Source: Atopobium sp. oral taxon 416 (GTDB lineage Bacteria; Actinomycetota; Coriobacteriia; Coriobacteriales; Atopobiaceae). From it: a stretch of DNA of 64,000 nt. This document shows positions 1-64,000 of the stretch, one piece after another; position 1 is the stretch's first letter, and each line of letters opens with the position of its first letter. The stretch lies in assembly GCF_018128285.1 (NCBI RefSeq), contig NZ_CP072380.1, forward strand, positions 2,480,001-2,544,000, read 5' to 3'. Below the pieces are notes generated by a model. That model was not told the DNA's origin. It saw nothing but the letters and a program-made list of their open reading frames with translations, and did not search any database. The position numbers and the translations under genes were made by a program.

Positions 1-752
1 CCCGAAGGCGGCCTTAGAGACGCTTCCGCTGTCGTGCTGGCTCTTTCCGCGGCAAGCAGCCTCACTGCCCTGTCGGCAAGCACGAGCAGACACACGGGTC
101 CTGCTGCCACGAGCGTGTCGTCTACCCACTCTCCGAGGCAAGACCTCGCATCGGCCTCTTGGGCCTCTCCTTTACGCTGTGTAAGATCTCAATCTTGCCC
201 CTGATCTTAGGCCTCTTGCTGCGGATTCTCTTCCCCTTCCTGCGCAGGTGGTGCCGCATCTTGCCTTGCGGGCCGGCTTCCGGCAGGTCGAGGGCGGCGG
301 CTACGGACCTGCCGGTAAGAATAGTCGGCAGGCTCAACGGTGCACCTGCCGCCACCCTCGAGCCTGAGATATAGTCTATCTCCTCCAGGGACCAGTGTCT
401 GTCCATGATGAGTAAGCGCACCTTCTGCGTAAGCGCAGGGTCTGAAAGCCGCCTTTTCGCCCTGCATCTCCTGTGGCGCTCATCCGCCCTCCTTTTGGGC
501 AGCACATGCCCTAAAGCGCCCGTGCCGGCCGTTCCTCTTGAGCTTGTGGCAGACGCTGGAGCTGTCCCTGCCGATCTCTGCCGCGATATAGCCGATGGAG
601 CTTCCCTTGTGCCATGCAGCTTGGCTATGCAGTCCCTCTCCTGAGGGCTTACGATGCTTGTAGTGGCACATTCCTTCCAGCTTTCGACGTTGACTTGGAT
701 AACCAACATCGTAGCCTTCCGGAGTGTGCCACGCCTGCATGCAGCAGGTCAT
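1..752 (-). pseudogene. IS30-family transposase relic, cut by the window edge
   Basis: Pieces of one IS30-type transposase can be read on the minus strand in more than one frame. An N-terminal helix-turn-helix piece (GSSIGYIAAEIGRDSSSVCH, about 570-620) is followed by a central part (RRLSDPALTQKVRLLIMDRH near 400-460) and the basic RHHLRRKGKRIRSKRPKIRG stretch near 200-260. The DDE domain start (WVDDTLVAAG...CLLVLADRA) runs off base 1. Frames change between these blocks, so the gene is broken by indels. IS30 transposases normally have about 320-380 residues with a DDE catalytic core; only the first part is in the window. The family call rests on remembered motif patterns, and the inactive state is seen directly. 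Confidence 0.75.
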
Positions 753-781
753 CCTGTTGCACTCAGAATGCTAATCCGCCG

Positions 782-823
782 AAGGAATAGAGCTTCTGTG
801 TCTCACTACTTCAGCCAATTCAC
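782..823 (-). repeat. 42-bp inverted repeat, copy 1
   Basis: Read on the minus strand this begins GTGAATTGGCTGAAGTAGTG and continues for 42 bases. It matches bases 2463-2504 on the plus strand with one mismatch. It lies just upstream of the IS30 relic, where a terminal inverted repeat of that element would be expected. I infer that it is an IS end. Confidence 0.7.
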
Positions 824-937
824 TTGTCGACATGCTGTGGCCCCTCTGGGACGAGTGGGAAGCAAGGACTTAGGTCAATCATGGTCTAACATAGAGATTT
901 GTTTTTGCTCCTGGTGTACAACATGCTGTGATTTTTG

Positions 938-1138
938 CTATTCATCCAAAAAGAAGATTTCATCTACATGGAGATTCAGCAATTTCGCAATTTTCATTGC
1001 AAGTTCAAGTGAGGGATTGTATTTGTCATTCTCGATGGCGATAATCGTCTGTCGGCTCACACCTAGCTCTTTTGCCATATCTTCCTGACGCAATCCTGCA
1101 TCTTTTCTTAACCGCTTTATTATGTTTCTCATAGGCAT
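938..1138 (-). CDS. XRE-family transcriptional regulator, short single-domain type
   Basis: This 66-residue protein is nearly all a Cro/C1-type helix-turn-helix (residues about 5-58: IIKRLRKDAGLRQEDMAKEL, then GVSRQTIIAIENDKYNPSLE). It ends with the KLLNLHVDEIFFLDE tail typical of small Firmicutes-like regulators. The start overlaps the stop of the preceding membrane gene in a TAATG junction (1136-1140), so the two are co-translated. A second ATG two codons in is an alternative start. The gene is clearly more AT-rich than its surroundings, which suggests transfer from a low-GC donor. It probably represses its own promoter through the inverted repeat at 1505-1526; that link is inferred. Confidence 0.85.
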   Translation of the reverse strand: MPMRNIIKRLRKDAGLRQEDMAKELGVSRQTIIAIENDKYNPSLELAMKIAKLLNLHVDEIFFLDE

Positions 1139-1467
1139 TACGCTTTCAAGAAAAGATAAACGCCGACAGACAGAATAACAACGATAATGACAATGACTGC
1201 GATGATCGCTTGTGCAAGTTTATTTGGCTCTTTATATTCTTCATCGCCGGCAATCATTTTTCGCCTCATCGCAAGTTGTGAGAACCCTTGGACACACATT
1301 GACAAACACAGAATTAAGCAGGGTAGTATTTCAAATTTTGCACCGTTTACAAGCGACTGATACATATTGAATAACGTCCATGTGCACAGGGCTATCAACG
1401 CGGCTTTATAACCCCGCTCTTCCGAGCGCAACTGAATATTTTTATCCATCTCGTCCATTTTTTTCAT
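1138..1467 (-). CDS. small membrane protein paired with XRE regulator
   Basis: This 109-residue protein has three or four hydrophobic segments: about residues 20-38 (LIALCTWTLFNMYQSLV), 43-60 (ILPCLILCLSMCVQGFSQLA) and a strong C-terminal one (AIIAVIVIIVVILSVGVYLF). I chose the ATG at 1467 because TAGGAG stands five bases before it; the frame stays open further upstream without a ribosome site. It resembles the uncharacterised membrane proteins often encoded beside short XRE regulators in Firmicutes. No enzymatic motif is seen, so the function is unknown. It is the first gene of a two-gene operon and is AT-rich like its partner. Confidence 0.8.
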   Translation of the reverse strand: MKKMDEMDKNIQLRSEERGYKAALIALCTWTLFNMYQSLVNGAKFEILPCLILCLSMCVQGFSQLAMRRKMIAGDEEYKEPNKLAQAIIAVIVIIVVILSVGVYLFLKA

Positions 1468-1504
1468 AGTTTTTCTCCTATTAAAGATGCGGAAGTAATC
1501 TTTT

Positions 1505-1558
1505 AATGTAAAGATCTCTTTACATTTCTTATTATCCTGCACCACCGGGAAATGTCAA
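1505..1558 (-). promoter_or_regulatory. promoter and operator-like inverted repeat of the XRE/membrane operon
   Basis: On the minus strand TTGACA (1553-1558) and GATAAT (1531-1536) are separated by 16 bases, a near-consensus housekeeping promoter. The expected transcription start falls at about 1524. There the perfect inverted repeat AATGTAAAG-N4-CTTTACATT (1505-1526) lies, just ahead of the ribosome site. Such placement suits repression by the encoded XRE protein. The promoter and repeat are seen; autoregulation is inferred. Confidence 0.7.
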
Positions 1559-1829
1559 GAGTCCTTAACATTTCCCAAAACTATTTTCTACCGGTAGATT
1601 AAATTAAGCCTTTGTTGATTCCTGTGGTCAGAATCTAGGCGGCAGCGGAGGAGCGCTCTTCGCGGCGTTTCCTAGAGCCCGTTTCCTCCTGGTCTCGCCC
1701 TTCCTTGTCTCATCCTCCCTGTCCTCCCCGGCTGACCTGTATCATTTTTTCGGACAGTGCGGCTTGAGGAATTATGAGGCTCCTCTTAACTGCAAGACAA
1801 GCCGACCGAAAGGACGACAGGTAACAAAC

Positions 1830-2490
1830 AATCTTGCTACCAAATACAGCGATGAGTAGCGCCTGAAAACAGCTGAGTGTGCTATCTCCACCGGCAAGCC
1901 GATAGCCCACCTCGCCACCGAACTAGGGCTTAAATCCTAAAACACTAAAAGCCGCTGGGTAGAAGAGCACAGAGATAGGCTATCAGGTGCTTAAGCGCAG
2001 CGAGGCTAAAGAGGAAAAGCTCAAAAGCCTTATGCCAAGCGCAGCTAAGAGCTTGAGATGGAACATGCCTTCTTAAAGGCAGCTGTTAAGCCTTCTTTAC
2101 AAAGGATCTAAGCGCAATAGATTGTTACAAGCAGAAGCTTAAGGAGAAGGAAAACTTCCCGATCAAGATATGGGCTTTAATCCTTAAGGTATCGCGCTCA
2201 AGCTTTTATTCATGGGTGTTTCGCAGGAGCACCAGAAAACGGGTGAGGTGAGCTTAAAGAGGCTATCTGGCACTTGTGGGTGGACTCTGACAGAGGTTTT
2301 GGGGCTAGGTTCACACCCACTGCTATCTAGCTGATGAGTTTTTCCAACACTACCCTCTACAGGGTAAGAAGATGCATGCGCGAGCTTAAGAATAAAGGGC
2401 TCACCCCCTTTACAGATCAGAAGAGAGCCACTGTCCCTGACAGATATGCCAAACCAAAGCCTGTGAATTGGCTGAAGTAGTGAGACACAG
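1830..2490 (+). pseudogene. IS3-family orfA/orfB relic
   Basis: Translation in shifting frames gives a decayed IS3 OrfA (KYSDE-RLKTAE, ISTGKPIAHLATELGL, KRSEAKEEKLKSL, ELEMEHAFLK). This is followed by the start of OrfB (KLKEKENFPIKIWALILKVS and LYRVRRCMRELKNKGLTPFT). Many in-frame stops and shifts are present. The homology stops at about 2460, where the 42-bp repeat begins, so the DDE core is missing. Bases 1559-1830 before it hold no gene that I can support. Confidence 0.7.
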
Positions 2491-2504
2491 AAGCCCTATT
2501 CCTT
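2463..2504 (+). repeat. 42-bp inverted repeat, copy 2
   Basis: This matches the minus strand of 782-823 over 42 bases with a single mismatch (the C at 2495). The sequence to its left differs completely from that beside copy 1, so the repeat has a sharp edge at its GTGAATT end, as expected for the terminus of a mobile element. The interior that should follow is replaced by the IS3 relic starting near 2530. Confidence 0.7.
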
Positions 2505-2529
2505 TCGAATCCCTGGCTTTTACAGTGCC

Positions 2530-3698
2530 ACCTCTGTGGGCCTATTCAGCCTCGGCTATACCGCTTATGTACCATTCTTCCGGCGTGTCGCAGCTAAGCG
2601 TATGGTGAATCCGCCTGCTGTTGTAGAACTCAACGAACTTTGCGATGGTGTCCTTGAGCTCTGGCAGGCGTGCTGTATTTTGTCTGCCTTTAGGCATTCG
2701 CTCTTGAGGGTCTGAAACTATCTCTCTATCAAAGCGTTGTCCTTCCATCTCACCCTTTCGTCCATGCTCTGGGATATCCCTTTGGATGCGAGCAGAAAGA
2801 CGTACTCCTTAGAGCCGAAGAACGCTCCCCTGCTCGAAGTTCATGGTAAAGGGTATCCCCATGCTCCCTGAAAGCCTGCTTGGCGCGTGTAGCGATCTCC
2901 TGTGCTCTGCATGGTGTCAAAGAGCCTTCCAGCAGACGATGTAGCGGCTAAACCAGTCGATGAGCGAGCTTAAGATACAAGGTGCTTCCCTTCGATCTGG
3001 ACATAGGTGGATGTCGGTGGACCACACCTGGTTGGGGAACAGGACACCTTGCCCTTCAAGAGATAGAGGAACCTTCTGGATGCCCAGGAGGGTACCGGAG
3101 GAGACGGCAGCGTACAGCATGGGCTGGATGCCTGCAAGCTCCATCAGCCTTAAGACACCCTGTAGCGGGTGGCATGTGCCTCTCCTTGCTTTTGCAGCAT
3201 CCTCTATATCTTCCTTGCCCCATAAAGGCGGGGCAGTCGATGTGTATGGCATCGATCAGTGCAAAAAAGCCTCTCGTCCTCGCCCAACCAGATCTGCCCA
3301 TCCTCCATAGACCCGTCTGCGGGACCTCTGGCGATGTCGCGCTATGCTATGGCCCTGCTCATGCCCAAAAGCTTACCTGCAGCTGCCTTACGCCTTGGAG
3401 CTATATGCGTTGTCGTCACAAACCCGCTAGAGGAAGTCGCACTTAACGCTAAAGCTGCCTGATCGTCTTGAGAGCATCGTCATACCTTCGCCTGCTCCTT
3501 GCTTGCGCGTTTCGTTCTTGCCTTGCCGAATATGTCGTCGGAGCCCGCCAGCAGCTCGTCTTTTCAGCTGGCCGCTAGCGACGGACTCTCGCCGTGCTTC
3601 GCTGCTACCGGGGAGAGCGTCTCCTGCTCCTTTTCGACCTCAAGCGCTACCTTCATCTTGAACTGCGGGCTGTAGGTCTTCCTTGTCGTCTTTGACAT
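2530..3698 (-). pseudogene. IS3-family transposase (orfA and orfB), frameshifted
   Basis: OrfA starts at 3698 (MSKTTRKTYSPQFKMKVALE; the HTH part AAKHGESPSL follows). It then continues in other frames with DELLAGSDDIFGKARTKRAS. OrfB is recognisable from FPNQVWSTDI and SLIDWFSRYIV (2917-3252), from ALIERYFQTLKSECLK, and from the C-terminal FVEFYNSRRIHHTLSCDTPE (2542-2748). These are the usual landmarks of the IS3 DDE domain. Several frameshifts and stops make it inactive. Its OrfA end abuts the broken HAD gene, so insertion probably destroyed the 3' part of that gene. Confidence 0.75.
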
Positions 3699-3739
3699 TG
3701 CCACTCTTACAATCCGTGTCTCAAAACCGGCAGCCACGT

Positions 3740-4166
3740 CATATGAGATCGTCCTCAAAGTGGTAGATGCTCTGATAGACACTCATATGGAAGAGGTCCA
3801 TGTGTTCCGCATCCTCGGCTCTACAGATGCAGACATCTGGATAGAAGAGCACCACCATCACCTGCTCTGCTTTTGCAGCCTTCACAATCTCGCTTGCTGC
3901 CAAAGCATCAATGGAATATGTATCGAACGTCTCCTTCGTCTCGAAGTCATAGGTCAAAGCACCTGACGCAAGGACGCCATAGCGGATGGGCCCCGTTGTA
4001 TCGCCGAGAGATCAGAGCGCCTCGACGGTGTTTCTCTCTGCGCAGAGCGCCAAGGTCATCCTCTGCCCGCAAGACGACCAAGTGCCTTCCAGATCAGGCC
4101 TGACACGGTTTTGGCAGATGTCAAGAGTGTTCCATCCATATCGGATGCAAGCAGCTGGAGTCCCAC
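3740..4166 (-). pseudogene. Cof-type HAD phosphatase fragment
   Basis: A GTG at 4166 preceded by GGAAGGGG opens a frame reading LASDMDGTLLTSAKTVSG. It carries the HAD motif I (DxDGTLL with catalytic aspartates) that marks Cof-type sugar-phosphate or FMN phosphatases. Homology continues after a shift as GPIRYGVLASGALTYDFETK and IVKAAKAEQVMVVLFYPDVC, and ends at about 3740 against the IS3 relic. Motifs II-IV are therefore absent, and indels lie in the first third. An intact relative is present at 37974-38771. Confidence 0.7.
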
Positions 4167-4395
4167 AAGATTCCCCTTCCAGATGGCTCCAGAAGCATCG
4201 TAGCAGCTCCCAGCTACAGAACCGCCCATCTCGTCAAGACATCATGCATACCTCTTCCTCTCCCGCCGCCATTTTTCAGGAACTATGATGGTATGGTGTA
4301 GCTTTCTCCATTTGGCCGCATCCCGCAATGATTACGGGACCTGCGGGGTAGAACAACCCATGCAATGCAGAAAAGCGAACGAGAGGGGTCCGGCT

Positions 4396-4911
4396 ATGGC
4401 ATTGAACAAAAAGGTTACAGACATCCTAAACAAGCAGGTCAACAAGGAGCTCTATTCCGCCTATCTCTATCTGACCTTCGCAGACTACTATGAGGACAGG
4501 AACCTCAAGGGCTATGCAAACTGGTATATGATCCAAGTCCAGGAGGAGGTTGCCCACGCAAAGATCCTGCGCCGCTATCTGCTGGATAACGATGCCGAGG
4601 TCACCCTCGAAGCTATCGATAAGCCAACGAACAAGTATGTAAACGACCTCGAGCCGATGGAGGCTGGCCTCAAGCACGAGGAGTACATCACCTCGGCCAT
4701 CAACGAGTGCTATGCCACAGCCTATGAGATTCACGACTTCAGGACCATGCAGATGCTCGATTGGTTCGTAAAGGAGCAGGGCGAAGAGGAGACGAACGCC
4801 CGCGACATGATCAGCGACTACAAGCTCTTCGCCGGCACGCCGCAGGGCCTCTACAACCTCGATCAGAAGTACCTGACCCGTACCTTCATCGCACCGACGA
4901 TGCCGATGTAG
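4396..4911 (+). CDS. ferritin (non-haem iron storage)
   Basis: This 171-residue four-helix ferritin oxidises and stores iron in the cytosol. The ferroxidase ligands are visible: Glu18 (NKELYSAYLYL), the EExxH of helix B (QEEVAHAKILRRYL), and the C-D helix acidic run KEQGEEETNARDM. The length matches bacterial FtnA. I chose the ATG at 4396 because GAGAGGGG precedes it at good spacing and the protein begins MALNKKVTDILNKQV as in the family; the frame is open further upstream without support. It stands alone between pseudogenes and has its own terminator, so it is one of the few surviving functional genes in this decayed region. Confidence 0.93.
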   Translation: MALNKKVTDILNKQVNKELYSAYLYLTFADYYEDRNLKGYANWYMIQVQEEVAHAKILRRYLLDNDAEVTLEAIDKPTNKYVNDLEPMEAGLKHEEYITSAINECYATAYEIHDFRTMQMLDWFVKEQGEEETNARDMISDYKLFAGTPQGLYNLDQKYLTRTFIAPTMPM

Positions 4912-4935
4912 GAGAAAACAGAAACATAGACTTTC

Positions 4936-4966
4936 AGGGAGGGTCCGTAGGGGCCCTCCCTTTTTC
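4936..4966 (+). terminator. rho-independent terminator of ferritin
   Basis: The arms AGGGAGGG and CCCTCCCT surround a short G/C core and are followed directly by a run of T (4961-4965), 25 bases after the ferritin stop codon. Confidence 0.85.
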
Positions 4967-4983
4967 TGTGTCGATTAGGAAAT

Positions 4984-5829
4984 CTATTTCGTGCTCTCTT
5001 CTGACTCCTCGAAGAAAAGGTCGATTCGGAACTTGCCCTCCCCTGCCACGCGGGAAAGCATCCCGCCGTAGCGCCTAGTAATGAGGGGGATGGCTTTATC
5101 GGTAAAGTCCGTCTTTCCCCAGAACTCGACATACACCGAGGTCGTCCCCATCGCGCGCCGACAGACGGCCGAGATCGATCGACGCTGTGCATCTTCGGCA
5201 ACAGAAGAGGCCACTATCGTCTCGTCGAGGGCTGATCCCATGAGGGTATAGATATCATCCCCCACCATGAGATTCAAGGCAGCGCCATCCGCGATGCAGC
5301 TCAAGGTAATGCCCTTGTCCTGGCAGATGAGCAGCTTCTCCGAGAGCACGATATCGAGTGTCTCATTTCCGGTGTGTACGACCGCATCCTACACGCTGAC
5401 CTCGCGCAGGGGCGCAGCTGTCTCCTTGCCGAACTCGGTGCCTGCATCGGAGAGTGTCCCAAACACTTTGTGGCAGATATCATACATGCGCATGTTGATA
5501 GCATCCACTGTCTGACAGCTCGCGAGGCACTGGCGCTCTGCCAAGACATGCCGTGCCGTATCGCGCTCTGCTGCAAGCCTCCAGTTGATCAGGAGCTCGT
5601 ACTCCATAAGCACCGTGAAGACGCAGATGAAGCCCTGCACGGCTCTGAGCGCCATGACATAGGCTACCGATATCCCACCGACGAAGAGGCTCTTGATCAC
5701 GAGGCTGAAGCGGATGACCATGAGGATCACGACTGCCATCATAAGAATCATGGTGGGGCCGCTCAGACCTTCGAGCCCTTCTACGACGAGAGCGCACTCT
5801 CCCTTCGGAAGAAAGGGCTTCGTCGGCAC
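4984..5829 (-). pseudogene. GHKL-type sensor histidine kinase, one amber stop and truncated N-terminus
   Basis: A single frame runs through two hydrophobic segments (ILMMAVVILMVIRFSLVI; SVAYVMALRAVQGFICVF) and a coiled dimerisation region with the phospho-acceptor-like NMRMYDICHKV. The ATPase part follows (TGNETLDIVLSEKLLICQDK, then ADGAALNLMVGDDIYTLMGS, the N-box region, and RYGGMLSRVAG). Such GHKL kinases act with LytTR regulators in peptide or quorum signalling. The only break in this stretch is the TAG at 5389-5391, standing where relatives have Tyr (VSV-stop-DAVVHTG). The sensor N-terminus with more membrane helices is missing at the junction near 5815. No response regulator lies beside it. 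Confidence 0.7.
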
Positions 5830-6025
5830 CGGCTGGGACCTCTATGAGCTGCCCCAGTTCACCTACGCGCAGGATGTCATCGACAACGCGAAGGCCTACT
5901 CCAACACTGCGCTCGTCCTTCTCACCCGCAAGGGTGAGAAGGACTATGGCCTGACGACCAACATGGCCGACTACGGAGGCTCCGAGGTTGGTAGGAGCTA
6001 CCTTGAGCTCACGCCGAACGAGTAG
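5822..6025 (+). pseudogene. fragment of a GH3-type beta-glucosidase C-terminal domain
   Basis: The last 65 codons of this frame (GWDLYELPQFTYAQDVIDNA, then SNTALVLLTRKGEKDYGLTT and GRSYLELTPNE) resemble the C-terminal sandwich domain of family 3 glycoside hydrolases. There a conserved line of the type TAxVVxxRxGGEG...DM is followed by YLELT.NE. Everything before and after is absent, so this is a rearranged scrap joined to the kinase relic. The family call is from memory of the motif and is moderate. Confidence 0.5.
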
Positions 6026-6068
6026 GCCAGCTATATGAAGTCAAGACTCAAAAGATAGATTCCCAGCA

Positions 6069-7020
6069 CAAAAGTTTTGACTCTGTTAGACCACTGTGGG
6101 TATGAGGTCATGTCGCCTGCTCCCAGTACTTAGGGAACACAATCGGCATACCTATATAGCCTCTCTGGGTAGTGTGGTAGACGCCGTCTCACTTGTGCCT
6201 GTAGATCTGCTCGCGCTTATAGCCGTTCGATCTTCGGAACTGCTCCTTGTAGCAGAACCACTTCTGGGTAGTGTTAGAGATGCTTGGTCGAGACCTTGCG
6301 GATGCGATCCATGAAGTGCTTAAGCCGCAAGTGCATGGAGTTGACCTGTGACGTGCACTGCGCCGAGGTTGACCAGGCCGCTTGCATATTGGCCCTTACC
6401 GTCGCACCGAGCTTGTCTACGCCGTAGACAACGCAGAGCTGTAGGTTAGAGAGCCCCCGCACACAGATGCTGTGGGCACTGCGCTGCTTGAGGGAGCACT
6501 GTCTCGAATGAGCCTGCCCCATGGTGGTCGGCTAGGCTCTTTGCGAAGTGTTTGCCGACGGCGTACAACAACTTAAGCCTTAACGCTATCGCCTCACATG
6601 CGTGCTGGCGCATGAACTAGACGCTGTACACTCACCCGCCGCATCTCTTCTCACACCTGTACAGCGTGAGCCTGCCAGCTAGGCACTGGGTAAGCTCCAT
6701 CCACTGGGATACTGCTAACTTCGACTGCGCGAGCAGCTTGCCTGTCCCTGCTGTGAGTGAGCACCCGCGCTTGGTGAACTGCGGGCATGTGGCGGACTTG
6801 TCGGCCTGCTATGTTAGCTTCTCGGCTATCATCTGCTTGAGGCCGGCGGTAAGTGCAACCTTCTCCTCGCAGGTCAGCTACTTTGCTAGTTGTCGTATCG
6901 TGTCGAGCATGCGGGGTCTTCTTCAGGTCGGTTTCTTAGTCGAACCCGATTGTAGGGTGACCCCGTGACATCTTTTCGCTTCCCTATATCTACAATGGTC
7001 TAACAGGGTCAAAGTTTTTG
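6069..7020 (-). mobile_element. IS1595-family element, degenerate
   Basis: Imperfect terminal inverted repeats bound the element: AAAAGTTTTGACTCTGTTAG at its low end and, on the opposite strand, AAAAACTTTGACCCTGTTAG at its high end. The roughly 950-bp interior encodes on the minus strand pieces of an ISXO2-like DDE transposase: AQSKLAVSQWMELTQCLAG, FMRQHACEAIAL, VNSMHLRLKHFMDRIRKV, STKHL, and WFCYKEQFRRSNGYKREQIY. The zinc-ribbon start is eroded. Frames shift repeatedly, so there is no active transposase. Confidence 0.75.
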
Positions 7021-7159
7021 CAAGTAAGAGCTGCACCTTGAGAGTTGAATATCGAATGCTTATGGAGACCGCTTCTAGCGATCAGGATCGCAGGGAGCCT
7101 GGCCACGCATGACAGAAAAAGACGATATGGCACAGCTTCCTTGCTATAGCCGTCACAGC

Positions 7160-8162
7160 CACCCTATGAGGCTTTCCCTCGTGGCGTTTCTTGTCGTAAG
7201 AAGGCTTTAAGCTTCAAGTCACACCGGCAGGCTCTGCTGGCCGCAAGCCAGATTGCCCTTCTGAGGTAGGGCGAGCCACGCTTGGTGATGGGGTTGCCCG
7301 TGCTGTCGAACCTGCCCGACTGGCTCACCTGTGAGCTCAGCCCTGTGTAGGAGATGGCAGGGATGGCCAAGATAAGGGGCTCGACCTTCTCGAGAAGCTC
7401 GCCCACGAGCTTTTATACCTTGGCACACTCCTCGTCTAGCAAGTCCATCTGGTGCACGAGGGAGCGCACCTGAAACGATGCGGCCTCCTGTCCCAGCGCA
7501 ATGCCCACTGGTGCCTTGGTACGTGCGGCCCTCTCTTCTCGCCTTGAGGCCCCTTGGATGTCTTGGGTAAGCAAGTCTTGTCTTTTGTGTTTGAGCTTGA
7601 AGGGCAAGAGGGACTTTGAGAGCACAACCCTGGTACCTTGGGAGAACATGTTCGAGAAGATACCGTCGAGCTCGGGGAAGTAGGAGTCCATAAGACAGAT
7701 GCACTGGGTCTTTATCTCAAAGCTTCGCTTTAAGTGACTGCAGGTAGCGCGAGAGCGTGCGCAGTGACTGCACTTCGTCGCTGGCGAGTTTGGTTGTGTC
7801 GAATCCCCCTATGCGTAAGGGTCTTTGCTATAAGGCGGCTGTCCGCCCGATCGTTCTTGACGCCGGGAAGTCCCTTGAGTCTGCAGACGGCTCTGGCCTG
7901 CATAGGGGTTGATGATACAGACCGCATAGTCGCGAGACAGCCGCTAGCATAAGCAGGCCATCCAGCAGTGGCCTGTGGCCTTCATGCCGACAACCACGCC
8001 CTTCGGCTTCCTCACCTACCCCCTTTAAGCCAGCTTGCGGCACGCTCAAAGCCTTGAGCTGAGTTCTTAAAGCCCATTGGCTTGGCCAAGCTCTTCTCCG
8101 CGTTCGTTCACCGCTGCGATTAGGTAGTCTATCTTTTCGATGTTCTCACCTGCATAGATCAT
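7160..8162 (-). pseudogene. IS110-family transposase, frameshifted
   Basis: The ATG at 8162 follows GGAGGTC and begins MIYAGENIEKIDYLIAAVNE, the RuvC-like DEDD amino-terminal start of IS110 enzymes. Later pieces are KGVGEEAEGRGC, GLPGVKNDRADSRLIAKTL, FPELDGIFSNMFSQGTRVVL, and the Tnp20 region ILAIPAISYTGLSSQVSQSG, then STGNPITKRGSPYLRRAIWL. These lie in three frames. IS110 enzymes usually have about 400 residues; the order of motifs is conserved here but the reading frame is not. IS110 lacks inverted repeats, so the element edges cannot be set. Confidence 0.8.
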
Positions 8163-8396
8163 CCTGACCTCCTTCGTTAGTAGAACCGCAACCTCCTAAA
8201 AAGGTAACAAGATGTGAAATTCCTCATCTAGCTCATTTGCGGCCTGCTCTAGATGGGGTAGGATACCACTCTCCTTCGCGAGGTCTTGTAGCCTCAGCTG
8301 ACATGTCGGCAACACTCCCTGCCAGATGCTGTATTGCATCTGAAAGCATTCGATACTCAGCTCTCAAATGCGACAACTAAAAGATAGGAGTCTCTC

Positions 8397-9407
8397 ATGA
8401 ACAGGCGCATCTCTCTCCGGGATATCCTCAGTCTGGCCGGCAGTTATCTCTGGACCATCGCTCTCATCATCGCAGGAAGTCTCGTCGGCGCTGTCCTGAC
8501 CTCTGCACTCATAAGCGCCCTCTACGGTCTCATGGCAAAAGACGGCATACACCTCATGTGGGATGCCCTTACGGGAGAAGGTCCGGCAGCACTTGGCCTT
8601 CCTGTACAGGGTGCAGGCTACAGCATCTCATGGACGAGCATCGTCTATACCGCTGGCCGCTATCTTGCCCCTGTTGGCATATGGGCAGCTTTCCTCCTCT
8701 ATCTAGCACACTCCAAGACTTCGCGACCGATTCTTGGGATTTTGGGCCCGCACTACGGCAGCAATACCTTGAGGCACTTTGTCCTCGGTTTGGGCCTTGG
8801 CTGTGCGCTCAATGGCATCTGCGTCCTTGCTGCAGCCCTTTCCGGCTCGATCCATCTCTCTTTCATAGGGACAGACGCCCTGGGCCTCATCCTTGTCTTC
8901 GTCTGCGTCTTCATCCAGGCATCGGCAGAAGAGCTTGCCGTCCGCTGCTATCTCTACGAGCGCACGCTCAGGACCTGCGGAAGCTCCACTCTTTCTATCG
9001 TCCTGACCTCTGCCCTCTTTGCCCTTCTCCACCTCACGAACCAAGGAGCGAGCCTCGTGTCCTGCCTCAATATCTTCCTGATCGGCACCTTCTTCTGCCT
9101 GCTTGTGGCGAAGCTCCGCAGCCCCTGGTCAGCATTTGGCTGCCACACGGCCTGGAACTTCACGCAGGCCGTACTCTTCGGTCTTCCGAACTCCGGCGTC
9201 ACGACCCCATTCGCGCTCTTCGGCCTCGCTGCTGGAACAGCGCCGCAGGCTGGCTTTGCCTACGACCCCCTCTTCGGTATCGAAGCCTCACCCTTCTGCG
9301 GCATGGTCTGTGCTGCTGCCTGCGTGGCACTCATCTTCTATGCCAGAAGCCACAAGCTCGTTCCGGACAATATTTGGCAGGATAAGACAACACCTTCCGC
9401 CTCCTGA
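8397..9407 (+). CDS. CPBP-family intramembrane metalloprotease (CAAX/Abi type)
   Basis: This 336-residue polytopic membrane protein has the three CPBP motifs: EExxxR in AEELAVRCYLYE, FxxxH in FALLH, and HxxxN in HTAWN. These supply the glutamates, histidines and asparagine of the intramembrane active site. About eight hydrophobic helices surround them, starting with LWTIALIIAGSLVGAVLTSA. Family members cleave prenylated or bacteriocin-related substrates or serve immunity functions; the substrate here is unknown. The start ATG follows a GATAGGAG ribosome site. It is monocistronic, between an IS110 relic and a strong hairpin. The 230 bases upstream hold no gene I can support. Confidence 0.85.
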   Translation: MNRRISLRDILSLAGSYLWTIALIIAGSLVGAVLTSALISALYGLMAKDGIHLMWDALTGEGPAALGLPVQGAGYSISWTSIVYTAGRYLAPVGIWAAFLLYLAHSKTSRPILGILGPHYGSNTLRHFVLGLGLGCALNGICVLAAALSGSIHLSFIGTDALGLILVFVCVFIQASAEELAVRCYLYERTLRTCGSSTLSIVLTSALFALLHLTNQGASLVSCLNIFLIGTFFCLLVAKLRSPWSAFGCHTAWNFTQAVLFGLPNSGVTTPFALFGLAAGTAPQAGFAYDPLFGIEASPFCGMVCAAACVALIFYARSHKLVPDNIWQDKTTPSAS

Positions 9408-9429
9408 CAGAACTTCCATTCTCATGAAA

Positions 9430-9460
9430 AACGGCACAGGGAGCTACTCCCTGTGCCGTT
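9430..9460. terminator. bidirectional terminator hairpin
   Basis: A perfect 13-bp stem (AACGGCACAGGGA / TCCCTGTGCCGTT) with a 5-base loop lies between the convergent protease gene and the proC remnant. On the minus strand the stem is followed by TTTTC, so it terminates best in that direction. It may also end the protease transcript. Confidence 0.75.
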
Positions 9461-9485
9461 CCACTGTCTCTGGCACTGTGTTCCA

Positions 9486-10078
9486 CTACTCGAGGATTGT
9501 ATCGATCGAATGGATACAGCCAGCACGGAAGCCATCCGCTTCAAGGGAGCAGACGCGCCGGATCGTTGTGCCACCCGGCAAGCAGACTGCATCCTTGAGC
9601 ACTCCCGGCTGTTCCCTCGTCTTGAGTACCAAGACAATAGAGCCTTTGACCATCTGTGCAACGAGTGCATAGGCCTGGGCGCGCGGCACGCCGTACTTCA
9701 CGGCTGCATCGGCGTAGGCCTCGATTATGAGGTCAACGAAGGCGGAGTGCAGCCCATGCCCATACCAGCTGCCACCATAAGGGCACTCAGCATCTCCTCG
9801 ACAACGCCTACAGTCGAGAAGAGATCCATAAGGCCCTGACGCTCATCTTTCTCGAGGCTCGTCTTCTCCCCGAAGAGGAGCACGCCTTCTCTCACCATGG
9901 CAGGCATGTTGGGCATAACGGACTGGAAGCGGGTATCTGCGGGAAGCATGCTCTCGTAGCGCGCGAAATCCCAGCCTGCCACGATTGAGACGAGGGCTTT
10001 GCCCAAAAGGGCAGCTCCAAGCTCGCCCATGACGCCCTCAATCTGGTAGGGCTTGCAAACCATAACGAGGGCTACCAG
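9486..10078 (-). pseudogene. proC: proC fragment (pyrroline-5-carboxylate reductase)
   Basis: The C-terminal two thirds of ProC, the last enzyme of proline synthesis, are recognisable. CKPYQIEGVMGELGAALLGK, RFQSVMPNMPAMVREGVLLF and TVGVVEEM are in one frame. After a shift near 9750 come GLHSAFVDLIIEAYADAAVK and QAYALVAQMVKGS, ending in VCLPGGTTIRRVCSLEADGF. The NADPH-binding amino terminus is missing because the IS607 element begins at about 10080. Both truncation and frameshift show the gene is dead. Confidence 0.85.
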
Positions 10079-10094
10079 CAGTATAGGTAAATGC

Positions 10095-10124
10095 TTGTAA
10101 TAGCTTGTTATCGTATGGTATGAT
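10095..10124 (+). promoter_or_regulatory. promoter of IS607 tnpA, probably leaderless
   Basis: TTGTAA (10095-10100) and TATGAT (10119-10124) are spaced by 18 bases. The expected start of transcription, about seven bases on, coincides with the ATG at 10131, and no ribosome site precedes that ATG. A leaderless transcript is inferred. Confidence 0.55.
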
Positions 10125-10130
10125 TTATCC

Positions 10131-10715
10131 ATGAGAGCAAGCGAATGGGCAAAAAGAGAAGGATTGAACGTCCAGACAGTATGGAAGTGGTGCCGTGAGG
10201 GGCGGATGCCCGTGCCCTTCGAGAAGACCTCGACGGGGATCATCCTCATACACGACCCCAAATACGAGAGGAACGAAGCGAAAGCCCCGTCGGGTAGGAC
10301 GGTCTGCTACGCCCGCGTCTCGTCGGGCGACCAAAAGGACGACCTGCAGAGGCAGGCGGACCGACTCAAGGCGTTCGCAATCGGCATGGGAGTCGAGCAC
10401 CCCGAGGTCGTCAAGGAGACCGGAAGCGGCATGAACGAGCGCAGGCGCAAGCTGAACCGCCTTCTCGCGGACCCGACCGTGGGGACGATCATCGTCGAGC
10501 ACCGCGACCGCCTGGCGCGGATGAACGCGGGCCTGATCGAGAGCGCCCTTTCGGCGCAGGGCCGCCGCGTCGTGGTGGTGGACGACACCGAGCGCGACGA
10601 CGACCTGGTGCGCGACATGACCGAGGTGCTCACGTCCTTCTGCGCCCGGCTCTACGGAAGGCGGGTGGCCAAGCACAAGGCCCAGGCGGCCATGAAGGCG
10701 GCCGACGATGCTTGA
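10131..10715 (+). CDS. tnpA: IS607-family serine recombinase TnpA
   Basis: This 194-residue protein has a MerR-like DNA-binding start (ASEWAKREGLNVQTVWKWCR) and a small serine-recombinase domain (VCYARVSSGDQKDDLQRQAD, with the nucleophile serine in YARVSS, then VVKETGSGMNERRRKLNRLL and IIVEHRDRLAR). It cuts and joins the IS607 ends through a covalent serine-DNA link. The length is normal for the family and the frame is intact. Its last codons overlap tnpB by eight bases. The gene is much more GC-rich than the surrounding pseudogenes, which points to recent arrival. Since the right end of the element is lost, it can no longer move its own copy. Confidence 0.92.
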   Translation: MRASEWAKREGLNVQTVWKWCREGRMPVPFEKTSTGIILIHDPKYERNEAKAPSGRTVCYARVSSGDQKDDLQRQADRLKAFAIGMGVEHPEVVKETGSGMNERRRKLNRLLADPTVGTIIVEHRDRLARMNAGLIESALSAQGRRVVVVDDTERDDDLVRDMTEVLTSFCARLYGRRVAKHKAQAAMKAADDA

Positions 10716-11313
10716 GGCCATGAAGGTGGCCCTCGACCCCACGCCGCGCCAGGAGAGGGCGCTGCTGTCCCACGCCGGCGCTGCGCGGTTCGCGTACAAC
10801 GCGGCCCTCGCTCACGTGAAATCCCAGATCGAGGCCGGAAAGAGGCCCGATTGGTCCTATTGCTCCCTGCGCAGGTGGTGGAACGCCGGCAAGGACGGGC
10901 TTGCCCCCTGGTGGCGCGAGAACAGCAAAGAGGCCTACAACGCCGGCCTGGAATCACTCGGCCGCGCCCTCAAGAACTACTCCGCGTCCAAGGCGGGCGA
11001 GCGCAAGGGGCGGCGCGCGGGCTTCCCAAGGTTCAAGACCAAGGACGGGGCTGCGCCCTCCTACTCGTACACCACAGGCTCCTTCGGCCCGATCGACGGC
11101 GACCCCAAGGCGCTCAAGCTCCCGCGCGTCGGGCGCGTCCACTGCTTCGAGGACGTCGCGCGGCGCGTCGGCGACGCGAAGGTCACGCGCATGACGATCT
11201 CCCGGAGGGCGGGACGGTGGTACGCCTCGCTTTCGGTCGAGAGGCCGGGTGGCGTCCCGGCCCCCGTTCGGGGCAGACCGTCGGTCGGCGTCGACCTCGG
11301 CGTCAAGGAGTGA
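10708..11313 (+). pseudogene. tnpB: TnpB (IS607 type), cut at the RuvC-I motif
   Basis: The frame encodes the wedge/REC part of TnpB (MKVALDPTPRQERALLSHAG, FAYNAALAHVKSQIEAG, RRAGFPRFKTKDGAAPSYSY). It ends at VGVDLGVKE, exactly where the first RuvC aspartate occurs, and stops two codons before the IS3 element at 11316. The rest of the RuvC domain, the zinc finger and the omega-RNA end are missing. TnpB normally has about 400 residues; 201 remain. It cannot be a working guided nuclease. Confidence 0.9.
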
Positions 11314-11315
11314 GC

Positions 11316-12712
11316 TGTAATCTTTTGGTGGACAGTGGGATTCAGGGACTAACAACAGATATGCTCTGTCCAGATACCCACCTACCAACACCAGCAGATT
11401 GAAGAGATGAGATGTCGGTAAGCGCAAGCGAGATAGAGAAGGCAAAGTCCCGCACGAAGTCGGAAACACCCAAACACTACACTGAGGAAGTATTGCCTTG
11501 AGGCTATCGACTACTACAGGAAGGCACGTAAGGCCAACCCGAAGAAGAGCATCAAAGGATGCGCCGCGAAGCTTGAGGCCAACGGCAAGACCTTAAACGA
11601 CTGGATCATCAAGCACTCAAAGACCAAAAGGGTGACCCAGGAAAGGACCGACGAGCACAAGCAGCTCGACGCAGTGAACAGGCGCATACACGAGCTCGAA
11701 AGCGAAAATAAGTTCCTAAAAAGAGGCAGCCTTCTTCGCCGGAAGCCTCTGTTGAAGGACAGGTTTTAGCTCATGCTGGAGAAGAGGGCAACCTACAGCG
11801 TCTCGATGATGGAGCGCGTACTGGAGGTGAGCAGGTCCGGCTTCTACAGATGGCTCAAGGCCAAAGGCGGTGAGGACTCGTGGGGTCCTATCAAGGAGGC
11901 CATCTGCGCGATATGGGAGGAAAGCGACAGGCGCTTTAGCTTTCGCAAGGTCTGGGCCAAGCTCACAGGAGATCCGAAGTTACGCAAAATTTACAGGCAC
12001 GACCCGCTACCGTGTGCGAAGGTGCATGGCTAAGCTTGGGCATCTGCGGCATCTGATCCAATGCCTCCAAGAGAACGATACTGCCCGCACCTGATACCCC
12101 CGAGCGCCCCGACCTCACCCGGCGCGGCTTTTCGTGTCCTGTTCCGACAGCCAAGCTCGTGGGCGATACAACCTATCGCAGGACCACGGCAGGCTTTATA
12201 TATCTTACCGTCGCACACGATCTGTGCACACACATGGTGGTGGGCTGAAGCATACAGGACAACATGAGGGCAGGCCTTGTCGTCTTTGCCCTGAAGATGG
12301 CATATTCGCGCGGATACGTGGCCAAAGGGGCCATATTCTAAGCAGCCCAGGCAGCCAGTACATAAGCTCAAAGCTGGCCGCCTGCTCAGCCGTACCCGAC
12401 GTGAGGCTCTCCGTGGGGAGAACCGGAAGCTGCCACGACAACGCTGTAGCCGAATCCTTCTTCGCCACGCTCAAGAACGAATGGTACTACCACAAGCGCC
12501 TCTCGGACGCATCCACGACCAAGCACAAGGCACACGAGTTTAATCGAGTCATACTACAACCGCTTCCGCCCGCATAAGTCCATAGGAGATCGCGTACCGG
12601 CAGAGGTGATGCAGGAGTTCTTCGAGCGCCTCGAGAGAGGCCTTGCGTCCCGATCCAAAGGCGATGCAGACCGCATAAAAAATCTGAGATTTCTCTGTCC
12701 ATTATATTGACA
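11316..12712 (+). mobile_element. IS3-family element, degenerate (type A copy)
   Basis: The left end starts TGTAATCTTTTGGTGGACAG and the right end finishes CTGTCCATTATATTGACA, giving TG...CA ends with a shared GGACAG core. OrfA is readable (KYCLEAIDYYRKARKANPKK, SIKGCAAKLEANGKTLNDWI, IHELESENKFLKR). OrfB follows from 11773 (TYSVSMMERVLEVSRSGFYR; VGDTTYRRTTAGFIYLTVAH; RLSVGRTGSCHDNAVAESFF; RFRPHKSIGDRVPAEVMQEF), with several shifts and stops. It truncates the IS607 tnpB. A second copy of its left end is found at 16734 on the other strand. Confidence 0.8.
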
Positions 12713-12970
12713 GGGCTCAGATCGATGCGAAGGAGGCCCTCAGGAAGCGCGTGAGGCTCTCCTTCGGGGCGAGCTACCTTCGGCTTTCGAGTCGGTGGCG
12801 GCCGATCTCAGGCGCGATAAGGCTGCACCTATCTCCTGGTGCGATCTCAAGTCCAAAGGCACAAAGATGCCGATCGTAGTCTTCTAGAAGGCCCTCCAGA
12901 TGTGCGAGGAGGGCACGCAGCATGCGGCTTCACTGACCTCATCGAGCCGAATTGATCATCGTTTCCCTAG
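12713..12970. mobile_element. unidentified IS scrap ending in an ISL3-like terminus
   Basis: Bases 12925-12970 match the reverse complement of the left end of the ISL3 element at 45505 (GAATTGATCATCGTTTCCCTAG edge plus about 25 further bases). The part before, 12713-12924, has an open plus-strand stretch (GELPSAFESVAADLRRDKAA, WCDLKSKGTKMPIVVF) that I do not recognise. The scrap cuts off the methyltransferase gene at 12971. Confidence 0.5.
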
Positions 12971-13485
12971 CGCTTGCCGGATCTTCTGCGAAACGCCAGA
13001 GGGCAAGCGCGATGATGGCCTCCAGGCGCTGCTGCGTCCACTAGCTTCTGCACAAGATGCAGGCGCGGCTCCCCTCCCGGTACATGATGCAGGAAGCCGA
13101 AACAGGCCACAAGATCTGCAGGCGCGAGCCTTTGCGGCAGCATGTCTCCCTCATTCAGAAGACCGTCCACGATATCGTGTACATAGCAGTGTGCCAAGAT
13201 GTTCTGGGGAAGCCTTTCTTCATCTATGAGAGGACGGCAAGAGTCGATAGCCTCATATGCAATCCGGACATCTGGCAGTATCTGCGCCAGGAAGCGGCCG
13301 AAGCGCAGGTTTCCGGAGGCGATATCCGTGACACGGAGCTCGTGCCTGCCTTCCACAGCCAGAAGCTCTACAATCTTTTTCCAGCCTTCCCAGGAATTCT
13401 GGTGGGGCTTGGAAAACGATGCAGCCTCAGCAGCATAGAACTCTCCTGTCACAGCAGCCAGCCTCTTCGCCAAGGTGCGTTCTAT
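12967..13485 (-). pseudogene. class I SAM-dependent methyltransferase, 3'-truncated, ATA at the start position
   Basis: About 165 residues carry a Rossmann-type methyltransferase: the SAM-binding motif I (LRVTDIASGNLRFGRFLAQI), motif II (VRIAYEAIDSC) and motif IV (PADLVACFGFLHHVPGGEPR). The C-terminal strands are lost at the IS scrap edge. The codon at proper distance from the ribosome site GGAG is ATA (13483-13485), followed by ERTLAKRLAAVTGEFYA. An in-frame TTG at 13473 is the first standard start but sits too far from the site. I infer ATG to ATA decay. The substrate is unknown. Confidence 0.65.
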
Positions 13486-13720
13486 AGTGCAATCTCCTCT
13501 CCTATCATCTTCTTCACACGATCATAGATCCTCGAGAGATTGCGCCAGATATCCTGTCTTACCTGCGCTTCTGCTGCTGATTTCTGCCCTGAAAAATGTT
13601 GCCAGTATATTTCCTACCAAATTGCTCGGAATTAATGCTTGCATTCTCTCTGCACAAGCGCTTTACTATCAAACACCAAGTGTTCGGGTAGGGATTAGAA
13701 GCTGGAAGGAGAAGACAGAC

Positions 13721-13813
13721 ATGGCAGGGATGCAGAATATGATGCGCTGTGCATGCATGCGCTGTGTCACGAAGGCAAGCCTGTCCGGAACCTGTACGCG
13801 ATGTCAGGCGTGA
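13721..13813 (+). CDS. 30-residue Cys-rich leader peptide of the symporter gene
   Basis: An ATG follows GGAAGGAG with nine-base spacing and opens a frame of 30 codons. Five of these are cysteine: three at codons 10, 12 and 15 (RCACMRC) and two at 25 and 28 (CTRC). The frame ends 30 bases before a terminator-like hairpin and 80 bases before the symporter start. A promoter-like TTGCAT-N19-TACTAT lies at 13639-13669. The arrangement is that of a transcription-attenuation leader read by ribosomes and sensitive to charged tRNA-Cys. A free-standing metal-binding micropeptide is the alternative. The gene is too short for homology claims. Confidence 0.55.
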   Translation: MAGMQNMMRCACMRCVTKASLSGTCTRCQA

Positions 13814-13874
13814 TATCTGACACTCATGTATGGCAATGCTTCGGGCAGGTCCATCAAGGACCTGCCTTCTTCTT
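13787..13874 (+). promoter_or_regulatory. putative cysteine attenuator: antiterminator and terminator
   Basis: The terminator-like hairpin has arms GGCAGGTCC (13844-13852) and GGACCTGCC (13858-13866), loop ATCAA, then TTCTTCTT. Upstream, GGAACCTG (13787-13794, codons 23-25 of the leader) can pair with CAGGTCC of the first arm with one bulged A, forming an antiterminator. A ribosome stalled at codons 10-15 leaves this segment free, while one reaching the stop covers it. The pairings are read from the sequence; function is inferred. Confidence 0.5.
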
Positions 13875-13892
13875 GGAGCGAAAGGATAAATT

Positions 13893-15260
13893 ATGGAATT
13901 CGATGCACTCTCGTTTACCGCACTTGCCGTGGCTGCTGGTCTCTTCGCCGTGCTTGCCTATCTGAAGCGAAAGCGCCATTGGGGCTTTGGCGCTCGTGTC
14001 CTTCTGGCGACGGCTTTTGGCATTGGCCTCGGTCTTGCCTTCGGCCAATCCTATACGTACTACGCCCTTGTCGGCACCATCTATGCAAACGTGATCTCCG
14101 CAATGGTCGTGCCGCTGCTCTTCTTCTCCATCATCGCGTCCATAACGAATTTGGCAGACCTCGTGCACATCAAGGCCATCGGCTGGAAGTCCGTCCTGTT
14201 CCTGCTCCTGAACACGCTGACGGCGACGCTTCTGACCCTTCTCATCGCGCTTCCGCTCCACATCGGCCAGGGTTTCTCGCTTGACGCCGTAAGCTATGAG
14301 GCAAAGACTGTGCCTTCCGTCACAGACACGATCGTCGGTCTCTTCCCGCAGAACCTCGCCACATCTTGGACGAACAACGCAGTTGTCCCTATCATCGTCT
14401 TTGCCCTGATCGTCGCTGCCGCCTATAACCGTCTCGTCCAGAAGCAGAAGGAGGCACTGTCTGAGAAGGCTGTCGATGTGAAACCCTTTAAGGCCTTCGT
14501 TGACGCCACGAACTCCATCCTCGGCAACGCCGTGAGCTGGATCGTCTCTTTCACGCCGTATGCCGTGGTCTCTCTCATCGGCCGCGCCGTGGGTCGCGCT
14601 GACATCACGCAGCTCCTGCCTCTCCTCGGTGTCCTCGTCGTTGCCTACGTAATCCTTGCCCTCCAGTTCTTCGGCGTCGAGAGCGCCTTTGTCGCCTTCA
14701 TCGGCAAGCTCAGCCCTGCCCGTTTCTTCCGTGGCATCGCACCTGCTGCGGTGACTGCCTTCACGACCCAGAGCTCTGTCGGCACAATTCCCGTCACCAT
14801 CTCCTCCCTTACGAAGAATCTCGGCGTGGATGAGGATGTTGCCTCCTTCACAGCAGGCCTTGGCGCGAACCTCGGCATGCCCGGCTGCGCTGGCATGTGG
14901 CCGACACTTGTCTCCCTCTTTGCCCTGAATGCCACCGGCACTGCCTTCACGCCCGGCCAGTATGTCCTCTTAGTCCTTCTCACCCTCGTCGTCTCCATCG
15001 GCACGGTCGGCGTCCCGGGCACGGCCACGATCACAGCAACAGCCCTTCTCGCAGCGCTCGGCCTCCCCGTCGAGACTATTGCCCTCGTTGCCCCTATCTC
15101 CTCCATCGTCGATATGGGCCGTACCGCTACGAACGTCGTGGGTGCTGCAGAGGCATCGCTTCTCGTTGCTCGCACCGAAGGCCTCGTCGACGAAGAGGTC
15201 TACAACGGAGGCGAAGCCTACAGCCTTCCTTCAAGCAAGAAGGCAGAAGCTACAGCATAA
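13893..15260 (+). CDS. dicarboxylate/amino acid:cation symporter, cystine (TcyP)-like
   Basis: This 455-residue inner-membrane protein belongs to the DAACS (SLC1-like) family of sodium- or proton-coupled carriers. It has the reentrant-loop motif as FTTQSSVGTIPVTI (residues about 290-303), LGANLGMPGCAGMWP, and the substrate-site helix VGVPGTATITATALLAALGL followed by VDMGRTATNVVG. The TQSS-GT form of the first motif resembles the TcyP cystine branch more than glutamate carriers, and the Cys-rich leader upstream fits. Eight transmembrane helices and two hairpins are expected. AAAGGA precedes the ATG. It is intact in a region of decay. Confidence 0.85.
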   Translation: MEFDALSFTALAVAAGLFAVLAYLKRKRHWGFGARVLLATAFGIGLGLAFGQSYTYYALVGTIYANVISAMVVPLLFFSIIASITNLADLVHIKAIGWKSVLFLLLNTLTATLLTLLIALPLHIGQGFSLDAVSYEAKTVPSVTDTIVGLFPQNLATSWTNNAVVPIIVFALIVAAAYNRLVQKQKEALSEKAVDVKPFKAFVDATNSILGNAVSWIVSFTPYAVVSLIGRAVGRADITQLLPLLGVLVVAYVILALQFFGVESAFVAFIGKLSPARFFRGIAPAAVTAFTTQSSVGTIPVTISSLTKNLGVDEDVASFTAGLGANLGMPGCAGMWPTLVSLFALNATGTAFTPGQYVLLVLLTLVVSIGTVGVPGTATITATALLAALGLPVETIALVAPISSIVDMGRTATNVVGAAEASLLVARTEGLVDEEVYNGGEAYSLPSSKKAEATA

Positions 15261-15375
15261 GGTCCAGCGACTTGGATCTTATCTCCTCTCCAGAAGTCGC
15301 ACAGAGGCATCTGCCCCTGTGTGACTCTTTCCATTAGAATCTTTTCCATCTGGAAGTCTTCTCAAGGAGATTGCA

Positions 15376-15711
15376 ATAGAGAACATAGTTGCCGCCTGCA
15401 TTGTCTGCATCATCGTCGGTGCTTTGATCCTGGGCATGGCAGCGTGGCAGATGAAGACCGGGTCAGTACGTCTGCTCCACGGCTACCATACGGTCAATGT
15501 GCCTGAAGAGGTATGTCCCGTACTTGCCCGCGAGTCCGGGCACCCGCTTGCTGCCGAAGGCATCCCTGTCATGTTTCTGGGACCTGCTCTCATGCTGCTT
15601 GTACCTCTTGCAGATATCTTGGACTTTGCCCTCACCGCGGTCCTGCTTGCATCCGTAGCCCTTGCCTGCCGCTCGATCGTGAAATACAGCGGCTCACTCT
15701 TCGGGAGATAG
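15376..15711 (+). CDS. small membrane protein (DUF3784-like), ATA at the start position
   Basis: The frame encodes three hydrophobic segments (VAACIVCIIVGALILGMAAW; IPVMFLGPALMLLVPLADIL; FALTAVLLASVALACRSIV) around RLLHGYHTVNVPEEVCPVL. This layout is like the short DUF3784 membrane proteins of Firmicutes. The only codon at the correct distance from the strong site AAGGAG is ATA (15376-15378), opening IENIVAACIVC. The first standard in-frame starts, TTG at 15424 and ATG at 15436, would remove most of the first helix. Either ATA works as a rare start or the gene has recently been silenced by a G to A change. The function is unknown. Confidence 0.55.
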   Translation: MENIVAACIVCIIVGALILGMAAWQMKTGSVRLLHGYHTVNVPEEVCPVLARESGHPLAAEGIPVMFLGPALMLLVPLADILDFALTAVLLASVALACRSIVKYSGSLFGR

Positions 15712-15789
15712 ACCATCCGCGTTCAGGATAGAAGCATATCTCCTCCATCTCTTGGCTCCCCTTGCCCCTCTATAAGGGTGCGTGCTTGA

Positions 15790-16330
15790 ACTTCGCCTTG
15801 GTGTGGCAGACTCGAGGTCACACTCCCTTATGGCTGCGGCGAGGTGCCTGCTGCTGGAGCAGATCCTGCACTTGGCCAGTGCCCCCTTGTGCTCTGGGTG
15901 CTGTGGTACCCGGTACTTCTTTCCTCGACGGCGCCGACGAGAGGTCCCTGTGCTTCTCAGGTCCGGGTGTGCCGCGCAAGCCTGCAGTAGGTCGACCTCA
16001 GGGCGACGAGCAGCTTACATAGAGCTGATAAGCAGATAGAGTCCGGCACTTTCCGCTGTCGCGGCTACCTCAGTGCGACTATCAGCACAGCCGTCCTTAA
16101 AATGTCGAGCTCCATCTTTAAGGTGCTTGTTCTTCCTTATAAGATTGAGGGTACACTCCTGCTTAGGTGTGTGGTTGTTTGAGGCATGGGTCGAGTTGGC
16201 GATGTCGTTGTTGGCGCCTATCTCTGGGCAGGCTCTTGTTATTGTCGTTAAACTCAGCGATCTGGCGCTTGAACTCTCCTGAGAACTTCCTGGAGTGCTT
16301 GAGGTCCGCCATTGCGGCCCCCTTCCCAAG
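15790..16330 (-). pseudogene. IS3-type orfA relic with unidentified tail
   Basis: On the minus strand, KHSRKFSGEFKRQIAEFNDN opens an IS3 OrfA of the type that continues with a helix-turn-helix (CPEIGANNDIANSTHASNNH) and leucine zipper (LKMELDILRTAVLIVALR). Stops and shifts interrupt it. The tail toward 15790 (ALAKCRICSSSRHLAAAIRE) is not assigned. Bases 15712-15790 hold nothing I can support. Confidence 0.55.
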
Positions 16331-16379
16331 CGCCTCAGTCTCTCATGGGATTGTCCCTTTCACTGTAGCCACTCCATGT

Positions 16380-16734
16380 CGTTTTCGAGTTCCTTTTTGT
16401 TCTTCGGCCCTGGCTTAGGTGAGCTTTCCTGATCTTTTCGTATTTGGTGATCCACTCATCTAAGGTCTTGTCATAGACCTCAAGCTTTTTGGTGCACGCC
16501 CTGATGCTTCTCTTTAGGTCTGCCTGCCTGGCCTTGTCGCAGCACTGGTAGCCTTTAAGTGCTACTCATCTATATACTGCCTGGGAAGCTTCGACTTCGA
16601 CTTTGCCTTCTTCTGCCTTACTTGCACTCACTGACATCTCATGGCTTAAAGCTACAGGTGGTGTTGGGTGAGCATCTGGGCAAAGGATACTTGTCACCAG
16701 TTGCTGGTGTCCTCCTATCCACCAAAAGCTTACA
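16380..16734 (-). mobile_element. 5' end of an IS3 element (second copy of type A)
   Basis: The minus strand from 16734 reads TGTAAGCTTTTGGTGGATAG and then follows the same order of sequence as the left end at 11316, including GAGATGTC and AAGGCAAAGTC. OrfA follows (KARQADLKRSIRACTKKLEV; DKTLDEWITKYEKIRKA). The element is cut off at about 16380 by the neighbouring relic. Confidence 0.6.
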
Positions 16735-16749
16735 GCTCAATCCTTGCCA

Positions 16750-17340
16750 CCCGGGACTCGGGTCTCCTGGTTGAGGTAGGTACTCTTCGCGATCGAGAAG
16801 CGTTCCACACACCTCAGTGAGCCTCACCGCCGCACTCACCTGCCTCGCTGCCTGGACCTGCCCTGGACTTCTCCGGGCTCGTTAAAAAGCCAGGGTCTGC
16901 TGCTTTTAGGGTATCCAGTACCGCCAATGCCTCTACGAGCTTGACTTCGCTCATCTAGGCTCTCTCGGCCAAATCGTCGGACAGCTTACGGCGAAGGCGC
17001 GCCATGTGGTGTGCACGGGGTACCTATCGGTATCTGATGCGGTCTGCCTGCCGTCTTGGACATGCGCTGTCACGGCGAGCATATCATGTCAGCCGTACCC
17101 ATAGTTGGGACTGCCCTGTCCGTGGGTACAGTACATGCGCGAGAGCCTGTCGGGTATCTTTGCTGCCGTGTACAGGCCCGCCTTCTCCATGGGCAGCCAA
17201 CCGCACAGAACGCTTGTGCTGGGCAAGCAGGCGCAGTGTGCGACAGACCTCCCCAGTCAACAGGCCGCTTTCGTAAAACTCCCAGAGCAATTCCCTTGCG
17301 CTCTTCTTTGGTATATATCCCGGACTCCGATTCCAAACCA
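16750..17340 (-). pseudogene. transposase orfA-type relic, invaded by an IS3 end
   Basis: A helix-turn-helix protein start is visible on the minus strand (LLWEFYESGLLTGEVCRTLR). In the next frame it continues as RRWLPMEKAGLYTAAKIPDR and then SEVKLVEALAVLDTLKAADP. It looks like the regulator/OrfA of an IS3-like element, but I cannot name the group. The type A IS3 end at 16734 lies at its 3' side, so elements are nested here. Confidence 0.4.
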
Positions 17341-17946
17341 GCTGGTCCGACTTTTTGTCCGGGGTCCCAAACGCACTAGTTCTGACATCGAGGCTGGTAC
17401 AGACCTTCTAACTCTGTACCCCTCATCCCTTCGCCGTCTCTGCATCTTCTGCCTTCTCTGCCCCATTCAGCCAGATGAACTGCATCCGAGCGCTACTAGT
17501 GCCCTATTGAGTAAGGTATGGCTAACATATAGTCAACGTCAATCCATATTGTCCAAGAGGCAGCTCATGCTCTTCGAGATGCTGGGAAATCCGAAAAGTC
17601 CTGTCCTCTTCTTCCATGCTATGGACATCACAGGCAAATGCAGTGAGGCTGTCACACATCATCTGGAAGACGACTACTTCTGCATCCTGCCGACAGCCAC
17701 AGCCTATTGCCCAGGCCAGCGCTATGAAAGCAATACAGACGAAGTGGAACAGGTCGAGCGCTTTCTTACAGGCAAGGGTATAGCGCATCTCGAACTTGTC
17801 GTGGCATCCTCGCTCGGCACAGACCTGGCGGTCACTTCCTGGCACATGGCAAGGCATCCATGAGCCATGTGTTCTTCGATAGCGGACAGTTCACACAGAT
17901 CGGACGCAACACACGCCACCTCATGTGCTCCTTCCTCTATCTTGCG

Positions 17947-18060
17947 TTGACGCTCCCCACGGCTAAAGGCCGGGGGGATTCTCGCTTCTTGGCAGATAGC
18001 CTCACCTCCGCTTGCGCGGCGATCGGTCTTACGCCTGCTCCACGAGCGTTCGGGGCGTCT
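17947..18060 (-). ncRNA. putative omega-RNA/right-end region of TnpB
   Basis: In IS200/IS605 elements the guide RNA overlaps the end of tnpB and the right-end hairpin, with the guide taken from flanking DNA. Here the right-end stem CCCCCGGCCTTTAGCCGTGG lies at 17955-17974, and the host sequence after TCAA begins CGCAAGATAG. Presence is inferred from family organisation, and the partner tnpB is broken. Confidence 0.35.
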
Positions 18061-19144
18061 GCGCGTCCCCCGTTCTCGCAGGCCCTGCGGTACCGTCTCC
18101 CTCCTTCAGGAGCCTCGCTCCCTCCCGCGCGATGTTCAGAGCCGCGGCCAGCGCGCGGTCGTGGTGCGCCCCGCACGCAGGACAGGTCTTGCTTGACGGG
18201 TAGAGTCTGCCGACCTTCACGAAGGCCCGCCTGTACCAGGAGCACTTCTACTCCAACTGGCGGATCATTTCCGACATGGAGGCGTCCGCGACGGACTTGG
18301 TCAGCCGGCAGTTTTGCTCCATACCCTTGACGTCCAGGTCTTCGACGGCGATGGCTTGGCTCTCGCGCAGCGCCGCTGTCGTGGCCTTGTGCGGGGCGTC
18401 CTTTCTCTGGTTGGCTATCCTTTCGTGTATGCGGGCGACCTTCATGCGCTGTCTGGCGTACTTTCTGGAGTCTCTCTTCTTCCTCGAGAGCCTCCTTTGC
18501 TCCCGCGTGAGCCTCTTTTCGGACTTGGTAAGGCTCCTGGGGTTGGCGACGGCCGCCCCGTCCGAGCGGGCCATGAGGTAGTAGGTTCCCGCGTCCACGC
18601 CCAGAGCGTTGATGGGCCCTTCGGGAATGTCGGGCCTTGGGCAATCGGTGCAGCAGATGGTGACGAAATACTTATACGTCGGCGTACGCTTGACGGTAGC
18701 AGAGAGCACCCTGCCCTCAAGCGGCCTTGAGATGCGGGCTCTCACCATTCCTAGCTTGGGAAGCTTCACATGAGCGTTGTCCGCTATCTCTACATTGTTG
18801 GTCCGCTAGCTCTGCCGGGCGCAGGATTTGGCCTTGAACCTGGGGAAGCCGGTCTTTTTGGGATTGTGGAAGAAGTTCTTGTACGCCTTGTCGAGGTCTC
18901 AGGGCGCCTGCTGCAATGCCAGGGCGTCGGCTTGTCTGAGCCAGGGGGGGGCTTCTGTCCTCTTCCAAAGCGGGATCTGCGTGATAGAGAAGTTGATCAA
19001 GTGCATCTTGCTATTCTGGGCGTATTCGTCTTTGCGCAGAGTAAGAACCCTGTTGTAGACCCAGCGGCAGCAGCCGAAAGTCTTTGCAAGCTGGACCTTC
19101 TGAGCTTGGCTGGGATATATCCGGTACTCGAACGCCTTTTCCAT
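18029..19144 (-). pseudogene. tnpB: TnpB (IS200/IS605 type) with three in-frame stops
   Basis: One frame of 372 codons covers the whole TnpB: start MEKAFEYRIYPSQAQKVQLA, RuvC-I ALGVDAGTYYLMARSDG, RuvC-II AIAVEDLDVKGM, the zinc finger CPACG and RuvC-III region AHHDRALAAALNIAREG. It is broken only by TGA at 18899-18901 (Arg expected in AP-stop-DLDKAYKNFF), TAG at 18806-18808 (Tyr expected in QS-stop-RTNN) and TAG at 18248-18250 (Tyr expected in QLE-stop-KCSWY). There is no frameshift. The second cysteine pair of the zinc finger also appears reduced. The RNA-guided nuclease is presumably lost. Confidence 0.85.
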
Positions 19145-19146
19145 TG

Positions 19147-19539
19147 CTACACGCTCTTCTGGTTCTCGAGGTACTGCTTGACGATGGGAAGCGGTGCGCC
19201 GCCCACGGTGGAGACGAAGTAGCTATTGGTCCACAGCGCAGGGATGCAGGTTTTGAGCCAGGAGAACTCCTGTCTCAGGTCGTGGCTCGTCCTTCCCTTG
19301 ATGCGCTTTACGGCCTTGTGTATCCCGAGCTGGGGATCCACCTCCAAAAGCATGTGGGCGTGGTCCGGCATGGCCTTTATCTCGATGATCTCGAAGGAGA
19401 GCTCGTCTGCAACTTGGCCGGCTATCTGCCTGAAGCGCACCTCCATTCCGTCCACCAGCACCTTGCGCCTGTACTTGGGGCAGAAGACCGCGTGGTACTT
19501 GCAGCTGTAGACGACATTATTGTTGCTCTTGTATTCCAT
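19147..19539 (-). CDS. tnpA: IS200/IS605 Y1 transposase TnpA
   Basis: This 130-residue HUH enzyme appears complete. It starts MEYKSNNNVVYSCKYHAVFC, has the HUH histidines in MPDHAHMLLEV, and the catalytic tyrosine in PIVKQYLENQ near the C-terminus. It works as a dimer to cut and rejoin single-stranded element ends at hairpins. Length and motifs match the family. Only three bases separate it from tnpB. As the gene and both ends look intact, the element could still be mobile, also for related copies elsewhere. Confidence 0.93.
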   Translation of the reverse strand: MEYKSNNNVVYSCKYHAVFCPKYRRKVLVDGMEVRFRQIAGQVADELSFEIIEIKAMPDHAHMLLEVDPQLGIHKAVKRIKGRTSHDLRQEFSWLKTCIPALWTNSYFVSTVGGAPLPIVKQYLENQKSV

Positions 19540-20111
19540 GCGGACATTATGCCACCTGCAGGTAGTTAGCGCCTTGCGGCGATGCGCCTTATATCCCCAT
19601 GGCTAAAGGCAGGGGTTTTACGGCGCTTTTGATAAAGAACCTCTATTGATCACAGGGAGGCCCGCTCAAGCACATCATGCGGTGCGACAATGATGCTATC
19701 AGGCCCTACTTCACAGAGACAAGAGAAGCCCTCCCTTACCGAAATATGTGCCGCATGATGGGAGGCTCCCTCGAGGACAAGCCCTTCCCGCAGCTTCCGG
19801 AAGAGCTCCATCACCACACGTTCTGAGAATTCAATAGCAAGAAGGGCCACTTCAAGTGCAGAGATGCTATCATGCAGGCCTGGCCGGAAGGGCACTTCCC
19901 AGTCTTCGAGGGCTACAACCATATGCAGTATCAGATCGGAGACCCCAAAGGCTTTGCAGCGATGCTTCGTTCCATCATGGGCAACAACGAGATGCCCGAG
20001 CTGCCCCAGCTTGTCTGCCCCAACGGAGAACACGGGAGATGGCAGAGGAGCGCCACGCCCCTCTTCGGAGCGCAGCGCATCTGAATGTCTCTGCAGAATC
20101 TGCCGGTCTGC

Positions 20112-21635
20112 TTACTGGTGGTAGTAGCTCAGGAAGCTGGTGATCTTCCCCATAGCCTCGCGCAGCGTCTCGATGCGGGGCAGGTAGACGATACGGAAGT
20201 ACCCTGGCGTCTCCCAGTTGAAGCCCTTGCCGTGGACGATCAGCACCTTCTTCTGGCGCAGCAGGTCGAGCGCAAACTTCTCGTCGTCCGTGATATGGAA
20301 CTTCTTCGGATCGAGCTTCGGGAAGATGTAGAAGGCAGCATCCGGTTTCACAGCTTCGACACCGTCGATGTTGTTCAAGGCATCGTAGACGAAGTTCCTC
20401 TGCTCATACACACGGCCACCCGGCACGATGTAGTCGTTCACAGACTGATGTCCGCCAAGGGCCGTCTGGACGATGGACTGGGCCGGCACATTGGAGCACA
20501 GGCGCATGTTGGAGAGCATGTTGATGCCCTGCATGAAGTCGCGTGCGCAGTCCTTATTGCCTGACATCGTCATCCATCCGATGCGGTAGCCGGCGATCAT
20601 GTGGGATTTCGAGAGGCCGGAGTACGTTACGCAGAAGAGATCCGGCGCCAGGCTTGCGATGGAGATGTGCTTCTTGCCATCCATAACGAGGCGGTCATAG
20701 ATCTCATCGGAGAGGATCATGAGCTGGTGCTCACGGGCGACCTCGACGATGTCCTCCAAGACCTCCTTCGGGTAAAGCACGCCGGTCGGGTTGTTAGGGT
20801 TGATGATGACGATGGCCTTGGTGCGCGGAGTGATCTTCTTCTTGATATCCTCAAGGTCCGGATACCAGTGTGCCTGCTCATCGCACAGGTAGTGCACCAC
20901 GTGACCACCGGCGAGCGTTGCACAGGCGGTCCACAGCGGGTAGTCCGGGCTCGGGATCAGAATCTCATCCCCGTCATCGAGCAGTGCCTGCATCGTCAGG
21001 TTGATGAGTTCAGAGACGCCGTTGCCGGTGTAGATGTCGTTCATATCGACATTCGGCAGGCCCTTCAGCTGATCATACTGCATGATGGCCTTGCGGGCGC
21101 TGAAGAGGCCACGGCTAGCAGAGTAGCCCTCGCACTCGGTGAGCTGACGGCGCATATCGTAGACGACCTCATCCGGGGCTCTGAAACCAAACGGAGCCGG
21201 GTTGCCGATGTTGAGTTTCAGCACGTGTGTACCCTCATCTTCCATCCGGTTAGCTTCATCGACGACCGGACCGCGGACGTCGTACAGCACGTTGTCGAGC
21301 TTGTGGGACTTTCTGAATTCTCGTGTTGACATACTTGTCTGCTCCTGCGTAACAGGTTCTGCAGTGGCTGTATTCATGGTCTTGGATTCCTTTCCGGTGA
21401 GCCAATCAGGTGTGACTGAAAGTGTCTGTGCTAAAAAGTTGAGTGTCTCTTTTCTCGGAAATGATTTGCCTGACACGTATTGGCTGAGCTTGCTCTTCCC
21501 TAACTTGACGCCTGTGCGCTGTGCAGCCCGGACGACGTCGACCTGTTTAAGCCCGTTGCGCGTCAGTGCATCCTGCAGACGCTGTGCAAAGTGCTCATAG
21601 GGGACCGCTTCCTGGGTCTGTACCTCCTGTGCCAT
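20112..21635 (-). CDS. aminotransferase of the alanine type fused to an N-terminal XRE domain
   Basis: This 507-residue protein joins a helix-turn-helix of the XRE type (residues about 14-80: FAQRLQDALTRNGLKQVDVV, GKSKLSQYVSGKSFPRKETL) to a complete fold-type I aminotransferase like AlaA/AlaT. PLP-site landmarks are IINPNNPTGVLYPKEVLEDI, ILSDEIYDRL and the lysine in YSGLSKSHMIAGYRIGW. Such enzymes interconvert alanine/pyruvate or related pairs with glutamate. I chose the ATG at 21635 because AAGGAGGGA precedes it; the frame extends 35 codons further upstream through the repeat region without a ribosome site. The fusion suggests an enzyme that also binds its own promoter, where five GTTCAA(T)-type repeats lie. 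Confidence 0.9.
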   Translation of the reverse strand: MAQEVQTQEAVPYEHFAQRLQDALTRNGLKQVDVVRAAQRTGVKLGKSKLSQYVSGKSFPRKETLNFLAQTLSVTPDWLTGKESKTMNTATAEPVTQEQTSMSTREFRKSHKLDNVLYDVRGPVVDEANRMEDEGTHVLKLNIGNPAPFGFRAPDEVVYDMRRQLTECEGYSASRGLFSARKAIMQYDQLKGLPNVDMNDIYTGNGVSELINLTMQALLDDGDEILIPSPDYPLWTACATLAGGHVVHYLCDEQAHWYPDLEDIKKKITPRTKAIVIINPNNPTGVLYPKEVLEDIVEVAREHQLMILSDEIYDRLVMDGKKHISIASLAPDLFCVTYSGLSKSHMIAGYRIGWMTMSGNKDCARDFMQGINMLSNMRLCSNVPAQSIVQTALGGHQSVNDYIVPGGRVYEQRNFVYDALNNIDGVEAVKPDAAFYIFPKLDPKKFHITDDEKFALDLLRQKKVLIVHGKGFNWETPGYFRIVYLPRIETLREAMGKITSFLSYYHQ

Positions 21636-21652
21636 GAAATCCCTCCTTGAGA

Positions 21653-21751
21653 GTTCAATTTCGTATCCGATAAAGTTCAATTCTTTTGTCGTGAGTTCAA
21701 TACTAGGATATTTCACCCTGAATAGGTTCAATTTGAGCAAAAAAGTTCAGA
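21653..21751 (-). promoter_or_regulatory. five ATTGAAC-like direct repeats ahead of the XRE-aminotransferase
   Basis: On the minus strand ATTGAAC occurs with high edges at 21659, 21681, 21701 and 21732, plus a CTGAAC variant ending at 21750. Spacings are 22, 20, 31 and 19 bases, roughly two to three helical turns. The array spans the presumed promoter and leader of the fusion gene. I infer a cooperative binding site for the XRE domain. Confidence 0.6.
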
Positions 21752-21867
21752 CGTATTGTTTCTCCACATTTTATGGGTATCCGTTCTATTGGGCAGGATC
21801 AGTACAGGCTTTCCCGCCCATAGGCCCCAAAAGAGAACTTTTAGACAATATTGGCAACACCCTGCCT

Positions 21868-21883
21868 ATCGGATGTATCCGAT
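21868..21883. promoter_or_regulatory. operator-like palindrome upstream of purL
   Basis: The sequence ATCGGATGTATCCGAT has two perfect 6-base arms around TGTA. It lies between the divergent aminotransferase and purL, 60 bases before the purL start and near a weak TTGGCA-N17-TGTATC promoter match. It could be a repressor site; no factor is named. Confidence 0.4.
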
Positions 21884-21942
21884 CTGAATAGTTTGTTTAA
21901 AATGAGGTTGTGTGCCGAAATACCACTCGGAAGGTAGGGCGT

Positions 21943-24900
21943 ATGGTTCAGCGTATCTACGTAGAGAAGAAGGACGGCTTTAACGGAGAGGCAAAGGCAC
22001 TCTCCCATGAATTACGACATATGTTGTCCATTAAGGGCCTCACCGGTCTGCGTATCATCAACCGCTACGATGTGGAAGGCATCTCCAAAGAGCTCTTCGA
22101 TGCCTGTACACCCGTGGTCTTCAGCGAGCCTGAAGTCGACAACGTGACGCTGGAAGAGATGCCCACCTATCCCGATGGCGCAATCGTCTTCGCCGTTGAG
22201 TCACTTCCCGGCCAGTTCGATCAGCGCGCAGACTCTGCAAGCCAGTGCATCCAGCTGATCAGCCAGAAGGACCGGCCGCTGGTGCGTTTCGCAAGGGTCT
22301 ACATCCTCGAGGGCAACCTCTCCGACAAGGACCTCGCTGCAATCAAAAACTACGTAATTAACCCGGTTGAAGCCCGCGAGACTTCCCTCGATAAGAAGAG
22401 GACGCTCAAGACCACCTACCCCACTCCGAAGCCGGTGGAGCACCTGGAGGGCTTCCTTGATCGTACGCAGGAGCAGCTGCAGCAGTTTATCGACGATCGC
22501 GGCTTAGCGATGGATCTGGCTGATATCACCTTCTGCCAGCAGTACTTCGCAAAAGAGGGCAGAGTCCCGACTATCACTGAGGTCAAGATGATCGATACCT
22601 ATTGGTCAGACCACTGCCGCCACACAACTTTCAACACCAATCTGGATTCCGTCACGATCGACGACGATATGGTTCAGGAGGCGTACGACAAGTACCTTAC
22701 AATGCGCAAAGAGCTTAAGCGCAAGAAGAAGCCGGTCAGTCTAATGGATATGGGTACCCTCGGCGCCAAGTATCTGAAGGCAAAAGGCATCCTCACCGCA
22801 CAGGATGAGTCCGAGGAGATCAACGCCTGCACCGTGAAGTGCACCGTGGATGTCGACGGCCACGACGAGGACTGGCTCTTCCTCTTCAAGAATGAGACGC
22901 ACAACCACCCAACCGAGATCGAGCCCTTCGGCGGTGCCGCCACCTGTATCGGCGGCGCAATCCGCGACCCGCTTTCCGGCAGAAGCTACGTCTACCAGGC
23001 GATGCGCGTCACCGGCGCGGGAGACCCAACCGAGAGCGTCTCGAAGACCCTCCAGGGCAAGCTGCCCCAGCGCAAGATCTGCCGCAGCGCTGCTCAGGGC
23101 TACTCCAGCTATGGCAACCAGATCGGCCTGGCAACCGGACAGGTGAGCGAGCTCTACCACCCGGGCTATGTTGCCAAGCGTATGGAGATCGGTGCCGTCG
23201 TAGGCGCAACCCCTCGTGACCACGTCAGACGTGAGACGCCTGAACCGGGTGATAAGATCATCCTGCTCGGCGGCAGAACCGGCCGTGACGGTATCGGCGG
23301 CGCCACCGGCTCCTCCAAGGCACACAACAAAGAGTCCCTGTCACAGGATGGGGCTGAGGTACAGAAAGGCAACGCTCCGGTCGAACGTAAACTTCAGCGC
23401 CTCTTCCGCAGAAAGGATGCCTGCCGCCTCATCAAGCGCTGCAACGACTTCGGCGCCGGCGGCGTCTCGGTGGCAATCGGCGAACTCGCCGACGGACTTT
23501 ATATCGACCTCGATCGCGTTCCCAAGAAATATGAGGGTCTTGACGGCACCGAGCTTGCGATCTCCGAATCTCAGGAGCGTATGGCCGTCGCCCTCGCACC
23601 GGAGGATGTAGACAAATTCCTGAACATCGCACACGAAGAGAACCTGGAGGCCACCGTCGTCGCTCGTGTGACGAAAGAGCCGCGCATGAAGATGGTGTGG
23701 CGCGGCGACACAGTCGTCGATATCTCCCGTGAGTTCCTGAACTCCAACGGCGCCCCGAAGTACCAGACGGTCCACGTTGAGAAGCAGAAGCCCTATCACC
23801 GCGAGTGGTCTGGCTCCGACCTGCACGAGAAGATGCTCTCACTCGTGAGCGACCTCAACGTCGCCTCTAACAAGGGTCTAGCTGAGCACTTTGACTCCAC
23901 GATCGGTGCAAGCAGCGTGCTGATGCCCTTCGGTGGAAAGACCCAGTTGACCCCGGCACAGGCGATGGTGGCAAAGCTCCCGGTCAAGGGTGAGACCGCG
24001 ACCTGCTCAGGCATGGCCTGGGGATTCAACCCCTATCTGATGGAGCAAGACCAGTTTCGCGGCGCCTACCTCTCCGTAGTGGAATCCATCTCCAAGCTGG
24101 TCGCCACCGGCTTTGACCACAAACAGATGTACCTCACCTTCCAGGAGTACTTCGAGCGCCTGCGCAAGGACCCTGCCCGCTGGGGCAAACCCACGGCAGC
24201 CCTCTTGGGCACACTGATGGCACAGGTCGATCTGGGTATCGCCTCGATCGGCGGCAAGGACTCCATGTCCGGCTCCTTCGAGAACCTCGACGTGCCACCT
24301 ACGCTTGTCTCCTTCGCAGTGGGCCTCGGTACAACCGACTCGATCGTGAGCCCTGAGTTCAAGCAGGCCAGCGACCGCGTCTGCGCGGTAGTCCCCTCTT
24401 ATAACTCCGACGGGATTGTCCCCGATGCCACCGCGCTCAAAGAGGCCTACGACTACGTCCACCGTCTGATCGCCGATAAGGCAATCCGCGCAATCGCCAC
24501 ACCGGGCTACGGCGGGGCCGCTGAGGTGCTCTTCAAGATGTGCGTCGGCAACAAGCTCGGCATCGCTGTCGAAGATGTCTTCACGCAGGAGAGCCTCTTC
24601 ACCCCGGTCTACGGCTCCTTCATCGTCGAGCTCAACGACGACTACGAAGTACCGGAGGCACCCGAAGGCGTCACCGTAGCGCTGCTCGGTACCGTGACCA
24701 GTGACTATACGTTCAAGGCTTGCAATGAGACCCTTGATCTCGCTGAGCTGCAGGAAGCCTGGGAGGAGCCGCTCGAGGGCGTCTACCCCTACCGTGGCAC
24801 CGTCGCAGGCCCCAAACTCGAGACCGTAAGCTATACGACTGATAAGCACGCGACCTATCGCCTGCAGGCTACCGGCAAGGACTTCGGAAAACCTCGTGTC

Positions 24901-25689
24901 ATTATCCCGGTCTTCCCAGGCACCAACTGCGAGTTCGACTCTGAGCGTGCCTGGAGACGTGCGGGTGCCATCCCCTACTCCCTCGTAATCAAAAACCTCG
25001 AGCCTGAAGAGGTCACCGAGTCCGTCAATGCCCTCGTAGAGGCGATCAATGCGAGCCAGATTCTGATGATCCCGGGCGGCTTCTCCGGTGGCGACGAGCC
25101 TGAGGGCTCTGCAAAGCTTATCTGTGCCTTCTTCAGGAACCCTGCGATCACCGAGGCGGTGCGTGACCTGCTCCAGAAACGTGACGGCCTGATCCTCGGT
25201 ATCTGCAACGGCTTCCAGGCTCTGATCAAACTGGGTCTCGTCCCCTACGGTGACATCGTGGATGCCACGAGCGCGAGCCCGACGCTGACCTTCAACCCTA
25301 TCGGTCGCCACCAGTCCAAGATCGTGACCACCCGCGTCGCCTCAAACAAGTCGGTCTGGTTCAGCAAGTGCAAGGTCGGTGACCTTCACCGCGTCGCAAT
25401 CAGCCACGGTGAGGGCAGATTCGTAGCCTCCGACGAGGTGCTGAAGCAGCTGAAGGACACCGGTCAGATCGCAACCCAGTACGTCGACGATGAGGGCAGC
25501 CCCTCCTACGACCTGAAGTACAACCCGAACGGCTCCTACCTGGCAATCGAAGGCATCACGAGTCCCGACGGCCGTATCCTAGGCAAGATGGGACACACCG
25601 AGCGTGTGAGCAAGGGGTGCTACCAGAATATCCCTGGCGACACCTTCCAGCCGCTCCTTGAAGGCGGCGTCTCCTACTTCCAGCTGTAG
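21943..25689 (+). CDS. purL: phosphoribosylformylglycinamidine synthase, single-chain
   Basis: This 1,248-residue enzyme converts FGAR, glutamine and ATP to FGAM in the fourth step of purine synthesis. The synthetase part has YWSDHCRHTTF, NETHNHPTEIEPFGGAATCI, and the second AIRS-like half with GGKDSMSGSFENLDVPPTLV. The C-terminal class I glutaminase is fused, with nucleophile cysteine in ILGICNGFQALIKLGL, the loop MIPGGFSGGDEPEGSAK, and SHGEGRF with the histidine. In many actinobacteria this activity is split into PurL, PurQ and PurS, so the one-chain form is notable. ATG 21943 is preceded by GGAAGG; an earlier in-frame GTG lacks a ribosome site. It appears monocistronic. Confidence 0.95.
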   Translation: MVQRIYVEKKDGFNGEAKALSHELRHMLSIKGLTGLRIINRYDVEGISKELFDACTPVVFSEPEVDNVTLEEMPTYPDGAIVFAVESLPGQFDQRADSASQCIQLISQKDRPLVRFARVYILEGNLSDKDLAAIKNYVINPVEARETSLDKKRTLKTTYPTPKPVEHLEGFLDRTQEQLQQFIDDRGLAMDLADITFCQQYFAKEGRVPTITEVKMIDTYWSDHCRHTTFNTNLDSVTIDDDMVQEAYDKYLTMRKELKRKKKPVSLMDMGTLGAKYLKAKGILTAQDESEEINACTVKCTVDVDGHDEDWLFLFKNETHNHPTEIEPFGGAATCIGGAIRDPLSGRSYVYQAMRVTGAGDPTESVSKTLQGKLPQRKICRSAAQGYSSYGNQIGLATGQVSELYHPGYVAKRMEIGAVVGATPRDHVRRETPEPGDKIILLGGRTGRDGIGGATGSSKAHNKESLSQDGAEVQKGNAPVERKLQRLFRRKDACRLIKRCNDFGAGGVSVAIGELADGLYIDLDRVPKKYEGLDGTELAISESQERMAVALAPEDVDKFLNIAHEENLEATVVARVTKEPRMKMVWRGDTVVDISREFLNSNGAPKYQTVHVEKQKPYHREWSGSDLHEKMLSLVSDLNVASNKGLAEHFDSTIGASSVLMPFGGKTQLTPAQAMVAKLPVKGETATCSGMAWGFNPYLMEQDQFRGAYLSVVESISKLVATGFDHKQMYLTFQEYFERLRKDPARWGKPTAALLGTLMAQVDLGIASIGGKDSMSGSFENLDVPPTLVSFAVGLGTTDSIVSPEFKQASDRVCAVVPSYNSDGIVPDATALKEAYDYVHRLIADKAIRAIATPGYGGAAEVLFKMCVGNKLGIAVEDVFTQESLFTPVYGSFIVELNDDYEVPEAPEGVTVALLGTVTSDYTFKACNETLDLAELQEAWEEPLEGVYPYRGTVAGPKLETVSYTTDKHATYRLQATGKDFGKPRVIIPVFPGTNCEFDSERAWRRAGAIPYSLVIKNLEPEEVTESVNALVEAINASQILMIPGGFSGGDEPEGSAKLICAFFRNPAITEAVRDLLQKRDGLILGICNGFQALIKLGLVPYGDIVDATSASPTLTFNPIGRHQSKIVTTRVASNKSVWFSKCKVGDLHRVAISHGEGRFVASDEVLKQLKDTGQIATQYVDDEGSPSYDLKYNPNGSYLAIEGITSPDGRILGKMGHTERVSKGCYQNIPGDTFQPLLEGGVSYFQL

Positions 25690-25812
25690 GCGCACCTGTA
25701 ACTGTGAGGCCCCACCCGTTTGAGGCGCTCAGGACCTCTTTTTGTATCCCCAATCGCTTTTTGCTATGCTCTAGCTTTGTTTGCTGCAATACCGCATACG
25801 GTAAGGACAACG

Positions 25813-26406
25813 ATGGCAACTCCGCTTCAGATAACTCTGCTTTTGGTCTTTATCCTGGTCCTGCTCGATATATTCATGAGGAACCGGGTCTCACGCAAGC
25901 TCTCCCACCTGCTGCAGACGCAGGATTACGAGGGGGTGCTGGAATACACCACCCACTTCGCTGCGCGCTTCTTCACGCATCCCTTCCCGCTAGCCATGGT
26001 GAGACTCGACGCCTATGTCGCGCTCGACCGCAACAAGGAGGCGATCGAGCTGATCCGCCAGATCCAGACCAGCAAACACCTCGGTAAACGGCAGCGCGAT
26101 ATCGCAAACCAGCGCGCCTTTGAGCTCTACCTGGACACCGGAGCCTACAAGCGCGCCGGCAAGATGCTCGACGCAATCGAGGCGAGCGACGCGAAGCAGA
26201 CCGCCCAGCACGACCGTATGATGTACAACATTATCGCTCGCAAGAGCTCTGAGTACCTGGAGCGGATGCTCAAGGAGCTGCCGAAAGCGAAGGGTATGGA
26301 GCGCGCGGAGCTTCTGTCCCTCATCTCGCTACAGTACCAAAACCGGGGCAACAAGGCCAAAGCCAAGCACTACACCGAAGAGCTCGAGAAGATGAGACAG
26401 GTGTAG
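25813..26406 (+). CDS. membrane-anchored TPR-like protein of unknown function
   Basis: The 197-residue product starts MATPLQITLLLVFILVLLDI, one N-terminal membrane helix. It is followed by alpha-helical repeats resembling TPRs (YEGVLEYTTHFAARFFTHPF; AYVALDRNKEAIELIRQIQT; AYKRAGKMLDAIEASDAKQT; LISLQYQNRGNKAKAKHYTE). The start ATG follows GTAAGGA. TPR proteins bind other proteins and probably act at the inner face of the membrane. It lies between purL and the UPF0210 gene on the same strand. No catalytic residues are evident. Confidence 0.75.
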   Translation: MATPLQITLLLVFILVLLDIFMRNRVSRKLSHLLQTQDYEGVLEYTTHFAARFFTHPFPLAMVRLDAYVALDRNKEAIELIRQIQTSKHLGKRQRDIANQRAFELYLDTGAYKRAGKMLDAIEASDAKQTAQHDRMMYNIIARKSSEYLERMLKELPKAKGMERAELLSLISLQYQNRGNKAKAKHYTEELEKMRQV

Positions 26407-26504
26407 GAACCAAAAAGGTTTCAAGTGTGTATTGAGCAGACACTGCTCACGACTCGTGCCCCTATACTTTACGGCACAGCAGACATCGACAGAAAAGTGA
26501 AGCT

Positions 26505-27869
26505 ATGGACATAACCCCCAATGAGGTCAATGAGACTTTGTCAATGGTGGCAGAGCAAAACCTCGATCTGAGGACCATCACGATGGGGATCTCGCTCTTC
26601 CCCTGCGCTGACGAGGACATGAAGCGCATGTGCACCAAGGTCTATGACCGCATCACCACCCAGGCAGAACACCTGGTGGAAACCGCGGAGGACCTCGAGC
26701 GCGAGTACGGCATCCCCATCGCCAACAAGCGCATCTCGGTCACTCCGATCGCAATGATCGCCTCCGCCTGCCCGGATAAGGACCTATCCCCGCTCGCCCA
26801 GGCGATGGACAAGGCCGCGCAGACCCTAGGCATCGACTTTATGGGCGGCTTCTCCGCCTTGGTGCAGAAAGGCATGGGCGACGCGGACAAGCATCTCATC
26901 GCTTCCATCCCCAAGGCCCTCTCCACCACTGAGCGGGTCTGCTCCTCACTCAATATCGCCTCCACTCGTGCCGGCATCAACATGGATGCAGCGCTCCTGG
27001 CGGCCAACACGATTATCGAGTGTGCCAGGGCGACCCAAGATAGCGACTGCTACGGCGCCGCGAAGTTCGTCACCTTCTGCAACATGGTCGAGGATTCTCC
27101 GTTCATGGCGGGAGCGGTGCACGGCACCGGTGAGGCGGATGCGGTGATCAACGTCGGCGTCTCCGGCCCAGGCGTTATGGCTGCCGCACTTGAGCAGCTG
27201 CCCAAGGATGCGGATCTCATGACCGTCGCCGAGACGACCAAGCGCACCGCCTTCAAGATCACCCGCGCCGGCGAGCTGATAAGCCGGAAGGCTTCAAAGC
27301 GGCTCGGCGTACAGAAGGGCATTGTGGACCTCTCGCTCGCCCCAACCCCAGCAGCCGGCGACTCAGTAGCCAAGATCTTGGAGATCATCGGCGTCGACAC
27401 CTGCGGTGGCCCCGGCACCACCTGCGCTCTGGCGCTCTTAAACGACTGCGTCAAAAAGGGCGGGGTCATGGCGTCAAGCTCGGTGGGCGGCCTCTCCGGC
27501 GCCTTCATCCCGGTCTCCGAGGACGCAGGCATGATCGAAGCTGCAGAGAAAGGCGCGCTCTCCATCGAGAAGCTCGAGGCGATGACCTCAGTGTGTTCCG
27601 TCGGTCTCGATATGATCGCGATCCCGGGTGACACCTCGCCTGAGACCATCTGCGGCATCATCGCCGACGAGATGGCGATCGGCGTGATCAACACCAAGAC
27701 GACTGCCGTACGCCTCATCCCCGCAATTGGTAAGAAGGAAGGCGATGTGCTTCAGTTCGGCGGGCTCTTCGGCTCCGCTCCGGTCATGCCGGTCAACAAG
27801 TATGCAGGTTCGATCTTCGCCCACCGTGGCGGACGCTTCCCCGCTCCCCTCAATTCGCTTAAGAACTAG
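26505..27869 (+). CDS. UPF0210 (PFL/DUF711 family) protein
   Basis: The 454-residue protein matches the UPF0210 family of uncharacterised, PFL-fold-related proteins by its start ([20 protein letters not shown], then [13 protein letters not shown]), the [17 protein letters not shown] block, and the conserved end [16 protein letters not shown]. Length is as usual for the family. In many genomes a small ACT-domain protein (UPF0237) precedes this gene in an operon. Here the preceding gene is the TPR-like protein and no ACT gene is nearby. The enzymatic function is not known. Confidence 0.88.
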
Positions 27870-27936
27870 CCGCCGCAGCTATAGAGACGGCAGGCGCGCC
27901 TGCTGTTCAAACAATCATTGTGTGAAAGCAGCTGAC

Positions 27937-29172
27937 TTAGGAGAGCGTAACGCCGCCCATCCAGCCCCAGCGCGGGGTCACGATGTGGCTCATTGCGTTG
28001 ATCCAGTCGTCGAGATTAACGTGACGGATCGTGTTGTAGTTGTCCATCACGGTGTTGTTACCCACATAGATGCCCACGTGACCGTAGATACGGCCTGCCG
28101 CGTCTCCATCGCAGGAAGACACCGCGATGATCATACCCGGCTGTAGGCCACCCCTGTTGGAGCTGCCGCACCAGCGCGCGTACATGTCGTTCGCGTTGCC
28201 GCCGTAGCGACCGACGCCTGCGTTGACAAAGACATTGGTCACCCAGGTCGCGCAGTAGCCGACGCCTGCAAACGGGGTAGAGTTGCACGAATTGAGGACA
28301 TCTGCCAAAGAGCCTGAGCCGGTCACAACATTAGCTGCGGCGCCTGCCACCGGCGTTCCTCCCTGTGAGCGGGCCTGTGCCTGCGCCTGCGCCTCCGCTT
28401 TCAGGCGCGCCTCTTCTGCCTGGTTGTACGCCATCAGATCGGAATCCTGCTGTTTGAGCAGATCCTGTACGCTTGAATTGGCCTGGCCGAGCAACTGAGA
28501 GACCTCATCGCGCTTTGCGCTCATCTGGTTCATCTGATCGAGCTGCTGGCTGTTGAGCTCATCGAGCTGAGACTTCTCTTCGATCAGATGGGCCCGCTGC
28601 TGATCCAAGGCCTCTTTGGCAGCTTTGGTCTCCGCAATGATTTGGCTGTCCTGAGCCGAGATCTTATCCATGTAGTACACGTTCTGGAACAGGTCTTCAA
28701 AGCTCTCAGAATTCAATATGACAGACAGGAAATTATCTTTTCCCGCTTTATAATCGGAAGACATGCGTTTTGACAGAATTCCGCGCTTCTCGTCCAGCTC
28801 CGCCTGCTTCTGATCGACCGCTTCCTGCGTCGCATCGATCTGACGCTGTACATCCTCGATCTGATCGAGCGTCTGGGACTGCTGTCGTGCCATGTCCTCA
28901 TAGTCGGATTGGATCTGGTTCAGCTGATTCTGAATATCGTTGTACTGCGCCTGCGCATCAGCCAACTGCTTCTGCGTATCAGCAAGCTTACCGGCAGCAT
29001 CATTGGCGGCATTGGTCGCATCCGTCACATCGTCTGCCAAAGCGGGTATCGGGTGGTGCAGGATGGCAGCCAAACCCAACATACCTGTAAACAATTTAAG
29101 GGCACTTCGGCGCGTCAGCGAGGATTGATGCTTCCTTTCCTGATTCTCTGATTCCGGCAATGCTCTGTTCAC
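27937..29172 (-). CDS. secreted coiled-coil NlpC/P60-like peptidoglycan hydrolase
   Basis: The 411-residue protein has a signal sequence with a twin-arginine-like motif (LTRRSALKLFTGMLGLAAIL) and cleavage after ALA. A long coiled coil follows (about residues 50-270, Gln- and Asp-rich, as in PcsB/CwlO-type hydrolases). The C-terminal cysteine peptidase domain has Cys in GVGYCATWVTNVF, His in YGHVGIYVGNNTV and a third residue in HVNLDDW. It probably cuts septal peptidoglycan, with the coiled coil as the regulated arm (perhaps by FtsEX; inferred). The GTG start at 29172 has a very close GAGGA, and TTG at 29157 is an alternative with better spacing. Confidence 0.85.
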   Translation of the reverse strand: MNRALPESENQERKHQSSLTRRSALKLFTGMLGLAAILHHPIPALADDVTDATNAANDAAGKLADTQKQLADAQAQYNDIQNQLNQIQSDYEDMARQQSQTLDQIEDVQRQIDATQEAVDQKQAELDEKRGILSKRMSSDYKAGKDNFLSVILNSESFEDLFQNVYYMDKISAQDSQIIAETKAAKEALDQQRAHLIEEKSQLDELNSQQLDQMNQMSAKRDEVSQLLGQANSSVQDLLKQQDSDLMAYNQAEEARLKAEAQAQAQARSQGGTPVAGAAANVVTGSGSLADVLNSCNSTPFAGVGYCATWVTNVFVNAGVGRYGGNANDMYARWCGSSNRGGLQPGMIIAVSSCDGDAAGRIYGHVGIYVGNNTVMDNYNTIRHVNLDDWINAMSHIVTPRWGWMGGVTLS

Positions 29173-29295
29173 TCCTCACGGATCATTTCTGCGAATAGGA
29201 CTAGTTCAATCTAATTACTATAAAGCCACATCGGATGTAACAGAAGCATATCCACAGAAACACCCAGACCCTTAAAATCAGACTCAGGTATCAAA

Positions 29296-30210
29296 TTAGC
29301 CTAAAAAGCGCACTTCAGGCTCCAAGTGGACCCCAAATTGGCGCTGCACCTCATCCTGCACATGTTCGATGACCGCATGGATATCTTTAGCGGTCGCCCC
29401 GCCGAGATTAACTACAAATCCGGCATGTTTCTCGCTGACGCAGGCATTTCCCACGCGGTATCCCTTGAGCCCCGCATCGGTAATCAGCTTGCCGGCGAAA
29501 TACCCTTTCGGGCGCTTGAAGGTGGAGCCGGCGCTCGGATACTCGAGCGGCTGTTTCTCCCGACGACGCTGAGCCAGGCCATTCATCGTAGCCTGGATCT
29601 GCTCCTTGTCCCCCGGCTTCAGGCTGTAGGTCACCTCCAGCACGATCAGGCCTACACGACGTACGAGGCTTTGGCGGTAGCCAAACTCCAGCTCAGCGTT
29701 CCTATAGGTGGCGAGCTTACCTTCGGGGTTGAGTGCCCAAATCGAAGAGACCACATCCGCTGTCTCCCCGCCGTAAGCGCCGGCGTTCATAAAGACCGCA
29801 CCCCCGACAGAGCCCGGGATACCGGAAGCGAACTCCAGCCCGGTGAGGCTATCGTCGCGGGCGAAGGCGGCAACCTTCTTTAAAGTCACCCCTGCCCCAC
29901 AGATCACCTGGGTACCGTGCAGCTCCAGTTTGTTGAGTCGCACTAAGGAGACGATCACCCCGCGGTATCCCGCATCGCTCACCAAGAGGTCAGAGCCGCG
30001 CCCCAACACAAAGTAGGGCTCGTCCAGCTCTTTACAGAGATCCAACACCTGTGCGATTTCCTGCGCGTTCCCCGGTGTCACAAAGACATCGGCAGGGCCA
30101 CCGATACGGAAGGTCGTGTGCTCGACCATCGGCTCATCAGTCACGACATTGGTATCCCCTACAAGAGTGCGGAGCCGACATACCAACCCACTGTGTTCTG
30201 CTGTGCTCAT
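29296..30210 (-). CDS. murB: UDP-N-acetylenolpyruvoylglucosamine reductase
   Basis: This 304-residue FAD enzyme reduces UDP-GlcNAc-enolpyruvate to UDP-MurNAc with NADPH in cytosolic peptidoglycan synthesis. The FAD-binding loops are FVLGRGSDLLVSDAGYRGVI and SGIPGSVGGAVFMNAGAYGG. The catalytic serine lies in YPSAGSTFKRP, and the C-terminal Glu in EPEVRFLG. Lacking the extra loop of the E. coli enzyme, it is the shorter type II form. GAAGGGGA precedes the ATG. It stands beside the hydrolase gene on the same strand with a gap of about 120 bases, both for the cell wall. Confidence 0.95.
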   Translation of the reverse strand: MSTAEHSGLVCRLRTLVGDTNVVTDEPMVEHTTFRIGGPADVFVTPGNAQEIAQVLDLCKELDEPYFVLGRGSDLLVSDAGYRGVIVSLVRLNKLELHGTQVICGAGVTLKKVAAFARDDSLTGLEFASGIPGSVGGAVFMNAGAYGGETADVVSSIWALNPEGKLATYRNAELEFGYRQSLVRRVGLIVLEVTYSLKPGDKEQIQATMNGLAQRRREKQPLEYPSAGSTFKRPKGYFAGKLITDAGLKGYRVGNACVSEKHAGFVVNLGGATAKDIHAVIEHVQDEVQRQFGVHLEPEVRFLG

Positions 30211-30448
30211 AGGACATCCCCTTCTATATCCGGTGCACCCGGGTCTGCTCGTTGTTTGAGCTCATAGTAGAATACCAGAGCTCTCTTTGGATTTGATCCC
30301 TCAAGATCGCACCGCTTGCGCACAGCGCGGCGCCTGTGCTTCAAAAGTATCATCATGTAATCTGATTTATTACAGCTCTGTGAATATGTCTCGCCTTGCT
30401 ACCGCAGCCTTGGTATTGGACACAGAACATGCTAGAGTGCAGCTGTAG

Positions 30449-30582
30449 GTTTCAGGGCGAGGTGCAATTCCTCACTGGTGGTAAGAAGACACATCGAGGC
30501 CTTTAAGTCCGCGCGCCGCAGAGGGGCGGCTGATTTGGTGAAAATCCAAAACCAACGGTTAGAGTCCGGATGAAAGAAACGG
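30449..30582 (+). ncRNA. FMN riboswitch (RFN element)
   Basis: The aptamer core is recognisable from TTTCAGGGCGAGGTGCAATT, CTCACTGGTGGTAAG, AGTCCGCGCGCC, TGATTTGGTGAAAATCCAAA and ACCAACGGTTAGAGTCCGGA. The closing stem GTTTC/GAAAC ends two to three bases before the GGAGG of ribU. No room exists for a separate terminator, so control is probably at translation initiation: FMN binding would hold the stem and hide the ribosome site. Confidence 0.95.
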
Positions 30583-30593
30583 AGGAAGCCACT

Positions 30594-31175
30594 ATGGCTC
30601 AACCTACTTCTCAACATGATATCCACTCAACGACCGCGCAGGGAAACTGGAGCACCCGCCGCATCGCAATCACGGCGCTCTTCTGCGCCCTCGCTGCGGT
30701 CTGCACCCTCTTTATCGAGGTCCCGCTGCTTCCGGCAGTCCCCTGGCTGCACTATGACCCCTCCGGCATCATCTGCTTGATCGCGGGCTTTGCCTTCGGC
30801 CCTGCCACCGGCGTCGCGGTCTCCATCATTTCCTACCTCCCCCATATTGCAACGACATCCGGCTTCTGGGGGATGCTGATGGCGATCATCGCAACGCTGT
30901 CACTCGTGTGGCCCGCAAGCCTCATCTATCAGCATGACACCACCCGCCGTGGCTCCAGTATCGGTATGATCGTCGGCTCTATCGTCTCTATCATCTGCTG
31001 CATCCTGGCGAACATCGTCGTGACCCCGATCTACGCCGGTATGGATATGAGCGCTGTCGTCAATATGATCGTCCCGTTCCTTTTGCCTTTCAACGCTCTC
31101 AAGGTCGCTATCAACTGCGTGGTCACTGCTCTTATCTACAAGCCGGTCTCCAAGGCACTGGTCGACAACGAGTAA
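30594..31175 (+). CDS. ribU: riboflavin-specific ECF transporter S component
   Basis: The 193-residue integral membrane protein with six predicted helices binds riboflavin for the ECF transporter. It shows the AlaXXX-like ITALFCALAAVCTLFIEVPL first helix, LHYDPSGIICLIAGFAFGPA and the later NIVVTPIYAGMDMSAVVNMI. The substrate is assigned from the FMN riboswitch and from the RibU-like GIICLIAGFAFGPATG motif. The start is the ATG at 30594 with GGAGGAAG before it. It is followed after 21 bases by the ATPase and then the T component, so the whole transporter lies in one operon. Confidence 0.92.
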   Translation: MAQPTSQHDIHSTTAQGNWSTRRIAITALFCALAAVCTLFIEVPLLPAVPWLHYDPSGIICLIAGFAFGPATGVAVSIISYLPHIATTSGFWGMLMAIIATLSLVWPASLIYQHDTTRRGSSIGMIVGSIVSIICCILANIVVTPIYAGMDMSAVVNMIVPFLLPFNALKVAINCVVTALIYKPVSKALVDNE

Positions 31176-31196
31176 CTGGGCATTGAGAAATTCCCT

Positions 31197-32966
31197 ATGA
31201 CAGAGCATGCACTGGCAGCGAAACTTGACCATGTGACGCTGACCTTCGATAAGATACGGGCCTTAGATGACTTGTCGCTCGAAATCCCCGAGGGCCAGCG
31301 CCTCTGCATTCTCGGGGCTAACGGCTCCGGCAAGTCAACCTTAGCCTCAGTCCTCTGTGGGCTGTTAGCTCCCGACGAGGGAACCGTTGAGCTCATCGGC
31401 TACAAGGTACTCGACGATCGAGGTGTTGACTTCGAGGCCTACCGCAAGGCGCGCCGTGACCTCGGGCTTGTCTTTCAGAACCCGGGCGATCAGATCGTCA
31501 CGACCGTCGTCGCCGACGAAGTCGCCTTCGGACCGGAGAACTTAGGGCTCCCCTCTGAGGAGATCGAAAAACGGGTTAGAGAAGAGCTGCATCGTGTCGC
31601 AATGGAACCCTATGCCCAGGCTGACCCGACGAGGCTCTCCGGTGGCCAGCAGCAGCGTGTGGCAATCGCCTCGGCGCTGGCGATGCATCCCAAGCTGCTG
31701 GTATTCGACGAGCCGGGAGCCTTGTTGGACGTCCGTGGTCGCCGCTCCATCATGAAAGTGATGGATCAGTTGCACGATGAGGGCATCACCTTAGTCCACA
31801 TCACCCACTTTATGGAGGAAGCCCTCGCAGCAGACCGTGTGATCGTCCTCTCCCACGGCTCCATCATCCTCGATGGGACACCGGAAGAGGTCTTCTCCCA
31901 CACCGACCAGATCCGCTCCGTAGGGCTTACAGAGCCCTTTGCCGCACGCTTGTCGGCCCAGCTCACTGACTCCGGTATCGCCTGGACCGCCTCTGAATCT
32001 GAACTGATCCACGCACTGACGCAGCGAATACAACCGGCTTCTCCGGAGGCCTTCTACTTCGAAGCGCCTATGACTCCTACGAAAGTCAAAACCTCCGATG
32101 CGCCACAGATTACGGTGGATGACGTCTCCTACCGCTACTTCGATACCTCCTCGCGCAGACACCCAGCCCTTCAGGATCTCAACCTCACCTTTGACAAAGG
32201 ATCGACGACCGCCATCATCGGGCAGACCGGCTCGGGCAAGTCAACGCTGGCACGTCTGTTATGTGCACTCGAGGTCCCCGATAGCGGGACCATCACTGTC
32301 GAAGGCATCCGCACCGATGAAAAGGGACAGCGTCGGGAACTGCATGGCCACATCGGGTATGTGATGCAGCACCCCGAGCGGCAGCTCTTCGCCCAGACGG
32401 TTGCCGAAGACGTCGCTTACGGTCCGCACAACATGGGCCTTTCCGAAGAGGAAGTCAACAAGAGGGTCTCTCAGGCTCTTGAGACCGTCGGAATGCAGGA
32501 TAAGGCTCAATACTCACCCTTTGAATTATCCGGGGGTCAGAAGCGCTTGTGTGCCCTTGCAGGAGTACTTGCGATGAATCCACCTATCCTCGTACTCGAT
32601 GAGCCGACGGCAGGGCTCGACCCTGCAGGCAGAGCGGAGCTTACCTTAGCGCTCAAGCGGGCCTGCGAGGAAGGCGTGACCCTGATTGAGATCACCCACT
32701 CGATGGAAGACGCAGCCCGCTTCGAACAGGTCGTCGTACTCAACGAGTCACGCGTGATCGCCCAGGGAAGCCCACGGGAGATCTTCACTCCCAAGCATCA
32801 GGCGCTGCTGCACAACTGCGGCCTGGGATTGCCCCATGCCTTGCGCTTTGCGCTTGCCTTAGGCGAAACTCTGAAAAAGCAGGATATCCTCCCGGTGGAT
32901 ACTTCCCTCGATACGTTTCTCGGCGCCCCACTCACGCTCGAGGCGCTTGTGACAGCTTTGCACTAG
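31197..32966 (+). CDS. ECF transporter double ATPase (EcfA-EcfA' fusion)
   Basis: One 589-residue chain holds two ABC ATPase domains. The first has Walker A GANGSGKST, signature LSGGQQQRVAIA and Walker B LLVFDEPGALLDV. The second has GQTGSGKST, LSGGQKRLCALA and ILVLDEPTAGLDPAG. The first domain has Gly-Ala instead of Thr-Ala after the Walker B Glu-Pro, and the two halves are linked near residues 270-300. In most Firmicutes EcfA and EcfA' are separate genes; fusion is known in some actinobacteria. It energises uptake through EcfT and RibU. Confidence 0.93.
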   Translation: MTEHALAAKLDHVTLTFDKIRALDDLSLEIPEGQRLCILGANGSGKSTLASVLCGLLAPDEGTVELIGYKVLDDRGVDFEAYRKARRDLGLVFQNPGDQIVTTVVADEVAFGPENLGLPSEEIEKRVREELHRVAMEPYAQADPTRLSGGQQQRVAIASALAMHPKLLVFDEPGALLDVRGRRSIMKVMDQLHDEGITLVHITHFMEEALAADRVIVLSHGSIILDGTPEEVFSHTDQIRSVGLTEPFAARLSAQLTDSGIAWTASESELIHALTQRIQPASPEAFYFEAPMTPTKVKTSDAPQITVDDVSYRYFDTSSRRHPALQDLNLTFDKGSTTAIIGQTGSGKSTLARLLCALEVPDSGTITVEGIRTDEKGQRRELHGHIGYVMQHPERQLFAQTVAEDVAYGPHNMGLSEEEVNKRVSQALETVGMQDKAQYSPFELSGGQKRLCALAGVLAMNPPILVLDEPTAGLDPAGRAELTLALKRACEEGVTLIEITHSMEDAARFEQVVVLNESRVIAQGSPREIFTPKHQALLHNCGLGLPHALRFALALGETLKKQDILPVDTSLDTFLGAPLTLEALVTALH

Positions 32967-32990
32967 ATCCTCGGAAAGGAGATGAGAGAG

Positions 32991-33788
32991 ATGGCGCTGC
33001 GTATTTCGATCGGCCAGTACTATCCGGCTACCTCTCACCTCCACAGGATGGATCCCCGCGCAAAGATCGGCGTCGCCCTCGTCTGGATGATCACCGTCTT
33101 TTTTATCCACACCCCGTTGCAGTTGATCTATGGCTTAGCCTGCGCCTTTATGATCGTACGAATCAGCCACATCCCACCGCATAAAGTGATGCAGTCAATC
33201 AAACCGCTCGTGGTGATCCTGTGCGCCCTCTCTATCTTCAACCTTTTCTTTGTGCAGGGTGGCACCCCGCTCATCCAGTGGGGCATCCTGCGCATCACGA
33301 ACCTCGGGGTCTGGGACGCCATCTGCTACCCGCTGCGCTTCTCGATCGCAATCCTGATGGGGGCCCTGCTGCTTCTCACTACCACTCCAACCCAGCTCAC
33401 CGATGCCTTCGACGCACTGCTCTCCCCACTTTCCTCTATCGGGCTTCCGGGGCATGAGTTGGCGATGGTGTTCTCACTGATGCTGCGGTTTATCCCGACA
33501 ATCGCCGACGAAGCCTCCGCAATCGTCGACGCGCAGACCGCACGTGGCGGTGGTTGGGACTCCAACTCCCCCACCAAACGCCTTCAGGCGATCGGCCCGG
33601 TCACGATCGCGCTGCTCGCAAGCTGTGTGCGTCACGCCCACAACGTGGGGCGCGCCCTCGACGCCCGCTCCTATGAGGGAGGAGCTGGGCGCAGCCACTG
33701 GCACCCCCTTAAGATGCATGCAGGCGATTGGGGCGCTCTCGCTGCCAGCACTGCCTACGTCGCAGTCCTCTTACTGCTCGGTTTCTAG
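32991..33788 (+). CDS. ecfT: ECF transporter transmembrane component EcfT
   Basis: The 265-residue protein has the EcfT/CbiQ pattern: an N-terminal helix block (VALVWMITVFFIHTPLQLIY), several more helices and the two coupling motifs, ARG in DAQTARGGGW and ARS in GRALDARSYEGG. These contact the ATPase grooves. ATG 32991 is preferred because AAGGAG is nine bases upstream; an ATG three codons earlier is too close to it. It closes the riboflavin transporter operon. Confidence 0.93.
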   Translation: MALRISIGQYYPATSHLHRMDPRAKIGVALVWMITVFFIHTPLQLIYGLACAFMIVRISHIPPHKVMQSIKPLVVILCALSIFNLFFVQGGTPLIQWGILRITNLGVWDAICYPLRFSIAILMGALLLLTTTPTQLTDAFDALLSPLSSIGLPGHELAMVFSLMLRFIPTIADEASAIVDAQTARGGGWDSNSPTKRLQAIGPVTIALLASCVRHAHNVGRALDARSYEGGAGRSHWHPLKMHAGDWGALAASTAYVAVLLLLGF

Positions 33789-33814
33789 CGCTTTTTTGCA
33801 TCCCGTGCACCTGT

Positions 33815-33843
33815 TTCACAACGCCAAGCAACCCCGCTACAAT
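33815..33843 (+). promoter_or_regulatory. promoter of prfC
   Basis: TTCACA (33815-33820) and TACAAT (33838-33843) are separated by 17 bases, about 60 bases before the prfC start. Confidence 0.55.
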
Positions 33844-33904
33844 AGATAAGTTCATACAACTAAGAGCAGGGATACTCCCCCATCTATACACGCAAAGGAA
33901 TTCC

Positions 33905-35518
33905 ATGTCATATCTGTCGGATCAGATTTCCCGGCGTCGTACTTTCGCAATCATCTCGCATCCGGATGCCGGAAAGACGACCCTGACCGAAAAACTCTTG
34001 CTCTATACCGGCTCAATTCAAACTGCGGGCTCCGTTAAAGGGAAGAGCTCTGCCAAGCATGCCGTGTCAGACTGGATGGATATCGAGAAGGAGCGCGGCA
34101 TCTCCGTCACCTCCTCGGTCCTGCAGTTCACCTACCAGGGCAAGTGCATCAATATTCTGGACACCCCGGGCCACCAGGACTTCTCCGAGGACACATACAG
34201 AACGCTTATGGCGGCGGACTCGGCAGTCATGGTGATCGACGGCGCCCGCGGCGTTGAGGCACAGACCATCAAGCTCTTCAAGGTCTGCACGCTCAGGCAC
34301 ATCCCGATCTTCACCTTCGTCAACAAGCTCGACCACGATATCCGTGACCCCTTCGAGCTGATGGAGGAGATCGAGAACGTATTAGGGATCGCGACGTATC
34401 CGGTAACGTGGCCGATCGGGAGCGGCAAGGGCTTCAAGGGCGTCTACGACCGCAATTCCCACCACGTCCTGCTCTTTGAGAGGACTGAGACCGCCAATGC
34501 CACCAAGAAGGTCAGAGAGGTAGAGGTTGAGCTCGGTGACCCCAAGCTCGGCGAGATTATCGGCCATGAGGAGCACGAGAAGCTGCAGGAGGATATCGAG
34601 CTTCTGGACGGCGCGGGCAACGACTTCGACTTCGAGTCCTTCCGTACCGGCGAGGTCACCCCGGTCTTCTTTGGCTCCGCCCTCACCAACTTCGGCGTCG
34701 AACCCTTCCTGCAGGATTTCCTGCGTCTGGCCCCGGAGCCCCTCTTCTACACCGACACCCTCACCAAAAAGCCGGTCAATCCGGTCAGGAACCCCTTCAG
34801 TGGCTTCGTCTTCAAGATCCAAGCCAATATGGACCCCCACCACCGGGACCGCATCGCGTTTCTGCGCGTATGCTCCGGTAAGTTTGAGCGCGGTATGAGC
34901 GCCTACCACGTGCAGGGCGACAAGTATATGAAGCTTGCCACCGGCACCTCGATGATGGCAGACGACCGCGCAATCGTAGATGAGGCGTATGCCGGGGATA
35001 TCGTAGGGCTCTTTGACCCGGGCATCTTCTCGATCGGCGACACGATCTGCGCTGGCAAGACCCCGGTCAAATACCCACCGATTCCGACCTTTGCCCCCGA
35101 GCACTTTGCCCGCATCACGCAGGTGGATACCTTAAAGCGCAAGCAGTTCGTCAAGGGTATGTCCGAGCTCTCACAGGAAGGCGCTATCCAGATCTTTCAC
35201 GAGGAGGGCTGCGGCTTGGAGTCCGTGATCGTCGGTGCTGTCGGCGTCCTGCAGTTCGACGTCCTCGAACACAGGTTACAGAGTGAGTACCATGTCGAAG
35301 TGCGCCGCTCACCCCTCCCCTACACCCTGATCCGCTGGATCCAGAACAGCCCCGAGAAGCTCGATACCAAGACCTTGAACCTCACCCGTGACACCGCCCG
35401 TGTCCTGGATATGCAGGGCAAGCATCTGCTGCTCTTCACGAGTGAGTGGAACCTCAACTGGGCGGTCGAGAACAACCCGAAGCTCAAGCTCTCCGAGTTC
35501 GGCAACATCACCTCCTGA
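33905..35518 (+). CDS. prfC: peptide chain release factor 3
   Basis: This 537-residue translational GTPase recycles RF1/RF2 after termination. The G domain shows G1 SHPDAGKTTLTEKLLLYTGS, switch II DTPGHQDFSEDTYRTLMAAD and G4 NKLDHD. Domains II and III follow (GFVFKIQANMDPHHRDRIAF; VVGVLQFDVLEHRL-like VGAVGVLQFDVLEHRLQSEY). ATG 33905 is chosen because the conserved start MSYLSDQISRRRTFAIISHP begins there; the frame extends 59 codons upstream without homology. It has its own promoter and terminator. Confidence 0.96.
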   Translation: MSYLSDQISRRRTFAIISHPDAGKTTLTEKLLLYTGSIQTAGSVKGKSSAKHAVSDWMDIEKERGISVTSSVLQFTYQGKCINILDTPGHQDFSEDTYRTLMAADSAVMVIDGARGVEAQTIKLFKVCTLRHIPIFTFVNKLDHDIRDPFELMEEIENVLGIATYPVTWPIGSGKGFKGVYDRNSHHVLLFERTETANATKKVREVEVELGDPKLGEIIGHEEHEKLQEDIELLDGAGNDFDFESFRTGEVTPVFFGSALTNFGVEPFLQDFLRLAPEPLFYTDTLTKKPVNPVRNPFSGFVFKIQANMDPHHRDRIAFLRVCSGKFERGMSAYHVQGDKYMKLATGTSMMADDRAIVDEAYAGDIVGLFDPGIFSIGDTICAGKTPVKYPPIPTFAPEHFARITQVDTLKRKQFVKGMSELSQEGAIQIFHEEGCGLESVIVGAVGVLQFDVLEHRLQSEYHVEVRRSPLPYTLIRWIQNSPEKLDTKTLNLTRDTARVLDMQGKHLLLFTSEWNLNWAVENNPKLKLSEFGNITS

Positions 35519-35550
35519 TAGAACAGTAAGTACCACACCGATCAACTAAA

Positions 35551-35581
35551 CCAGGCGTCCCTGAGGCTCTGAGACGCCTGG
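35551..35581. terminator. hairpin terminator between prfC and fetB
   Basis: The arms CCAGGCGTC and GACGCCTGG close an 11-base region between the convergent genes. On the minus strand the stem is followed by TTTAGTT, so it probably serves fetB and, less strongly, prfC. Confidence 0.7.
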
Positions 35582-35627
35582 CTTCATCGTGAACGTATAT
35601 CGTTGAGCGATATCGTTTCAGCCCATA

Positions 35628-36434
35628 TCAGCTCTGTTTTGCCCGCATGCCAGGATCCAGGTAGTAGCCTGACTCAGAGAAGCGCTTGCGGTAGGTCAAG
35701 AAGCATGCCATCACAATCGCCAGCGTTGTCGCCGCTGACATCATGAGCAGCACCACGATCTGGTACTTAGCCGCAGTCACCGGATCGGCGCCAGCCAGGA
35801 TCTGCCCGCTCATCATGCCCGGGATCTGTACGATACCCGCCGCGGACATCCCCGCGATCGTCGGCATAATACCTGCGCCCACAGCGGAGCGAATAGAGGG
35901 CATCGCGGCCTCCTGCGGAGTCGCCCCCAACGCCACAAGCGCAAAAATCTCGTCGGAGCGTGAGTCCAGGTCCGCGAACAATCTGCTGGTCGCAAGGGCG
36001 ACTGCGGAGAGCGTGTTCCCCATTGCCATCCCCGTAATCGGGATCAGCTGCCGGGCGCTGTACCAGGGTGTCGCGTGGATGATGCCTTCGACAACGATCA
36101 AAGCGATAACGACTGAGGAGAGGGTGATGGAGGCATACACGTCGATCCACAACCCATCGAGGTGCAGCTTGATACGGTCACAGGCGATGCGCGCGGCAAA
36201 GAGGCTCATGCAGAACATCACCAATAGAACGAGCCACCAACTCTGGTACTGGAAGATGTAGATGAGGATGAAGCCCATCGCGAGCAGCTGCAAAAAGACC
36301 CGCACTGTCGCGATCGCAATGCTCTTTTCCTGACCTAGCTTCATCCGCCAGGAGACATAGGCGGCCACGAGCATGAAACCCGCCGCCAAAATAAGCTCCA
36401 AATATCCAATATCGATCACGCCTGCTTGCTGCAT
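35628..36434 (-). CDS. fetB: FetB-like ABC permease (UPF0014)
   Basis: The 268-residue membrane protein has about seven helices and the UPF0014 hallmark ELILAAGFMLVAAYVSWRMK near the start, PITGMAMGNTLSAVALATSR in the middle and PGMMSGQILAGADPVTAAKY near the end. FetAB in E. coli exports iron or relieves iron-related oxidative stress. ATG 36434 is preferred because GAGAGGA lies about nine bases before it. It follows fetA by 49 bases on the same strand. Confidence 0.88.
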   Translation of the reverse strand: MQQAGVIDIGYLELILAAGFMLVAAYVSWRMKLGQEKSIAIATVRVFLQLLAMGFILIYIFQYQSWWLVLLVMFCMSLFAARIACDRIKLHLDGLWIDVYASITLSSVVIALIVVEGIIHATPWYSARQLIPITGMAMGNTLSAVALATSRLFADLDSRSDEIFALVALGATPQEAAMPSIRSAVGAGIMPTIAGMSAAGIVQIPGMMSGQILAGADPVTAAKYQIVVLLMMSAATTLAIVMACFLTYRKRFSESGYYLDPGMRAKQS

Positions 36435-36483
36435 AGCACAGATCCTCTCACGCATATCCCCTTGTGGTGCCTAAATCGTCACC

Positions 36484-37221
36484 TTATGCATTCTCCGAAT
36501 AGGTCAACTTTCCCGCTTCTAAGTGATGGGTGCCTTTGGCCAGCCCATCATTGGGGCGATGGCGGATACGCAGCGCACAGGCCTTGTTTCCTACAAAGCG
36601 CACGATCATGTTCCCTACTGCGCGTGCGGACTCATCGTCGAGCGATGCATCCACCTCGTCGAGCAGCAGTACTTGCGGCTTCGTTACAAGGACCCTCAAA
36701 AGTGCCACACGGGCAGCCTGCCCGCCGGAGAGCTGCGCGGCATTGCGCGAAAGTCCCACCTCAAGTTTTGCATCCTCGAGGCACTGCTCTAAGTAATCAT
36801 CCTTCGGACGTGGGGCGCTCTCACGCACTGTAAGCGTCCAAGGTAGCAGCAGATTGTCTCGTACGGTTCCGGGTATGAGCGTCGCCTTCTGCGGCACCAG
36901 AGCGACTCTTTGCCGCCACTCCGTCGGCTCAAAGGTACGAAAGTCCTGACCGTCCAGGAGCATCGTGCCGCCCTGCAGGGGCAGCAGGCGGGCACAGGCG
37001 CGCAAAAGCGTGGTCTTACCGGAGCCTGAGGGCCCCGTCAAGTCATAGATGCACCCTGCGTCGAGCGCCAGTGAGACATCATTCACGGGCGGCACCGAAG
37101 ACTGTTGGGAAGCTCTGTCTGCCTTCGATACATCCTCACCCCTTGATGTGGGCCCATCTGATTGGGAGCTCAGGAGATCGCTGTAAGATACCGTAACGTC
37201 ACAAAGCTCAAAGAGTGCCAT
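36484..37221 (-). CDS. fetA: FetA-like ABC transporter ATPase
   Basis: This 245-residue ABC ATPase has Walker A GPSGSGKTTLLRACARLLPL, Q-loop ALVPQKATLIPGTVRDNLLL, signature LSGGQAARVALLRVLV and Walker B QVLLLDEVDASLDDESARAV. A 30-residue polar insert (SSQSDGPTSRGEDVSKADRA) sits between strand 1 and the usual NDVSL region, longer than in most relatives. Its partner is the UPF0014 permease downstream. The start at 37221 (MALFELCDVTVSY) is chosen by family pattern; an ATG 13 codons earlier is possible. Confidence 0.85.
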   Translation of the reverse strand: MALFELCDVTVSYSDLLSSQSDGPTSRGEDVSKADRASQQSSVPPVNDVSLALDAGCIYDLTGPSGSGKTTLLRACARLLPLQGGTMLLDGQDFRTFEPTEWRQRVALVPQKATLIPGTVRDNLLLPWTLTVRESAPRPKDDYLEQCLEDAKLEVGLSRNAAQLSGGQAARVALLRVLVTKPQVLLLDEVDASLDDESARAVGNMIVRFVGNKACALRIRHRPNDGLAKGTHHLEAGKLTYSENA

Positions 37222-37384
37222 ACCAGCTTCTTCGATAAAACAGACCTGTAGAAACAGCAATAGTGAGACTCTGAATCATGTATTCTCGCCTCACAAATCA
37301 GCGCCAAATGGCCCGCTATCAGGCTCATTTAGTGCCGCAGTCAGGCTTGATCAGGCGTATAGATCAGGTCTCTGTAAACAAGGA

Positions 37385-37894
37385 CTATAGGATCTTTGCC
37401 CGCTCGCCTAAAGGCTTCTTCTCCTTTTGGGAAACCGGCTTGGCAGGTTTCCCAAATGGGACGATCGTACGGATCGTCTTGCCTTCGGAAACATGCAGCA
37501 ACTTCGCGAGCTTTGCGCTCATATCACCTGAGCGAACCATGCCGTCCATCCAGACCCCGGCGCAGCCACAGGCGGTGATCGCGAGCATGAGGTTCTCAGT
37601 CGCAGCGCCGTAGTCCACCATCTCAAAGTTCATGCTGCCATGATCATTAGGCTCACTGGCTACGACCAGGATAACCGGCGCAGTCTTGGTGGCTGGAGTC
37701 GGCAGAAGCTCAGCAATCTGTTGCCTGAGCTTTGCATCCCGGACGGCGATGAACGAGACGGTTTGACCGTTATATCCGGAAGGTGCCCTGACACCTGCAT
37801 CAAGAATAGCCTTGAGATCCTCATCCGGTACCTCGACAGGAAGAAATTCATCGCGGTAACTCCCACGCTGTTTTACAACATCAAAGAAATCCAT
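37385..37894 (-). CDS. nitroreductase-family FMN oxidoreductase
   Basis: The 169-residue protein shows the family start (MDFFDVVKQRGSYRDEFLPV) with the Arg-Ser-x-Arg-like FMN site, APSGYNGQTVSFIAVRD, and the dimer/FMN part MVDYGAATENLMLAITACGC AG followed by VPFGKP. Members reduce nitro compounds, quinones or flavins with NAD(P)H. The protein is at the short end of the family and the substrate is unknown. It is a single gene between fetA and a HAD phosphatase. Confidence 0.85.
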   Translation of the reverse strand: MDFFDVVKQRGSYRDEFLPVEVPDEDLKAILDAGVRAPSGYNGQTVSFIAVRDAKLRQQIAELLPTPATKTAPVILVVASEPNDHGSMNFEMVDYGAATENLMLAITACGCAGVWMDGMVRSGDMSAKLAKLLHVSEGKTIRTIVPFGKPAKPVSQKEKKPLGERAKIL

Positions 37895-37973
37895 ATGGCA
37901 TTGACCCCTTTATCACGCATACAAACAAAGCAATACCCTAAGCAAACCACGCTCGACGCAGAAGGTGATTAGC

Positions 37974-38771
37974 TTACTTCACACTCCCCAGAATCTTGCG
38001 TATTTCCTGCTGCACGGCGTACTCTTTATTGGTTCCGATCACGCGCTCAGCAATCTGTTGCACCGCATAGAGGGCGTTGCCCATCACCAGTGGGTGCCCA
38101 ACATAGCGAAGCATCGCGTAATCGTTCATAGAGTCTCCGAAGGCTACGACTTCGTCACGTTCGATGCCGTAGTACTGCATCAGCTGAGCTAACCCAGTCG
38201 CCTTGTTTATGCCGCGGGGCAACGTATCGATCCAGGTATCGCCGGAAGGCATAAAGACAAACTCATCGCCGAGCTCCCGCTCGAGGACGTAGGTCATATC
38301 CATGCAATCCTTGGGACGGTCACAGCACACTGCGGCTTTGATGATGCTGACATCCGGGGCAGGTGGATCATCGACTCGCTGGGCGTTCGGCAAATCCTTA
38401 TCAAGTTCGCGCACATAGTGGGACAGGTCATCCAGGATATAGGTATGCGCATCGTCATATAAAACCATATGCAGGCAATCAAATTGCTCACACGTTTGGT
38501 AGAGTTTTTGAATACCTAGGTACGAAAAATCTTCCCGATCCAAAAGCTTTCCATCTGCGTAGACTTGACAGCCCAGCGAGGCTACGAAATCCATCTTGTC
38601 CGCTACGGGTTTGAAGAACCAACGCAGCGTGTCATAGCGGCGACCACTACTTGCCACAAATATGATGCCCTTCTCTCGAAGCGCTTCTACTAGCTCATAT
38701 GTCTCAGGCGGTACCTGCGAGTGTTCATCGAGAAGCGTACCGTCCATATCGGTCGCGATAAGTTTGATCAT
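37974..38771 (-). CDS. Cof-type HAD-superfamily phosphatase
   Basis: This 265-residue enzyme has all HAD motifs: motif I IATDMDGTLLDEHSQV, motif II FVASSGRRYDTL, motif III lysine in LPRGINKATGL and motif IV VVAFGDSMNDYAMLRYVG. The type IIB cap lies between. Relatives dephosphorylate sugar phosphates, FMN or PLP. ATG 38771 is preferred because GAAGGGA stands before it and the protein then begins MIKLIATDMDGT. A 30-bp palindrome overlaps its promoter region. A broken paralogue lies at 3740-4166. Confidence 0.93.
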   Translation of the reverse strand: MIKLIATDMDGTLLDEHSQVPPETYELVEALREKGIIFVASSGRRYDTLRWFFKPVADKMDFVASLGCQVYADGKLLDREDFSYLGIQKLYQTCEQFDCLHMVLYDDAHTYILDDLSHYVRELDKDLPNAQRVDDPPAPDVSIIKAAVCCDRPKDCMDMTYVLERELGDEFVFMPSGDTWIDTLPRGINKATGLAQLMQYYGIERDEVVAFGDSMNDYAMLRYVGHPLVMGNALYAVQQIAERVIGTNKEYAVQQEIRKILGSVK

Positions 38772-38806
38772 GCCAACGATCCCTTCTGAGATTGTGACAA
38801 TAGATA

Positions 38807-38836
38807 TCAGCAAATGAATACATATTCATTTGCTGA
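38807..38836. promoter_or_regulatory. 30-bp palindrome upstream of the Cof-type phosphatase
   Basis: Fourteen-base perfect arms (TCAGCAAATGAATA / TATTCATTTGCTGA) surround CA. On the minus strand a TTGGAA box lies just upstream, and TATGTA inside the palindrome is placed as its -10 after 16 bases, so the palindrome looks like an operator over the promoter. There is no T run, which argues against a terminator. Confidence 0.55.
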
Positions 38837-39136
38837 ACGATTCCAATGGCCCAAGAATACATCATTGTACGCCTCATAAGGTTCCCACACAGAACCATTC
38901 AATGAAATAGTAAAGGATAGCAATCGAAATGAGGAACCGTTAGGTACATCAAACTTTTCTATGTGAATAATACCTATCTACCAGCCACAGTGCAGAATCT
39001 TATACACACATCCTGGCCGACAAATAAAACGCAACAGGAATGGCAATTGAGTCGATCAGCAAGATGATACGGGAACATACAAACCAAGAACCAACAACCG
39101 AAGCCCTTGATCCTCAATCAATATCTAACTACAAAA
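38837..39136. other. intergenic region between 5S rRNA and the phosphatase gene
   Basis: About 300 AT-rich bases without a supported gene or tRNA. A short open frame from 39040 runs into the 5S gene and has no ribosome site, so I do not call it. Confidence 0.6.
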
Positions 39137-39148
39137 ATATCCCTCGTT

Positions 39149-39265
39149 GGTCAGCGACGACCTACCCTCCCACGGACTACACCGCAGTACTCTCGGCGCT
39201 CGGGGGCTTAACTTCTGGGTTCGGAATGGGACCAGGTGTACCTCCCCTGCCATAATCGCTGACCA
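39149..39265 (-). rRNA. 5S ribosomal RNA
   Basis: The minus strand reads the conserved 5S core ACACCTGGTCCCATTCCGAA, CCCAGAAGTTAAGCCC. The outer stem is extended beyond the mature ends to a perfect 21-bp helix (39137-39157 with 39256-39276), which probably serves processing and is followed by TTTTT. Exact mature ends are estimated. Confidence 0.93.
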
Positions 39266-39362
39266 ACGAGGGATATTCTCTTGTGAAGGGAAACGTGTAC
39301 CTTCAGGGCCGCATAGCACACATATAAGGCAAAAGATATATCGCATACGTGATATCGTAAAA

Positions 39363-42313
<2,951 letters not shown>

Positions 42314-42550
42314 CTTAAAACCTTGTCTTTCAATGGTTGGGATATCACTACCATCAATGTCTTTGCATTGATGCGATCAGATGCGATTATCTTTTGCTAG
42401 AAAAGAAAAATTGTTGCTTTTGTTGTGCTATGCGGCTCTCAAGGTACACGAGGGGTAAACCCTCAAAACCGGATACTTGTGACTCACCTGTCAAAGAAGT
42501 GAAGTGAAAAGACACACACCTATACAGTAAAGCTTTCTAAGTACTCCCTA
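42314..42550 (-). other. 16S-23S internal spacer without tRNA
   Basis: The spacer of about 237 bases shows no tRNA cloverleaf. Bases 42460-42487 are complementary to 44256-44281 in the 16S leader (shared core AAAACCGGATAC), making the long stem that surrounds 16S RNA for RNase III-type processing. Confidence 0.75.
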
Positions 42551-44068
<1,518 letters not shown>

Positions 44069-44640
44069 CATTTGCAATCAAGCAAATAGAAGATGAAATG
44101 AAAGAGTGTGTGTCCTGTATCGAATGATCACGCTCGCCAAATAAAAAAGCGGATTCATCATGTAGTTCTCTTTTTTAAGAAAGAATTGACGGAAGTACAT
44201 GGTGTTTAACTACCAAATACAACCGTTAGTACACAAATCACTGTCTTTTAGTGTTTGTCACACAGTATCCGGTTTTCAAGGTTCAGCGCACTTTGAAGAC
44301 CAGTGCCCCGAAGCGCGAGCATTAACCCTACACGCCCACCGACCCCAAACATGTGGGATTTGTCATGTTCACAGAATGGACACAACTCAACTGGGGTTTT
44401 GCTGAAACGAATAGATTTCTGTCTCTGTACAGTATCATACCCTAGCTATTCAGACTCATTGCAGTAAAGCCCATCTTGTGTGCAAATTGAATTGATTTCT
44501 AGCCGTCAAGTATATGAGGGCTGATGCAGGCCGGCCGGCTAGCCCAGGTGATACAACTTTCCATGCCAAAGGGAGCTGTGCCCTGGAGCCTACTGGGCTC
44601 TGTGTTTGGTGACAACCTCTTCGGCTAGCCTTCAAGGAGA
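44069..44640 (-). promoter_or_regulatory. 16S leader, promoter region, then IS flank
   Basis: Bases 44069-44450 form the rRNA leader. The segment 44256-44281 pairs with the spacer as the 16S processing stem. The promoter must lie in or above 44290-44450, but I cannot choose a convincing -35/-10 pair. Bases 44450-44640 carry nothing I can support and probably belong to the next IS relic. Confidence 0.5.
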
Positions 44641-45480
44641 AAGTGGAACCGTCAGGATCCATGGTACGCAAAAGTCCCTTCCACACCCGCAGTGCCAAGG
44701 CCGAAGATACCAAGATCTGCCGGCCTAAGAAGGCCACAGTCGAGTGTTGCTGCTGTAAGCACATAGGCTTTGCTACCTTCGCTAAGCTAAGTGCCAAGAT
44801 GGGAGTGTCCTGACTGCAGGCGCACGTACAGCTCGCTTACAGGGACAGTCTTTAAGCACACCAGGCACACACCCTGCCGAAGTAGGTATCACCCATCAGG
44901 CTCATGCGCTACAGTGTGCCCCTTAACTGCAAGAGACAAAGCGCTCAGATATCGCATCAAAAGCGCCTGGGGATGGTGGCATTGGGTCTTTCGTCCTCAA
45001 GGAAGTGCCTCTGGATCGACAAGGCCTACATCGCTGATGCGCACCTCTCCTGCGCCTTCGGGCAGGCGAGCAAGTATGCCCTGTCGGCGGGTTGGCACAG
45101 ACGTCCTATGCCGTAGTCTGTGGCCACAAGCCGTCCACGGAAAGGATCAGAAGACCTTGCGGCCACTGAGCTGAAGGCGCAAGCGCGCCCACAGTAGGGC
45201 TGATGAGGGATTCAGGGGCTGTCACTGAATCCTACAAAGCCAGTTGTGCGCGATCCGCACTATCTGGACAGCATGGCGCTTGTGGACAATCTCTGCTTTT
45301 GGCTCAAGAGATACCTGTGGCACCTCACAGGTGTGTCCAAGGCCAACATGCAAAAGCTACCTCAACTGGTAGGTCTAGCTGTTTTGTGCCAAACAGGCAA
45401 GGCACAGATGGGTTGAAACTGCAAGGGCACCATATGCTTGTGGCCGATGTGGGTCTTCGCAGCTCGGCATGGGTCTAGCG
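44640..45480 (+). pseudogene. IS1595-family transposase relic
   Basis: Pieces of an ISXO2-like transposase are readable in several frames: the zinc ribbon WECPDCRRTYSSLTGTVFKH, then IRLMRYSVPLNCKRQSAQIS, CLWIDKAYIADAHLSCAFGQ, DPHYLDSMALVDNLCFWLKR and YLWHLTGVSKANMQKLPQL. The order is that of the family with DDE acid in WIDKAY. Stops and shifts are numerous. It differs from the IS1595 relic at 6069-7020. Confidence 0.7.
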
Positions 45481-45504
45481 GCCCTCATTTACTTGACTGT
45501 TAGG

Positions 45505-46972
45505 CTAGGGAAACGATGATTAATTCGGCTCGATGAGGTCGCTGAGGCTGTACGCTGTATGCCGCCGGCTTAAAATGGGCTCTTCGCTACTTATGGTGGG
45601 TAGCATATCTGCATCCCCTCGAAGGCGTGGCCTTTAAACGGCAGTATTTTCCCCGACAGGAAGCTGCATTCCTAAGGTGCGATATGGATGCTTAAGGCAG
45701 GGATGCTGGCAAGGCTCTTTAAGAGATCCCAGGGGGCTTAGGGACGAGTGGGAGCTCTGCGATGTCTGGTTTAAGGAGCGCGAGGGAGCGCAAGATAAGC
45801 TCCATGTGAGGGTGGCCCACAGGAAAGGGCCAGGCAGTCGAGTGTCCCGTATGCCACAGGAGGTGCGGCACCTGTGACACGCGCGAGAGGACCTTGTGGC
45901 ATCTTAGCATCTGGCAGTGCGATACGATCGTGCACTGCGCGCTGCCCAGGGCGGACTGCCCCAAAGACGGTGTGCATGCCACAAGGATGCCCTGAAAGGT
46001 GCGGCCGAAGACGCACTTCACAGCACTCTTTAAGGCGCAGGTGATAAGTGATGGCGCTCTTTGGCATGAGCGTGACGCCGGTCGCGCAGCAGCTGCACGA
46101 GACAGCCCACGCGCATATGGAGGCTGCTGGGCAAGGCCGTGGCCGAGGCGAGGGATGCCGCCGACTACTCGGATGTCGTGCGCGTGGGCATAGACGACAC
46201 CGCAAGGAGGCGCGGCCAAAGCTACATCAGCATCATGGCCAACCTCGACGGCCAGCGTGCCTGAGCCGTCACGCAGGGCAGGGACAAGGGGGCCTTAGGC
46301 AGGCTCTGAGACGAGCTTAAGGAGCACGCAGGGGATCGCACGAAGGTCTTAGAGGTCACGCGCGACATGGCTTAAGGCATACTCGCTTGGCGTAGCTGCA
46401 GAGATGCCCCAGGCCACACAGAGCGTGGGACAGCTTCCATGTGGTGCAGCTCCTGATGAGGGCGACAGACCCTGTGAGGTGCCAGGAGAGGCGCGAATCG
46501 GCGGAGAAGTACAAGGCAGCTTGCCCAGACGAAGTATCTGTAGCTGAAGAAGAAGGAGTCGCTCACAAAGCTCCAACTCGCCAAGAGGGAGGAGCTCGAC
46601 CCTGCGAAGACCCATCTCAGGGAGGCACGCGCATGCCAGATGGGAGAGGCGCTGCAGGACGTCTATTCATGCGCAGACAGGGAATCGGCGGCAGCAGCCC
46701 CAGAGCGCCTCTGCTCGTGGATGATGCACTCTGCCGTGGCCGAGATGAAGAGCGTGGCGAGGACCTTCAGGAAGGAGCGGGAGGGGATCTTGAACTGGTG
46801 GAAGAGGGGATCTACCAACTCGTTCCTGGAAGGGCTCAACTCGGTCGTGCAGTCCGCCCGCAGCATCGCCAGGGGCTTCAGAAGCATCGCCTACTTCAGG
46901 ACGATGATCTTCCTCAGGCTAGGCCGTCTGGACTTCACAGCCCAGAAGAAGCTCGCATGCGCTACCCACTAG
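45505..46972 (+). pseudogene. ISL3-family element, transposase degenerate
   Basis: The left end is CTAGGGAAACGATGATTAAT at 45505. Transposase pieces follow: zinc-binding N-terminus (CPVCHRRCGTCDT), VMALFGMSVTPVAQQLHETA, the DDE start VVRVGIDDTARRRGQSYISI, MANLDGQRA-AVTQGRDKGAL and the intact C-terminus SFLEGLNSVVQSARSIARGF, RTMIFLRLGRLDFTAQKKLA. Several stops and shifts make it inactive. Bases 46973-47047 are spacer before the MITE. No separate right end is seen other than that of the MITE. Confidence 0.75.
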
Positions 46973-47047
46973 AAACAGCGAAGAGCCTTTTATGAGAGGC
47001 CCCACACAGATCCTTGTTCGCTGCCGGCCTGAAGCCCTCTTAAGAAC

Positions 47048-47143
47048 CTAGGGAAACGATGATTAATGCCTATGCCGGCCGCGAAAGGCCACGTAGCTAG
47101 TCCTTTCTGGCACATTATTGGGAATTAATCATCGTTTCCCTAG
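47048..47143. repeat. 96-bp MITE-like repeat, copy 1
   Basis: The terminal inverted repeats CTAGGGAAACGATGATTAAT and its reverse complement enclose a 56-base non-coding core with the small hairpin GGCCGCGAAAGGCC. The termini equal those of the ISL3 element at 45505. A second copy with only a handful of substitutions lies at 53509-53604. It could be mobilised by an ISL3 transposase. Confidence 0.85.
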
Positions 47144-47325
47144 CTCAGGTGCTCTCTGAGCCCCCTTACCCGATTATTGTCACGTCAAACACAGAGAGAA
47201 CGTGAGCTGCCTTTGCATGTATCTTTGGAGTTAATAGTAAGAGATCAATAGACAATTTGTTCATTGTTCTGCAGGGAAAGTTTCATAGAGTAAAGTTTTA
47301 AGCGTCTAGGACAAGGAGTGTATAC

Positions 47326-48210
47326 ATGTTTGATAAATTACCTGTTCCGGGTCGCAACGACCCCTGCTGGTGCGGAAGCGGCAAGAAATACAAGAAATGC
47401 CATGCAGCAGCCGATGAGAAAATGGAGGAGTTCGTGCTGAAGGGGGAAGAAGTGCTGCCACGCTCACTTCTGAAGACGAAGAAGGATATTGAGGGCATCA
47501 AAGCCTCTGCCGCCATCAACATAGGTGTGCTCGACTATGTGGGGAACCACATTAGGGCCGGCGTCTCCACGATGAACATCAACGAGTGGGTCGAATCCTA
47601 CTTAAGTGACCACGGTGCCGTATCCGCAGACTTGAACTTTGAGGGCTATCCCTACAGCGTCTGCACTTCGATCAACGATGTGGTCTGCCACGGGTTCCCC
47701 AACAAGAAGGACGTCCTGAAGGACGGCGACATTATCAATGTCGATATGTCCACCATCAAAGACGGCTATTTCTCTGACTCCTCCCGTATGTTCTGTATCG
47801 GAAACGTGAGCGACGAACGGAAACGGCTCGTTGAGGTCACGCACGACGCAGTCCAAGCCGGACTCACCGCCGTAAAGCCCTGGGGACACCTGGGCGATGT
47901 GGGCGACGCGGTCCATCAGGTTGCCCTCGATGCTGGGTTTACTGTGGTGCGTGACTATGGCGGTCATGGTATCGGCAAAGAGTTCCACGAGGATCCGTTC
48001 GTGAGCTTTGTCGCAAAGCCACACACTGGTCCGATCCTGGTTCCAGGTATGTGCTTCACGATCGAACCGATGGTCAACGCTGGCAAACCGGACATCAAGA
48101 TTGAGCGTTCTAACGGCTGGATCGTCCGCACCAAAGACGGCTCCGATTCCGCTCAGTGGGAAGTGCAGCTGGTCGTTACCAAGGATGGCTACGAGCTGCT
48201 CTCCTGGTAG
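47326..48210 (+). CDS. map: methionine aminopeptidase type I with SEC-C zinc motif
   Basis: The 294-residue enzyme removes N-terminal methionine from nascent proteins. It starts with a SEC-C motif (NDPCWCGSGKKYKKCH, residues 10-25) that binds zinc and may help ribosome or protein contact. The catalytic domain has all five metal ligands: Asp in INVDMSTIKDG, Asp in YFSDSSRMF, His in GGHGIGKEFHEDP, Glu in FTIEPMVNAG and Glu in QWEVQLVVT. AAGGAG precedes the ATG by nine bases. It is monocistronic, next to the MITE. Confidence 0.95.
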   Translation: MFDKLPVPGRNDPCWCGSGKKYKKCHAAADEKMEEFVLKGEEVLPRSLLKTKKDIEGIKASAAINIGVLDYVGNHIRAGVSTMNINEWVESYLSDHGAVSADLNFEGYPYSVCTSINDVVCHGFPNKKDVLKDGDIINVDMSTIKDGYFSDSSRMFCIGNVSDERKRLVEVTHDAVQAGLTAVKPWGHLGDVGDAVHQVALDAGFTVVRDYGGHGIGKEFHEDPFVSFVAKPHTGPILVPGMCFTIEPMVNAGKPDIKIERSNGWIVRTKDGSDSAQWEVQLVVTKDGYELLSW

Positions 48211-48235
48211 CGTCTTAGCTATATCCGTACTCTTT

Positions 48236-48275
48236 CAGGTCAGGTCTTACGGCATAGGCCTGGCTTTCTTTTTGG
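48236..48275 (+). terminator. terminator of map
   Basis: AGGTCAGGTCTTACGGCATA followed by GGCCTGGC forms a stem (with two G-U pairs) ending in TTTCTTTTT, about 30 bases after the stop codon. Confidence 0.7.
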
Positions 48276-48639
48276 CTCTTCGACGTTTCCCTAGCGACAA
48301 CACACACCACCGTGTGGAGAATAATCTTCGTCTCCGTGGGCATCGTCTCAGTCACGGTTGCGCTGCGTGACGGCTTTTCCCCGATGTGTTCCTACCCTTT
48401 GATCTGCTTCCACTCGCACCTTAAGGCATGGGCTAGGTAGTACCTGCACTCGTCGCGATACCGATCGGCTTCATTATCGAGCACACACAGGACCGCTCAA
48501 GCACACTAAGCGCTTTTTCACTGGTCCACAGGGCAACATAGCGCCTTTAGGAGCTGTGCCTGCTGACCGTTCTCCCGCAATAGCTGCCTGCATGATTCAG
48601 CCAAAGGGCTATCAAAAATTTGTATCGTTCAATAGAGCA
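48276..48639. other. gene-free region with decayed sequence
   Basis: No frame can be supported. The 11-base string CGTTTCCCTAG at 48284-48294 equals the outer edge of the ISL3/MITE termini and may mark a lost element end; such a short match could be chance. Confidence 0.4.
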
Positions 48640-48674
48640 GTAGGGGCCATATCCTCGTGATACGGCCCCTACAT
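48640..48674 (-). terminator. hairpin after the cps-like operon
   Basis: The arms GTAGGGGCC and GGCCCCTAC enclose about 16 bases, 40 bases beyond the stop of the DUF4012 gene. There is no clear T run, so it is a weak or rho-assisted terminator. Confidence 0.5.
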
Positions 48675-48711
48675 TTATGCCCCTCGTATGTCCTGAAATG
48701 CTACTGCTTCT

Positions 48712-50739
48712 TTAAGCAAAGCTGCGGCCCGTCGGCGTAGTCCACAGGGTGAGATCACTTGCAGGGTTCGGAGCAGTCGTCACCGTATAGGTGAACGTCG
48801 TAGTGTTGGAGGGTAAGGTATTGACGTAGCCAGCGTACACATCGTGGTCGTAGAGCGTCGCCTCTCCCTGGTTCATGACCTCGTCCGCATCGATCTGGAA
48901 ATTGCTGATCGAGCCGCCGGCGGGAGCCATTGCGAGGAAGGAGGTGATCATTCCATAGCCGTGTGACTCCGGAACAATGCCCGTGATGTACTCAGTCAGC
49001 TCATGCTGCATCTGATCGAGCGTCGTCGTATTGTGCAGAGTCACGGTCACCGGATAGGATACGCTGCCGTCGTCGTTGGTCGTGGGCTCACCCACGCTGC
49101 TGCGCATATCGAGGTACCAATCGAGCTTGGAGCCGGTTTTATCGTAGATGTAGAACCCAGCCCTCGGGTTTGCCGCGTCTTGGTTGATCTCCCCGTCGGC
49201 ACCGAGGGCGGTGACCGCCTGCTCTTCGTCTGCGTTATTCATGTAGGCCAACAGACGTCCCTGTGTGATGCCGTCCCGGATAGTGGTAAACGCATCGACT
49301 AGATTGATAGAGCTCATTGAGCTTTTGAGTTTCTCCATCGTTCCGCTCGCGACCTCAGAAAAGAAGGGGTCCTGTTTCGCAGGGTCGAGGAAATACACCT
49401 GATTCAGCAGAACCTGAGCAGCATTGTCCCCGTCGACAACCGTACCGTCCGAAGTCGTGATCCCACCGGTCAGCTTGAGCATGCTCTGCAGGAAGACCGG
49501 GTCAAGGGCGATCACACCGTCGACGTCTCCATGGTCCTCTGCGTTCCAGCACCACTCCATCAGCTGGGCCGCACGCGGGAAGCTCGGGACGACATTTACG
49601 TCAGCTGGGGCAAACGAGGCACCGGACTGCATGAGCGTACCGACGACGGAGAACTCCTCGTCAGTCAGGGGGATCGTGCCCTGCGGGAAATGACCGCTGG
49701 CAGGCTCATAGTCCCCCAGAGTGATCGTTCCGTTATCGACGATCATCGGGATCCTAGATCCGGGGAAGCCGCCGGTGGAGCGGATCTCAGAGTTATTCTG
49801 CGCGACGATCAGATAGGTGCGCGGCCCATTGGCACCGAGCAGTGACGGCAGATAGGGCTGAACTTTCGCAAGCTCTGTCGTGGCGGCATCCAGACCATCC
49901 AGCGTTGTTTTGACCTTCTGCAACGGAGTGTTGATCTGATCCATCGAAGTAGGACCGATCGCATCAATCTGCTGCGAGGCATTCTCAATCGCCGGCTGTA
50001 CCTGGATCAACTCGGCGGTGAGCGCCGTAAAAGCCGGGACATTGATAGCGCCATCTGAGAAGATCGCGCCGGAGGCATCTTGGCTCATGCGCTCGGCAAT
50101 CGGGGTTACCACCTGGGTGGACAGGTCATTGGCTACGCCCGTCAACGCACGTACCTTCGGGATATCCGCCCCGGGGCCGGGGAAGACGCTCGCGATGTTC
50201 CACCAAGGGCTAGAGACTTCGTTGTTCATCTCAGAGGTAAGGTCTGTGATCCTCGTGGCACTCGTATTCATCGCCGACGTATCGCCTGAAGCGAGGTTCT
50301 TTGAGAAGTTGTTCGCTTCCTGCGTCAATTCGCTTGCATCGTCAGCCACCGTCTGCGCACTGTGGTAGACGCCGAAGGCCGCGATGCCGAGCACGACGAC
50401 GATTGCGACGATCACGCGCACGATAATCGTGGTGCGGTGTTCCTTAGCGTGATGATAGCGATGCTTGCTGTTCTGCTCCGACTCCTGCACGAATGAGGGG
50501 TCAGTAAAGGGATCCCAGTTACCTGAGGCGTCAGGGGTGGCATGGCGTACGGGTTGTACGTTCTCTTCTGGTTCCTGCTCTGAATCCGACGGTTCATCCA
50601 ACGAGGCGGATTTGGTATAGATCGGTGAGACCGAACGGACAGCTTTTGCGTGTACGTGGTGGCTTGCTTTGCCGTTTCTCTCCACGTTCTGACCAACGTC
50701 TTTATTGTCCGTGCTGTCAGACGAGTTCTTCTCCGCCAT
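48712..50739 (-). CDS. DUF4012 membrane protein
   Basis: The 675-residue protein has a polar, probably disordered cytosolic start of about 110 residues, one membrane helix (TIIVRVIVAIVVVLGIAAFG) and a large extracytoplasmic part. The latter has the DUF4012 landmarks YLIVAQNNSEIRSTGGFPGS, DEEFSVVGTLMQSG and VNVVPSFPRAAQLMEWCWN. Relatives occur with exopolysaccharide genes in actinobacteria and somewhat resemble LytR-CpsA-Psr attachment proteins in context, but activity is unknown. It is the last gene of the cpsC-cpsD-cpsB operon, 40 bases behind cpsB, suggesting a role in assembling or anchoring a cell-surface polymer. Confidence 0.85.
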   Translation of the reverse strand: MAEKNSSDSTDNKDVGQNVERNGKASHHVHAKAVRSVSPIYTKSASLDEPSDSEQEPEENVQPVRHATPDASGNWDPFTDPSFVQESEQNSKHRYHHAKEHRTTIIVRVIVAIVVVLGIAAFGVYHSAQTVADDASELTQEANNFSKNLASGDTSAMNTSATRITDLTSEMNNEVSSPWWNIASVFPGPGADIPKVRALTGVANDLSTQVVTPIAERMSQDASGAIFSDGAINVPAFTALTAELIQVQPAIENASQQIDAIGPTSMDQINTPLQKVKTTLDGLDAATTELAKVQPYLPSLLGANGPRTYLIVAQNNSEIRSTGGFPGSRIPMIVDNGTITLGDYEPASGHFPQGTIPLTDEEFSVVGTLMQSGASFAPADVNVVPSFPRAAQLMEWCWNAEDHGDVDGVIALDPVFLQSMLKLTGGITTSDGTVVDGDNAAQVLLNQVYFLDPAKQDPFFSEVASGTMEKLKSSMSSINLVDAFTTIRDGITQGRLLAYMNNADEEQAVTALGADGEINQDAANPRAGFYIYDKTGSKLDWYLDMRSSVGEPTTNDDGSVSYPVTVTLHNTTTLDQMQHELTEYITGIVPESHGYGMITSFLAMAPAGGSISNFQIDADEVMNQGEATLYDHDVYAGYVNTLPSNTTTFTYTVTTAPNPASDLTLWTTPTGRSFA

Positions 50740-50779
50740 GAAAGCAATCCCTTCTCAGTGAAAACAAACAACGGCTATG

Positions 50780-51451
50780 TTACAGGATAGCGTTCCCCCG
50801 CCTCGGATTGGCCAATTTATCCCCGTAGCGGTCAACCGCGCGTTCAAACAGCGCGTAGTGTTTCACCCGATGTGCGTCACTTGCAATATAGGTGTAAAGC
50901 CCCCGCTCGAACAATTTCTTTGCGATCCGTTTTGCGTGGCCCAAACGTCCCCCGTGAATAAAGTCACCGGAAGCCTGCAGCTCACAGCCCAGATCCACCA
51001 GACGTTGGGCGAGCTCAATGTTTTTGCGGATCGCGGCATAGCGCTCAGGGTGGGCGATCACCACACGGTAGCCCAGTCCCTGCACGATATAGATCGTGCG
51101 CTCATAGGCCGCAAAGGAATCCTCAGTGCAGTTGGTATCAAGCTCAAGCAAAAACTGCCCGGTCTCGGGGGTCAGCAGATAGGGCGCCCACTTCCTCACG
51201 CCTAGCTGCATCAGCTTGGTGTGGTTCACCTCAAAGCCCATGTATATCGGGAATCCTGAGGCTGCAGCTTTGAATTGCTGAAAAGCGTGCTGCATCCGCT
51301 CATAGTCAAAATAGGGGTCCCTGCAATGGGGCGTACAGATAATGCTGGTGATGCCAGAGTGCTGTGCGGCCTCAAGCATCTTAAGGCTGTAGTCAAGGTT
51401 CGGGGATCCGTCATCGACGCCCGGCAGTATGTGGCAATGTATATCCTGCAT
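50780..51451 (-). CDS. cpsB: CpsB/CapC-type tyrosine-protein phosphatase (PHP fold)
   Basis: This 223-residue metal-dependent phosphatase has the PHP motifs: MQDIHCHILPGVDDGS at the start, ICTPHCRDPYF, GFEVNH, VIAHPERYAAI and ASDAHR. It reverses tyrosine phosphorylation of the kinase encoded just upstream (gap of six bases). The family is typical of Firmicutes capsule operons. The length is slightly short, but all metal-binding histidines and aspartates are visible. Confidence 0.92.
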   Translation of the reverse strand: MQDIHCHILPGVDDGSPNLDYSLKMLEAAQHSGITSIICTPHCRDPYFDYERMQHAFQQFKAAASGFPIYMGFEVNHTKLMQLGVRKWAPYLLTPETGQFLLELDTNCTEDSFAAYERTIYIVQGLGYRVVIAHPERYAAIRKNIELAQRLVDLGCELQASGDFIHGGRLGHAKRIAKKLFERGLYTYIASDAHRVKHYALFERAVDRYGDKLANPRRGNAIL

Positions 51452-51457
51452 GATACC

Positions 51458-52384
51458 TTAGTGGTTGACAGTTGAGGCATCGTCCGTGTAGTAACCGGCA
51501 TTCTTCAGAAGCTCAGTAGTCTCATCGAGCGCAACCTTCACGGGCTTCTCAGAAGCTAAATGCGTTGCCGGACGACGATATGCCACAGCGGTTACATCCT
51601 GTGAGTTGTCGCTGTCATTAGGCGTCGCCTGCGCGTTATCAGGGGTGGCCACTGGAGCCTTCGAGGTATGCGGCGTATCCTCCTTCAGTATCTCGTAGGA
51701 CTTGTTGTTGTCCTTGTTGGAAGATCCTTCCTCGTAGTAGTCATAGTACTTGTTCGAGGTATCCGCATCGGTGAAGTTGAGTATTGTGCCAATCACATGG
51801 GCACCTGCCTGCTTGAGCTGGGTGTAGGAGGCACGCACGTCCTCACGGCGCGTGAAGTTCTGGCGTACGACGAGCACGGTCGCATCGGTAAGCGAAGCCA
51901 CAACGGCCGCGTCGACGAAGGTATTGACCGGCGGGGTATCGACGATCACATAGTCATACATCTTGGTGAGCGTGCCCATCAGATTGTGGAAGCGCCGCGA
52001 CTGCAAGAGGTCTGCCGGATTGGGGATACTCGGCTCCGCATCCAGAAAGTAGAGGTTGGGCATACCAGCATTGATAGCAGCTTCCTCAACCGTGTGGCGT
52101 CCGGAGACAACCGAATAAAGGCCGTGTCTGCCGTGTGCGCCGAGGGCACTTGCCAAAGAGCGGCGGCGCAGGTCGCATTCGACCATAATGACTGTGGAGC
52201 CACCGGCGGCAAAGGCCTTGCCTAAGCCCACGGCAATCGTTGTCTTGCCCTCTGAAGGGATAGAGGACACCACCGCGATGCTGTGCGCCAGATGATCAAC
52301 GGAAGAGAATCTGATGTTTGCGGCCAAGGTCTTGAGGGAGTTCTGCAGAATAACCTTGTCTGCTTTGTCACTTTTTCTCGGCAT
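51458..52384 (-). CDS. cpsD: CpsD/CapB-type bacterial tyrosine kinase
   Basis: The 308-residue BY-kinase has Walker A SSIPSEGKTTIAVGLGKAF, Walker A' TVIMVECDLRRRSL and Walker B YDYVIVDTPPVN. After the kinase fold a tyrosine-rich stretch (NKYYDYYEEGSSNKDNNKSY, then IL) forms the autophosphorylation cluster, and a further 60-residue tail with a TDDASTVNH end follows. It needs the membrane adaptor CpsC, whose gene is upstream with two bases between them. It controls polymer chain length or export. Confidence 0.92.
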   Translation of the reverse strand: MPRKSDKADKVILQNSLKTLAANIRFSSVDHLAHSIAVVSSIPSEGKTTIAVGLGKAFAAGGSTVIMVECDLRRRSLASALGAHGRHGLYSVVSGRHTVEEAAINAGMPNLYFLDAEPSIPNPADLLQSRRFHNLMGTLTKMYDYVIVDTPPVNTFVDAAVVASLTDATVLVVRQNFTRREDVRASYTQLKQAGAHVIGTILNFTDADTSNKYYDYYEEGSSNKDNNKSYEILKEDTPHTSKAPVATPDNAQATPNDSDNSQDVTAVAYRRPATHLASEKPVKVALDETTELLKNAGYYTDDASTVNH

Positions 52385-52386
52385 AA

Positions 52387-53052
52387 TTACTTCCCCCGAT
52401 CGATTTCAGGAATGCGGCCGATAATCGGTGTATCGATCAGCTCTTTAAGATCCTCAGAGCCACGTACACGGGTGTTGAGCATATCGGAGATAACGACGAT
52501 TACGATTGCGACAAAAAGACCTGCGATAAAGGCTATTGCCACATAGAGAACACGGTTGGGGCCAGAGGGTGACTGCGGCACCTCCACCTCGCTGATCGGG
52601 TTGATGGACTCGACGTTCATCACATTGTGTGCGACGTTGGAGACATCCTTAATCATCGTGTTCACAATGTCTGCGGCTTTCTGCGGGTCGGGGCCCGTAA
52701 CGGAAAGCGTGATGACACGGGAAGTCGTCTCATTGGTAACGTCGACATTGTAGCCTTTAAGCTCTGCAACTCCGACCTCTGAGGCCACCTCATTGGTGAT
52801 ACGGTCGCTCTTCAAGAGTTTCGCTACATCGTTCGTCAGCATCTGCGAAGCATTCAGATCTGAGTAAAGGTTGTTGCTGTTTGAGCTACTAGCTTCATTC
52901 TGTGCAAGGACATACATGCTTGTCGTTGCTGCATAACTGTTCCGGACAAAGGCAAACGAATAGACCCCGACGACAAGCGCACAGATGATCGGTACCAGTA
53001 TCACGAACCGAGCATGCTTCTTCAGAAGTCTGAAAAGTTCAATTAGCGTCAT
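52387..53052 (-). CDS. cpsC: Wzz/CpsC-type chain-length and kinase adaptor protein
   Basis: The 221-residue membrane protein has two helices (VILVPIICALVVGVYSFAFV; RVLYVAIAFIAGLFVAIVIV) flanking an extracytoplasmic Wzz domain, with EVPQSPSGPNR before the second helix. The C-terminal cytosolic tail (LKELIDTPIIGRIPEIDRGK) activates the kinase. I prefer the ATG at 53052, where MTLIELFRLLKKHARF begins; an ATG 14 codons earlier is possible. It leads the operon cpsC-cpsD-cpsB-DUF4012. A TTGCAC-N17-CAGAAT promoter candidate lies some 70 bases upstream. Confidence 0.9.
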   Translation of the reverse strand: MTLIELFRLLKKHARFVILVPIICALVVGVYSFAFVRNSYAATTSMYVLAQNEASSSNSNNLYSDLNASQMLTNDVAKLLKSDRITNEVASEVGVAELKGYNVDVTNETTSRVITLSVTGPDPQKAADIVNTMIKDVSNVAHNVMNVESINPISEVEVPQSPSGPNRVLYVAIAFIAGLFVAIVIVVISDMLNTRVRGSEDLKELIDTPIIGRIPEIDRGK

Positions 53053-53204
53053 ACGGTTGGCTCTCTCACCATGTTTTTGCGATATAGACTGCATTTATTC
53101 TGACAAATTCTCATTACTAGTGCAATAACGAGGATAAAAAAGAACAGCGACCCGGGGTCTCTCGCAATGCGATGGTATCCGCGAAAAACAATCAAAGGCG
53201 ATCA

Positions 53205-53508
53205 CCCTGGGCTGCTACTATCATCTTAGCTTAGAAGAGCGAGAAGATGTCCTGCTTTCCCACACTGAGGGCAAAAACATATCCAAGATTGTCAGAAAGC
53301 TACATTGCGACAAGTCGACCATAGCTTGTGAGCTTGCAGCGAACTCATGCAACCAGGAAGTATCCGATATGTGATACAGAGGCATCTGTTGCACAGAGGC
53401 ACTGCAACAGACGCAGGCAGTAGAGCCTCAAAGAGTTTTTGTGCCTGTGTGCAGGGCAAGACTATCAACTACCAGTGCTCACCGCAACAGATCACAGGAA
53501 GACTCACA
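53205..53508 (+). pseudogene. IS30-family transposase relic
   Basis: The plus strand encodes YYHLSLEEREDVLLSHTEGK and NISKIVRKLHCDKSTIACEL, the N-terminal helix-turn-helix of IS30 transposases. RYRAS-type sequence then decays into stops. The relic ends where the MITE begins, and the catalytic domain is absent. Confidence 0.7.
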
Positions 53509-53604
53509 CTAGGGAAATGATGATTAATGCCTATGCCAGCCGCGAAAGGCCACGTGGCTAGTCCTTTCTGGCACATCATTGGGAATTAATCATCGTTTCC
53601 TTAG
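53509..53604. repeat. 96-bp MITE-like repeat, copy 2
   Basis: This has the same length and structure as copy 1 at 47048-47143, with substitutions such as CTAGGGAAATGATGATTAAT in one terminus and TTAG at the other edge. It lies between the end of leuB and the promoter side of the cps operon, both on the minus strand. As the whole repeat can fold into one long hairpin, it may influence readthrough (inferred). Confidence 0.85.
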
Positions 53605-53695
53605 AGCGGTCCACACAGGTTGTTAACAAGCAGACGCAGCAACATGAGAAGAAACCCCATACTGCTGCATTACATTTGTTCTATGGCCTTCTATC

Positions 53696-54838
53696 TTACT
53701 TAGCACAACACTTGTTGAAAGCTTCGATCACCTTATCGCCCATCTCACGGGTTCCCAGTACCTTTGAGACAGGAGTCGCAGAATCAGCCAGATCAGCGGT
53801 TCTCCATCCCGCGTCGAGGACATCTTCCACTGCCGCATCAAGCGTAGCTGCCGCCTCATCCATCTTGAAGCTGTAGCGCAGCATCAGCGACACAGACAGA
53901 ATCTGTGCCAGGGGGTTTGCAATACCCTTCCCGGCGATATCAGGCGCCGAACCGTGGCTCGGCTCATAGAGAGCGGTGCCATCTCCTAAAGAAGCGGAGG
54001 CGAGCATACCGAGGGAACCGGTGAGCATCGAGGCCTCATCCGACAGAATGTCGCCAAAGGTATTCTCCGTCACCAATACGTCAAACTGGGCGGGGTTTGC
54101 GACCAACTGCATCGCGGAGTTGTCGACCAGCATATCGGAGGATTCGACATCTAGATAGTCCTTAGCGATGCGGTGGTTGACTTCGCGCCATAAGCGCGAG
54201 GTGGCGAGTACGTTGGCCTTATCGACGGAAGTTACCTTGCCACGTCTGCCCTGTGCCGCCTCATAGGCCCAGCGTACGACACGTTCGATCTCATACTCCG
54301 AGTACTGCATCACGTCGCTGGCGAAGGAACCGGCACGGCCATTCACACCCGCACCCTCAACATGATCCTCACGCTTGTGCTCACCGAAATAGAGGCCGCC
54401 GGTAAGCTCACGCACGATCAGCAGATCGACGCCCTTGAGCCGCTCAGGACGTAAGGGAGAGGCATCCCGCAGCGCACGATAGATGTGGACCGGGCGCAGG
54501 TTGAGGAAGAGGTGCAGATTCTTGCGAATCGCCAGCAGTCCCTGCTCCGGGCGTACCGAAGCGCTCAGATCATCCCACTTCGGTCCTCCGACCGCCGCTA
54601 GAAGGACCGCATCTGCGGCCTGGGCAGCCTGCAGAGTTTCAGCGGGCAAGGCTGTGACATTTTCCCCGTTGTCACGCGTCGTGTCGATAGCGCTGCCGCC
54701 GATCAGGTGGTCCTCACAGACAAAGTCGACGTCGTAGGCAGCCCCCACCGCAGACAGGACACGTTTGCCCTCTGCCATGATCTCAGGGCCGATACCATCC
54801 CCGGGAAGCGTACAAATGTTGTAGGTCGTTGATACCAT
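53696..54838 (-). CDS. leuB: 3-isopropylmalate dehydrogenase
   Basis: This 380-residue NAD-dependent enzyme oxidises and decarboxylates 3-isopropylmalate to 2-ketoisocaproate in leucine synthesis. Family landmarks are ICTLPGDGIGPEIMAEG, the substrate arginines in LFLNLRPVHIY and IVRELTGGLYFGEH, the lysine in SVDKANVLATSRLW, and the metal site DMLVDNSAMQL, NTFGDILSDEASMLTGSLGM. AAGGAGG precedes the ATG. It is the last gene of the operon, six bases after leuD. Confidence 0.96.
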   Translation of the reverse strand: MVSTTYNICTLPGDGIGPEIMAEGKRVLSAVGAAYDVDFVCEDHLIGGSAIDTTRDNGENVTALPAETLQAAQAADAVLLAAVGGPKWDDLSASVRPEQGLLAIRKNLHLFLNLRPVHIYRALRDASPLRPERLKGVDLLIVRELTGGLYFGEHKREDHVEGAGVNGRAGSFASDVMQYSEYEIERVVRWAYEAAQGRRGKVTSVDKANVLATSRLWREVNHRIAKDYLDVESSDMLVDNSAMQLVANPAQFDVLVTENTFGDILSDEASMLTGSLGMLASASLGDGTALYEPSHGSAPDIAGKGIANPLAQILSVSLMLRYSFKMDEAAATLDAAVEDVLDAGWRTADLADSATPVSKVLGTREMGDKVIEAFNKCCAK

Positions 54839-54844
54839 GGCTTC

Positions 54845-55369
54845 TTAAGCCTCCTTCGCCTGGGTAGCGTTACCTTCTTTCGCTATCCTTTTCTTCGCGT
54901 AGTTCACAAGTCCGCCGTCGTTGATGATCTCCTGGATGAAAGGTGGGAAGGGCTGCGCGGAGAAGGTCTTGCCGGTCGTCTCATCCTCAATCGTGCCGGT
55001 ATCAGCATCCACCCGGATCCGATCCCCTTCGTTGATGGCATCGACGGCCTCGGGGCACTCCAGGATCGGGAGGCCGATATTGATCGCATTGCGGTAGAAG
55101 ATGCGGGCGAAGCTCTTTGCGATGACGCAGCTCACACCTGCAGCTTTGATGGCCACCGGAGCATGTTCACGGGAGGAGCCACAGCCGAAGTTCTCTTGGG
55201 CTACGATCATATCACCGGGCTGAACTCGCTTCACAAAGGTCTTGTCCAGATCCTTGAGGCAGTGCTTGGCGAGCTCCTTCGGATCGCTTGTATTCAGATA
55301 GCGCGCAGGAATGATTACGTCGGTATCCACATCGCGCCCATAGCAAAAGGCATTTCCTTCAAATTTCAT
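54845..55369 (-). CDS. leuD: 3-isopropylmalate dehydratase small subunit
   Basis: The 174-residue subunit carries the swivel domain of the isomerase. It shows [40 protein letters not shown] and [20 protein letters not shown]. The short form with the YLxT loop is the archaeal-like type that pairs with 420-residue LeuC proteins, as here. With LeuC it isomerises 2-isopropylmalate to 3-isopropylmalate. It is 15 bases downstream of leuC. Confidence 0.95.
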
Positions 55370-55384
55370 AGTGTATCCCCCTCC

Positions 55385-56650
55385 TTAATCCAGATCTGAT
55401 GGCAGTGCGATGTGTCCTGCAACCGCAGAGGCTGCGGTTACCGCAGGAGAGGCCAGATAGACCTCGGAGGTGGGATCCCCCATGCGGCCGACAAAGTTGC
55501 GGTTGGTGGAGCTCACGCAGCGCTCCCCTGCCGCCAGGATGCCCATGTAGCCGCCGAGGCAGGGCCCACAGGTCGGGGTGGAGACCACGCAGTGGGCGTT
55601 GATAAAGATATCCATCAGGCCCTCATGTATGCACTCAAGCCACACCGCCTGGGTGGCGGGGATAATGATGCAGCGCACATTTGGTGAGACGGTGCGGCCC
55701 TTCAGGACCTTCGCGGCAGCCCGCATATCCTCGATACGCCCGTTTGTGCAGGAGCCGATCACCGCCTGATCGATCGTGATACCTCTGCTCTCAGAGACCG
55801 GATGGGTGTTGCTCGGCAGGTGCGGCCACGCCACCTGCGGCACGATATCCACTGCATCGAGGTGGATCACTTGCTTGTAGTGAGCATCCGGATCGGAGTG
55901 GTACTCGTGGGCGGGATGCTCTGCGCGTCCCTTGATGAACTCACGGCACTTGTCATCCACCTCGAAGAGGCCAGCTTTGCCGCCCGCTTCGATCGCCATG
56001 TTCGCCATCGTCAGTCGACCCTCAACCGAGAGGTTCCCAATCGTGGAGCCTGCGAACTCCATCGCGCAGTACAGGGCACCGTCGACGCCGATTTTGCCGA
56101 TAATGTAGAGGATGATGTCCTTAGCGGTAGCGCCCTCGGGCAGCTCACCCTCAACCTCAAAGCGGATCGTCTCCGGCACCTTGAACCAGGCACGGCCAGT
56201 GGCCATGCCGACACCCGCATCGGTGGAGCCGACGCCGGTGGAGAAGGCACCGATGCCGCCGTAGGTACAGGTGTGGGAGTCAGCCCCGATCACGAGGTCA
56301 CCCGGGACGACGATACCTTTCTCCGGGAGCAGCGCATGCTCGATGCCCATGCAGCCCTGCTCAAAGTAATGCGTAATGCCCATCTTATGGGCAAAATCGC
56401 GCGTGATCTTCGTCTGCTCTGCACTCTTGATATCTTTGTTCGGGGAATAATGGTCAGGAACCAAGAAAATCTTGTTCTTGTCCCATACGCCCGCCCCGAT
56501 CTCACGCACGGTTTTAATTGCGATAGGAGCGGTGATATCGTTCGCGAGGACACCGTCCACATCACACTGGATGAGCTGGCCGGGAGTCACCTCGTCCAAG
56601 CCGGCGTGTGCTGCCAATATCTTTTCCGCCATAGTCTGAGCTCGCGCCAT
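55385..56650 (-). CDS. leuC: 3-isopropylmalate dehydratase large subunit
   Basis: This 421-residue aconitase-like subunit binds the [4Fe-4S] cluster through Cys in IGSCTNGRIEDM and the CGPCLGGYMG pair. DSHTCTYGGIGAFSTGVGST is the substrate-loop signature. Its length fits the shorter archaeal-like LeuC class rather than the 465-residue E. coli type. It lies directly before leuD and 19 bases after the DUF815 gene. Confidence 0.95.
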   Translation of the reverse strand: MARAQTMAEKILAAHAGLDEVTPGQLIQCDVDGVLANDITAPIAIKTVREIGAGVWDKNKIFLVPDHYSPNKDIKSAEQTKITRDFAHKMGITHYFEQGCMGIEHALLPEKGIVVPGDLVIGADSHTCTYGGIGAFSTGVGSTDAGVGMATGRAWFKVPETIRFEVEGELPEGATAKDIILYIIGKIGVDGALYCAMEFAGSTIGNLSVEGRLTMANMAIEAGGKAGLFEVDDKCREFIKGRAEHPAHEYHSDPDAHYKQVIHLDAVDIVPQVAWPHLPSNTHPVSESRGITIDQAVIGSCTNGRIEDMRAAAKVLKGRTVSPNVRCIIIPATQAVWLECIHEGLMDIFINAHCVVSTPTCGPCLGGYMGILAAGERCVSSTNRNFVGRMGDPTSEVYLASPAVTAASAVAGHIALPSDLD

Positions 56651-56669
56651 GAGATCCTCCTCCTTCTGT

Positions 56670-57944
56670 CTATGTCGTCAGGTGCTTATATTCGTTCATA
56701 CTCTCTTCGTATGCTTCGCCTCCGTGCTCTGCAGAGGCTAAGCCGTCCACAAGCTGCCGGGCCCCACGTGCGGAGCGTCCGCCCTTGCGCAGCGCAAAGC
56801 GCTCCGCGGCCTGGTCGAGTTCTTTTTGATCCATCCGGATGCCGGCGACTTTCGCCAGCTTGTGTACGATATCTAGATAGACTTCCTTGCTCGGTTTCGA
56901 GAACGTCAAGTGGATCCCGAAGCGGTCCGAGAGCGAGACGATCTCCTGCATCGTGTCGTTGAGGTGAACGTCATCCTCCTGCTCACGCTCTGAGAAGGTC
57001 TCCTTCACGAGGTGACGCCGATTGCTCGTAGCGTAGATCACCACATTGGAGGACTTGGCGGAGACCGAACCTTCCAAGATCGCCTTCAGCGCCGCAAAGT
57101 TGTCGTCGTCACGGGCAAAGGAGAGGTCATCGATAAAGATAATGAAGCAGAGCGGATTCTTCGTCAGCTCGTCGAGCAGCGCCGGGATCATCGTGAGCTG
57201 CTCTTTGTGCACCTCAAGGATCCGAAGACCCTGATCCGCAAGTTCATTTGCAACTGCCTTGACCGTAGAGCTCTTGCCAGTGCCCGCATCGCCGGTCAGC
57301 AGGATGTTAGCTGCCGGTTTGCCGTGCAGCAGCGTCCGGGTGTTATCGAGGATGATCTTCTTTTCCCGGTCATAGTCCACAAGCTCATCCAGATTGATCG
57401 GATCGGGGTGGCGCACCGCCACAATGTGCCCTGAATCATCCATGCGGAACACGTGGTAACGCGCATACATCCCATAGCCGAACTGGTGGATATGGGAGAG
57501 CCGCTCCCGGTAGGTTGCGACGAGCTCGAGGTGCTGAGCGTCGAAGATTGCAAGCCCTGCACGGACTGGCTCAGGAAGCGTTGCGGTCAGGTCTTCAGGT
57601 GTGAGACAGGCAAGCTTCTCTAAGGTCTCAAGCTCTGAGGCGGTCGCCTCACCTAAGAGCGCTGATACCTTCTCTTTGGCGCCGACGCGCCTCAGAAAGA
57701 CATTCTCGTCGTCGAGCACGACTTCTCGCACGTAGGGGGCAAGCCCGGAGAACCCGCGCGCGAACAGACCTGAGACAAACCGCGCGTAGGACTCCGCCAG
57801 GTCAAGCTGGGTGCCTTCCACACACTGAGAGGCAAAACCCAAGGTTGTAACCAGATCCGCAACCACCGGATTGTCAAGCAAGGAGCGGAAGACCACGAGG
57901 GTCTTCATGCGGATGTAGAGGTCTTCAAGTTCGCGTTGTTCCAT
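56670..57944 (-). CDS. DUF815 AAA-type ATPase
   Basis: The 424-residue protein has an N-terminal helical region and a C-terminal P-loop ATPase: Walker A LLTGDAGTGKSSTVKAVANE, Walker B LCFIIFIDDLSFARDDDNFA and sensor 1 VVIYATSNRRHLVKETFSER, with RFGIHLTFSKPSKEVYLDIV afterwards. This is the DUF815 family, whose function is not known. It sits within the branched-chain amino acid operon, 17 bases after ilvD and 19 before leuC, so it is cotranscribed with the pathway. Whether it assists one of the iron-sulphur enzymes IlvD or LeuC or is only a passenger cannot be told. Confidence 0.9.
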   Translation of the reverse strand: MEQRELEDLYIRMKTLVVFRSLLDNPVVADLVTTLGFASQCVEGTQLDLAESYARFVSGLFARGFSGLAPYVREVVLDDENVFLRRVGAKEKVSALLGEATASELETLEKLACLTPEDLTATLPEPVRAGLAIFDAQHLELVATYRERLSHIHQFGYGMYARYHVFRMDDSGHIVAVRHPDPINLDELVDYDREKKIILDNTRTLLHGKPAANILLTGDAGTGKSSTVKAVANELADQGLRILEVHKEQLTMIPALLDELTKNPLCFIIFIDDLSFARDDDNFAALKAILEGSVSAKSSNVVIYATSNRRHLVKETFSEREQEDDVHLNDTMQEIVSLSDRFGIHLTFSKPSKEVYLDIVHKLAKVAGIRMDQKELDQAAERFALRKGGRSARGARQLVDGLASAEHGGEAYEESMNEYKHLTT

Positions 57945-57961
57945 AGAGGTTCACCTGACAC

Positions 57962-59632
57962 TTACGCGTTGTCAGTGTCGTTCAAGATCGCGCCGCGGGC
58001 ACCCGAGGAGACCAGTGCCGCATAGCGGGCCAGATAGCCGGAGAGCGGCTTTCTCTTCGGGACAAAGTTCTTCATGCGACGCTCGTACTCTTCGTCGCTG
58101 ATCTCAAGTGTGAGCGTGCAGTTCGGAATATCGATCGAGATCAGGTCGCCTTCCTGGACGATGCCGATCGGGCCTCCGGAGGCTGCCTCGGGGGACACAT
58201 GGCCGACACAAGCGCCTCGGGTTGCGCCGGAAAAGCGCCCGTCGGTGATGAGGGCGACGCTGTCCCCTAAGCCCATGCCCATGATCGCAGAGGTGGGGTT
58301 CAGCATCTCGCGCATGCCCGGACCGCCCTTCGGGCCTTCGTAGCGGATAATGACAACGTCGCCCGGCTTGATCTTGCCGGCATTGATTACCGCCTGTGCA
58401 TCCTCTTCGCTCTCAAACACGCGGGCAGGTCCCTCATGTTTGAGCATCTTCGGGCTCACGGCAGAGCGTTTGACGACGGAGCCGTCCGGGGCCAGATTGC
58501 CCTTGAGGACTGCGATGCCACCGGTCGGTGAGTAGGGGTTCTGTGCGGTGTGGATGACCTCAGGGTTGCGGTTCTGCGCCTCGTCGATCTCCTCCCCAAT
58601 CGTCTTGCCCAAGACGGTCAGGCAGTCACGGTTGATCAGTCCTACCTTATCGAGCTCCTTCATCACAGCGCCCACGCCGCCAGCCTCATTCAGGTCCTCG
58701 ACGTAGGTGGGGCCAGCCGGAGCCAGGTGACACAGGTTCGGAGTCCTCTCGCTCATCCCGTTGGCGGCTTCCAGGCTGATCTCGATGCCGCACTCATGCG
58801 CGATGGCCGGTAAGTGCAACATCGTGTTGGTGGAGCAGCCCAGAGCCATATCCACCGTTAAGGCATTGTGGAAGGCCTCACGGGTCATAATGTCACGGGC
58901 GGTAATGCCCCGCTCACACAGGTTCATGACCGCCATGCCCGCATGCTTGGCAAGCTGCAGACGCTTTGAGTAGACCGCGGGGATCGTGCCGTTGCCCGGA
59001 AGGCCCATACCGATGGCCTCAGTGAGGCAGTTCATGGAGTTAGCGGTATACATACCGGAGCAGGAGCCGCAAGTCGGGCAAGCGTCGCACTCAAACTCGT
59101 GGAGCTTCTCCGCATCGATCTTGCCCGCAGAATAGGCACCCATCGCCTCAAACATGGAGGAGAGGCTCGTCTTGTGGCCGTCGATGTGACCCGCGAGCAT
59201 CGGGCCGCCGGAGACAAAGGTTGTGGGCAAGTTCAGCCGTGCTGCCGCCATGAGCAACCCCGGTACGTTCTTGTCGCAGTTCGGGATCATAACCAGCGCA
59301 TCGAAGTCGTGCGCCTTGACCATACACTCGGTGGAGTCTGCGATCAGGTCGCGGGTGACAAGCGAGTACTTCATGCCTTCGTGGCCCATTGCGATACCAT
59401 CACAGACCGCAATCGCGGGGAAGACGACCGGCATGCCACCCGCTTCGGCAACCCCGAGCTTGACGGCCTCAGTGATCTTGTCGATGTTCATGTGGCCCGG
59501 GACGATCTCATTGAATGAGCTGACGATACCGACGAGGGGCTTTTTGACTTCCTCTTCAGTCCAGCCCAGTGCGTTGAACAGTGAGCGGTGCGCCGCCGCT
59601 TCGGGACCTACCTTGATTTTGTCGCTTCTCAT
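57962..59632 (-). CDS. ilvD: dihydroxyacid dehydratase
   Basis: This 556-residue iron-sulphur enzyme makes 2-keto acids from dihydroxy acids for valine and isoleucine. Cluster ligands are visible in [16 protein letters not shown] and [20 protein letters not shown]. Further landmarks are [18 protein letters not shown] and [23 protein letters not shown] 59632 is chosen because AAGGGA is seven bases upstream and [19 protein letters not shown] is the family start. It follows ilvA closely. Confidence 0.96.
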
Positions 59633-59645
59633 GGATCTTCCCTTT

Positions 59646-60845
59646 CTAATCAACGAGCTCAAAGCCTTCGGAGGCCAGCTTCTGTTTAATTGAGTCTATC
59701 TGTGCGCGGTCCTTGGTTTCCATACCGATCCGCAGCGTACAGCTCGAGATCGGTAAATCAGGATCGGAGAGATCGTAGTCAACGGACACCACGTTGGCCC
59801 CCATGGAGGCGATGATACCGCTCACCTCTTCGAGCTGGCCCGGCTTGTCCATCAGTTTGATGGACAAGGTCGTCTTGCGGCCGCTCATAGCGAGGCCACG
59901 GTTGATCACACGAGAGAGGATGTTGACGTCGATGTTGCCACCGCTGATCACGCAGACCACGCGCTTGCCCTGAAGCGGGAGCTTGTGGAACATGCAGGCC
60001 GCCACTGAGGCAGCACCGGCACCTTCTGAGACGAGCTTTTGCTTCTCCATCAGCGCCAGGATGGCCGCGGCGATCTCATCGTCTGAGACAGTGACCATAT
60101 CGTCGACGTAGTTCTGGACCATCTTGAAGGTCTCCTTGCCCGGAACCTTGACTTGGATGCCATCGGCGAAGGTGTTCGCGTCTCCAGAGGACTGCCACTC
60201 CCCCGCGTGGAAGGCATCGACCATCGCGCTCGCCCCCTGGGCTTGCACACCGTACACCTTGCACTTGGGGTTCAGGCTCTTGACCGCGCAGGCGACACCG
60301 GCAATCAGACCACCGCCGCCGACCGGGACGGTCACCGCGTCGACACCTTCCAACTGATCCATGATCTCGAGACCGATCGTACCCTGTCCGGCCATTACGT
60401 CCTCATCGTCGTAGGGGTGGATGAAGGTGGCGCCGGTCTCCTTCTGTAGCCTCACGGCTTCGTCGTGCGCGTCATCGTAGATGCCCGGAACTAATCGGAC
60501 TTCCGCACCCAACCTGCGGGTGTTTTCAACCTTGACGATCGGGGCCCCATCCGGCATACAGACGATCGCGTGGGCGTGCAGTCTGCTCGCCGCCAAGGCT
60601 ACGCCCTGGGCGTGGTTACCGGCGCTGCAGGCTATGACGCCCTTGGAGAGGGCCTCCTTGGGGAGCTGACTGATCTTGAAGTAGGCACCGCGAAGCTTAA
60701 AGGATCCGGTGAACTGGAGGTTTTCGGTCTTGAGGTAGAGCTCAGGCATATCAGACACAATGTTTGACGCCCGAATGAGGTCAGTTTTGCGCGCTATACC
60801 TTTCAGTACGTAGGCGGCCTGATAGATCCTGTCGAGCGTCAACAT
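59646..60845 (-). CDS. ilvA: threonine dehydratase with C-terminal ACT domain
   Basis: This 399-residue PLP enzyme deaminates threonine to 2-ketobutyrate, the entry to isoleucine. The PLP lysine lies in [14 protein letters not shown]. The phosphate-binding glycine loop is [17 protein letters not shown] and [11 protein letters not shown] precedes the C-terminal ACT domain ([20 protein letters not shown]). The single ACT makes it resemble the short ilvA/TdcB-like class rather than the 514-residue E. coli IlvA. Its place in the ilv operon supports a biosynthetic role. Confidence 0.93.
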
Positions 60846-60867
60846 ACGCCGTTCTCCTCATCCTTTT

Positions 60868-62571
60868 CTAGATTGCCAAGAAATTGGTGATGTGCTGTCC
60901 TGCCGGGACCATCGGGCGCACCATCTCATCCGGGGCGATGGCTGCATCGATCACGTAGCCATGACCGCAAGCCAATGCCTCTTTCAGCGTGTCCTCGAAG
61001 TCCTCCATTGAGCTCACGCGTTTACCAGCAAGCCCATAAGCGCGGACCAGAGCGACCCACTCAGGCGGACGGTCAAGCGTTGTTTGGGAATAGCGCTTGT
61101 TGTAGATGAGCGTCTGCCACTGGTGCACCATGCCCAGCACGGAGTTGTCGTAGATGATCGTGATGATCGGCAGATGGTAGTGCTGGACTGTGGCGAGCTC
61201 AATGCAGTTCATGCGGAAGGAGCCGTCGCCCGTGACATGGATCACGCACTTATCCGGGTTACCCACTTGTGCGCCGATCGCGGCACCCAAGCCAAAGCCC
61301 ATCGCGCCGAAACCACCGGAGGTCAGAAGCTGCCCCGGATAGTCATAGTGGAAGTGCTGGACCGCCCACATCTGGTGCTGTCCCACGTCGGTCGCGACGA
61401 TCGTATCCTCAGGGCAGATCTTCGCGATTGCGGTGTCGATCTGCTTCGGGTTAAGGTGGTCTCCGTCCTCTTCGTACTTGGTTTCCGTCGGATAGGAGAA
61501 GACATGCTCTTTCCACTCGTCGTGGTGCAGCTGATGGAGCCGCCCGTTAAGCATTGAGAGGACCTGCTTTGCGTCGCCTAAGACCGCATAGTCGCAGCGG
61601 ACATTCTTGCCGATCTCGGCGCGGTCGATATCAATCTGGACGATCTTCGCATGCTCCGCGAAGGTGGAGGGCTGCAGCGCCACACGATCGGAGAACCGGC
61701 AGCCCACGGCGATCAGAAGATCGCACTCATCAACTGCCATATTGGAAGCCTGGGAGCCGTGCATGCCGATCAGACCGGTCGCAAGCGGGTCTCTGCCGCG
61801 AAAGCCACCGGCACCCATTGCGGTGATTGCGACCGGGGCATCAATGCGGTTGACGAACTCGTTGAACTCTTCATCGGAGCGGGAACGCACCACGCCGCCA
61901 CCGCAGATAACGAGCGGACGCTTAGAGGCATTGACCATGTCGACCAGCTTGTCGACTTCATATGGTTTGGGATCCGGGGTATTGAGGCTGCCCATCAGCC
62001 GCTTGGAGAGTCGGTTGGGAAGCTCAAAGATCTGGTGCTTCTCCACTGGCACCACTTCATAGTCGCACTTGGCAGTCGCGACATCCTTGGTGATATCAAG
62101 CAGAGTCGGGCCGGGGCGTCCGCTGCGTGCGAGCAGGAAGGCTTGCCGCACCGCCGGCGCCAGATCGTGCACGTCGTCCACGACGCGGTTCCACTTGGTG
62201 ATCGACTTGGTGATCTCGGTGATGTTGACCTCCTGGAAGGAGTCCTTGCCGAGAAGCTTGCTCGAGACATTGCAGGTGATAGCGACAATCGGAGAAGAGT
62301 CCATGTAAGCAGTCGCGATGCCGGTCACCAGGTTCGTACAGCCCGGGCCTGAGGTAGACATGCACACACCCACCTTGCCGGTCGAGCGGGCATAGCCGTC
62401 GGCAGCGTGCGCCGCGCCCTGCTCGTGGCTCGTCAGGTAGTGATGGATCTCTGGCGTCTGGTATAGGACGTCGTATACGTCCAGAATCGTTCCCCCAGGA
62501 TATCCAAAAATGCTATCAACGCCCTGTTCCTTTAGACACTCGATGAGTATCTGTGCGCCAGTAAGCTCCAT
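60868..62571 (-). CDS. ilvB: acetolactate synthase large subunit
   Basis: The 567-residue ThDP enzyme condenses pyruvate with pyruvate or 2-ketobutyrate. The catalytic glutamate is in YLTSHEQGAAHAADGYAR, and STSGPGCTNLVTGIATAYMD is the next block. The ThDP motif is HVTGDGSFRMNCIELATVQH, with YDNSVLGMVHQWQ after it. AAAGGAGGGGAG precedes the ATG. The partner small subunit IlvN, usually immediately downstream, is absent here: ilvA follows after 22 bases. Confidence 0.95.
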   Translation of the reverse strand: MELTGAQILIECLKEQGVDSIFGYPGGTILDVYDVLYQTPEIHHYLTSHEQGAAHAADGYARSTGKVGVCMSTSGPGCTNLVTGIATAYMDSSPIVAITCNVSSKLLGKDSFQEVNITEITKSITKWNRVVDDVHDLAPAVRQAFLLARSGRPGPTLLDITKDVATAKCDYEVVPVEKHQIFELPNRLSKRLMGSLNTPDPKPYEVDKLVDMVNASKRPLVICGGGVVRSRSDEEFNEFVNRIDAPVAITAMGAGGFRGRDPLATGLIGMHGSQASNMAVDECDLLIAVGCRFSDRVALQPSTFAEHAKIVQIDIDRAEIGKNVRCDYAVLGDAKQVLSMLNGRLHQLHHDEWKEHVFSYPTETKYEEDGDHLNPKQIDTAIAKICPEDTIVATDVGQHQMWAVQHFHYDYPGQLLTSGGFGAMGFGLGAAIGAQVGNPDKCVIHVTGDGSFRMNCIELATVQHYHLPIITIIYDNSVLGMVHQWQTLIYNKRYSQTTLDRPPEWVALVRAYGLAGKRVSSMEDFEDTLKEALACGHGYVIDAAIAPDEMVRPMVPAGQHITNFLAI

Positions 62572-62674
62572 GTGATGCTCCCCTCCTTTAATGCAAACGA
62601 TGACTCATTCCGTCCGATTGTGGACGGCGCCTTGAACCTGCAAAACCGATACTGTCTCGTTTTGTACGTACAAA

Positions 62675-62730
62675 GCGCCGAAGGCGCCGGAGCACGCACC
62701 ACAAGCCGTGTCTTGTTGTGCCCCGGCGCC
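62675..62730 (-). promoter_or_regulatory. competing hairpins in the ilvC-ilvB spacer
   Basis: In the 174-base gap the minus strand can form a long hairpin between GGCGCCGG (62730-62723) and CCGGCGCC (62690-62683), with further pairs of CAC/GTG type inside. The inner arm can alternatively pair with GGCGC (about 62679-62675) across a TTC loop. The two structures exclude each other. The segment may adjust ilvB expression relative to ilvC; function is inferred. Confidence 0.45.
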
Positions 62731-62745
62731 ACAAACATACGCCGA

Positions 62746-63765
62746 TTAGTTGTTGAGGAGCTTGTCCTCGTCGTTCCAAGAATACAGAGCACGGATCTTT
62801 TTGCCAGTCTGCTCCATCAGGGACTCAGCCTCCATACGGCGCATCGCCTTGAAGTGGACCTGGTGGGTCTCATCGGACATATCGAGCAGGAAGTCTTTTG
62901 CGAAGGAGCCGTCCTGAATAGCCTTCAGGTTCTTTCTCATGCCCTCCTTGGCGGCTTCGGTGATAACGTTCGGGCCGCAGGTGTAGTCGCCGTACTCAGC
63001 GGTGTTGGAGATGGAGGACCTCATGCCGGAGAAGCCGCTCTCGTAGATCAGGTCGACGATCAGCTTCATCTCGTGGATGCACTCAAAGTAGGCGTTACGG
63101 GGATCGTAGCCAGCCTCGACCAGGGTGTTGAAGCCTGCCTCCATCAGGTCGGTGACGCCGCCACACAGGACGTTCTGCTCACCGAACAGGTCGGTCTCAG
63201 TCTCGGTCTTAAAGTCGGTCTCAAGCAGTGCTGCACGCGCTCCGCCGATGGCAGCGCCGTAGGCAAGCGCGATATCGAACGCGTCGCCCGTAGCATCTTG
63301 GTGTGCACAGACCAGCATCGGGACGCCCTTGCCCTCCTGGTAGGTGGAACGGACGGTGTGGCCCGGAGCCTTCGGGGCGACCATGATGACGTTACAGTCC
63401 GGACGCACCTCGATGCAGCCATAGTGGATGTTGAAGCCATGTGCGAAGGCGATGGTCTTGCCCGGAGCCAGATTCGGCTCGATATCTTCCTTGTACATCT
63501 TGGCCTGATACTCATCGTTGATGAGGATCATGATAATATCTGCCCACTTGGTAGCCTCCGCATTAGAGACAACCTCAAGTCCCTGCTTCTCAGCCTTTGC
63601 GCGGGACTTGGAGTTTGGCAATAAGCCGACCTTAACGTCGACACCGGAGTCCTTCAGGTTCAGGGCGTGTGCGTGCCCCTGGGAGCCGTAGCCAATGACA
63701 GCAACCTTCTTGCCGTCGAGCTTGGACATGTCCACGTCCTTCTCGTGATACATCTTGAATGCCAT
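62746..63765 (-). CDS. ilvC: ketol-acid reductoisomerase, class I
   Basis: The 339-residue enzyme rearranges and reduces acetolactate to dihydroxyisovalerate. It shows the Rossmann motif [20 protein letters not shown], the cofactor loop [11 protein letters not shown] (Ser/Arg suggest NADPH), catalytic AHGFNIHYG and the metal ligands in [13 protein letters not shown] and [17 protein letters not shown]. Length is typical for the short class I form. It precedes ilvB by 174 bases and follows leuA by 88. Confidence 0.96.
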
Positions 63766-63853
63766 AGCAGTGCTTCCTTTCTTTTCGTGCCTTGTCTATG
63801 CATTTTGCTTGCTATCGCTACGCCGCTCAAGTAAACGACGGAGTTGCCACTAC

Positions 63854-64000
63854 TTACTTCTTTGCTGCCCGTGAGGCCAGGATCGTGCGGTTGATCGCAT
63901 CGATATAGGCCTTGGCCGCGGAGACGATAATGTCGTTGTCGGCGCCGTGCCCGGCAAAGACCTTGCCGTCCTTCGACTGCGTCCTCACCGTCACTTCACC
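63854..64000 (-). CDS. leuA: 2-isopropylmalate synthase, C-terminal end (runs off the window)
   Basis: The last 48 codons read GEVTVRTQSKDGKVFAGHGA, DNDIIVSAAKAYIDAINRTI, ending in ASRAAKK. This matches the leucine-binding regulatory domain end of LeuA (pattern GxGxxxDIIxASxKAYxxAxN). Citramalate synthase has a similar end and cannot be excluded. It is upstream in the same operon as ilvC. Confidence 0.85.
   Translation of the reverse strand, partial: GEVTVRTQSKDGKVFAGHGADNDIIVSAAKAYIDAINRTILASRAAKK

What the first reader, a model, noticed from the sequence alone, without database searches (positions are those of the whole stretch)
13639..13893. Cys-codon leader peptide and attenuator before a cystine-type symporter
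A ribosome-site-preceded 30-codon frame with five cysteine codons (10, 12, 15, 25, 28) is followed by a perfect 9-bp terminator-like stem with a T-rich tail, then by the symporter gene. GGAACCTG inside codons 23-25 can pair with the first terminator arm. The geometry gives textbook attenuation: stalling at codons 10-15 frees the antiterminator, and completion of the peptide favours the terminator. Cysteine attenuators of this type are known in other actinobacteria for cysteine synthesis genes; one controlling cystine uptake in this class would be new as far as I know.
Basis: partly seen in the sequence, partly recalled or inferred. Interest (0 to 1): 0.75.

Follow-up and report, generated by a model that had tools for sequence, protein, structure and literature searches.

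The report
Cysteine-sensing leader controlling cystine uptake
In front of a bacterium's probable cystine importer sits a tiny cysteine-rich reading frame and an RNA switch that probably turn the importer on when cysteine runs short, and unrelated versions of the same idea precede related importer genes in other bacteria.

Summary
Window 13721-13813 is a 30-codon frame with a ribosome site and five Cys codons, followed by a 9-bp terminator-like hairpin (13843-13867) and an SDF-family symporter (13893-15260). The same-genus genome G002 (symporter 93% identical) keeps a five-Cys leader, the hairpin with a better T-run, and a promoter-like block, although the leader regions are only 68% identical. 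Orthologues elsewhere carry Cys-codon leaders that look unrelated in sequence: 20 of 39 non-bifidobacterial loci, 0 of 30 bifidobacterial loci, 7 of 118 control genes. Some have terminators, others hairpins over the ribosome site. An operator-like motif (near CCTA-N9-TAGG) lies at many of these promoters, and Rrf2 regulator genes lie near some of the genes. Best reading: a ribosome-mediated cysteine attenuator on a TcyP-like cystine symporter. No expression data exist here, and folding leaves some points open. Cysteine attenuators were known before; the uptake target and the spread are what is new.

The parts
13639..13667 (+). promoter candidate: TTGCAT (13639-13644), 17-nt spacer, TTTACT (13662-13667)
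   Evidence: G002 has TTGCAA-N17-TTTACT at the equivalent place in a conserved block. Not listed by the tool's scan, which asks for A at position 2 of the -10 and lists a rival site at 13716-13743 instead. Inferred.
13676..13692 (.). operator-like site CCAAGTGTTCGGGTAGG (pattern C[CA][TA]A-N9-TAG[GA]), possibly for a CymR-like Rrf2 repressor
   Evidence: Same pattern upstream of 18 of 39 non-bifidobacterial orthologues, shuffles mean 1.33, maximum 5; 0 of 30 bifidobacterial loci. The pattern was chosen on these sequences. Rrf2 genes lie near the symporter (G431) or cysK-type genes (G634, G467, G466).
13706..13711 (+). Shine-Dalgarno-like AAGGAG of the leader peptide
   Evidence: Sequence; G002 has GGAGAGGAGA before its leader.
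13721..13813 (+). leader peptide ORF, 30 codons, Cys at 10, 12, 15, 25, 28
   Evidence: G002 counterpart MLNARSIMKSSMCMCCDRCLSGTPVRCRR with Cys at 13, 15, 16, 19, 27.
13748..13765 (+). first Cys codon cluster (codons 10, 12, 15): predicted ribosome stall site
   Evidence: Sequence; footprint model.
13779..13789 (+). antiterminator 5' arm GCCTGTCCGGA (codons 20-23)
   Evidence: Best duplex with the terminator 5' arm, -18.9 kcal/mol, reached by 7 of 2000 shuffles; G002 -21.8, 9 of 2000; GCCTGTCCGG identical in both genomes.
13791..13838 (+). inner stem of the antiterminator hairpin, overlapping the leader's end
   Evidence: Predicted in both genomes, with similar shape.
13840..13850 (+). antiterminator 3' arm TTCGGGCAGGT, overlapping the terminator 5' arm
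   Evidence: TTCGGGCAGG identical in both genomes; 28-pair antiterminator in each, 19 column pairs shared.
13843..13867 (+). intrinsic-terminator-like hairpin, T-rich tail to about 13874
   Evidence: G002 counterpart has one C-A mismatch and tail ATTTTTTATT.
13893..15260 (+). SDF-family symporter, TcyP-like, 455 aa: the controlled gene
   Evidence: Pfam SDF 1.4e-94; of four E. coli SDF proteins closest to TcyP (138 bits; GltP 113, DctA 84, SstT 38), sharing with TcyP alone an extra residue in the GCAG motif.

Best explanation
This is a ribosome-mediated transcription attenuator that senses charged tRNA-Cys and controls a cystine/cysteine symporter. When cysteine is short, the ribosome stalls at Cys codons 10-15 of the leader, leaving 13779 onwards free. 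GCCTGTCCGGA then pairs with TTCGGGCAGGT in a long hairpin that uses up the terminator's first arm, and RNA polymerase reads on into the symporter. When cysteine is ample, the ribosome runs on through the antiterminator's 5' half to the stop codon, the hairpin does not form in time, and the terminator at 13843-13867 stops transcription. A CymR-like Rrf2 repressor probably adds a second layer at the promoter. Shown by sequence: leader, Cys cluster, competing pairings, conservation in G002, recurrence of Cys leaders at orthologues. Inferred: stalling, termination, transcript start, substrate, repressor.
For: G002 keeps promoter block, SD, a five-Cys leader, antiterminator arms and terminator. The arm pairing is stronger than in all but 7 and 9 of 2000 shuffles. 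Before the terminator's 3' arm is made, the free RNA folds at -33.9 kcal/mol (window) and -41.9 (G002) with the ribosome at the first Cys, against -6.2 and -4.2 with it at the stop. SD-led leaders with at least 2 Cys in 5 codons: 20 of 39 non-bifidobacterial orthologue loci, 0 of 30 bifidobacterial loci, 7 of 118 control genes (of the 7, one is a symporter locus and one a second device of this kind); Cys is the most enriched of 20 amino acids, Fisher 2.3e-9. By eye the leaders have nothing in common between lineages but the Cys codons. In L049 and, more weakly, L072 and L073 the predicted antiterminator arm starts soon after the first Cys codons. The design also stands before cysK-type and M20 genes in some Bacillota. 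The symporter is nearest to TcyP of four E. coli SDF proteins.
Against: No expression, transcript-end or ribosome data. Only one other genome shows the window's own device; in G001 the symporter is cut off at a contig end. The window's T-tail is interrupted. At equilibrium the finished window terminator wins (P 0.89 and 0.80) with a ribosome at codon 10 or 15; in G002 the antiterminator wins for a stall at Cys 13 but not at Cys 15 or 19. A promoter-like site lies inside the leader at 13716-13743. 19 of 39 non-bifidobacterial loci fail the Cys-leader criterion, among them L004 (75% identity) and L003. Loci are related, so the Fisher value overstates; Arg is enriched too (16 of 39 against 11 of 118, P 2.5e-5). 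In the simple model L075, L076 and L079 show no switch at the terminator, and L066, L067 and L083 no clear opening of the ribosome site at the first Cys.
Confidence: 0.8

Rival explanations
1. The leader is translated and Cys-dependent, but acts mainly on translation of the symporter or through Rho, the hairpin being a weak terminator.
For: The window's T-tail is interrupted. L050, L051 and L069 have no terminator found but a hairpin over the symporter's ribosome site, which a ribosome at the first Cys codon opens in the model (P unpaired 0.31 to 0.77, 0.39 to 0.76, 0.29 to 0.66). Published Cys leaders in Mycobacterium lack terminators (PMC1262725, parts 1 and 2 of 3 read).
Against: G002 has a good T-run and both genomes have a competing antiterminator. 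The window's symporter SD-like AAAGGA (13881-13886) lies outside the hairpin.
Confidence: 0.13
2. Control is by a CymR-like Rrf2 repressor at the promoter only; the Cys codons are incidental.
For: Operator-like motif in 18 of 39 non-bifidobacterial loci. Sharpea azabuensis (L055) has CCTACTTATGAAGTAGG, with 7-base inverted arms, and no Cys leader; an Rrf2 match begins 887 nt after that symporter match.
Against: Does not explain Cys codons recurring in different leaders or the conserved antiterminator arms.
Confidence: 0.05
3. A riboswitch or T-box rather than a translated leader.
For: In Clostridium perfringens the transporters cysP1 and cysP2 are under cysteine T-boxes (PMC2940859, passages).
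Against: No Rfam family reaches its gathering score at 13639-13893, T-box included, while the FMN riboswitch elsewhere in the window is found.
Confidence: 0.01
4. Chance: a Cys-rich short frame next to an unrelated hairpin.
For: SD-led short frames with at least 3 Cys are not rare (10 of 111).
Against: Conservation in G002 and recurrence at orthologues.
Confidence: 0.01

Closest known systems
Cysteine leader peptides before cys operons of Mycobacterium and P. acnes and cbs of B. longum (Seliverstov 2005, PMC1262725; parts 1-2 of 3 read); Canestrari 2020, polycysteine leaderless ORFs in mycobacteria (title seen in another paper's reference list; paper not held)
   Same: Short ORF with Cys codons upstream of a cysteine gene in Actinobacteria; control by cysteine supply.
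   Different: Those of PMC1262725 serve cys and cbs genes, have Cys runs near the stop and no conserved terminator hairpins. Here a transporter, a Shine-Dalgarno-led leader, a terminator and an antiterminator.
uORFC-8-2 motif before cysS of Rhodobacterales (PMC8632094, passages read)
   Same: Leader ORF with tandem Cys codons in a stem, run of U at the 3' end; proposed ribosome-mediated attenuation.
   Different: Controls a tRNA synthetase in alphaproteobacteria; no sequence link shown or tested.
Classical trp attenuators of Corynebacterium and Streptomyces (PMC1262725)
   Same: Leader peptide with regulatory codons, competing antiterminator and terminator.
   Different: Amino acid, target and sequences.
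Cysteine T-box control of the cysP1/cysP2 symporters in Clostridium perfringens (PMC2940859, passages)
   Same: Cysteine supply, read through tRNA-Cys, controls a cyst(e)ine symporter by premature termination.
   Different: tRNA binds the RNA directly; no translated leader. Whether CysP1/2 belong to the window's subfamily was not tested.
TcyP (YdjN) cystine symporter of E. coli
   Same: SDF family, GCAG motif, DMGRTxxN motif.
   Different: 28% identity over 447 columns; substrate of the window protein untested.

Membership tests
Ribosome-mediated (classical) transcription attenuator | Leader ORF with ribosome site | tested here: met
   ORF and SD present, counterpart in G002; translation itself not measured.
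Ribosome-mediated (classical) transcription attenuator | Cluster of codons for the regulated amino acid | tested here: met
   Cys 10, 12, 15 (window); 13, 15, 16, 19 (G002); the only one of 111 frames with at least 5 Cys in 464 kb.
Ribosome-mediated (classical) transcription attenuator | Intrinsic terminator between leader and gene | tested here: met
   13843-13867; tail imperfect in window, good in G002.
Ribosome-mediated (classical) transcription attenuator | Competing antiterminator whose 5' arm is free when the ribosome stalls and blocked when it runs on | tested here: met
   for RNA ending before the terminator 3' arm. With the full terminator, met at equilibrium only in G002 for a stall at Cys 13, not in the window and not at Cys 15 or 19 of G002.
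Ribosome-mediated (classical) transcription attenuator | Pairing conserved through sequence change | tested here: inconclusive
   Two sequences only: of 28 window pairs, in G002 15 unchanged, 6 changed on one side, 2 on both, 5 broken.
Ribosome-mediated (classical) transcription attenuator | Readthrough rises when the charged tRNA falls | not testable with these tools
   Needs an experiment.
T-box leader | Match to the T-box covariance model | tested here: not met
   No match at 13639-13893. Of nine relatives' loci scanned, one T-box, in L080 at 2796-3034, behind the symporter rather than before it.
TcyP cystine symporters | SDF family, closest to TcyP, GCAG motif | tested here: inconclusive
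   Pfam SDF; closest of four E. coli SDF proteins, shared motif; NCBIfam models that hit E. coli TcyP and the window protein are GltP and DctA, all far below cut-off. Transport not tested.
CymR/Rrf2 regulon | Operator bound by an Rrf2 repressor | tested here: inconclusive
   Motif pattern and gene neighbourhood only; the name CymR is recalled and was matched to no model.

The most novel reading that the evidence does not exclude
A cysteine regulon spread over Coriobacteriia and several Bacillota lineages combines an Rrf2-type operator at the promoter with short Cys-codon leader peptides that were invented or rebuilt many times. The leaders feed transcription terminators in some lineages and hairpins over the ribosome site in others, ahead of a cystine symporter, cysK-type genes and an M20 amidohydrolase. 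In these lineages leader peptides may take the place that cysteine T-boxes hold in clostridia.
Probability: 0.55. Interest if true: 0.7.

Novelty: new variant of a known kind. Interest (0 to 1): 0.6.

Why it matters
Leader codons name the amino acid, so the leaders give a probable substrate (cystine or cysteine) to an SDF symporter group whose only NCBIfam matches here are sub-cut-off hits to glutamate and dicarboxylate models. The finding extends cysteine attenuation from synthesis genes and cysS to uptake, into Coriobacteriia and Bacillota, and offers a set of different leaders at one gene with which to test how attenuators arise and turn over.

Tried and rejected

The frame MAIICHRMC... of the Tractidigestivibacter group (-105 to -6) was first taken as a Cys leader. 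I now treat it as doubtful: in L003 the start reads ATA, in L036 the first Cys is Tyr. It supplies 5 of the 20 positives; without the seven loci of that group the count is 15 of 32 (lists).

Slips: the Cys labels of G002 are off by one (its codon-15 row is a true Cys codon); one search has the right numbers. In one search the G002 upstream string overlapped the arm by 4 bases. L075 and L076 have CCC leaders missed by the ribosome-site filter.

Rows dropped: of 88 oriented loci, 16 are the same locus fetched twice or an identical one (identical 150 nt upstream) and 3 are cut-off genes (L005, L048, L084), leaving 69. Not examined: distant SDF matches (L007-L030) and L064; 15 of the 45 bifidobacterial matches (14 genomes and a second copy in G1110), for which no DNA was fetched.

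Viral contigs gave no relative of the symporter and two pattern matches that read as unrelated coding DNA; plasmids gave none. In G000, 4 of 5 cysK-type (PALP) matches and 3 of 3 M20 matches were examined and none has a Cys leader by the criterion used.

Full report
WHAT IS THERE. The window lies in a 3.0-Mb single-contig genome (G000) whose nearest named relatives are Olsenella and Tractidigestivibacter records (titles); Olsenella is in Coriobacteriia. At 13721-13813 there is a 30-codon frame MAGMQNMMRCACMRCVTKASLSGTCTRCQA with AAGGAG nine bases before it. A 9-bp GC-rich hairpin with a T-rich tail follows at 13843-13876, then a 455-aa SDF symporter at 13893-15260. In 464 kb of this genome it is the only one of 111 frames of 10-45 codons with a strong ribosome site that has five or more Cys, and the only one of the 10 with at least three Cys that is followed by a terminator-like hairpin and a gene.

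CONSERVATION IN THE GENUS. Sixty genomes, the own one included, were searched with the symporter; 26 had some SDF match, and two others of the genus have a close one: G002 (93%) and G001 (91%, cut off at a contig start, so without upstream DNA). G002 has the leader MLNARSIMKSSMCMCCDRCLSGTPVRCRR, a ribosome site, and a terminator-like hairpin with tail ATTTTTTATT at the same places. The leader regions are 68% identical, yet GCCTGTCCGG and TTCGGGCAGG are unchanged. A promoter-like block TTGCA(T/A)-N17-TTTACT is also kept and would place the start upstream of the leader. Against this, the promoter scan lists not this block but a site inside the leader, 13716-13743.

THE SWITCH. GCCTGTCCGGA (13779-13789) pairs with TTCGGGCAGGT (13840-13850), which overlaps the terminator's first arm. 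Duplex energy is -18.9 kcal/mol in the window (7 of 2000 dinucleotide shuffles as good) and -21.8 in G002 (9 of 2000). With the A site at codon 15 and an assumed 15-nt reach from the first base of that codon, the first free base is 13778, just before this arm. Before the terminator's second arm is made, the free RNA folds to -33.9 (window, first Cys) and -41.9 (G002), against -6.2 and -4.2 with the ribosome at the stop codon. Each genome forms a 28-pair antiterminator; 19 pairs fall in the same columns, and of the window's 28 pairs G002 leaves 15 unchanged, changes 6 on one side and 2 on both, and breaks 5. Against: once complete, the window's terminator is favoured at equilibrium (P 0.89 and 0.80 for codons 10 and 15), so its switch must be kinetic. 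In G002 the antiterminator wins for a stall at Cys 13 (P of terminator 0.09) but not at Cys 15 (0.88, whose labels are partly off by one but whose row is modelled at codon 15) or Cys 19 (0.89).

THE SAME IDEA ELSEWHERE. I searched the family (140 genomes, 12 with a match at E 1e-60 or better), the class (396, 14 at 1e-80), the order of G428 (315, 19), the order of G427 (344, 8) and the family of G430 (189, 44); one collection scan gave 17 loci. G428 and G427 are the genomes of L050 and L049, G430 that of L052. These groups overlap in part. 88 loci were oriented and given start codons; 69 remained after 16 duplicates and 3 cut-off genes were dropped. A leader was called if an SD-led frame of 7-50 codons within 300 nt had at least two Cys in five codons. 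Result: 20 of 39 non-bifidobacterial loci, 0 of 30 bifidobacterial loci, 7 of 118 control genes with at least 120 nt upstream, taken from 20 stretches of related genomes and the window. Of the 7 control hits, L124 is a symporter locus itself and L125 a second device of this kind. Cys is the most enriched residue (P 2.3e-9); Arg is second (16 of 39 against 11 of 118, P 2.5e-5). The loci are related, so P overstates; by eye there are about eight leader types, not counting the doubtful Tractidigestivibacter frame, without which the count is 15 of 32. Examples: MKIIFKLKQKNYKKDSYMCCSCCSCCCCCIPLTI (L083), MEILCCCTFSNYNGNTKV (L075, missed by the filter), MKKSCCCKIINNKYNLTGDF (L080), MSFRLNRIVCCHNRC (L072)...SMCCRML... 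(L049). The order of G428 includes Thomasclavelia and Sharpea, Bacillota.

FORMS OF THE DEVICE. Hairpins with T-runs stand between leader and symporter in L049, L075, L076, L079, L080 (found by the scan) and in L071-L074 and L078 (seen; not by that scan). In L049 the RNA after the first Cys folds to -40.9 before the second arm against -1.5 at the stop, though the finished terminator is preferred at equilibrium (P 0.79). In L072 and L073 the predicted antiterminator arm is the last Cys codon plus the stop codon (TGTTGAA with TTCAACA), a modest effect (P of arm pairing 0.54 at the first Cys, 0.36-0.43 at the stop). L078 and L080 shift from P(terminator) 0.23 and 0.34 at the first Cys to 0.78 and 0.96 at the stop. 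L075, L076 and L079 show no switch (all). In L050, L051 and L069 a hairpin covers the symporter's ribosome site and a ribosome at the Cys codons opens it; a ribosome at the stop codon opens it too, so dwell time would matter. L066, L067 and L083 show no clear opening at the first Cys (all). L004, L003, L040, L055, L056, L081 and L082 are among the 19 loci without a leader by the criterion.

A SECOND LAYER AND A REGULON. A motif C[CA][TA]A-N9-TAG[GA] occurs within 250 nt upstream in 18 of 39 non-bifidobacterial loci (shuffles mean 1.33, maximum 5) and 0 of 30 bifidobacterial ones; the pattern was chosen after seeing the sequences. In the window it is 13676-13692. The control gene in L125 (G467; the Pfam search matches M20 at the same place) carries the motif, leader MNTTNKINQNMMCMCSCIQ... 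and a terminator-like hairpin. A directed look at 30 PALP and 30 M20 loci found Cys leaders in 3 and 4: leader plus motif before cysK-type genes in G634 (MTIRQMCCCWCMCTR) and G466 (MNELIFYKNRGCC), leaders before M20 genes in G466, G467 and G468, and two that look like chance (L159, L194; no motif). Rrf2 matches lie about 154, 181 and 230 nt from cysK-type matches in G634, G467 and G466, and 887 nt after the symporter in G431 (coordinates). Rrf2 genes occur in 11 of 11 genomes searched and 10 of 14 controls, so presence alone says little. In G000, 4 of 5 PALP and 3 of 3 M20 matches were examined and none has a Cys leader.

THE SYMPORTER. Of four E. coli SDF proteins it scores 138 bits with TcyP, 113 with GltP, 84 with DctA and 38 with SstT, and shares with TcyP alone an extra residue making GCAG(M/L)(W/Y)P. 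The best-scoring solved relatives are aspartate and glutamate transporters, E 1.5e-57 and weaker. Cystine or cysteine as substrate is inference, helped by the leaders themselves.

WHAT IS KNOWN. Cys leaders are described before cys operons of Mycobacterium and P. acnes and cbs of B. longum, without clear terminators (PMC1262725, parts 1-2 of 3 read), and before cysS of Rhodobacterales with a 3' run of U (PMC8632094, passages). Translation attenuation of cysteine genes in M. smegmatis is cited in PMC13236596 (passages). Cysteine T-boxes control symporters in C. perfringens (PMC2940859, passages). PMC2494555 (T-boxes, passages) added nothing on this point. Ten searches of the open library listed no title or abstract start about Cys-codon leaders before a cystine symporter; two of the lists were cut short (20 of 24,724, 15 of 52), and the library lacks most subscription papers.

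VERDICT. It remains a prediction.

Noticed in passing
10131-12577: Mobile-element remains upstream: a resolvase-type ORF (Pfam Resolvase), a TnpB-like piece (HTH_OrfB_IS605 only, 201 aa), and pieces that resemble an IS3-type transposase (recalled; the one tested has no Pfam hit).
   Followed up: partly
12967-13473 (-): A 168-aa methyltransferase-like ORF (Methyltransf_12, 26 bits, below the Pfam cut-off), perhaps a broken gene.
   Followed up: partly
30444-30585 (+): FMN riboswitch (Rfam RF00050, 100 bits).
   Followed up: no
L033 1501-1531 (G007:C18:10626-10656): A 29-31-base match (90%) to the window's terminator hairpin on another contig of G007, away from its symporter; its context was not read.
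   Followed up: no
L125 gene at 2866; L181-L183: M20-type amidohydrolase genes in G466-G468 preceded by a leader with MCMCSCIQ, with operator-like motif and (seen in G467) a terminator-like hairpin: perhaps a cysteine-conjugate salvage enzyme under cysteine attenuation.
   Followed up: partly
L160, L157: cysK-type genes with leaders MTIRQMCCCWCMCTR and MNELIFYKNRGCC plus the operator-like motif, next to Rrf2 genes.
   Followed up: partly
L034-L039, -105 to -6: A 32-codon frame ending in RIPHLERIRHVGR, 6 nt before the symporter in the Tractidigestivibacter group, with Cys at 5 and 9 in most; role unclear (start lost in L003, one Cys lost in L036).
   Followed up: partly
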